Origin: Gemmatimonadota bacterium
GTDB taxonomy: Bacteria > Gemmatimonadota > Gemmatimonadetes > Gemmatimonadales > Gemmatimonadaceae
Direction: 5' to 3'
DNA: 33,756 nt
NCBI GenBank assembly: GCA_021324635.1
Contig: JAJPIS010000034.1
Location: 1 to 33,756, forward strand
Part shown: positions 1 through 33,756 of the stretch, one piece after another
Layout of the letters: each line of letters opens with the position of its first letter
How positions within the stretch are numbered: the stretch's first letter is position 1
Notes under the pieces: model-generated
Databases searched by the model: none
Told to the model about the DNA's origin: nothing
The model's input: only the letters and a program-made list of their open reading frames with translations
Made by a program: the position numbers and the translations under genes

Positions 1-277
1 GAATTGCCCCTGCACCGGGAACGGCAACGACGGGCGGGATGCCGATGCCGTCGCCGGCGCGCGGCAACGGGGTCGTATCGTAGGGGCGGCATTCATGCCG
101 CCCGCGACTCGCATCCCGCACCAATGCCGTGCGGCATTCATGCCGCCGGCGATTCGCATCCCGCACGGATGCCGGGACGGCCGCGTCCCGGGGGCACCAA
201 CGGAACGATTTTGGTTGATGGTGCAGGGGCGGTTCGCGTCGCGAATTGCCCCTGCACCGGGAACGGCAACGACGGGG
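1..277. repeat. Interspersed palindromic repeat cluster
   Basis: This gene-free stretch is built from repeats. A 35-bp direct repeat occurs at 1-35 and again at 243-277. A second direct repeat of 36 bp with two mismatches lies at 86-121 and 131-166, and each copy opens with a palindrome (GGCAT-TC-ATGCC core; stems 84-92/95-103 and 131-137/140-146). At 221-257 a long hairpin pairs GTGCAGGGGC with GCCCCTGCAC and continues inward through TTCGC/GCGAA to a 3-nt loop. The copy at position 1 looks like the right half of another such hairpin cut by the window edge. These resemble REP/MITE-like intergenic palindromes. No coding signal is seen in 278-353. Confidence 0.7.
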
Positions 278-353
278 TGGGGCCACCGTGCCGCCGCGGC
301 GGGGGGTGCGCGGGCACATCGAACGGGCGGCCTGGCGGCCGCCCGGACGACGA

Positions 354-1304
354 TCACCGTCCGGTGAACACCGACAGGGGCATGTACGCCGACACGCCCC
401 AGTTGGGCTGATCCACGATCTGCGAGATCTTGAGGTCCGCCGCCAGGCTACAGAGGATGTACGCATCCTCGCGGCTCAGCCCGTGCTCGCGACCCAGCCA
501 CTCGATGAGATCGCGGACCGCGTTCCTGGCGTTGGTCATGAGATCGGGGCCGAGCGCCGTCGCCGCGTAGTAGCCACGTCCGTCGGACCGGGGCTGCAGG
601 GACCCGGGCGGCGTCCGGAAGTGATATCGCCACGGCCGCATGCCGCCGCCCTTCACCACGCGGAAGCGGAGCGAGAACCGCATCGGGCTCTCGATCCCCG
701 TGACGCACACCTCCCCATCGCCCTGCGCCGCGTGGCAATCGCCGGCCGAGAACAGCGCGCCGCGAACGAAGACCGGCAGGTAGAGCGTCGAGCCGGCCGT
801 GAGATGGCGTGTATCGATGTTTCCGGCGCCCTTGGTCGGGGGCAGCACATCGTGCGGTCCCGGCTCGTCGGTCGCGACCCCCATGGTGCCGCAAAACGGC
901 GCGATTGGAATACGGATGTCGGCCCGCAGCGGCGTGTCGCGCCCCGAGGAGAGGTCGAAGTGCCGGAGGTACGGCGCCGGGAAATCCTCGGCGAGGAGCC
1001 CGAGCCCCGGGATGAGCCCGGCCCACCCCCAGTCGAGCGTCTCGAGCGTGAGGATATCCACCTGGAGCGTGTCGCCCGGCTCCGCCCCGCGGACGTAGAT
1101 CGGGCCCGCCAACGGATAGAGGCGCGCGAAATCGAGCGAGCCGAGCACCGAGGCGGGATCGCCCGGGCGAATCTGACCGTCCGTTACCTCGTCCGTCTCA
1201 CAGTGCACGACGTCACCGGGATCGATCTCGACCGCCGGCGGCTGCGCATTGTCCCACTTGTAGTGGACTCGCCCACCACCCCGCTCGATGGAGTGTTCCG
1301 CCAT
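354..1304 (-). CDS. Acetamidase/formamidase family protein
   Basis: A 316-residue protein of the FmdA/AmdA family, enzymes that hydrolyse formamide or short aliphatic amides to ammonia and the acid. Family features seen are the N-terminal HYKWDNAQPPAVEIDPGD segment (PxxxxxPGD), the EPGDTLQVDIL strand, the APFCGTMGVA block, the GAGNIDTRHL segment and the GDCHAAQGDGEVCVTGIE block, which carries acidic and histidine residues expected near the metal site. The open frame runs far upstream, but ATG 1304 is chosen because similarity starts there and GAGGCGGAG lies directly before it. No signal peptide is seen, so it is probably cytoplasmic. It is divergent from an AraC-type regulator. The exact amide substrate cannot be read from the sequence. 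Confidence 0.9.
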   Translation of the reverse strand: MAEHSIERGGGRVHYKWDNAQPPAVEIDPGDVVHCETDEVTDGQIRPGDPASVLGSLDFARLYPLAGPIYVRGAEPGDTLQVDILTLETLDWGWAGLIPGLGLLAEDFPAPYLRHFDLSSGRDTPLRADIRIPIAPFCGTMGVATDEPGPHDVLPPTKGAGNIDTRHLTAGSTLYLPVFVRGALFSAGDCHAAQGDGEVCVTGIESPMRFSLRFRVVKGGGMRPWRYHFRTPPGSLQPRSDGRGYYAATALGPDLMTNARNAVRDLIEWLGREHGLSREDAYILCSLAADLKISQIVDQPNWGVSAYMPLSVFTGR

Positions 1305-1613
1305 CTCCGCCTCTGGTTGGAGTCGTCCCCGCCGCCCTGGATCCGCCGCGGGATCCGTCGCGCCCTGGCTGTCCGCTGCCCGCACATCGCCCGCACATCG
1401 CCCGCACATCACCCGCACATCGACGGCTGATCGACGGCACATGGGCCGCAGCTCCGCTGCGTGCGGCCGCCGAGGGAACGGGAGATACCAGCCGCGCCCG
1501 CGCAGGGCAAGTGGCGGCACATGCCGCCCCATGTCGCGGCCCGGTGCAACCGAACCCGCCCGCCGGATGTCCAACGACCCTGACAGGCACGAGCGACGAG
1601 GACGAGGACGACC
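1305..1613. other. Divergent intergenic region with 11-bp tandem repeat
   Basis: This 309-bp spacer lies between the divergent amidase and AraC-type genes and probably holds both promoters. Its visible structure is four tandem copies of an 11-bp unit, GCCCGCACATC (last copy with A for the first G), at 1378-1421. No convincing -35/-10 pair is seen. GAGGACGAGGACG at about 1598-1610 provides the ribosome-binding site of the regulator. Confidence 0.55.
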
Positions 1614-2420
1614 GTGATGAAGCGACTGGTGCACAGCGAGTTTCTGGGTCAGGCCGAAGTCGTGCGAGCGACACCCGACCTGCTCTTCTTCGAGATGGCC
1701 TACGCCGCGCACGCCCGGCTGCCCCGTCACACCCACGAGCAGGCGTACTTCTTCTTCGTCCTGAGCGGCACCCTCACCGAATATTCACATGGGCGCGCAC
1801 GCCACTGCGCCCCGGGCACCGTCATCTTCAACCCGGCGGGGATCGACCACCACGACGAGGTGGGCGGTCGCGGCGCCCGGTGCTTCGTCGTCCAGCTCAG
1901 CCACGCGTGGTCCGCCGGACGGCTGGAGACCCACCGAGCGCCGGAGTGGGTCACGTTGCGGAGCGACGTGGCGTCGGAGCTCGCCAGCCGACTGCGGCGT
2001 GAGGCGCGGCAGTGGGAGCCCACCTCACCGCTCGTGGTCGAAGGCATCCTCCTGCTCCTGAGCGCCGAAGCCCTCCGCGCCGACCGGCGGACGGGGATCC
2101 GCACGCCGGCCGTCTGGCTGACCCGCGCCGCCGAGTCGCTCGACGCGAACTTCGCGTCGCCGCCGACCATCCACGAGCTGGCCTTCGACGCCGGTGTGCA
2201 TCCGGCATACTTCGCTCGATCCTTCCGCTCCGCGTTCGGCTGCACGCCCGGGGCCTATGTCCGCGGCCGACGCCTCGGCTGGGCGCGACAGCAGGTGGCG
2301 CACGGCGGCGCGCTCGTCGAGATCGCCCTGTCGGCGGGCTTCGCCGACCAGGCGCATTTCTCGCGCGAGTTCAAGCGCCGATTCGGCGTCACCCCGTCGG
2401 AATACCGCCGCGCGCGGTGA
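1614..2420 (+). CDS. AraC-family transcriptional regulator (cupin + HTH)
   Basis: A 268-residue one-component regulator. Residues 1 to about 110 form an AraC-type cupin ligand-binding domain, including LPRHTHEQAYFFFVLSG and a later PAGIDHHDE segment typical of histidine-rich cupins. Residues about 165-268 carry the paired helix-turn-helix of the family: ANFASPPTIHELAFDAGVHP with the YFARSFRSAFG helix, then IALSAGFADQAHFSREFKRR ending in FGVTPSEYRRAR. The start is GTG 1614 or the adjacent ATG 1617; a GAGGACGAGGACG site precedes both. Being divergent from the amidase gene, it is a candidate regulator of it, but this is inferred from position only. The stop codon lies inside the first unit of a 14-bp minisatellite. 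Confidence 0.93.
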   Translation: MMKRLVHSEFLGQAEVVRATPDLLFFEMAYAAHARLPRHTHEQAYFFFVLSGTLTEYSHGRARHCAPGTVIFNPAGIDHHDEVGGRGARCFVVQLSHAWSAGRLETHRAPEWVTLRSDVASELASRLRREARQWEPTSPLVVEGILLLLSAEALRADRRTGIRTPAVWLTRAAESLDANFASPPTIHELAFDAGVHPAYFARSFRSAFGCTPGAYVRGRRLGWARQQVAHGGALVEIALSAGFADQAHFSREFKRRFGVTPSEYRRAR

Positions 2421-2580
2421 GCCGCGTGCGGTGAGCCCCGTGCGGTAAGCCGCGTGCGGTGAGCCGCGTGCGGTGAGCCGCGTGCGGTGAGCCGCGTGCG
2501 GTGAGCCCCGTGCGGTGAGCCCCGTGCGGTGAGCCCCGTGCGGTGAGCCCCGTGCGGTGAGCCCCGTGCGGTAGGCCGGC
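2417..2580. repeat. 14-bp minisatellite, 11 copies
   Basis: Eleven tandem copies of GTGAGCC(G/C)CGTGCG run from 2417 to 2570, followed by a degenerate partial unit. Copies 1 and 3-6 carry G at the variable position (copy 3 also has GTAAG), while copies 2 and 7-11 carry C. The two variants are therefore largely sorted into blocks, as expected from slippage or unequal exchange. The G variant can form small GCGG/CCGC hairpins. The first unit overlaps the stop codon of the AraC-type gene. The 14-bp period is not a multiple of three, so the array is not a protein repeat. Confidence 0.95.
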
Positions 2581-2797
2581 AACGATCGGCCCGGGCGTCA
2601 TCCGTTTCTCGGACCGGCGACCCTGCGGTGACCGACGCGTCGACCGCGTGGAGGGGATCCGCCCCGCCGTTTGACACCGACGCCGGGTAGCCGGGTCAGT
2701 CCGGTTCAAGGGCACGCGCTCACGTTCAAGCCTCCGGGCGTCGAACCGCGTACTGTCACCCGCCATTCACATCTCACGACCACCGCCCGGAGGCGGA
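2581..2797. other. Leader region of the SusC gene
   Basis: With the minisatellite this completes a 377-bp gene-free stretch ahead of the receptor gene. It should contain the SusC promoter. TTGACA at 2671-2676 is a good match to a -35 box, but no acceptable -10 lies at the right distance. GGAGGCGG just before GTG 2798 serves as ribosome-binding site. Nothing else is recognisable. Confidence 0.4.
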
Positions 2798-5785
2798 GTG
2801 AGCACTCGTTCGGTCATCGTAGCCGCGGTATCGCTGGCGCTGGCGATCGCTGCCGGCCACGCGTCGGGTCAGAGCCCGGCGCGGCGCATCACCGGCCGGA
2901 TCGTCGATTCGGCGGATCAGCAGCCCCTTCCCGCGGCCCAGGTCATCGTCACCGGCACCACGATCGGCGCGGCAACCTCGGATAGCGGCGCCTTCGCGCT
3001 CCGCGTCCCCGCCGGAACCCAGAGTCTCTCGGTCCGACGGATCGGCTATCGCGCGGCGACCGTCCGCCTCGGCGACGCGCAGACGGACGTCACGGTGATG
3101 CTGCACCGCGACATCCTCCAGCTCGAGCAACAGGTGATCACCGGCGTGGGGACCTCGATCTCCTCCCGGAACGCCGCGACCCAGGATCCGGTCATCGTCT
3201 CGCAGACGATCAACGCGGTCGCCACGCCCACGATCGAGAACGCGCTCGAGGGCAAGGTCCCGGGCGCGTTGATCAGCGACAACTCCGGCGCGCCGGGGGG
3301 CGGCTTGCAGGTCCAGGTGCGGGGGACGACGTCGATCTACGCCACCGCCGCGGGCCAGCCGCTGTATGTCATCGACGGCGTGATCATGAGCAACGCCGCC
3401 ATCCCATCGGGGTTGAACTCCATCTCCAACGCCGCCAACAACACCTCGGGGAACGGCCCCTCGCCGCAGGACCAGGAGACGAACCGCATCGCGGACATCA
3501 ATCCCGCCGACATCGAGTCCATGCAGTTCCTCGAGGGCTCGGCCGCATCCGCCATCTACGGGGACAAGGGCGCGGCCGGCGTGATCCTCATCACGACCAA
3601 GCACGGCAGCTCGGGCAAGCCGCAGTACAACCTCACGCAGCGGGTGGGCGCCTTCAGCCTCAGCAACACGCTCCCCGTCCGCCGCTTCACGCTGGCGGAG
3701 GCGCAGGCCGACAACATCAATCGCGGCGGGCCGCTCACGGCCGCCCAGGTCGCCGAGAACTACAACGCCTGTAACGGATTCTGCGACTTTCAGCACCAGC
3801 TCTACGGCAGCGGCGCGGGGTCGTGGGAAACGGACATCAGCGTCAGCGGCTCGACGTCCTCGACCCAGTACTTCGTCTCGGGATTGTCCAAGTACGACAA
3901 TGGCGCCGAGATCAACACCGGGTACCAGAAGCAGTCGCTGCGGACCAACGTCGTCCAGCACATCACGAGCACCCTGACGGCGGCCGCCAACCTCGCCTAC
4001 TCGGCCTCCCTGGCCCGGCGCGGCGTGAACGGCAACGACAACCTCGGGATCGCCGGCTACGACAACATCTCGTACACGCCGTCGTACTTCAACATGAACA
4101 AGCGGAACCCCGACGGCTCCTTCGTCCGGAATCCGTACGGCGTCGCGAACGCGTTCGACGATGCGCGGCGGATCCTGACCCCCGAGACCGTGAACCGCAT
4201 CACGGCGGGGGGGAACCTCGACTTCAAGCCGATCACGAACCGGGTCCAGAGCCTTCAGTTCATCCTCCAGGCGGGCGCCGACTTCGCCAACCAGAAGGAC
4301 CAGTTCTACGCTCCCGCCGACCTGCAGGTCGAGCGGTCCCCGCTCAGTGCCTTCCCCGGCACGTCGACCTACCAGTCGGCGTCGAATCAGCTCGCGAACT
4401 ACTCGATCAGCATCATTCACGCCTTCACCGGCGTGCGCGGGATTCAGGCGACGACCTCGGTCGGCATCACCCACGACCAGAACGCGCTCTTCCTCCCCGA
4501 CATCGTCTCGCAGAACCTCGTCGCCGGGCTCGCCAATCAACAGTTCGGGGTCGTGCAGACGAGCTACTACACTCAGCAGAACGTCGTGAACCAGGGCGTC
4601 TATGGACAGGAGCAGCTCCTGCTGTTCAACGAGCGACTCGCCGTCACCGCCGGCATCAATGCGGAGGCCAGCAGCAACGACGGCGGGGTCAACCGCTACT
4701 ATCCGTTCCCGAAGGCGTCGGTGTCGTACCGGTTCCTGGCGCCCGCGCGCGGGATCGATGAGATCAAGCTGCGGGGCGCGTACGGCGTGTCCGGCACGGT
4801 GCCCAACTACGGGGTGAAGTTCAACGCCGACTCGCTCCGGGGTTATCTCGGCACCCTCGGCATCCGTTACGGACTCGTCGCCGGCGATCCGAACATCAAG
4901 CCCGAGACGAACACCGACTACGAGACCGGGCTCGATGCCACCCTGTTCAAGGGCAAGGTGACGGTCGGCGCGACCGTCTACCAGAAGCGCATCACCGACC
5001 TCCTGCTCCAGGCACAGGCCCTCCCCTCCACGGGCTTCAACCAGCAGTGGATCAACGGCGGGGAGATCACCAATCAGGGGATCGAGCTCCAGATCGCGGC
5101 GACACCGATCACCGCCGGTCGCTTCACCTGGCTCACCGGGGAGAACTTCGCCCGCAACCAGGCGGTCGTGAACAACCTCCCTGTGCCCGCCTTCCAGCCG
5201 GGCTTCACGGCCTTCGGCTACAGTCCGTTCGGCGGCTACCGCATCCAGGCCGGCGCATCACCGTCGGCGTTCTGGGGGCAGACAATCGTGAAGGGCGTAC
5301 CGACGATCACGGCGATGGGTGACGCGAACCCGGCCTTCACGATCGGGTTCAGCAACGATTTCAGCTACGGACCGCTCCACCTGCACACCTTCCTGGACAT
5401 GCGCCGCGGGTTCAAGGTCTCGGACCTCACCGAGCAGTACTTCGACGGCGCCCACAACTACAACGACACCGCCGGCACCAATCGCCGGACGGCGGCCGAA
5501 GCCGCTGGACTCACGCCGTATCTGTACAACGGAGACTATCTCAAGCTTCGCGAATTGACGCTCCGGTACGACCTCCCGTTCGGCCTCCTCGACCGGGTGG
5601 GCCGCGGCGTGTTCCGCAATGCGAGCATCAGCCTGTCGGGCCGAAACCTGGTCACCTGGACGCGCTACCCCGGGCTCGACCCCGACGTCAGCAACTTCAG
5701 TAGCCAGCTCGTCGGGCGCGGCCAGGATGTCACGCCCTACCCACCGACCCGCAGCTATTTCCTCTCCCTGGATCTGGGCCTCTGA
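2798..5785 (+). CDS. SusC/RagA-type TonB-dependent outer-membrane receptor
   Basis: A 995-residue outer-membrane receptor that with its SusD partner imports a large nutrient (glycan, peptide or similar) using TonB energy. Residues 1-24 form a signal peptide ending near HASGQ. Residues about 29-103 are a carboxypeptidase-regulatory-like beta-sandwich (RITGRIVDSADQQPLPAAQV). QQVITGVG at 111-118 resembles a TonB box. The plug follows, with IENALEGKVPGALI, QVQVRGTTSI, PLYVIDGVIM and the FLEGSAASAIYGDKGAAGVI block characteristic of SusC. The remainder is a 22-strand-type barrel ending RSYFLSLDLGL. The length is normal for the family. The start is GTG 2798 after GGAGGCGG. The substrate is unknown because no glycan-degrading enzyme is linked. 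Confidence 0.95.
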   Translation: MSTRSVIVAAVSLALAIAAGHASGQSPARRITGRIVDSADQQPLPAAQVIVTGTTIGAATSDSGAFALRVPAGTQSLSVRRIGYRAATVRLGDAQTDVTVMLHRDILQLEQQVITGVGTSISSRNAATQDPVIVSQTINAVATPTIENALEGKVPGALISDNSGAPGGGLQVQVRGTTSIYATAAGQPLYVIDGVIMSNAAIPSGLNSISNAANNTSGNGPSPQDQETNRIADINPADIESMQFLEGSAASAIYGDKGAAGVILITTKHGSSGKPQYNLTQRVGAFSLSNTLPVRRFTLAEAQADNINRGGPLTAAQVAENYNACNGFCDFQHQLYGSGAGSWETDISVSGSTSSTQYFVSGLSKYDNGAEINTGYQKQSLRTNVVQHITSTLTAAANLAYSASLARRGVNGNDNLGIAGYDNISYTPSYFNMNKRNPDGSFVRNPYGVANAFDDARRILTPETVNRITAGGNLDFKPITNRVQSLQFILQAGADFANQKDQFYAPADLQVERSPLSAFPGTSTYQSASNQLANYSISIIHAFTGVRGIQATTSVGITHDQNALFLPDIVSQNLVAGLANQQFGVVQTSYYTQQNVVNQGVYGQEQLLLFNERLAVTAGINAEASSNDGGVNRYYPFPKASVSYRFLAPARGIDEIKLRGAYGVSGTVPNYGVKFNADSLRGYLGTLGIRYGLVAGDPNIKPETNTDYETGLDATLFKGKVTVGATVYQKRITDLLLQAQALPSTGFNQQWINGGEITNQGIELQIAATPITAGRFTWLTGENFARNQAVVNNLPVPAFQPGFTAFGYSPFGGYRIQAGASPSAFWGQTIVKGVPTITAMGDANPAFTIGFSNDFSYGPLHLHTFLDMRRGFKVSDLTEQYFDGAHNYNDTAGTNRRTAAEAAGLTPYLYNGDYLKLRELTLRYDLPFGLLDRVGRGVFRNASISLSGRNLVTWTRYPGLDPDVSNFSSQLVGRGQDVTPYPPTRSYFLSLDLGL

Positions 5786-5786
5786 G

Positions 5787-7388
5787 ATGATGTCACCAAC
5801 TGATCGGCGGCACGGCACACCGCACGGCCCGACACAGGGCCCTGTACAGGGCCCCAGACAGGGGCCGATGCACGGCGCGGGGCGCCGGGCTGCCCCGGTG
5901 CTGCTCGCCCTCGCCTCGGCGGTGGCCGCGGCCTGTAGCAATCCCACGGTGCCCAACTACAACGCCCTGGCCGGCTTCCCGCACACGGCCGCGTCGCTCC
6001 AGAGCGAGGTCACGGGCGCCTTCGACGGCGTGCGGTCGGACATCGGCAACTTCCAGCTGTTCACGGACGGCATGGCGCGGAACACGGCGTACTTCACGGC
6101 CTCGGAGCAGCGCTTCGTCTCGGTGGTGACGGGCGAGTCCTTCGCCGGCGCCGGCGATCTCTTCATGGGACCGAGCGTGTGGGACTTCTACTTCAATGCC
6201 ATCAAGGGGATCGACACGATCATCGGCAACATCGGGGCGATCACGGTCCCGACGGCGTCGGGCTCGGGGCCGCTGCCGGCCACCCAGCAGGAGGCGCTCT
6301 TCGGCGCGATGGAGACGCTGAAGGCGATGTACTACATGTACATCGCGCAGACGCGCGACACCCTCGGCGTCCCCGTCAACGAGGTCGGCCACCCGATCGG
6401 CGCGCCGCCGACGCCGATCCTGTGCGCCCGGGACGTGTGGTCGCAGATCGTCGCCATGCTCGACTCGGCCAACGACAGTCTCACGGTGGCCGGCAGCGCG
6501 ACGGCCTTCCCGGTCGCCATGCCGCCCGGCTTCGCCCTCGTGAGCGGAAACGCGGGATCGTTCGCCGGCTTCACGCGCGCGCTCCGGGGCAAGGCGCGCA
6601 TCGAGCTCGCCTACAGCTCCGGACGCCCGGTCGACACGCTCAGCATCGGCACGCCCAACGCGGCCCAGCTCGACTCGGCGATCGCCGACATCCAGTCGGC
6701 CGCTCCCGTGTACAGCGCGACACTCTCGGCTGCGGCCGCTGTGCCCGCCGCCGATCTCGGCGTGTTCCACACGTTCAGCACGACGTCCAATGACGTGCAA
6801 AACCCGATCAACACCAACGCCGCCGCGATCTGGGTGCTCCAGGACGCGATGGCGGAGATCGACACGCTGGACAACCGCTTCGTGGCCAAGTTCGGCGACG
6901 CGGGCGCCGCGAACGGCCCCACGTCGGTCGGCGCGCACATCGCCTCGAGCTGGCATTACGTGAACAACATCAGCGGGAACGCGCCCATTCCCGTCGTGCG
7001 CAACGTCGAGCTCCAGTTCCTGCTCGCCCGCGCGCACCTCGCCAAGGGTGACTTCGCCACCGCGATCGCCCTCGTCAACGGCGTACGCACGGCCGTGGGC
7101 GGCCTGCCGGCGGCGGCCGTCGCCGCCGACTACGTCGACGCGCGGAATTTCCTCCTCGCCGAGCAGCGCGTGTCGACGATGACAGAGGCGCTGGGTGACC
7201 GGCTCGACGCCCTGCGCGACCTCAACCTGGTGGCCGCCCGTGACACCACCTGGTCCGCGCGCAGCGGCCCGGACGGCATTGCCAATCAGATCGCCGGGGG
7301 CACCAAGGACTTCCAGACGTCGGTGATCGCGATCCCGCTCGGCGAGAGCGGGGCCCGCAACGGCAACATCACCCCGGCCTGCCCCTGA
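5787..7388 (+). CDS. SusD/RagB-like surface lipoprotein
   Basis: A SusD-type substrate-binding lipoprotein, partner lid of the SusC channel. The first in-frame start, ATG 5787, lies one base after the susC stop (TGAgATGATG) and gives 533 residues. ATG 5868 (residue 28) would give a more typical lipoprotein signal peptide and has AGGGG just upstream, so the true start is unsettled. The signal core VLLALASAVAAAC ends in a lipobox cysteine (residue 50 from ATG 5787). The mature part shows SusD hallmarks: a helical TPR-like region with METLKAMYYMYIAQTRDT, and the C-terminal NFLLAEQRVSTMTEALGDRL/DALRDL segment followed by a final segment IAIPLGESGARNGN. The 27 residues before M28 are a Gly-Pro-Gln repeat that may instead be untranslated leader. 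Confidence 0.9.
   Translation: MMSPTDRRHGTPHGPTQGPVQGPRQGPMHGAGRRAAPVLLALASAVAAACSNPTVPNYNALAGFPHTAASLQSEVTGAFDGVRSDIGNFQLFTDGMARNTAYFTASEQRFVSVVTGESFAGAGDLFMGPSVWDFYFNAIKGIDTIIGNIGAITVPTASGSGPLPATQQEALFGAMETLKAMYYMYIAQTRDTLGVPVNEVGHPIGAPPTPILCARDVWSQIVAMLDSANDSLTVAGSATAFPVAMPPGFALVSGNAGSFAGFTRALRGKARIELAYSSGRPVDTLSIGTPNAAQLDSAIADIQSAAPVYSATLSAAAAVPAADLGVFHTFSTTSNDVQNPINTNAAAIWVLQDAMAEIDTLDNRFVAKFGDAGAANGPTSVGAHIASSWHYVNNISGNAPIPVVRNVELQFLLARAHLAKGDFATAIALVNGVRTAVGGLPAAAVAADYVDARNFLLAEQRVSTMTEALGDRLDALRDLNLVAARDTTWSARSGPDGIANQIAGGTKDFQTSVIAIPLGESGARNGNITPACP
5834..5866 (+). promoter_or_regulatory. Possible RBS-occluding hairpins between susC and susD
   Basis: ACAGGGCCCTGT at 5834-5845 is a perfect 12-bp palindrome. 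Directly after it, GGCCCC (5850-5855) can pair with GGGGCC (5861-5866) across a 5-nt loop. The second hairpin covers the AGGGG that would serve ATG 5868. The GGGCCC repeats could pair alternatively, so this may modulate SusD translation relative to SusC. This is inference from sequence only. If ATG 5787 is the real start, the stretch is simply coding. Confidence 0.3.
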
Positions 7389-7417
7389 GCGGTGCCGCCT
7401 GAGCCGCGCCGGGCCCG

Positions 7418-8305
7418 CTAACCCGCGGAGATCAGCACGATGGCCGCCGTCCCGACCGCGAGCCCGGCGAGCTGGCGGCGGTGGAGATGCTCGCGGAGGA
7501 TGGCGAAGGCGAGCAGGACGGTGGCCGCGGGATAGAGTGACGCGAGCGTGGCCACGATGCCCAGTGGGCCGTGGTGGACGGCGATGTAGTAGCAGCCGTT
7601 TGCGGTGATGTCGAGCAGACCGGAGGCGAGGACGAGGCCAAGCACCGGCCGCGTGCTCACCACCGGCTGCCGGGCGGCACGGGCGGCAACGAAGAGGAGC
7701 GGGCACGAGACCAGGCGCCCGATGAGCAGCGGCCAGATCCCGGCGTCGGCCGACGTGCGGTGGAGGATCGTGTAGAAGAGGCCGATCGCGACCCCCGACC
7801 CGAGCGCGAGCGCGACCGACCGGTCGAGCCGGGGCCCGACCTGCGATGCCGGACGTCCGTCCGCCGGCGCCGCCGCGTCCCCGGCGACCGCGAGCGGGTT
7901 CGGCTCCCACCCGATCAGCACGATCGCCCCGACGGCGAGCAGGATCCCGCCGAACGCCACCGCGCTCGGGTGCTCGCCGAGCGCCATGCCGACGCTGACC
8001 GGCACGGCGTCGCCGACCGCCGCGGCGATGGGCGCGACGACGCCGATTCGTCCGACCGTCAGGGCCGAGAAGAAGAGCCCGAGCGAGCACGCACCGACGA
8101 CGCCGAGGAGGATGCCCCAGCCCAGGTCGGCGCGCGTCGGGTGTGCGGCCGGCAGGATCGGAACGAGGAGCAGCATCGCCGTGAGCCCCGCACCCTGGGA
8201 GAGCGCGGAGACCGCCAGCGCGGCCGACCGCCGACTGGCGACGGCGCCGAGAAAATCGGCCGCGCCGTAGAGTGCCGACGTCGCGAGTGCCAGCAGGATC
8301 GCCAC
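7418..8305 (-). CDS. EamA/DMT-family membrane transporter
   Basis: A 295-residue integral membrane protein of the drug/metabolite transporter superfamily with two EamA repeats. The first repeat begins at AILLALATSALYGAADFLGA and includes GVVAPIAAAVGDAVPVSVGM. The second begins at ALALGSGVAIGLFYTILHRT and includes HHGPLGIVATLASLYPAATV, a typical DMT segment, ending LAGLAVGTAAIVLISAG. About ten hydrophobic spans can be picked out. The frame is open further upstream, but the GTG at 8305 is chosen because the hydrophobic domain starts there and GGAGGGGCTGAGG precedes it. The gene is divergent from an XRE-cupin regulator that probably controls it. The substrate (small metabolite or amino acid efflux) is not predictable. 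Confidence 0.88.
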   Translation of the reverse strand: MAILLALATSALYGAADFLGAVASRRSAALAVSALSQGAGLTAMLLLVPILPAAHPTRADLGWGILLGVVGACSLGLFFSALTVGRIGVVAPIAAAVGDAVPVSVGMALGEHPSAVAFGGILLAVGAIVLIGWEPNPLAVAGDAAAPADGRPASQVGPRLDRSVALALGSGVAIGLFYTILHRTSADAGIWPLLIGRLVSCPLLFVAARAARQPVVSTRPVLGLVLASGLLDITANGCYYIAVHHGPLGIVATLASLYPAATVLLAFAILREHLHRRQLAGLAVGTAAIVLISAG

Positions 8306-8431
8306 CCTCAGCCCCTCCGATGCCCGGTCGGACCGCCGCGTGCCCGCGGCGCGGCGGCGGCCATCGCGCGCCGGACCGCTATACTGACTGCGGAGTGCAC
8401 CGGACGCGAACTTAGCGCCCGGCGCCCCGAA

Positions 8432-8445
8432 GTCAATATATTGAC
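8432..8445. promoter_or_regulatory. Perfect 14-bp palindrome, likely operator
   Basis: GTCAATATATTGAC is a perfect inverted repeat and one of the few AT-rich patches in the divergent spacer. It sits 11 bases before the ATG of the XRE-cupin regulator, and its centre contains TATATT, a plausible -10 element for that gene. Binding here would block the regulator's own promoter and possibly that of the divergent EamA transporter. The site is read directly; its role as operator is inferred. Confidence 0.55.
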
Positions 8446-8456
8446 CGGATGGACCA

Positions 8457-9056
8457 ATGAATGATCCCGAGGCCGTTGCGGCTGCGGTTGCCCGCAATGT
8501 TCACGCGCTGCGCACGCGGCGCGGATGGTCGCTCGACGCCCTGGCCGGGCGGTCGGGGGTGAGCAAGGGCATGCTGGTGCAGATCGAGCAGGGCCGGACG
8601 AATCCGAGCATCGCCACGCTCTGCCGGGTCGCGACGGCGCTCGGGGTCGCGGTACCGCGGCTCGTCGAGGTCGCCGAGACGCCGCCGGTGCGCATCGTCC
8701 GGGCGGCCGAAGCGCCACAGCTCTGGCGCGGAGCCGGCGCCGGCAGCGCCGCGAGCCTGCTGCTCGGCGCCGACGCACCGGAGCTGACCGAGCTCTGGGA
8801 CTGGCGGATCGCGCCGCGCGATGGGTACGACGGCGAGGCGCACCCGCCCGGCACGCGCGAGATCCTCTACGTGCTGGACGGCGCGCTCACCCTGCGGATC
8901 GGCCACGCCGCACACACGGTCCGCGCCGGCGACACGGTGCTGTTCCACGCCGACCGCCCCCACCGCTATCAGAACGCCGGGCGCCGGACCGTCCGCTTCG
9001 TGATGGTGGTCCTCGAGCCCGCGCTCACCGACGTCGCCCCGCCCGGCGAGGCCTGA
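8457..9056 (+). CDS. XRE-family regulator with C-terminal cupin
   Basis: A 199-residue transcription factor. Residues about 12-66 are a Cro/CI-type helix-turn-helix: LRTRRGWSLDALAGRSGVSK followed by GMLVQIEQGRTNPSIATLCR. Residues about 105-190 form a cupin-2 domain with PPGTREILYVLDGALTLRIG and GDTVLFHADRPHRYQN, which supplies histidines for a metal or ligand site. Proteins of this layout often repress an adjacent exporter or catabolic gene in response to a small metabolite. ATG 8457 is chosen; no Shine-Dalgarno sequence is evident and a TATATT lies 15 bases upstream, so the message may have a very short or no leader. The divergent EamA gene is the likely target. Confidence 0.92.
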   Translation: MNDPEAVAAAVARNVHALRTRRGWSLDALAGRSGVSKGMLVQIEQGRTNPSIATLCRVATALGVAVPRLVEVAETPPVRIVRAAEAPQLWRGAGAGSAASLLLGADAPELTELWDWRIAPRDGYDGEAHPPGTREILYVLDGALTLRIGHAAHTVRAGDTVLFHADRPHRYQNAGRRTVRFVMVVLEPALTDVAPPGEA

Positions 9057-9098
9057 TCGCACACCGGCGAGGGCGGGCCGCACCCGCCCCCACGCGCC

Positions 9099-9647
9099 TC
9101 AGGGATGCCGCGCCCGCCGGAACGCGAGCGCGACCGCGTCGTACGTCCGGATCCACTCGGTCTTCGCCTCCGCGTACGCCGTCGTGTCGTCCGCGTGGAG
9201 CGCGCGGCACCGGATCTTCTCCGCCTCGTAGGCGCGCGCCACCTCCGGGTGCGCTCGCAGGTAGTCACGGAAGGCGAGCATCCGTTCCGCCTCGGGGTGA
9301 CCGGCGGCGAACCCGTGCAGGTGGACCCGACGCGCCCCGGTCGCCGGATCGTCCCACGTGCAGTACCGCCGCCCGGCGATCCCGAACTCGCCGCGCCACT
9401 CGTACCCGAGCGCCTCGAGGCGCGGCGCCGCCCGGTCGAGCACCGCCAGTGTGCGCACTTCCGGGAGGAGGTCGAGGATCGGCTTGGCGAGGATGCCCGG
9501 CACCGCCGTCGACCCGACATGGTGGATCGCGATCAGCCCGTCGCCGAGAACGCCGGCGACGCGCGCGGCTTCGACGGCGGCCTGCTCGCCCCACTCGGCC
9601 GAGTGGGGCCGCAGCTCAACGCGCCTCGCCTCGCGGCTCAGCGCCAC
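9099..9647 (-). CDS. GrpB/UPF0157 family protein (nucleotidyltransferase fold)
   Basis: A protein of the GrpB family, which has a nucleotidyltransferase-like fold and no firmly established reaction. The family core is clear: VELRPHSAEW near the start, then IAIHHVGSTAVPGILAKPIL with the GST motif, DLLPEV, the LEALGYEWRGEFGI block, and HLHGF followed by the FRDYLRAHPEVARAYEAEK block. The proposed start GTG 9647 gives 182 residues and places the family's conserved beginning near the N-terminus; ATG 9692 would add 15 Arg/Gly-rich residues. Either way the gene overlaps the 3' end of the upstream HMA gene, implying co-transcription. Confidence 0.88.
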   Translation of the reverse strand: MALSREARRVELRPHSAEWGEQAAVEAARVAGVLGDGLIAIHHVGSTAVPGILAKPILDLLPEVRTLAVLDRAAPRLEALGYEWRGEFGIAGRRYCTWDDPATGARRVHLHGFAAGHPEAERMLAFRDYLRAHPEVARAYEAEKIRCRALHADDTTAYAEAKTEWIRTYDAVALAFRRARHP

Positions 9648-9942
9648 GATCGCTTGGCCGCCAGCCCTGGGCCGGCGCCTCCGACCGCCCACGCTCCGCG
9701 GCGCCCGCGGTGTCGGCTCCCTGGGCGGCGCGTGGCACCTCCGCCGGGAACCCCGCGGTCGAGAGCGCCGCCGCGATCTCGTCGGGACTGATCGCCTCGG
9801 GCTCGTAGCTCACGCTCGCCATGCCCATCGGCACCGAGATCCCCTCGACGCGGACCGACTCCAGCGCCGAGAGGACTCCGCTGACCCGCGTTGCACAGTG
9901 ATCGCATCCCATCCCTGCGACTGTCATGTTCATCCGGCGCAC
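9616..9942 (-). CDS. Heavy-metal-associated (HMA) domain protein
   Basis: A small protein with one HMA domain, the ferredoxin-like fold of copper chaperones and MerP. The metal site GMGCDHC (GMxCxxC) sits at residues 10-16, followed by ATRVSGVLSALESVRVEGIS, the strand MASVSYEP and SPDEIAAALSTAGF. GTG 9942 gives 108 residues and has GGAGGG at suitable distance; ATG 9933 is a close alternative. After the domain, which ends near FPAEVP, comes a low-complexity tail of about 37 residues rich in Ala, Gly and Arg. That tail overlaps the start of the GrpB-like gene, so it may be a recent stop-codon extension. No copper ATPase is linked. Confidence 0.87.
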   Translation of the reverse strand: MRRMNMTVAGMGCDHCATRVSGVLSALESVRVEGISVPMGMASVSYEPEAISPDEIAAALSTAGFPAEVPRAAQGADTAGAAERGRSEAPAQGWRPSDRGAEPRGEAR

Positions 9943-10070
9943 GATTCCCTCCGATGGTGGACCTGCCCCGTCGGCCATGCAAGAAGGTCGCCCCCCGGGG
10001 GCGCGAAGGACCCGAGTCGCCCGGTCCGGCACGACAGACCATGCCGCCGGCGCGGACCGCCACGCGCGCC

Positions 10071-10706
10071 CTACGACGCGGACGGCGGGCGACGCCAGGC
10101 GTCCACCGCCTCCTCGTCCGCCCGCCGCTTGGCGGCGAACGCCTCCGACCAGTCAATGGCCGGCGCCACCTCCGCGTCGGCGAGCGCCAACGTCCCGAGC
10201 GCCCGCTCGACCACCGGCGCACCGAGCGCCGGCGGCAGCGCCCGCCCGAACGCCACCTCGGCACGCCGGCACAGGCGCTCCTCCCGCGCCAGATCGCGCG
10301 GCCCGCTGAACCCGAGCCGCTCCCCCATCCGGTGCACCCGGGCGTGCACCCCCTCGTGCACGATCGACGACGCGACCTGCGCCGGCGTGAACTCGGCCGC
10401 CCGTGCGAGGAAGCTCAGCTCGGTCAGCACCGTGCGGCGGCCGGGCAGATACGCGCCCCGGCACGGGTACGCGACGACGAGGATCTGCACCGCATCGGCC
10501 CGCAGATGCCGGAGGCGCCACGGCTGGTACTGCTCGATGAGCGCGAGCGCCGAGTCGAGCCGCTCGAGCACGAACGGCGTCGCGATGTCCGGCCTCGTGT
10601 TCACGACGGCGACCGGAATCCCGCGCACGACGTGCAGATCGGGTCCACCGCGCGCCCGGTCGATCCCACGGGCCAACTGCGAGAGCAGGCGACCCAGCAC
10701 CGTCAC
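10071..10706 (-). CDS. Unknown protein with HExxH zincin-like motif
   Basis: I do not recognise the family. From GTG 10706 it has 211 residues, with GGGGGATGAG as a possible ribosome-binding site; it overlaps or nearly abuts nothing, starting 36 bases after the response-regulator stop. The striking feature is SSIVHEGVHARVHRMG, containing HEGVH at residues 117-121, a match to the HExxH zinc-metalloprotease motif, in a predicted helix. About 20-30 residues downstream, LAREERLCRRAEVAFG offers glutamates (near 142-150) that could be a third ligand as in gluzincins. No signal peptide or membrane span is seen. Its position as third gene after a LytS-type kinase and LytTR regulator suggests co-transcription. 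Catalytic activity is unproven. Confidence 0.75.
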   Translation of the reverse strand: MTVLGRLLSQLARGIDRARGGPDLHVVRGIPVAVVNTRPDIATPFVLERLDSALALIEQYQPWRLRHLRADAVQILVVAYPCRGAYLPGRRTVLTELSFLARAAEFTPAQVASSIVHEGVHARVHRMGERLGFSGPRDLAREERLCRRAEVAFGRALPPALGAPVVERALGTLALADAEVAPAIDWSEAFAAKRRADEEAVDAWRRPPSAS

Positions 10707-10741
10707 GGGCTCATCCCCCGCACCCGCACCGCGGTCGCACC

Positions 10742-11518
10742 CTACTCGAGGAGCGCACGCAACCGCTCGCCGTGGGCGCGGCTCGACGTCACCCGGGTCC
10801 CGTCCCGCAACGTGATCACGTACTCGCCGTGCCCATGAGGCTCGAGTCGCTGGATGTGGTCGATGTGCACGATGATCGAGCGGTGAACCCGGATGAACCG
10901 GTCGGGATGCAACTTGGCCGTGAAGCTCTTCATCGTGTCGCGCACGAAATGGGCCCGTCCGCCGGCGTGGAGGCGAACGTAGTTGCCCTGCGCGTCGACC
11001 CATTCGACGTCCTGCGCGCGCACGAAGTACAGATGCGTCGGCCCCCGCACGAGGAATCGCTCCGGGTACTCACGCTCCGAGCGGAGCGTCTCGAGGAAGG
11101 CCCGCAGCGCCGGATCGAGGGCGTTGCCGGTCGCCGCGCCGGTCGCCGACGTCAGGCGCGCCGCCGCGCGGCCGAGCGCCTGGTCGAAGCGCGCAGCATC
11201 AAAGGGTTTGAGGAGGTAATCGACCGCGCTCACCTCGAACGCCTGAAGGGCATGCGCCTCGAACGCCGTCACGAAGACCACCGCCGGCGGGACACGCGCT
11301 GCGTCGAGCGCCGCCAGGACCTCGAAGCCGTCGAGCCCTGGCATCCGGATGTCGAGAAAGACGATCTCCGGCTCATGGGCGATGATCGCCTCGACGGTCG
11401 CGGGCCCGTCGCCGCACTCGGCCACGATCGCATACCCCGGGCGCCGCTCGAGCATCATCCGCACGCGCTCGCGCGCCAGCGGCTCGTCGTCGGCGATCAG
11501 CACTCGGCGCATCGACAC
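10742..11518 (-). CDS. LytTR-family response regulator
   Basis: A 258-residue response regulator. Residues about 4-125 form a receiver domain with the acidic pair DD at 10-11, the phospho-acceptor Asp56 in FLDIRMPG, the threonine in VFVTAF and the lysine in YLLKPF. Residues about 150-258 form a LytTR DNA-binding domain with RFLVRGPTHLYFVRAQDVEW, GNYVRLHAGG, SFTAKLHPDRFIRVHRSIIV and a final GTRVTSSRAHGERLRALL. The start is GTG 11518 or ATG 11512. It lies 30 bases downstream of the LytS-type kinase and is almost certainly its partner. Such regulators bind direct repeats upstream of target promoters, but no target site was identified here. Confidence 0.95.
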   Translation of the reverse strand: MSMRRVLIADDEPLARERVRMMLERRPGYAIVAECGDGPATVEAIIAHEPEIVFLDIRMPGLDGFEVLAALDAARVPPAVVFVTAFEAHALQAFEVSAVDYLLKPFDAARFDQALGRAAARLTSATGAATGNALDPALRAFLETLRSEREYPERFLVRGPTHLYFVRAQDVEWVDAQGNYVRLHAGGRAHFVRDTMKSFTAKLHPDRFIRVHRSIIVHIDHIQRLEPHGHGEYVITLRDGTRVTSSRAHGERLRALLE

Positions 11519-11548
11519 GATCGTCCGCAGATGGCCCGCGCGCGCCCG

Positions 11549-12877
11549 TCAGGCGCGCGCGAGCGTCGACTGCGAGCCGGTAGCCGGGCCCCGGATGGAC
11601 GAGGCCGCCGACGGCGCGTTGCCTGCGGCGAGCGGCGACGCCGCCGCGAGCCGCGGCCGGTAGGGGAGCGTCACGACCGCGCGGACACCCCCGTCCGCGG
11701 AGGCGGGCTCGAGGGTGAGCGACTGTGCCGTGCCGTACAGCTCGGCGAGACGGGCGCGCGTGTTGGCGAGCCCCACGCCGTGTCGCGGCGCGCCATCGGG
11801 TCGGAGGCCCGCCCCGTCGTCGGTGACCGTGATGCGGAGGGTATCACCCGCCTGGACGGCCCGGATCTCGATCCGGCCGGGGCCGGGCCGCTCGGCGATC
11901 CCGTGCTCGAGCGCGTTCTCGACCAGGGGCTGGAGCAGGAACTGCGGCACCAGCCCATCGCCCACGTCCGGCGCGATGTCGAAGCGGGCCGTGAGCCGGT
12001 CACCGAAGCGCACGGCGACGATGGCCAGGTACCGCTCCACCAGGGCGAGCTCGTCGCGGAGCGGGATCTCGTGCGCTGCCGGCCGCTGGAGGGTCGCCCG
12101 CAACAGATCCGCAAGGTTCGTCACCATCCGGTCGGCCGCCTCCACATCACGGTGCATGAGGGTCGCCACGCCGTTCAGCGTGTTGAACAGGAAGTGCGGG
12201 TGCAGTTGCGACCGCAGGGCCTCGAGCTGCGCCTGCGTCAGCTCGGCGCGCAGCCGGGCGGCGATCCGCTCCCGCTCCTGCGCTCGCCGATAGAACTCGA
12301 TCGCCTGCGCGACCCCGATCACTCCCCAGAAGTCGATCAACACCACCCCTCCGTTCTGGGCGACGGCAGCCACGAACGACTCCGCCCTGCCCAGCACGAG
12401 CTGGGCGAGGGGTCGGAAGATCGCGTATTTCACGACGACCGCGACGATCGTCGCCGCGAACAGGATCGGCACGCTCCGCCGCCACTGCGCCCGGTCGATC
12501 GGGTAGCGATGCACGAGCCAGAAGAAGAGCGGCACGAAGAGCGCGCACGTGTATTCCTCGAGCACGCGGTAGCGGAGGATGTAGCTCCAGTCGATGCGCC
12601 CGCCGTGGGTCATCGAATACGCCACGTTGTCCCAGCCGCTGAGGATCACGAACACGGTGTACGCGCCGAATGCGTAGAGCCAGAGGCGCGCCCACTCGCG
12701 CGGCGTCGACCAGCCCCCGATCCGGCCGTCATCGCCGCTCCGGCTCCCATCGCCGCGCCCGTTGCGCCGCCGCCGGCGGCGTTCATCGGACAGCTCCCCG
12801 CGGCGCCCGCCGCCCCCCGCCCCGCCACTCCGGGCGACCGTCGCAGCAGCCGCTCCCCGTTTTGCGCTCGTCCGCAT
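11549..12877 (-). CDS. LytS-type sensor histidine kinase
   Basis: A 442-residue membrane kinase of the His_kinase (LytS/YehU) class. The N-terminal ~55 residues are low-complexity and rich in Arg and Gly. Four hydrophobic spans follow, at about 62-82, 104-123, 135-155 and 168-195. A coiled linker (FYRRAQERERIAARLRAELT) leads to the histidine box LRSQLHPHFLFNTLN, with the phospho-acceptor at about His228. The ATPase domain has N-box VENALEHG (319-326), DDGAGL and GVGLANTRARLAELYG. ATG 12877 is chosen because AGGAGG lies six bases upstream. It heads an operon with the LytTR regulator and the HExxH protein. There is no recognisable extracellular sensor domain, so the signal is probably sensed in the membrane. 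Confidence 0.94.
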   Translation of the reverse strand: MRTSAKRGAAAATVARSGGAGGGGRRGELSDERRRRRRNGRGDGSRSGDDGRIGGWSTPREWARLWLYAFGAYTVFVILSGWDNVAYSMTHGGRIDWSYILRYRVLEEYTCALFVPLFFWLVHRYPIDRAQWRRSVPILFAATIVAVVVKYAIFRPLAQLVLGRAESFVAAVAQNGGVVLIDFWGVIGVAQAIEFYRRAQERERIAARLRAELTQAQLEALRSQLHPHFLFNTLNGVATLMHRDVEAADRMVTNLADLLRATLQRPAAHEIPLRDELALVERYLAIVAVRFGDRLTARFDIAPDVGDGLVPQFLLQPLVENALEHGIAERPGPGRIEIRAVQAGDTLRITVTDDGAGLRPDGAPRHGVGLANTRARLAELYGTAQSLTLEPASADGGVRAVVTLPYRPRLAAASPLAAGNAPSAASSIRGPATGSQSTLARA

Positions 12878-13152
12878 CTCCGGCCTCCTGCCCCCTCCGA
12901 CCCGGGTCGTCGACGCTCCACCGGCAAGATACCCGTCGGCTGGTGCCTTCGGCGCCGGACCGTCACTCCGCAGGGCCGGACTGTCACTCACGCGTGGCTC
13001 CTCGTGCTCACCCGCGCCATGCTCAGAAGAGCCCGGGGGACAGGCGATGTCACCCCACCAACCCCGCGTCCCGTCGGCTATCCCGGCCGGACGACACCCG
13101 GCCGAACGCTCCCGACGACACCCTTCACTCGACCACGAGAGACACCCGACCG

Positions 13153-13767
13153 ATGACCGACTCGAGCCACTCGCGACACACGCCCCCTCTCCGCCCCCGC
13201 CAACCCACCGCCGGGCACGGGACGACTCGCGGCGCCACCCACTGCGCCCACCGTGGTCCAGGCAGTCCCCTCGACCCGCCCCACCGGACCGCCGGCCGCG
13301 TCGCCGGTCGCCTGGCCGCTCTCGGCGGCGCCGCGGCGCTGCTCGTCGCCCTGGTGGCGACTGTCGGCCGGGCGCAGGCCGCGGAGGACTCGGCGGGCAT
13401 CCGGGCCGCCGCAATGAACTACATCGAAGGCTGGTACGCGGGCGATGCGGACCGCATGGCTCGGGCGCTCCACCCCGAGCTCGCGAAGCGGATCGTCATG
13501 ACCGACAGCAGCGGCCAGAGTCGCCTCGGTCAGATGAGCGCCATGACGCTCGTCGACAATACGCGCCGCGGCGGGGGCATGCATACGCCAGCCACCGAGC
13601 GGCGCGAGGAGTTCCGCATCCTCGACATCTATCACGGCGCCGCCGTGGCCAAGATCATCGCGTCCAGCTGGATCGACTACCTGGAGCTCGCGAAGTGGAA
13701 CGGCCAGTGGAAGATCGTGAACGTGCTCTGGGAGCGGACCCCACCGGGTGAGCATCCCGGCATGTGA
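13153..13767 (+). CDS. Exported NTF2-like (lumazine-binding-like) protein
   Basis: A 204-residue protein whose C-terminal ~130 residues resemble the NTF2/SnoaL-like family often labelled putative lumazine-binding: IRAAAMNYIEGWYAGDADRM, RALHPELAKRIV, then FRILDIYHGAAVAKIIAS and WNGQWKIVNVLWER. These are small cone-shaped alpha+beta domains whose function varies. A hydrophobic stretch (GRLAALGGAAALLVALVATV) ending in GRAQA precedes the domain and looks like a signal peptide, but the only upstream start in frame, ATG 13153, adds an unusual ~45-residue Pro/His/Thr-rich N-region. The start is therefore uncertain. It is divergent from the LytS-type kinase. Confidence 0.8.
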   Translation: MTDSSHSRHTPPLRPRQPTAGHGTTRGATHCAHRGPGSPLDPPHRTAGRVAGRLAALGGAAALLVALVATVGRAQAAEDSAGIRAAAMNYIEGWYAGDADRMARALHPELAKRIVMTDSSGQSRLGQMSAMTLVDNTRRGGGMHTPATERREEFRILDIYHGAAVAKIIASSWIDYLELAKWNGQWKIVNVLWERTPPGEHPGM

Positions 13768-13833
13768 CCCCGCGACCGCCGTGACGGGCGGCTGCCAACG
13801 CTGATTGGTCGCCCCGGTGTCCAACCGACGCAT

Positions 13834-15669
13834 ATGGCACCTGACACCGTCCGGCGGCTCGCCCCGCTCCCCCGGCTCCCCCGGCTCCCCCTGCTCGCCC
13901 TGCTGGCCCTGCTGGTGCCCTTCGGCTCGTCGCGCGCGCGGGCGCAGGCGCCGGCGGACACCGTCCTCCTCGGGATCTGGGGGAGCGACGACTCGTACGG
14001 CCCACGCGCACGCGGGACGCTCACGGTCGCGCACGGGCCCGCGGGGTGGCGCGCCGAGATCGCCGGCTTCGCGGCCACCCCCCGGGTCGAGCGCGACAGC
14101 ACGTGGATCACTCTCCCCGACAGCCAGGGGGCGTTTCGGGGCCGGATCGGCCCGGGAGGTGGCGCGCTCGCCGGCCTCTGGGTGCAGCCCGCCGGACCCG
14201 TGTACGATCAGGCGTACGCCTCGCCGCTCACGCTGGCGCGCGCGGGCGGTGGGCTCTGGCGGGGACCGGTCACGCCGCTCGACCAGCGGTTCTCCCTCAC
14301 CTTGCTGGTGACCCGCCAGGCCGACGGCACGCTCCTCGGGTCCTTCCACAATCCCGACGCCAACTCGCGTGGCGGTGCGGCCGCGTTCCGCCTCACGCAC
14401 GATGGCTCGACCGTGCGGTTCTCCGACACGGCCCACGCACGCGACGGCGGCCCGCCAGCCCTCGTCGCCAGCTACGACTCCGCCCACCGGCAGTTGGTTC
14501 TCCCCTGGCCGGACATCGGCCGCCCGATCGTGCTCACCCGGCGCGGGGCTGGTGACGCCGTCGGGCTCTACCCGCGCACGCCCTCGCTCGCCGCCTCCGG
14601 GTACCGTGCGCCGCTCGCCCTTCCCGACGGCTGGCCGGTCGCCCGCGGTCGGGACGTGGGCCTCGACGAGGGGCGCCTCGCGTCGCTCGTGCAGCAGATC
14701 GCGCACGGCGACCCGACACTCGATACGACATCCCTCATCCACTCAGTCCTCGTCGAGCGGCACGGGACGCTCGTCCTCGAGGAATACTTCTTCGGCTTCG
14801 ACGCCGATCGGACGCACGATCTGCGGTCTGCCGGGAAAACATTCGCGTCGGTGCTCGTCGGTGCGGCCAGGCTCCACGGCGTGCGCGTCGGCCCGGAGAC
14901 GCCGGTCTACCCCACATTCCGGTCGGACGGTCCGGTCGCGAACGCCGACCCACGCAAGGCGCGGATCACGCTCGCGCAGCTCCTGACGCACAGCACCGGA
15001 CTCGCGTGCGATGACAACGGCGAGCCGCAGCCTGGGAACGAGGACCAGATGCAGGGCCAGCGCGCACAGCCCGACTGGTACCGGTACACGCTCGACCTTC
15101 CCATGCGCCACGATCCGGGGACGACCTATGCATACTGCTCGGGCACGATGAACCTGGTGGGCGGCGTGGTGGCCAATCTCACCGGCGGTTGGCTGCCGGA
15201 TCTGTTCGACCGATGGGTCGCCCAGCCGCTCGGCATCCGGCAGTACCATCTCAACCTCATGCCAACCGGTCAGGCCTATTTCGGGGGCGGCATACAGCTT
15301 CGCCCGCGGGACTTCCTCAAGCTGGGTGCCGTCTATCGCGATGGCGGCACCTGGCGAGGCCGTCGTATCGTGACGCGCGGCTGGATCGACACGTCGACCG
15401 CACGGCAGATCACGACCTCACAGGGCGGCGCCGACGGCTACGCGTGGCACCTCAACACGCTCCACGCGGCCGGCCGAGCCTATCGGGAGTACGAGGCCAA
15501 CGGCAACGGAGGCCAGTTCCTGATCGTCCTTCCCGATCTCGACCTCGCGGTCGTCTTCACCGGCGGCGACTACGGTCGCTATCGTATCTGGCGCCGCTGG
15601 CGTGACGACCTCGTCCCGACCTTCATCATCCCGGCCGTCGTCGGCGCGGCCCCGCGCGGCGCGCGGTAG
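13834..15669 (+). CDS. Exported serine hydrolase, class C beta-lactamase family
   Basis: A 611-residue secreted hydrolase. Residues 1-38 form a signal peptide (LPLLALLALLVPFGSSRARAQA). Residues about 40-250 are a beta-rich N-terminal region without a domain I can name. Residues about 275-600 are the beta-lactamase/DD-peptidase fold, with SxxK nucleophile motif SAGK at 332-335 in DLRSAGKTFAS, LLTHSTGL, the tyrosine motif YCS at 434-436 and a GNGGQF segment in place of the usual third-motif HxG/KTG. Members act as esterases, D-aminopeptidases or beta-lactamase-like enzymes; activity cannot be assigned. ATG 13834 lacks a clear Shine-Dalgarno sequence but directly precedes the signal peptide. Confidence 0.9.
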   Translation: MAPDTVRRLAPLPRLPRLPLLALLALLVPFGSSRARAQAPADTVLLGIWGSDDSYGPRARGTLTVAHGPAGWRAEIAGFAATPRVERDSTWITLPDSQGAFRGRIGPGGGALAGLWVQPAGPVYDQAYASPLTLARAGGGLWRGPVTPLDQRFSLTLLVTRQADGTLLGSFHNPDANSRGGAAAFRLTHDGSTVRFSDTAHARDGGPPALVASYDSAHRQLVLPWPDIGRPIVLTRRGAGDAVGLYPRTPSLAASGYRAPLALPDGWPVARGRDVGLDEGRLASLVQQIAHGDPTLDTTSLIHSVLVERHGTLVLEEYFFGFDADRTHDLRSAGKTFASVLVGAARLHGVRVGPETPVYPTFRSDGPVANADPRKARITLAQLLTHSTGLACDDNGEPQPGNEDQMQGQRAQPDWYRYTLDLPMRHDPGTTYAYCSGTMNLVGGVVANLTGGWLPDLFDRWVAQPLGIRQYHLNLMPTGQAYFGGGIQLRPRDFLKLGAVYRDGGTWRGRRIVTRGWIDTSTARQITTSQGGADGYAWHLNTLHAAGRAYREYEANGNGGQFLIVLPDLDLAVVFTGGDYGRYRIWRRWRDDLVPTFIIPAVVGAAPRGAR

Positions 15670-15680
15670 CCACGGGCCGA

Positions 15681-15701
15681 GCGCCGGCCCCCCCCCGGCG
15701 C
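15681..15701. terminator. GC-rich hairpin between convergent genes
   Basis: GCGCCGG (15681-15687) pairs perfectly with CCGGCGC (15695-15701) around a seven-C loop. It sits in the 52-bp gap between the stop codons of the serine hydrolase and the S9 peptidase, where a bidirectional terminator would be expected. There is no T-tract on either side, so a classical intrinsic terminator is not shown. Confidence 0.35.
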
Positions 15702-15721
15702 CGAGACGCGCGCGCGTGCGC

Positions 15722-17995
15722 TTAGCGCGAGCCGCTGCTCGCCCCGGCGCTCGCGGCCGCGGCGGGCCCCTGGGCGGCGGGCATGTAGCGGCGGTACCAG
15801 CTCATCATGTAGAGCTGCGTACGGAGGAAGTTGGTGGGCTTCATCCCGCCGGTCCCGTGGAACTCGCCCTCGAACCGGAGGAGCACCGCCGGCACGTGCC
15901 GCATCTTGAGCGCGACATAGTACTCCTCGCTCTGCGGCATCGGCGTACGACGATCCAGCTCGCCCGTCATGATCAGCGTCGGCGTCTTGACGTTCCCGAC
16001 CGACATGAGCGGCGAGTGATCGAGCCACGGCTTGGGGTCCTCCCAGTACGGCTTGTCGAACCAACTGAAGGTGAACAGCGGCACGTCGGTCTCACCGGAC
16101 ATGCTGATCCAGTCGATGACCGGACACCGCACGGCGGCCGCCGCGAAGCGCGTCGTGTGCCCGATCACCCAGCTCGAGAGCACGCCACCGCCGCTGCACC
16201 CGCCCACGAACATGGCGTGCGGGTCGACGTAACCACGGCCCACGACGCTGTCGACGGCCGCCATCAGGTCGTCGTAGTCGGGGCCCGGGTAGTTCTGCGT
16301 GATCGCCGCCCCGAATGGTGAGCCGTACCCCGTGCTCCCGCGGGGGTTGATGTACAGCACGACGAATTTGTTGGCGGCGAAGTTCTGGAACATGTAGCTG
16401 AAGCCGACGTTGTAGTTCCCGTGCGGCCCGCCATGGATCTCGAGGATGAGCGGGTACTTCTGGGCCGGATCGAAGCCCGGCGGCTTGACGACCCATCCCT
16501 GCACGCGCGCGCCGCCGCTCGAGGTCACCCACATCTCCTCGACCTTGCCCAGGTGTATGTGGGAGAGCGCCGCCGTGTTGATGTGCGTGAGCGGGACCAC
16601 CCCGCCGCGCTCTTCCGCGCGGCCGCGATCGGCGCGGCCGGCCGCCAGCGCGACCCGTCCGACTTCCGGCGGGACCAGCGCCGTCGTCACGGTCACGGCC
16701 GCGACGCCGGTGTGCGAGATCGAGCCGAGCGAGAGGACCTGGCTGCCGGCCGTCACCGGGCGCACGGCGCCGCCCGCCGCGACCGGGGCGAAGAACAGGT
16801 TGCGCGTGCCGGTGTCGTCAGCGGTGAAGTACACGCCGCTGTTGTCCGGGGCCCAGTGCAGCTCCTCGGCGTCCCGGTCGAGGGCTGCCGTCGCCAGGCG
16901 CGAGTCGCTCCCGTCGGCGTTCATGACGTAGAGCCCCGTCGCGTGATACGTGTCGTGGGTCGCGGGATAGCCGTGGTACGCGATGTGTCGGCCGTCGGGC
17001 GAGACGATCGGGCCCGACCACGCGCCCCGCTCCGTCGTCAGCCGCCGGACCGCGCCGGAGGCGAGATCGACGGCGTAGATGTTCGACTCGCGGTAGCGGT
17101 AGTCGCCATCGGCCTCGGCCCACCCGTCGAAGATCATCGTGCGCCCGTCCGGGGCCCAGTCCCAGCCCACCGGCCCGGGGAGCCCGTCGAATCGCGCCCC
17201 GACGTTCCACTCACCATGGGTGATCTGCCGCGCGGGGCCGCCGTCGATCTGCACGACGAAAAGGTGCCGGTAGCCCTCCTCCATGAACCCGCGCCGGTCC
17301 TCGCGAAAATGGAGCGTCTCGACCATGCGCGGCGCCTTCGTCCACTTGGCGGAGTCCGGCGGCTTGGGCATGTCGATCGTCCACTGTGGCGGCTTCGGCA
17401 CGAACATCGTGAACCCGATCGACTTGCCGTCGGGGGCCCACTTGATGTCACCGATCTCGGCCCCGGCGTCCGCCCGCGTCAGTTGGGTCGGACTGGGATC
17501 GTCACCCTCCACCCACCGCACGAAGATCTGCGACCCCTTGGGCTCGCCCTCGGCCAGATACGCGATGCGGGTGCCGTCCGGCGACCAGCGGGGCGAGGCG
17601 CCCTTGGCGAACACGCGCGGGTGCGTGCCGTCGGCGCGCATGATCCAGAGTCGCGTCTCGTATCGGTCCTCCACCTTGTTCACCCATCGCCGGGCGTAGA
17701 CGATCTGGGAGCCGTCCGGGGAGATCTGCGGGTCGCTGACACCCTCGAGGTCGAAATAGTGCCCGACCGTGAGCAGCGTGTCCGACGCCGTCTCCTGGGC
17801 CCGCACCGCGGTGGCGGTCCGCGTCGCGAGGAGGAGCACCGCGATCCCGGCCGACCCCGCCCTGCACACGCGCCGCGCGGTCCGCCCGGCGCGCCCGGCG
17901 CGCTCGCTACGCGCGGCCGCCCGGCCGCCTTCCGCTCGGTGGGCGTACCCCGTGTACGCGCCGGACTGCGGGACGACCGACAATTGGCGGGTCAT
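15722..17995 (-). CDS. Exported S9 family prolyl-oligopeptidase-like peptidase
   Basis: A 757-residue serine peptidase. After a long basic N-region, a hydrophobic core (GIAVLLLATRTATAV) ends near RAQ and should direct export. Residues about 75-430 are a beta-propeller with TolB/WD40-like repeats (SPDGSQIVYARR, RWSPDGTRIAYLAEG, KWAPDGKSIGF, DWAPDGRTMIFDG, VSPDGRHIAYHG). Residues about 485-740 are the alpha/beta-hydrolase domain, with HGGPHG oxyanion region at 521-526, nucleophile Ser601 in GGCSGGG, Asp681 in GELDRRTPM and His713 in EFHGTG. All three catalytic residues are present. ATG 17995 has GGAG six bases upstream. It likely trims peptides outside the cytoplasm for nutrition. Confidence 0.94.
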   Translation of the reverse strand: MTRQLSVVPQSGAYTGYAHRAEGGRAAARSERAGRAGRTARRVCRAGSAGIAVLLLATRTATAVRAQETASDTLLTVGHYFDLEGVSDPQISPDGSQIVYARRWVNKVEDRYETRLWIMRADGTHPRVFAKGASPRWSPDGTRIAYLAEGEPKGSQIFVRWVEGDDPSPTQLTRADAGAEIGDIKWAPDGKSIGFTMFVPKPPQWTIDMPKPPDSAKWTKAPRMVETLHFREDRRGFMEEGYRHLFVVQIDGGPARQITHGEWNVGARFDGLPGPVGWDWAPDGRTMIFDGWAEADGDYRYRESNIYAVDLASGAVRRLTTERGAWSGPIVSPDGRHIAYHGYPATHDTYHATGLYVMNADGSDSRLATAALDRDAEELHWAPDNSGVYFTADDTGTRNLFFAPVAAGGAVRPVTAGSQVLSLGSISHTGVAAVTVTTALVPPEVGRVALAAGRADRGRAEERGGVVPLTHINTAALSHIHLGKVEEMWVTSSGGARVQGWVVKPPGFDPAQKYPLILEIHGGPHGNYNVGFSYMFQNFAANKFVVLYINPRGSTGYGSPFGAAITQNYPGPDYDDLMAAVDSVVGRGYVDPHAMFVGGCSGGGVLSSWVIGHTTRFAAAAVRCPVIDWISMSGETDVPLFTFSWFDKPYWEDPKPWLDHSPLMSVGNVKTPTLIMTGELDRRTPMPQSEEYYVALKMRHVPAVLLRFEGEFHGTGGMKPTNFLRTQLYMMSWYRRYMPAAQGPAAAASAGASSGSR

Positions 17996-18128
17996 TCGGG
18001 CTCCAGGCTCGAGGTGAAGGGCGGTCGATCGTACGGGACCGGCCGCTTCCCGTCAAGCACCGCGGGCGGGCGCGGGCACCGGACGCACCTGCGACCGACG
18101 CCCCGGGCGGCCGCCGCTCACCGCGCGA

Positions 18129-18566
18129 TCAGTCCGCGCGCTCGTAGACGGCGCGCGTCCAGCGGCGGACGGTGTCCCGCAACTCGTCGGCGACCCGCGC
18201 CGGCACGGCGCCCGCCAACGTGCGTCGGACGACGGCGTTGATCGCGGTCACGATCTCGCCGACGTGCGCGCCCTGTGCGCGCAGCTCGTGGACGTACGAC
18301 ACCACCGCCTCGCGCAACCTGGCGCGCGCCTCGGCGTGATCGAGCTGCGTCGAGTGGGGCCGGACCACCTCCGCCACCGCCTGCGCCATCGACCGCTGCC
18401 GGGCGGCCGGCACGAGCGGCGGCGGGGAGTCGGCCGCCGCGGGGTCCGGCGGGAGGGGGGCGGAGGAGAGGGGGAGGGGGAGGGGGGAAGGGGGAGGGTG
18501 AGGGGAAGACGTGTGGGCCGGCGATGACGGGGAGGAGGAGCGCGGTTCGGGGCGCTGCATGTGCAT
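18129..18566 (-). CDS. Small unknown protein, family member A
   Basis: Not a family I can name. From ATG 18566, chosen because GAGG lies six bases upstream, it has 145 residues; ATG 18590 is an alternative. Residues about 5-50 are a Pro/Ser-rich disordered stretch encoded by a pyrimidine-rich tract. The C-terminal ~90 residues are helical: LREAVVSYVHELRAQGAHVG, EIVTAINAVVRR and a last helix LRDTVRRWTRAVYERAD. This C-terminal layout (LRxxG, about four residues, E-x-IV, then a final W...Y helix) matches the two small proteins at 25782-26255 and 26243-26650, so the three look like paralogues. No signal peptide or membrane span is seen. Confidence 0.72.
   Translation of the reverse strand: MHMQRPEPRSSSPSSPAHTSSPHPPPSPLPLPLSSAPLPPDPAAADSPPPLVPAARQRSMAQAVAEVVRPHSTQLDHAEARARLREAVVSYVHELRAQGAHVGEIVTAINAVVRRTLAGAVPARVADELRDTVRRWTRAVYERAD
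18451..18506 (+). other. G-tract cluster with G-quadruplex potential
   Basis: The plus strand carries a run of closely spaced G tracts of four to six bases separated by single A or short AAG/CGGA spacers. This easily satisfies a four-tract quadruplex pattern. It lies on the strand opposite the coding strand of member A, inside its Pro/Ser-rich segment. Structure formation is inferred, not shown. Confidence 0.45.
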
Positions 18567-19016
18567 CGGGAACCTCATCCTGTGGGCCATCGTCCGGGCA
18601 GGCGGGCCAGACGACCTGGCTCCCAACTTACCGCACTCTCCCCGCGCCGGCGCAAGGCGGCATTGTAACAGTCGATCCGCCAGCGGCGGCCGCGCCCCAC
18701 ACGCCACTGGAGGACACACGCATCATCTCCTTGTGCGCGCGCGGCTTGGTCCGAACCGCAGAGGCCGGCGCTCGCGCTCGCAATGCGCTGCGCGTCACCC
18801 GCGGTACACGTTGTGCGTTGGGCTCGACCGGAGACCCGGAGCGTCATCGGAGCGACTGTGTCCAGGGCTAGACCCGGCCGACAGTCCCCTGCCGCGACCC
18901 GGGCCTCGCCCTTTGTGTGCACCGTCGAGGCGCAGGGGGCAGCATGGCGGGACCGCGCGGCGCATGTTATGTGGGGCTGACCCACACGCGGCTGCCCAGC
19001 CCTGCCTGGAGGCTCG
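18567..19016. other. 450-bp divergent intergenic region
   Basis: This is the longest gene-free stretch in the window. It separates member A from the TauE/SafE permease and should carry both promoters. One candidate -10 element for member A is annotated separately. No repeat, RNA gene or conserved small ORF with a ribosome-binding site was recognised. The permease end has a strong GGAGG five bases before its ATG. Confidence 0.5.
18662..18670 (-). promoter_or_regulatory. Candidate extended -10 promoter element
   Basis: Read on the minus strand this is TGTTACAAT, a TGn-TACAAT extended -10 element. It stands out in a very GC-rich background about 95 bases upstream of the start of member A. There is no matching -35 box. 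The assignment rests on similarity to the sigma-70 consensus only. Confidence 0.35.
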
Positions 19017-19805
19017 ATGCGACCGTCTCGGTTTCAGCTGGCCATCGGATTCGGCACGAATTTTCTCGATGCGCTCGGCATCGGATCGTTCGCGACCACG
19101 ACGGCCGCGTTCAAGGCGCGCGGGATGGTCGCCGACGAGCGAATCCCGGGAACCCTCAACGTCGGACATGCGCTCCCCACGATAGTCGAGGCGGCGATCT
19201 ACATCACGGTCATCCAGGTGGACCGACTCACGCTCGCGAGTCTCATTGCTGCCTCCGTGATCGGTGCCTGGCTCGGCGCCGGTGTGGTGGCGCGGTGGCC
19301 GCGCCGGCGCGTGCAGCGCGGGATGGCGGTCGCCCTCGTGCTCACCGGCCTGTTCATCGCGCTCCGGCAGCTTCACCTCTTCCCGCCCGGTGGCGGCGCG
19401 CTCGGCCTGTCGGGCGCGCGACTTGGCCTCGGTCTCGTCGGCAACGGTATCTTCGGCGCCCTCATGACCCTGGGCGTCGGGCTCTACGCGCCCTGCATGG
19501 GCATGGTGAGCCTGCTCGGGATGAATCCGACGGCGGCGTTCCCGATCATGATGGCCTCGTGCGCCTTCCTCATGCCGGTCGCCAGCGCGCGCTTCATCCG
19601 CGCCGGCGCCTACGACCGCCGCGCGGCGCTCGGCCTCGCCATCGGTGGAGTTCCCGGCGTGCTGCTCGCCGCCTACCTCGTGAAGTCGCTTCCGCTGCAA
19701 GCCGTCCAGTGGCTCGTCGTCCTGGTCGTCTGCTCGACGGCCGCGGCGATGTGGCGCTCCAGCCTCGCCCCGGAGCCTGTCCTCGCCGAGGCGGCGCCCG
19801 CCTAA
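19017..19805 (+). CDS. TauE/SafE (TSUP) family membrane permease
   Basis: A 262-residue integral membrane protein of the sulfite/sulfonate exporter-like TSUP family. The N-terminal repeat has the family's LAIGFGTNFLDALGIGSFAT segment followed by TTAAFKARGMVADERIPGTL. The second half carries LGLGLVGNGIFGALMTLGVG, then LYAPCMGMVSLLGMNP and FPIMMASCAFLMPVASARF, the equivalent of the conserved repeat. About eight hydrophobic spans are visible. ATG 19017 follows GGAGG at ideal spacing. Members export sulfite, sulfoacetate or other small anions, but no linked sulfur gene supports a choice here. It is convergent with the DmpA-type peptidase. Confidence 0.9.
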   Translation: MRPSRFQLAIGFGTNFLDALGIGSFATTTAAFKARGMVADERIPGTLNVGHALPTIVEAAIYITVIQVDRLTLASLIAASVIGAWLGAGVVARWPRRRVQRGMAVALVLTGLFIALRQLHLFPPGGGALGLSGARLGLGLVGNGIFGALMTLGVGLYAPCMGMVSLLGMNPTAAFPIMMASCAFLMPVASARFIRAGAYDRRAALGLAIGGVPGVLLAAYLVKSLPLQAVQWLVVLVVCSTAAAMWRSSLAPEPVLAEAAPA

Positions 19806-19806
19806 C

Positions 19807-19839
19807 GGGCGCCTACCGGGCGCCTACCGGGCGCCTACC
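19807..19839. repeat. 11-bp tandem repeat between convergent genes
   Basis: Three perfect copies of GGGCGCCTACC begin one base after the permease stop codon. The third copy contains the stop codon of the convergent peptidase gene (TAG on the minus strand, 19835-19837), and each copy repeats that same potential stop. Confidence 0.9.
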
Positions 19840-21043
19840 GGGTCGGGCCGCCGAGTGTGCGGTCCCAGTGGAGTGCGTGATACCGCTCGAGCACGGCGAC
19901 TGTCCGGTCGATCGGGATCGCGTCGACGGCGTGTCCACGGTACGTGACCGGCGTCGCGCGGAACAGGGAGTTCACCACGGCCTCCTCCGTTGCCTCGACC
20001 ACCGCCTCGAAGAGCGGTGCCAGCTCGTCGTGCCGCAGCTCGATGTACGTCGCCGGGTGAAGTCCCGGGCCGGGCGGCGCGCGGTGCCGGCGCACGCTCT
20101 CGGCGGTCGAGAAGGCAAGGACGTACTCGCCGGAGCCCGGCCCGGCGAACGAGCCCGCGCGACCCAGGCCGAGCGCCGCCCGCTTGGCCAGCCGCTCGAG
20201 ATCGTGCGGCGAGAGGGGGGCGTCGGTCGCGACGACGACCATGCATGAGCCCAGCCCCTCGTTCCCGAGCGGCTCCGCGGGGAGGCCGAGGGTCGTGCGG
20301 AACGCGTGGCGTCCCAGCTCGCGCCCGACCGGCGCGCCGTTGATCGAGAGCACGCCGCCGAAGTTCGTCTGCACCAGGACGCCGACGGTATACGAGCCGT
20401 ACGCCGGCGGGATGCGGCGGGAACTCGTGCCGATGCCGCCCTTCCATCCGAGGGCCTGCGTGCCGGTGCCCGCGCCGACCGACCCTTCGTCGACCGGGCC
20501 GCCACGGGCACCCTCGAGGGCCGATCGCACGTCCGCCTCGGTGATCGGCCGGAGGCGGATGTCGTTCAGCCCGCCGTCGTTCGTCTCGCCGATGACGGGA
20601 TTGATCGAGCGCACCTCCTCCATCCCGGGCTGCCCCAGCAGGTAGGCGACCATCGCGTCGGCCGCCCGCCAGACGCACAGTGTGCACGTCAGCAGGATCG
20701 GCGTCTCCAGCTCGGCGTTCTCCTGGAGCTGCGTGACGCCCAGCAGCTTGCCGAATCCGTTCATGACGAACAGCCCCGCCGGCACACGATCCTGGAAGAC
20801 ATTGCCGGGATGCGGGAGGATCGCGGTGACGCCCGTGTTGACCGTGTCGCCGGCGTGGACCGTGATCTGTCCGACCCGCACGCCCGCCACATCGGTGATG
20901 GCGTCGAGCGGACCGGGCTCGAACACGCCGATCACGATGCCGACGTCGCGGGCGCGCGGCCGCGCACCTGCCTGCCCCTGCGCGCCCGCCCCGTCAGCCA
21001 TGAGCGCGGCGACCGCGAGCGAGATCCCCACGAGTGTGTTCAC
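19835..21043 (-). CDS. Exported P1/DmpA-family (S58) peptidase
   Basis: A 402-residue N-terminal-nucleophile aminopeptidase of the DmpA family, enzymes that self-cleave to expose a catalytic serine and release N-terminal residues from peptides or beta-peptides. Family segments seen: AITDVAGVRVGQITV, ETPILLTCTL, VIGETNDGGLNDI, GSVGAGTGTQALGWKGGIGT, YTVGVLVQTNFGG, and the nucleophile site GLGSCMVVVATDAPLS, with Ser266 after Gly265 as the predicted cleavage point. Residues 1-22 (VGISLAVAALMADGAGAQ) look like a signal peptide, so it is probably periplasmic or secreted. The start is GTG 21043 with GGAG about ten bases upstream. All family motifs are intact. Confidence 0.93.
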   Translation of the reverse strand: MNTLVGISLAVAALMADGAGAQGQAGARPRARDVGIVIGVFEPGPLDAITDVAGVRVGQITVHAGDTVNTGVTAILPHPGNVFQDRVPAGLFVMNGFGKLLGVTQLQENAELETPILLTCTLCVWRAADAMVAYLLGQPGMEEVRSINPVIGETNDGGLNDIRLRPITEADVRSALEGARGGPVDEGSVGAGTGTQALGWKGGIGTSSRRIPPAYGSYTVGVLVQTNFGGVLSINGAPVGRELGRHAFRTTLGLPAEPLGNEGLGSCMVVVATDAPLSPHDLERLAKRAALGLGRAGSFAGPGSGEYVLAFSTAESVRRHRAPPGPGLHPATYIELRHDELAPLFEAVVEATEEAVVNSLFRATPVTYRGHAVDAIPIDRTVAVLERYHALHWDRTLGGPTR

Positions 21044-21072
21044 GATGGCCCATCTCCGGAACGGAATGGCGA

Positions 21073-23079
<2,007 letters not shown>

Positions 23080-23347
23080 CGCTCGATGTCGCGGCAACGC
23101 GGACGGGCCGAGGACACGGAGGACACGGCGTGCGAGATCACGGAAGGTCGGGAGTGAACGGGTGCGGAGCGCCCTCGAGCGTGCCGGGCGCGGAGCGCCA
23201 TGAACGTATACAAAGCCGCCTGCCAGTGCACCCCGCGCACCATGGTCGGCCATCGCCCTGCCACGGACCGGCCCGGACGCGTCCCGCTTCCAGGGCGCCT
23301 CACGGCGTCGGCTGGCAGGCTCCGCGACCGGCGGCCATCCTTCGAGC
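23080..23347. other. Divergent region between two kinase genes
   Basis: This 268-bp spacer separates the divergent kinases. The only AT-rich patch is GTATAC at about 23206-23211, extended as CGTATACAAAG, which could supply a -10 element on either strand; no -35 box accompanies it. No repeat or small gene was recognised. Confidence 0.35.
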
Positions 23348-25264
23348 GTGGAGCCGTCCAGCGTCACGCGCCCGCGTTCCATCGAGCGAACCCTCCCGCT
23401 CCTGATTTCCGTGCTGCTCCTGGCGGCCGTCGGCGGCTCGACTTGGACCGCCTACGAGCGCGTGCGCGGGGTGCTGGTCTCCGCGGGAGGTGAGCGGCTG
23501 CGGAACGCCTCGTCGGTGACCGCGCTGCTCATGGGGCAGGCGCTGGCGCGGTATCGGAGTGGATTGGCGGCAGCCGCGGCCGACCCGGCGCTCGGGCGCT
23601 ATCTCGCCGACGGCGCGCACGCCCACGCCGCGCGGGTGGCCCTGGCCGCCGCCTGGTCGTTCGACAACGTCCCGCGCACCCGCAGCGAGTTGCGTCGGCG
23701 CGACGGCACCGTCGTCCTCGACACCGCCCGCGGGACCGTACCGCGTGGATCGGGGTGGATCGATCGCGCGATCGATGCCGCGCGGCTCGTGCCGGGGGAA
23801 CCGGCCGTCGGGCCGCTCCACACGGTCGGCGACTCGACGCTCGTCGAGACCATCGTCCCGATCGCCACCCCGGCAGGTCCCGCGCGCGCCGGTGGGTCGG
23901 CCGACGGAGGCATCGCCGGATACCTGAGCGTCGTCGGATTCCTGTCCGTCACCGGCGCGCGGCCGATCCGGGATCTGATCGGCGGACAGGCGACGGTGCT
24001 CATGGGATCGCCCGCCGAAGGCGACTGGACCACCCTCGAGAGACCCGCGGCGCCGCCGTCGGCCCGCGTGGAGCCGGGTCGCCCCGTCGTCTTCGCCGGC
24101 GCGACCGGCGGCACGCGCATCGGTGCCGCCTCGCTGATCGTCGGGACGCCCTGGGCGCTGTGGGTGGAGCAGCCGCTGGACGTCGTGCTCGCGCCGATGC
24201 ACGAGCTGCTGGGGCAGATGATGGCGGTGGCAGGGCTGTTCGTACTCGTCGCGGTCGGGGGCGCCTGGGTCATCAGTCGGCAGATCACCAGCCCGCTGGT
24301 CGCCCTCACCGAGGCCGCCGAGCAGGTCGCGCGGGCCGAGCCACGCATCGCGCCCGCCGGCGGCCAGGGCGACGAGATCGAGCGTCTGACGGACGCGTTC
24401 CGCCGGATGGCGAGGCGGGTGCACGACTCGCTCGCCATCGCCGAGGCGGCGCGTGCCGACGCCGAGTCGTCGAATCAGGCCAAGGGTGTTTTCCTGGCGA
24501 CCATCTCGCACGAGCTCCGCACGCCCCTCAATGCCATCACCGGCTACGCGGCCCTGTTGGAGGATGGGATCCGCGGCGCACTGTCGCACGAGCAGGCCAA
24601 TGATGTCGGGCGCATCCGCCGTGCGGCGCAGCACCTCCTCGGCCTCATCACCGACCTGCTGGACTTCGCCAAACTGGAAGCCGGAGAAGTGCGCGTCGGG
24701 ATCATGGACGTGCCGGTGCAAGTCGCGCTGGCCGAGGCGGCGACGATGGTGGATCCGCAGGCGCGGGCCAAGCAACTGACCGTCGAGTGTCAGCCCGTCG
24801 CTCCCGGCCTCGCCGCCCGCGCTGATCGCGACAAGGTACTCCAGATCCTGCTCAACCTCCTGTCGAACGCGATCAAGTTCACGCGCGCGGGGGGCCGGGT
24901 CGTGATGAGCGCCGCTGCGGCCGACGAGCAGGTCCGGATCGTGGTCCGCGATACCGGGCGGGGCATCGCCCGGGATCAGCTCGCGCGCGTCTTCGATCCG
25001 TTCGTGCAGGTCGGACGACGGCTGGCGGCACCTGGCGAGGGAGGGGTGGGCCTCGGACTGGCGATCAGTCGCGAGCTCGCCCAGGTGATGGGCGGCACGC
25101 TGACCGTCGACAGCGCGGTGGGCGAGGGCTCGACGTTCGTGCTGACGCTCCCCCGGGGCGCCGGCGGGGTCGAGCCCCCTCAGGGGGGGACGGTGGCACT
25201 CGCGAGCTCCAGCGCGCGCAGGATGCGCTCGGCCTTGTCCGGCCCCGGCACCGAGAGCGGCTGA
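23348..25264 (+). CDS. HAMP-type sensor histidine kinase
   Basis: A 638-residue membrane kinase starting at GTG 23348. First membrane span about 14-32, then an extracytoplasmic region of about 250 residues that may be a Cache/PAS-like sensor (it includes RRRDGTVVLDTARGTV and a later GTPWALWVEQPL segment). Second span about 291-309, HAMP about 310-362, HisKA with His388 in ATISHELRTPLNA, and an ATPase domain with NLLSNAIKFT, DTGRGIA and GVGLGLAISRELA. The catalytic fold ends near FVLTLP. The last ~30 residues are low-complexity and overlap the 3' end of the convergent relaxase-like gene. No response regulator is adjacent; its divergent neighbour is a paralogue in the kinase core. Confidence 0.93.
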   Translation: MEPSSVTRPRSIERTLPLLISVLLLAAVGGSTWTAYERVRGVLVSAGGERLRNASSVTALLMGQALARYRSGLAAAAADPALGRYLADGAHAHAARVALAAAWSFDNVPRTRSELRRRDGTVVLDTARGTVPRGSGWIDRAIDAARLVPGEPAVGPLHTVGDSTLVETIVPIATPAGPARAGGSADGGIAGYLSVVGFLSVTGARPIRDLIGGQATVLMGSPAEGDWTTLERPAAPPSARVEPGRPVVFAGATGGTRIGAASLIVGTPWALWVEQPLDVVLAPMHELLGQMMAVAGLFVLVAVGGAWVISRQITSPLVALTEAAEQVARAEPRIAPAGGQGDEIERLTDAFRRMARRVHDSLAIAEAARADAESSNQAKGVFLATISHELRTPLNAITGYAALLEDGIRGALSHEQANDVGRIRRAAQHLLGLITDLLDFAKLEAGEVRVGIMDVPVQVALAEAATMVDPQARAKQLTVECQPVAPGLAARADRDKVLQILLNLLSNAIKFTRAGGRVVMSAAAADEQVRIVVRDTGRGIARDQLARVFDPFVQVGRRLAAPGEGGVGLGLAISRELAQVMGGTLTVDSAVGEGSTFVLTLPRGAGGVEPPQGGTVALASSSARRMRSALSGPGTESG

Positions 25265-25674
25265 TCCCAGGCATCGACGCGGGCGGCAATGAGGTGCAGG
25301 CAATCGCCCTCCGCCCCCCGCGCTGCCTCCGCCCCGGCGCGCCGCACGAGCACGTAGGCCGCCGAGCCGAAGCCCAGGCGCTCGGCGTAGAGCTGCCCGA
25401 TGGTCGCCCAGTCGGCGTCGCCCAGCACCTCGCCGTCGGACGCGGCCAACGAGACGTGGTACACGGCCTCCCGATGACAGGGCCGCGCGAGTTCCCGGGC
25501 CGTGAACTCGCGTTCGAGCGCCTCGATCGTCCGCCCCAGCATTGTCCCGCCGACGACGGCGCCCTCGGGCGGCAGCCCTGGCTCACCGCCGCGACCGCGA
25601 CTGGCGGGGCCCCAGCCGAACGCGGCCCGGAGCGCCTTTCGCACCGTTCGCGATGTTTCGATGGTCAGTTGCAT
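25180..25674 (-). CDS. Degenerate relaxase-like domain protein
   Basis: A 164-residue protein that resembles part of the MobA/VirD2-type relaxase domain (nicking enzymes of plasmid transfer). Matching blocks: GGTMLGRTIEALEREFTA, VYHVSLAASDGEVLGDADWA, TIGQLYAERLGFGSAAYVLV and DCLHLIAARVD, which parallel the relaxase order (NxxG, YHxSLS..GE.L.D..W, Y...GFG...Y..VRH, HxHIVA.RV). The usual histidine cluster is degraded: C-L-H replaces H-x-H and RR replaces the RH before it, and no N-terminal catalytic tyrosine motif is evident. It is therefore probably not an active nickase. ATG 25674 has GAGG upstream. The 3' end overlaps the convergent kinase gene by 85 bp. It sits beside two small unknown proteins. 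Assignment by eye only. Confidence 0.6.
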   Translation of the reverse strand: MQLTIETSRTVRKALRAAFGWGPASRGRGGEPGLPPEGAVVGGTMLGRTIEALEREFTARELARPCHREAVYHVSLAASDGEVLGDADWATIGQLYAERLGFGSAAYVLVRRAGAEAARGAEGDCLHLIAARVDAWDQPLSVPGPDKAERILRALELASATVPP

Positions 25675-25781
25675 GTCTAGCAGCCTCGAGGGCATATGCC
25701 GTGCCGCGCCCGCGGCAGCCCGGCGACACGGCCCGGCACTTGCGGACGCCGCGCGGAAGTATCTCCGAGCGCAGGACCCGG

Positions 25782-26255
25782 ATGCCCCTCGACAATCCAA
25801 GCCTGTCACAGACCGACCGGCGCCGGCCGCAGCAGGGTCCCGAACGGGCCGCGCGTGGCGCACTGGTCGCGCGCATCCACGCAGCCCTGGATCGTGCGAC
25901 GCAGTCGGCGGCGGAACACCTCGACCGCCCGTCCTCCCTCGCGGAGCTCGAGGCGGACCTCGTGCGGCTGCACCGCGAGACCGCCGAGCGCCGCCTCGCG
26001 CTTCAGGACTCGGTCAGGGCCCTGGGGCTGGCCCTGCGCCAGGAAGGCATCCAGCCGGAGCGCCTCGTTCCGGTCCTCCGGGACGCCCTGGGTGAGGCCG
26101 GCGTCGAAGCGCACGCGACCGTCGCCCCGCTTCCGCTCGCCGCGGACGCACTGCGGTGGGGGATCGAAGGATACTACGGGGAGGGTACCGGCGCGGGCGC
26201 CGAGGGCGCGCGCGGCGCCGGCGCGATCCGACCGGACGGCCCTCAGTCGCCGTAG
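25782..26255 (+). CDS. Small unknown protein, family member B
   Basis: A 157-residue protein of unrecognised family, from ATG 25782 with AGGA upstream. It is mostly helical: an Arg/Gln-rich start, then LVARIHAALDRATQSAAEHL, LAELEADLVRLHRETAERRL, DSVRALGLALRQEGIQP and ERLVPVLRDALGEAG, ending with LRWGIEGYYGEG. The last ~25 residues are Gly/Ala-rich. The LRQEG-IQPERLV segment and the W-x-IEGYYG end match the convergent member C (LRECG-VPPEHIV, W-x-IEGYYGD) and, less exactly, member A. The gene is divergent from the relaxase-like gene with about 107 bases between starts. No signal peptide, membrane span or catalytic motif is seen. Confidence 0.75.
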   Translation: MPLDNPSLSQTDRRRPQQGPERAARGALVARIHAALDRATQSAAEHLDRPSSLAELEADLVRLHRETAERRLALQDSVRALGLALRQEGIQPERLVPVLRDALGEAGVEAHATVAPLPLAADALRWGIEGYYGEGTGAGAEGARGAGAIRPDGPQSP

Positions 26256-26266
26256 TAACCTTCGAT
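26163..26266. repeat. 16-bp inverted repeat at convergent gene ends
   Basis: ATCGAAGGATACTACG (26163-26178) is repeated in inverted orientation at 26251-26266 with one mismatch and a 72-bp spacer. Both arms encode the shared IEGYY signature of the convergent members B and C. The symmetry could come from inverted duplication of an ancestral gene and could fold as a 3'-end hairpin in either transcript. Confidence 0.75.
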
Positions 26267-26650
26267 CGTCCAGGTCACGATCTCGGCCTCGAGCTGGCGG
26301 CGATCCTTGAGCGCCGCCAGCATCGCGGCCGACTCGAGGACCGAGCGAACGCACGGGACGATATGCTCCGGGGGCACGCCGCACTCGCGCAGGTACGCCC
26401 CGAAGGCGTGGAGCTCCTCGCGGAGCCGCGCCCGGTCGGCCAGGGCGTCCGCGAGTCGACCCTCGTATCGCGACGCGAGATGGCGGTGGAGGGCGTCATC
26501 GGTCCACGCCTGATCGCGCTCACGCGTGACGCGCCCCAGCGCCGCCTGGCTTTCGGCCGCCTCCTCGATGGCGTCGGACAGCTCGGCCGGCGCCTGCGGA
26601 CAGGGTGAGGAGAGGGATGAGTGGCGCGAGGCGCCCGGAGTAGTGGACAT
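26243..26650 (-). CDS. Small unknown protein, family member C
   Basis: A 135-residue helical protein from ATG 26650, with GGTGG as a possible ribosome-binding site. It contains PAELSDAIEEAAESQAALGR, a long charged helix (LASRYEGRLADALADRARLR), EELHAFGAYLRECGVPPEHI, VPCVRSVLESA and the final IVTWTIEGYYGD. The C-terminal ~65 residues parallel member B block by block, indicating paralogy. The stop codon overlaps the end of member B by 13 bases in convergent orientation. It lies divergent from the amino-acid permease, starting 80 bases away. Function unknown; the coiled, charged character would fit a protein-interaction or DNA-associated role, but nothing in the sequence decides this. Confidence 0.76.
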   Translation of the reverse strand: MSTTPGASRHSSLSSPCPQAPAELSDAIEEAAESQAALGRVTRERDQAWTDDALHRHLASRYEGRLADALADRARLREELHAFGAYLRECGVPPEHIVPCVRSVLESAAMLAALKDRRQLEAEIVTWTIEGYYGD

Positions 26651-26730
26651 CGACGGCGACCACCATGCAGAATTGGGACGGCCCGCGGGTGTCGCGGTGC
26701 GGCCGTCATTTCTCTCACGCAGGTTAGACC

Positions 26731-28143
26731 GTGGCCCATGGCTCGTCAACCGAGGAGACCGGCCGCGACGGCCTCGTCCGTATACTCGGCCTGCCGGCGA
26801 TGGTGGCCAACGCCGTCAACGTCATCGTCGCCTCCGGCATCTTCGTTCTGCCAGCCGCGGTGGCGGCGATCGTCGGCCGATCCTGGCTCGTCGCGTATCT
26901 GATCTGTAGCGCCATCACGGCGCTGGTCCTGCTGTCGCTCGCAGAAGCGGGCAGCCGCGTCTCGGAGACCGGTGGGACCTATCGCTACGTCCAGGTTGCG
27001 TTCGGCCCGTTCGCCGGGGCGTTATTGGGGGTCGTGCTCCTGTTCAGCAGTGTCGCCTCGAACGCCGCGGTGGCGGTGGTGTTCGCGGAGACGGTCGGCG
27101 AGGCGGCGCCGGCGCTGAGCGGCGGACTCGCGCGCGCGGTGGTGCTCGGCGTCATGTTCGTCGCCCTCGCGGCCATCAATGTCCGGGGCGTGCGGGTCGG
27201 GGCGCGATTCGTCGAAGTCGTGACGGCGGCCAAGCTCGCGCCGTTGCTGCTGCTCATCGTGGCCGGCGTCGTCGCCATGCACTCGGCGGGATCCGTTGCG
27301 GGAGGACCGGGTGCGGGAGCGGCTCTCCCCGCGGCTGTCTCCGCGAGCGACATCGGACGGGCCGCGCTCGTTCTCTTCTTCGCGTTCACCGGGATCGAAG
27401 TGGCGCTCACCCCGTCGGGCGAGTTCGCGAACCCGGCGCGAACGGTCCCGCGCGCCGTGCTGATCGCGCTGGTGATCGTCACCGTCGTGTACATCGGCGT
27501 GCATCTGGTCGCGCAGGATATCCTGGGCGCCGACCTGGCGCGCGATCAGACCGCGCCCCTCGCGGCGACGGCGGGTCGTCTCTTCGGGCCGCGGGGCCGC
27601 GCGCTGATGCTCGCGGCCGCGGCTCTCTCGACTTTTTCGTACGTGGGCGGCGACATCCTCGCCTCACCGCGCATGCTCTTCGCATTCGCGCGTGACGAGT
27701 ATCTCCCGGCGCCGATGGGCGCGGTACACGGCCGCTACCGCACGCCGCACCTCGCCATCATCATCTACACGGCGCTCGCCGCGGTCCTCGCCCTGAGCGG
27801 CACGTTCCGCGTGCTCGCGGCGCTGGCCGCCATCGCGGCCCTCCTCATCTATCTCGCGTGTTGTCTGGCCGTGATCCAGCTCCGGCGTCGCCGCGTGGGC
27901 AGCGCGGGGGATCCGTTCCTCGTGCCGGCCGGGCCGGTGGTCCCGGTGCTGGCGTGCCTCATCATGCTCTGGCTGCTCTCGCACGCCTCGCGCGGCGAAT
28001 GGGCGACGATCGGCGTCGTGCTCGCCATCGGGGTCGGTCTCTACCTCGCCCGAGCCGGTCGGATGCGCCGGCGGGCGGGACGAGCCGTCGAGCTGGAGGC
28101 TGCCGCAGAGGAGCCGAGCCGCAACCCGGCCCCGCTCCTCTGA
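26731..28143 (+). CDS. APC-superfamily amino-acid permease
   Basis: A 470-residue membrane transporter with about twelve hydrophobic spans. The first span carries the substrate-binding unwound motif ASGIFVLP, equivalent to the GSGIF of amino-acid/polyamine/organocation permeases. Further family segments are AEAGSRVSETGGTYRYVQVA, AINVRGVRVGARFVEVVTAA, FFAFTGIEVALTPSGEFANP (with ARTVPRAVLIAL next), and DILASPRMLFAFARDEYLPA. GTG 26731 has AGG about nine bases upstream and directly precedes the similarity. The C-terminal cytoplasmic tail is short and charged. It probably imports amino acids by proton or cation coupling; the specific substrate cannot be told. Confidence 0.92.
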   Translation: MAHGSSTEETGRDGLVRILGLPAMVANAVNVIVASGIFVLPAAVAAIVGRSWLVAYLICSAITALVLLSLAEAGSRVSETGGTYRYVQVAFGPFAGALLGVVLLFSSVASNAAVAVVFAETVGEAAPALSGGLARAVVLGVMFVALAAINVRGVRVGARFVEVVTAAKLAPLLLLIVAGVVAMHSAGSVAGGPGAGAALPAAVSASDIGRAALVLFFAFTGIEVALTPSGEFANPARTVPRAVLIALVIVTVVYIGVHLVAQDILGADLARDQTAPLAATAGRLFGPRGRALMLAAAALSTFSYVGGDILASPRMLFAFARDEYLPAPMGAVHGRYRTPHLAIIIYTALAAVLALSGTFRVLAALAAIAALLIYLACCLAVIQLRRRRVGSAGDPFLVPAGPVVPVLACLIMLWLLSHASRGEWATIGVVLAIGVGLYLARAGRMRRRAGRAVELEAAAEEPSRNPAPLL

Positions 28144-28178
28144 CGGCGACCCCGCTTCAGGCGACGGTCACGAAACGG

Positions 28179-28607
28179 TCACGAACAGGACGGCGCGACC
28201 ATCTTCACGCTCGTCACGTTGAGCATACCGGCGGACATGGTCGTGCCACCCTTCTTGGTGCTGTCGCTCATCCCCGACATGCCGTTCGTGTCACGCGTGG
28301 CCACCTCGCCACCCTCCATCGCGCCGGGGCTGCCGACCACGCTCACCGTATGACCGACGTGCCCCGATAGCTGCGAGGGACTGCCGGCGAGCATGTACGT
28401 CTTTCCATCCTTGGTGGCCAGGGTGAAGCGGTCTGGGCTCTGGCCCCGCTGGAGGCATCCCGTGACCGTGTCGCCCTGGGCGGCCCCGGCCCCGGCGTGT
28501 GCCGGCCCGGTCGCGCGGGCAGCGGGCGTGTCGGCGGCGGCGGAATAGGCACCGACAGCGGTGACGGCGGCGGCGATCATCCAGATCCTTCCAGATCTAC
28601 GTAGCAT
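28179..28607 (-). CDS. Small exported protein with VTGCLQ motif
   Basis: A 142-residue secreted protein from ATG 28607, preceded by GGGAGAGG at ideal spacing. Residues 1 to about 25 form a signal peptide (GRIWMIAAAVTAVGAYSAAA). The mature part has a short beta-barrel-like segment: DTVTGCLQRGQSPDRFTLAT, KDGKTYMLAGSPSQLSGHVG and HTVSVVGSPG, a pattern I associate with small uncharacterised periplasmic proteins of soil bacteria. A Met/Ser/Gly-rich linker follows, and the protein ends MLNVTSVKMVAPSCS. Two cysteines, in GCLQ and PSCS, could form a disulfide. Role unknown. It is convergent with the permease, 35 bases apart. Confidence 0.82.
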   Translation of the reverse strand: MLRRSGRIWMIAAAVTAVGAYSAAADTPAARATGPAHAGAGAAQGDTVTGCLQRGQSPDRFTLATKDGKTYMLAGSPSQLSGHVGHTVSVVGSPGAMEGGEVATRDTNGMSGMSDSTKKGGTTMSAGMLNVTSVKMVAPSCS

Positions 28608-28766
28608 GGAACCTCTCCCGGGCGTGAGTGGACTCGCACCGCTGCCTGGAGCACATTGCGGGCCCGAGGGGGAGGCACGAGCGAGCGGGACCGCCGGGAC
28701 GTCGGACCGGCGGCAGGCGCGACGGGGAGGGCGTGGGGGAGGGCCAGCGTCGCGCGTCACCCGGTC

Positions 28767-29225
28767 TCAGCCGCCGGGCACGGCACTCCGGAGGGCGGAG
28801 AGAAAGGCATCGGGGTCGGCGACGCTGACGAGCACGGCGTAGCCCCTGGTCGTCGGGATGTACGCGACCCGGGTCGAATCCGTGACGTACAGCAGCGCTC
28901 GCTGCCCATCGCGAAGTCGGAACCATCCGGACCGGTAGCCCGGCAGTGCTGTCCCGACTGTGCGGGCCGCCGGTGCGAGCTGCCGGTCGGTGCGCAGGTC
29001 GACCGCGCGCGCGGAGTCGAGCCGGAGCGCCGAGGCGGGGATCAGTCGGCCATAGAAGTCACCGCGGAGGCGGAGCCCGGCGGGCGAGACCTCGAACCGC
29101 GCCGTGCGCGCCGAGGCGAGCGAGTAGAGCAGGGTCCCGACGGCCGCGCCGCCGATCAGGACGGCGACGACGGCGAGCCAGACGATGCGGATCTGGCCGG
29201 GGACGATCGGAAACGTTTCGACCAT
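28767..29225 (-). CDS. Membrane-anchored PH-like domain protein
   Basis: A 152-residue protein from ATG 29225. One membrane span lies at about 14-38 (IRIVWLAVVAVLIGGAAVGT). The rest resembles a bacterial pleckstrin-homology-like fold: ARFEVSPAGLRLRGDFYGRL, IPASALRLDSARAVDL, and later LLYVTDSTRVAYIPTTRGYA with DPDAFLSALRSA at the end. Such domains occur in membrane proteins of unknown role. The gene follows map on the same strand 65 bases downstream, where infA would often be found, and could be co-transcribed with the spc operon. Confidence 0.77.
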   Translation of the reverse strand: MVETFPIVPGQIRIVWLAVVAVLIGGAAVGTLLYSLASARTARFEVSPAGLRLRGDFYGRLIPASALRLDSARAVDLRTDRQLAPAARTVGTALPGYRSGWFRLRDGQRALLYVTDSTRVAYIPTTRGYAVLVSVADPDAFLSALRSAVPGG

Positions 29226-29290
29226 GACGATGGGTCCGGGATGACGTCGGCGAGCTGGGAACGGTCGGCCGGGCGGGCGTCGATGCCGCG

Positions 29291-30043
29291 TCAGGCCGCG
29301 GTGAGGATCCTGGGCCCGTTCTCGGTAACGGCGATCGTGTGCTCGAAGTGAGCGGAGCGCTTGCCGTCGGCGGTGACGACGGTCCACCGGTCGGCCAGCG
29401 TTCGCGTCGCCGCGACGCCGAGGTTGACCATGGGTTCGATCGCGATCGTGAGGCCGGGCACGAGCTTCGTCCCGCGCTTGGCCTTCCCCTCGTTGGGCAC
29501 CTGCGGCTCCTCGTGCGGCTCGAGTCCGACACCGTGGCCGACGAGGTCCTTGGCCAGCGACAGGTGCGCCCGCGAGACCACGCCGGAGATGGCGGCCCCG
29601 ATGTCGCCGAGGTGGTTTCCGGGAACGGCGGCCGCGATCCCCGCGGCGAGCGCGTCCCGCGTGACCGCGAGCAGCCGCGCCGACTCGGGCGGGATCTCCC
29701 CTACGGGTGTCGTGATCGCCCCGTCCGTGTAGTAGCCGCCGTGTTTCACCCCGACGTCGATCGAGAGGATGTCGCCATCGCGCAGGACGCGCTTCGGCGA
29801 CGGGATGCCGTGCACGATCTCCTGATTGACGGAGAGGCAGACGCTGCCGGGGAACCCGTAGAGCCCCTTGAACGCCGGGACGGCCCCGTCGTGGCTGCGG
29901 ATGAACTCATCGGCGAGGCGGTCGAGCTCACCGGTCGTGATCCCCGGCACGGCGCGCTCGGCGAGCAGGCGGAGGGTGTCCCCCAGGATCCGGCCACCCC
30001 GGGCCATGATCTCGATCTCTCGCGGCGATTTGAGCTGAATCAT
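29291..30043 (-). CDS. map: Methionine aminopeptidase type I
   Basis: A 250-residue enzyme that removes the initiator methionine from nascent proteins. All five metal ligands of the family are present at positions that match the Escherichia coli enzyme closely: Asp96 (SIDVG), Asp107 (YYTDGA), His170 (GHGVGLEPHEEP), Glu203 (AIEPM) and Glu234 (HFEHTIAVTENGP). HGIPS with the substrate-side histidine is also seen. ATG 30043 is chosen by similarity, with GGGA upstream; the frame is open further but not homologous. It follows adk by 52 bases in the spc operon order secY-adk-map. No N-terminal zinc-finger extension is present. Confidence 0.97.
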   Translation of the reverse strand: MIQLKSPREIEIMARGGRILGDTLRLLAERAVPGITTGELDRLADEFIRSHDGAVPAFKGLYGFPGSVCLSVNQEIVHGIPSPKRVLRDGDILSIDVGVKHGGYYTDGAITTPVGEIPPESARLLAVTRDALAAGIAAAVPGNHLGDIGAAISGVVSRAHLSLAKDLVGHGVGLEPHEEPQVPNEGKAKRGTKLVPGLTIAIEPMVNLGVAATRTLADRWTVVTADGKRSAHFEHTIAVTENGPRILTAA

Positions 30044-30095
30044 GCGATCGTCCCGCGCAGCGGATGACCGATGGCGTGCGTGGCGCACGCGAAAT

Positions 30096-30797
30096 CTATT
30101 CGACCGCTCGCAGGCCGCGCCGCACCCGGGCGGCGACGTCGTCGACGGATCCGAGCGCGTCGATGTGAATGACCGGGACCGCATGCGTTTGGTACCAGGC
30201 GATCACGGGCTCGGTCTGGCGCGTGTAGACGGCGAGCCGAGTCCGCACGGCATCGGGCTCGTCGTCCTTCCGGCGCACGAGCGTCCCGCCGCACTTGGGA
30301 CACGGCGCGCCCGGCGGGAGCCCGGTGTACGGGGTCTGACAGGCGTCGCAGATGGTGCGGCTGCTGATCCGCCGCACCAGCTCCTCGTCGGGGACATCGA
30401 AGACGAGGACGGCGCTGACCGCCCGCCCCAGGCCGGCGAGCGCCGATTGGAGCCCCTCGGCCTGGGGCACGGTCCGGACGGCGCCGTCGAGGATGACGCC
30501 GCGTGCGGCGGCCGGCTCGCCGAGCGCCTCCTTCATGATCCCGAGGATCACCGAGTCCGGGACCAGCTCGCCGCGATCCAGGTAGCTGGTCGCCTCGAGG
30601 CCGAGCGGCGTGCCGGCGCGCCGCGCCGCCCGCAGCACATCGCCGGTCGCGAGCTTTGGGATCCCGAGATCGGCGGCGAGCCGCTCCCCCTGCGTGCCCT
30701 TTCCCGCTCCCGGCGGGCCGAGGAGGATGATGATGCGGCCGCCGTCCGGCCTGGTGGCCGACCCCCGTGCGGACGGCGCGGCCGCCGAGCGTGCCAC
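30096..30797 (-). CDS. adk: Adenylate kinase
   Basis: Catalyses ATP + AMP = 2 ADP. From GTG 30797 it has 233 residues; TTG 30803, overlapping the secY stop, would add two. A ~20-residue N-terminal extension precedes IIILLGPPGAGKGTQ, which contains the P-loop. LATGDVLRAARRAGTPLG and GELVPDSVI form the AMP site. The lid has a four-cysteine zinc site (CDAC...CPKC), then RRKDDEPDAVRTRL. The region normally reading DGFPRT is DGAVRT here (residues about 104-109): the arginine is kept but Phe and Pro are replaced. Otherwise the protein is complete and should be active. Confidence 0.96.
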   Translation of the reverse strand: MARSAAAPSARGSATRPDGGRIIILLGPPGAGKGTQGERLAADLGIPKLATGDVLRAARRAGTPLGLEATSYLDRGELVPDSVILGIMKEALGEPAAARGVILDGAVRTVPQAEGLQSALAGLGRAVSAVLVFDVPDEELVRRISSRTICDACQTPYTGLPPGAPCPKCGGTLVRRKDDEPDAVRTRLAVYTRQTEPVIAWYQTHAVPVIHIDALGSVDDVAARVRRGLRAVE

Positions 30798-30799
30798 GG

Positions 30800-32140
30800 T
30801 CAATAGCCGCCGACCGCGCCCATCCGGCCCGACCGGATGCGGGAGCCCTTCTTCATGAAGCCGTCGTACTTCCGCAGCAGGAGGTGCTGGTTCATCTGCT
30901 GGATGGTGTCCAGCGCGACCCCGACGACGATCAGCAGCGATGTGCCGCCGAACCGGAACGGGACGTTGATCTGATCGGCGATGAAGACCGGGAGCAGGGC
31001 GATGAAGGTGAGGAAGACGGCCCCCGGAAAGGTGATCCGCGACATGACCTCGTCGATGTACTCGGCCGTCCTGGATCCGGGCTTCACGCCGGGCACGAAG
31101 CCGCCCTGCTTCTTCAGGTTCTCGGCGATCTCGACCGGGCTGAAGATGATCGCCGTATAGAAGTACGTGAACAGGACGATCAGGATCGCCGATGAGATGA
31201 AGTAGAGCAGCGAGCCGGGGCGGAAGAGGTCCGCCAGGTCGCGGGCCCAGGGCGCACGGTTGCCGAGGAACTGGGCGATCGCACCCGGGACGACGATCAC
31301 CGACTGCGCGAAGATGATCGGCATGACACCGGCCGAGTTGATGCGCAGCGGGATGAAGCTCTTGGCGCTGTCGCGCATCCGGCCGCGGGCCATCGTTCGT
31401 TGCGGGATCTGGATCGGCACCTTGCGGGCGGCGATCGTGATCGCGACCACACCGGCGACGACGAGGAGCATCAGGATGCCGAGCACGATGAGCTTGACGA
31501 CGTTGGTCGCGCCCGTGCTCACATACCGGAACGTGTCGAAGATCCCGGGCCAGAACCGCTCGATGATCGAGAAGAAGATGATGAGGCTGGCGCCGTTCCC
31601 GATTCCCCGGTCGGTGATCTGCTCACCGAGCCACATGACGAAGATCGCGCCGGTCGTGAGGAAGAGCACCATCTCGATCGTGAACCCCATCCCGGGGTGC
31701 GAGACCGCGCCCGGCAGCGACTGCGTGAAGGCGGCGAAGCCCCACGCCTGCATGACCGCGAGCGCCACCGTGATGTAGCGCGTCCACTGATTGATGCGTT
31801 TCCGTCCCTCCTCCTCGCGTTGCATCTTCTCGACCGTCGGGACGACGGCCTGGGCGATCTGCATGAAGATGCTGGACGAGATGTACGGCATGATGCCGAG
31901 CGCGAAGATCGTCGCCCGTGACAACCCGCCGCCGACGAAGAGGTCGTAGAGCCCGAGCAGGCCGCCGCCCTGCCGGTTGAAGTAGTCGGTGAGCGCGATG
32001 ACGTCGACGCCCGGCACGGTGACGTGCGATCCGAGCCGGTAGATGATCAGGCAGACGAGCGTGAAGAGGAGCTTGTCCTTCAGCTCCTTGGAGTGCCAGA
32101 TGTTCTTCGCGGCCGCGGCCGTGGGATTTGGCTGTGCCAT
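30800..32140 (-). CDS. secY: Preprotein translocase subunit SecY
   Basis: The 446-residue channel subunit of the Sec translocon in the inner membrane. It has about ten membrane spans. Recognised segments: KDKLLFTLVCLIIYRLGSHV followed by TVPGVD, FALGIMPYISSSIFMQI (plug and second span), EEGRKRINQWTRY, GNGASLIIFFSI, RKVPIQIPQR, FIPLRINSAGVMPIIFAQS, FSPVEIAENLKKQGGFVPGV, and the KPGSRTAEYIDEVMSRITFP loop region. ATG 32140 has AGGGG upstream. The gene follows rplO with about 65 bases between, and its stop overlaps or abuts the adk start, so the order rplO-secY-adk-map is the standard spc arrangement. Confidence 0.97.
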   Translation of the reverse strand: MAQPNPTAAAAKNIWHSKELKDKLLFTLVCLIIYRLGSHVTVPGVDVIALTDYFNRQGGGLLGLYDLFVGGGLSRATIFALGIMPYISSSIFMQIAQAVVPTVEKMQREEEGRKRINQWTRYITVALAVMQAWGFAAFTQSLPGAVSHPGMGFTIEMVLFLTTGAIFVMWLGEQITDRGIGNGASLIIFFSIIERFWPGIFDTFRYVSTGATNVVKLIVLGILMLLVVAGVVAITIAARKVPIQIPQRTMARGRMRDSAKSFIPLRINSAGVMPIIFAQSVIVVPGAIAQFLGNRAPWARDLADLFRPGSLLYFISSAILIVLFTYFYTAIIFSPVEIAENLKKQGGFVPGVKPGSRTAEYIDEVMSRITFPGAVFLTFIALLPVFIADQINVPFRFGGTSLLIVVGVALDTIQQMNQHLLLRKYDGFMKKGSRIRSGRMGAVGGY

Positions 32141-32206
32141 GATGGCCCCTGCGTGACGCGGGCGGCAGCCTGGCGACTGCCAGGCGTGCGCCGTCCGCTG
32201 CGCCTG

Positions 32207-32692
32207 CTACGCCTGCTCTTCTTCGATCCGGCCGCCCGCGGCAACGATCCGCTCCCGGGCGCCGGCGCTGACTCTGACCCCGCGCACGGTGAGTGCGCGC
32301 GGCGGTGTGCCATTGGCGAGCAGCTTCACCGGCCCCTTCCCGCCGCGGACGAGCCCCGCCTCGGCGAGCGATGCCGGCGTCACCTCGGCGTCGGCCGGCA
32401 GCCGACCGAGCGCGTCGAGGCGAACGAGCTGCGCCTCCTCACGAAACGGGTTCGTGAACCCGCGCTTGGGGACACGCCGCGTCAGGGGCATCTGACCGCC
32501 CTCGAACCGTGGCTTGCCGCCGCCGGGCCCGTGGTGGCCGGCGCGGGCCTTGATGCCCTTGTTGCCCTTGCCGGCCGTCTTGCCGGTCCCCGAGCCGGGG
32601 CCGCGTCCGAGGCGTTTCCGGTTGCGATGCGACCCGGGCGCGGGGACGAGGTTGTCGAGCCCGATGTGGGTCGACGTCGTGGAGTCCGCCAT
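32207..32692 (-). CDS. rplO: 50S ribosomal protein L15
   Basis: A 161-residue large-subunit protein. The basic Gly-rich N-terminal region is typical: [40 protein letters not shown] and [17 protein letters not shown]. The globular C-terminal domain follows with [20 protein letters not shown], and [22 protein letters not shown]. It starts one base after the rpmD stop, indicating translational coupling. Length is slightly above usual. Confidence 0.97.
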
Positions 32693-32693
32693 C

Positions 32694-32958
32694 TTATCCT
32701 TCCCCCGCGACCGGCGTCACCTCGACGAGGTGCCGGACGCGCTTGATCTGGCCGGCCACGGCCGGCGTGTAGGCACACACCACGACATCCTGATGGTGCC
32801 GCAGCCCGAGTGCCTGGAGGGTCTGCCGGAGCCGCGCCGGGTGTCCGATGCCGCTCCGCACCTGACGGATCTCGACCTGCCGCTCCTCGCCCGGCTCGCC
32901 GGGCTCGGGCGGCCTGGGCGTCCGGGCCGGCCCGCGCCCGGGATGCCACACGAACGTC

Positions 32959-32966
<8 letters not shown>
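32694..32966 (-). CDS. rpmD: 50S ribosomal protein L30 with N-terminal extension
   Basis: The C-terminal ~60 residues are L30: [20 protein letters not shown], then [20 protein letters not shown] and [16 protein letters not shown]. The start ATG 32966 is firm because AAGGAGG lies directly upstream at good spacing. It gives 90 residues, so there is an unusual ~28-residue N-terminal extension rich in Pro, Gly and Glu. L30 in most bacteria is about 60 residues. The gene overlaps the rpsE stop by 8 bases. Confidence 0.95.

Positions 32967-33756
<790 letters not shown>

Follow-up and report, generated by a model that had tools for sequence, protein, structure and literature searches.

The RsbU_N domain, a four-helix bundle, forms dimers and associates with a partner protein (PMC12143880), and KaiA couples a pseudo-receiver to such a helical bundle (PMC11372060). 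RsbU_N (PF08673) is located N-terminal to a PP2C phosphatase, whereas the bundle of KaiA is C-terminal and associated with a receiver-like domain. The stressosome protein RsbR and globin-like sensors (PDB 3zta, 3pmc) are other all-helical signalling domains, and NCBIfam NF046112 describes a small three-helix bundle dimerization domain. Here we describe a family of helical domains that is expanded inside the Gemmatimonadaceae and essentially confined there. The family domain resembles RsbU_N in being, by prediction, a small helical bundle; however, it is C-terminal, and occurs in stand-alone proteins or fused to another small domain. Like the C-terminal domain of KaiA, it is a predicted C-terminal helical bundle, which in some members has a receiver-like gene next to it, but fusion to a receiver was not seen. 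Its predicted helix packing is comparable to that of the stressosome and globin-like domains; nevertheless, the structural match to these is weak and there is no sequence match. One member of the family matches NF046112 at E 0.059; however, the score of 13.7 bits is well under the 25-bit cut-off.

Three members of the family, named A, B, and C, are encoded in the analysed window, which is the entire 33,756-nucleotide contig JAJPIS010000034.1 (C43) of a Gemmatimonadota genome of 4.09 Mb in 127 contigs (GCA_021324635.1). Loci matching the MAGs Centralia_MAG_331, palsa_1248, and LS_FP_2_bin.53 place the genus in the Gemmatimonadaceae. The features of the window discussed here are:

18129–18566, minus strand: member A, distant; family domain approximately 18153–18326; start uncertain, with the gene caller preferring 18389
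25180–25674, minus strand: stand-alone relaxase-like protein, 164 residues; partial match to PF03432 (MobA/VirD2) at 2.2e-7, above the cut-off
25782–26255, plus strand: member B, 157 residues; family domain approximately 25986–26201, followed by a 23-residue tail
26157–26272, no strand: imperfect inverted repeat with arms 26157–26182 and 26247–26272
26243–26255, no strand: tail-to-tail overlap of B and C, 13 bases, with both stop codons within it
26243–26650, minus strand: member C, 135 residues; family domain 26246–26446 at the extreme C terminus
26731–28143, plus strand: amino-acid permease of the APC type, divergent from C

Elsewhere in the window, positions 21076–25261 contain two kinase-like genes with 5′ ends that overlap head to head (23348–23382); the gene on the plus strand has HisKA and HATPase_c matches, and the other was judged by eye. 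A 14-bp unit is repeated in 11.4 tandem copies at 2414–2572, just past an open reading frame that appears AraC-like by eye. The end of the contig contains a run of 93 C (33662–33754), which translates as the long poly-glycine beginning of an open frame and is probably an assembly artefact.

Proteins B and C are 38% identical over approximately 85 residues on the C-terminal side (BLASTP E 1e-11) and have the sequence W-x-IEGYYG(E/D) in common. The sequence-only reading had proposed this shared C-terminal end, a 13-base tail-to-tail overlap of the two genes, and an inverted repeat formed by their signatures; the similarity was borne out, the overlap is exact, and the repeat is real, with 26-nucleotide arms that are 85% complementary. 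Such a repeat is expected where both strands carry codons for one and the same peptide, here W-x-IEGYYG. The RNA of the repeat stretch folds better than shuffled sequences (z −3.3), and a pattern scan identified no terminator-like site there. Protein C is closer to a copy from contig C58 and to one copy from a sister species than to B. Since B and C are not mutual closest relatives, they did not arise by a recent inverted duplication. At the sister-species loci that were inspected, the B–C pair had no counterpart. A second tail-to-tail arrangement in the genome of the window, at L104:5897-6567 (G000:C92), consists of a member and a weak candidate (E 0.0013) that are separated by 18 bp.

The similarity of A to the other two proteins is weak in pairwise comparison with C (E 0.006) and not significant with B (E 0.46). 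A profile of 25 members that does not include A nevertheless retrieves it from its own genome at E 4.5e-4, and a member encoded by a sister species shares 37% identity with A over 59 residues (E 2.9e-7 among the members). Therefore, A, previously suggested as a third copy, is a distant member. Proteins with a C-terminal domain of approximately 65 residues detected by a profile at E ≤ 1e-3 were counted as members; B and C score within this limit, and so does A with the profile that lacks it.

A search of the genome of the window with C as the query revealed additional copies. A seven-copy profile, from one row of which a loop insertion was cut for the search, detected approximately 13 copies there, among them A (E 0.004), and had matches in 13 of 31 genomes, with the genome of the window counted among both. 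With a 57-row profile, approximately 15 dispersed copies were found in the genome of the window, and 55 of 395 sampled genomes of the phylum were positive. The positive genomes include 51 from the Gemmatimonadaceae, which contain from one to at least 15 matches each, and one genome has 18 matches to a 25-row profile; because the phylum searches scored 15 or 20 candidates per genome, the high counts are minimum values. The remaining four genomes belong to other families and have weak matches (E 8e-5 to 4e-4), which are unproven as real members. When 85k species were scanned with a DNA pattern, three loci were returned, all from Gemmatimonadetes; the pattern recovers 16 of 94 known loci, and because of this low recall the scan does not prove absence elsewhere. 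A search for related loci with a five-row alignment was negative in both genome and viral contigs. Expansion of the family in one lineage, as the sequence-only reading had anticipated, is thus confirmed by the profile search and per-genome copy counts that it had proposed as a check; its three copies were an understatement. The family also proved to lack a known name: searches of Pfam, NCBIfam, PHROGs, and the PDB gave nothing significant for its members. Sequence searches of the PDB with family profiles returned designed helical proteins and matches at chance level, the best of them to the chain DBS1 (E 0.0024), and no papers on such a family from Gemmatimonadota were found within the terms searched.

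The DNA of the window has a high GC content and is rich in spurious open reading frames, which raises the alternative that the members are chance frames with merely compositional similarity. However, profile E values reach 1e-25 across genomes, the domain is anchored at the C terminus, and several member loci show conserved synteny among the three species of the genus. A member is located between genes for beta-ketoacyl-ACP synthase III and RNase II in L107, L111, and L117, and next to one for ketopantoate reductase in L105, L113, and L120. The dN/dS ratios of orthologous or otherwise close pairs are 0.01–0.27 in 11 of 12 pairs and 0.52 in the most diverged one; dS is near saturation in several pairs, and the values are approximate. 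The orthologues at conserved loci are mostly under purifying selection, and they are therefore real genes. Selection and conservation together already refute the reading as chance frames, and we regard its probability as negligible. Separately, of the members at G018:C2:2580676-2580869 and G006:C15:22516-22719, one is split over two frames and one has an in-frame TGA; these may be pseudogenes or the result of sequencing errors.

The family domain of approximately 65 residues is C-terminal and has the pattern LRxxVxx..LRxxGxxPERxLxxxK … VVxWxIxAYY. It consists of the helix LRxxVxx..LRxxG, the helix PPERxLxxxK, a variable loop, and the helix VVxWxIxAYY. In 59 aligned cores, the most conserved positions are L (0.78), R (0.75), G (0.75), P (0.80), and E (0.73), followed by K (0.63), W (0.69), Y (0.83), and Y/F, and there are no conserved residues of a catalytic type. 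The part ahead of the domain is variable, and in C it includes a long predicted helix. Approximately half of 67 members end at most four residues past the domain, called member lengths are 71–203 residues with two exceptions, and a transmembrane-like segment is present in one of the members that were checked. A role in dimerisation and partner binding is most likely, because there is no catalytic-looking pattern and almost no member looks membrane-bound.

Some members occur with a second, likewise small and unnamed domain that has the pattern W.VRE...RRvW.yP.nW.eLsd. It forms a fusion with the members L148_5 and L155_5, adjoins a member in L134, and is located two genes away from one in L121 and L143. 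The sites of this domain are:

L134:5536-5763: second domain, adjoining a member
L121:5091-5288: second domain, two genes from a member
L148:5950-6519: second domain, fused to a member
L155:5957-6529: second domain, fused to a member

The AlphaFold2 model of C, calculated with few homologues, is all-helical (pLDDT 76.7, pTM 0.56), and that of a short member, likewise based on few homologues, contains four helices (pLDDT 78.8, pTM 0.70). Foldseek returned no match at E ≤ 0.001. A second structure aligner gave Z values of up to 7.6, with designed helical proteins on top; RsbR (Z 6.5, rmsd 5.5) and globin-like domains ranked below them. The C-terminal domain of KaiA was recurrent in both fold searches with this aligner (Z 4.3–5.9, rmsd 3.8–5.0). 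RsbU entries were absent among the matches listed, which does not count against RsbU. By the guidance of the aligner, the matches to KaiA, RsbR, and globin-like domains, all with Z below 8, do not demonstrate kinship; helical bundles can reach such values by chance.

The recurrence of KaiA could also indicate that the members are divergent true representatives of the KaiA/RsbU four-helix superfamily, that is, stand-alone RsbU_N or KaiA-C domains that would bind GHKL-type or KaiC-like partners. Comparison by hhalign places the motif PPERxLxxxK of the family in register with PPEEIISIHRK of RsbU, and the score of 20.5 against a two-sequence RsbU profile was equalled in none of 150 column shuffles. 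The RsbU query agrees with PDB 2j6y/2j70. Furthermore, receiver genes adjoin some members, reminiscent of the joining of a receiver-like domain to the bundle in KaiA (PMC11372060). However, the score against a single RsbU sequence is unexceptional (seven of 634 natural protein segments scored as high), and it is no higher with a larger member profile. PF08673 is matched neither by members nor by consensus sequences, it was found in 0 of 298 genomes of the phylum, and its best score elsewhere in the genome of the window is 12.3 bits. The comparison with a single, provisional KaiA sequence was empty (hhalign probability 0.3). Homology to RsbU_N or KaiA was thus not demonstrated by profile, and we consider true membership in their superfamily unlikely. 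The resemblance to RsbU is a lead only; RsbU and KaiA serve as models of how the domain may work, not of its descent.

The genes around members were surveyed at 60 loci and in the window. Most neighbours are unrelated to each other or to signalling and include housekeeping loci, and no partner gene is shared between loci. Receiver-like genes, detected with a profile seeded from a cluster containing two of the neighbours, are nevertheless enriched next to members (11 of 110 adjacent genes vs 17 of 583 non-adjacent, p 0.002), and the enrichment persists after removal of two syntenic repeats (odds ratio 3.0, p 0.012). A Crp/Fnr cluster occurs four times in adjacent and never in non-adjacent positions (p 6e-4); two of the four cases adjoin close paralogues of one genome and are not fully independent. 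A comparison restricted to Pfam has the same direction but is not significant (Response_reg in 5 of 98 vs 2 of 140, p 0.10). Receiver genes start 12 and 9 bp downstream of the members L149_1 and L153_7, respectively. In the neighbour data, no regulator is linked to A, B, or C themselves, and no partner was identified for A and B. Protein C may be functionally linked to the divergent amino-acid permease: C and its closest paralogue in the genome (C58, L105:3246-5331) are each divergent to an APC permease, and the best in-genome match of the permease from the window is that of C58 (34%), narrowly ahead of the next.

This arrangement, together with the commonness of a divergent upstream gene (32 of 98 close neighbours), would also suit small regulators, DNA-binding or nucleoid-associated, whose target would be the divergent gene or their own locus. 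However, members match no helix-turn-helix or other DNA-binding domain, and the conserved W, YY, and PE appear atypical for DNA binding; we therefore hold this function to be improbable.

The start of the relaxase-like gene is 108 bp from B, and the two were previously suggested to belong to an accessory module. The relaxase-like gene was matched in none of 30 relatives, so that of 31 genomes only that of the window has it, and a conserved partner it therefore is not. Nor does a relaxase appear in the family list of 98 neighbours. The proposed module did not withstand the tabulation of neighbours, since members elsewhere adjoin unrelated genes and share no partner across loci. The PF03432 protein next to B, the patchy distribution, and the variable copy number could still point to parts of a module for mobility, defence, or toxin-antitoxin function tied to the relaxase-like gene. 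Several members, however, hold the same locus in all three species of the genus, PADLOC reported only one weak DrmA match, to C (E 0.006), PHROGs gave nothing significant for the members, and the search with the five-row alignment found no relative in viral contigs. Such an origin is highly unlikely.

We tentatively propose, as a possibility slightly short of even, that the members are non-enzymatic dimerising or adaptor modules of signalling proteins. The family domain would be a dimerisation and partner-binding module, and each paralogue would be the adaptor of one particular regulator or sensor, in many cases the product of a neighbouring gene. Candidate partners are a receiver or pseudo-receiver, a Crp/Fnr regulator, or a small HTH-like protein; alternatively, the domain may be fused to another small domain. 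Its use would resemble that of the C-terminal bundle of KaiA or the N-terminal bundle of RsbU, which dimerise and bind a partner; for the family, we infer dimerisation, partner binding, and any regulatory output. It is more doubtful, although conceivable, that the Gemmatimonadaceae have a previously undescribed adaptor layer of stand-alone helical domains, each paired with a different receiver, Crp-type regulator, or transporter. Such a layer would be comparable in role to the KaiA and RsbU bundles, but perhaps not in descent.

An unnamed domain that is amplified to at least 15 copies per genome represents an annotation gap in a common group of soil bacteria. If the members are adaptors, they would constitute an unrecorded regulatory layer, and the operons with single-domain receivers would be the place for testing it directly.
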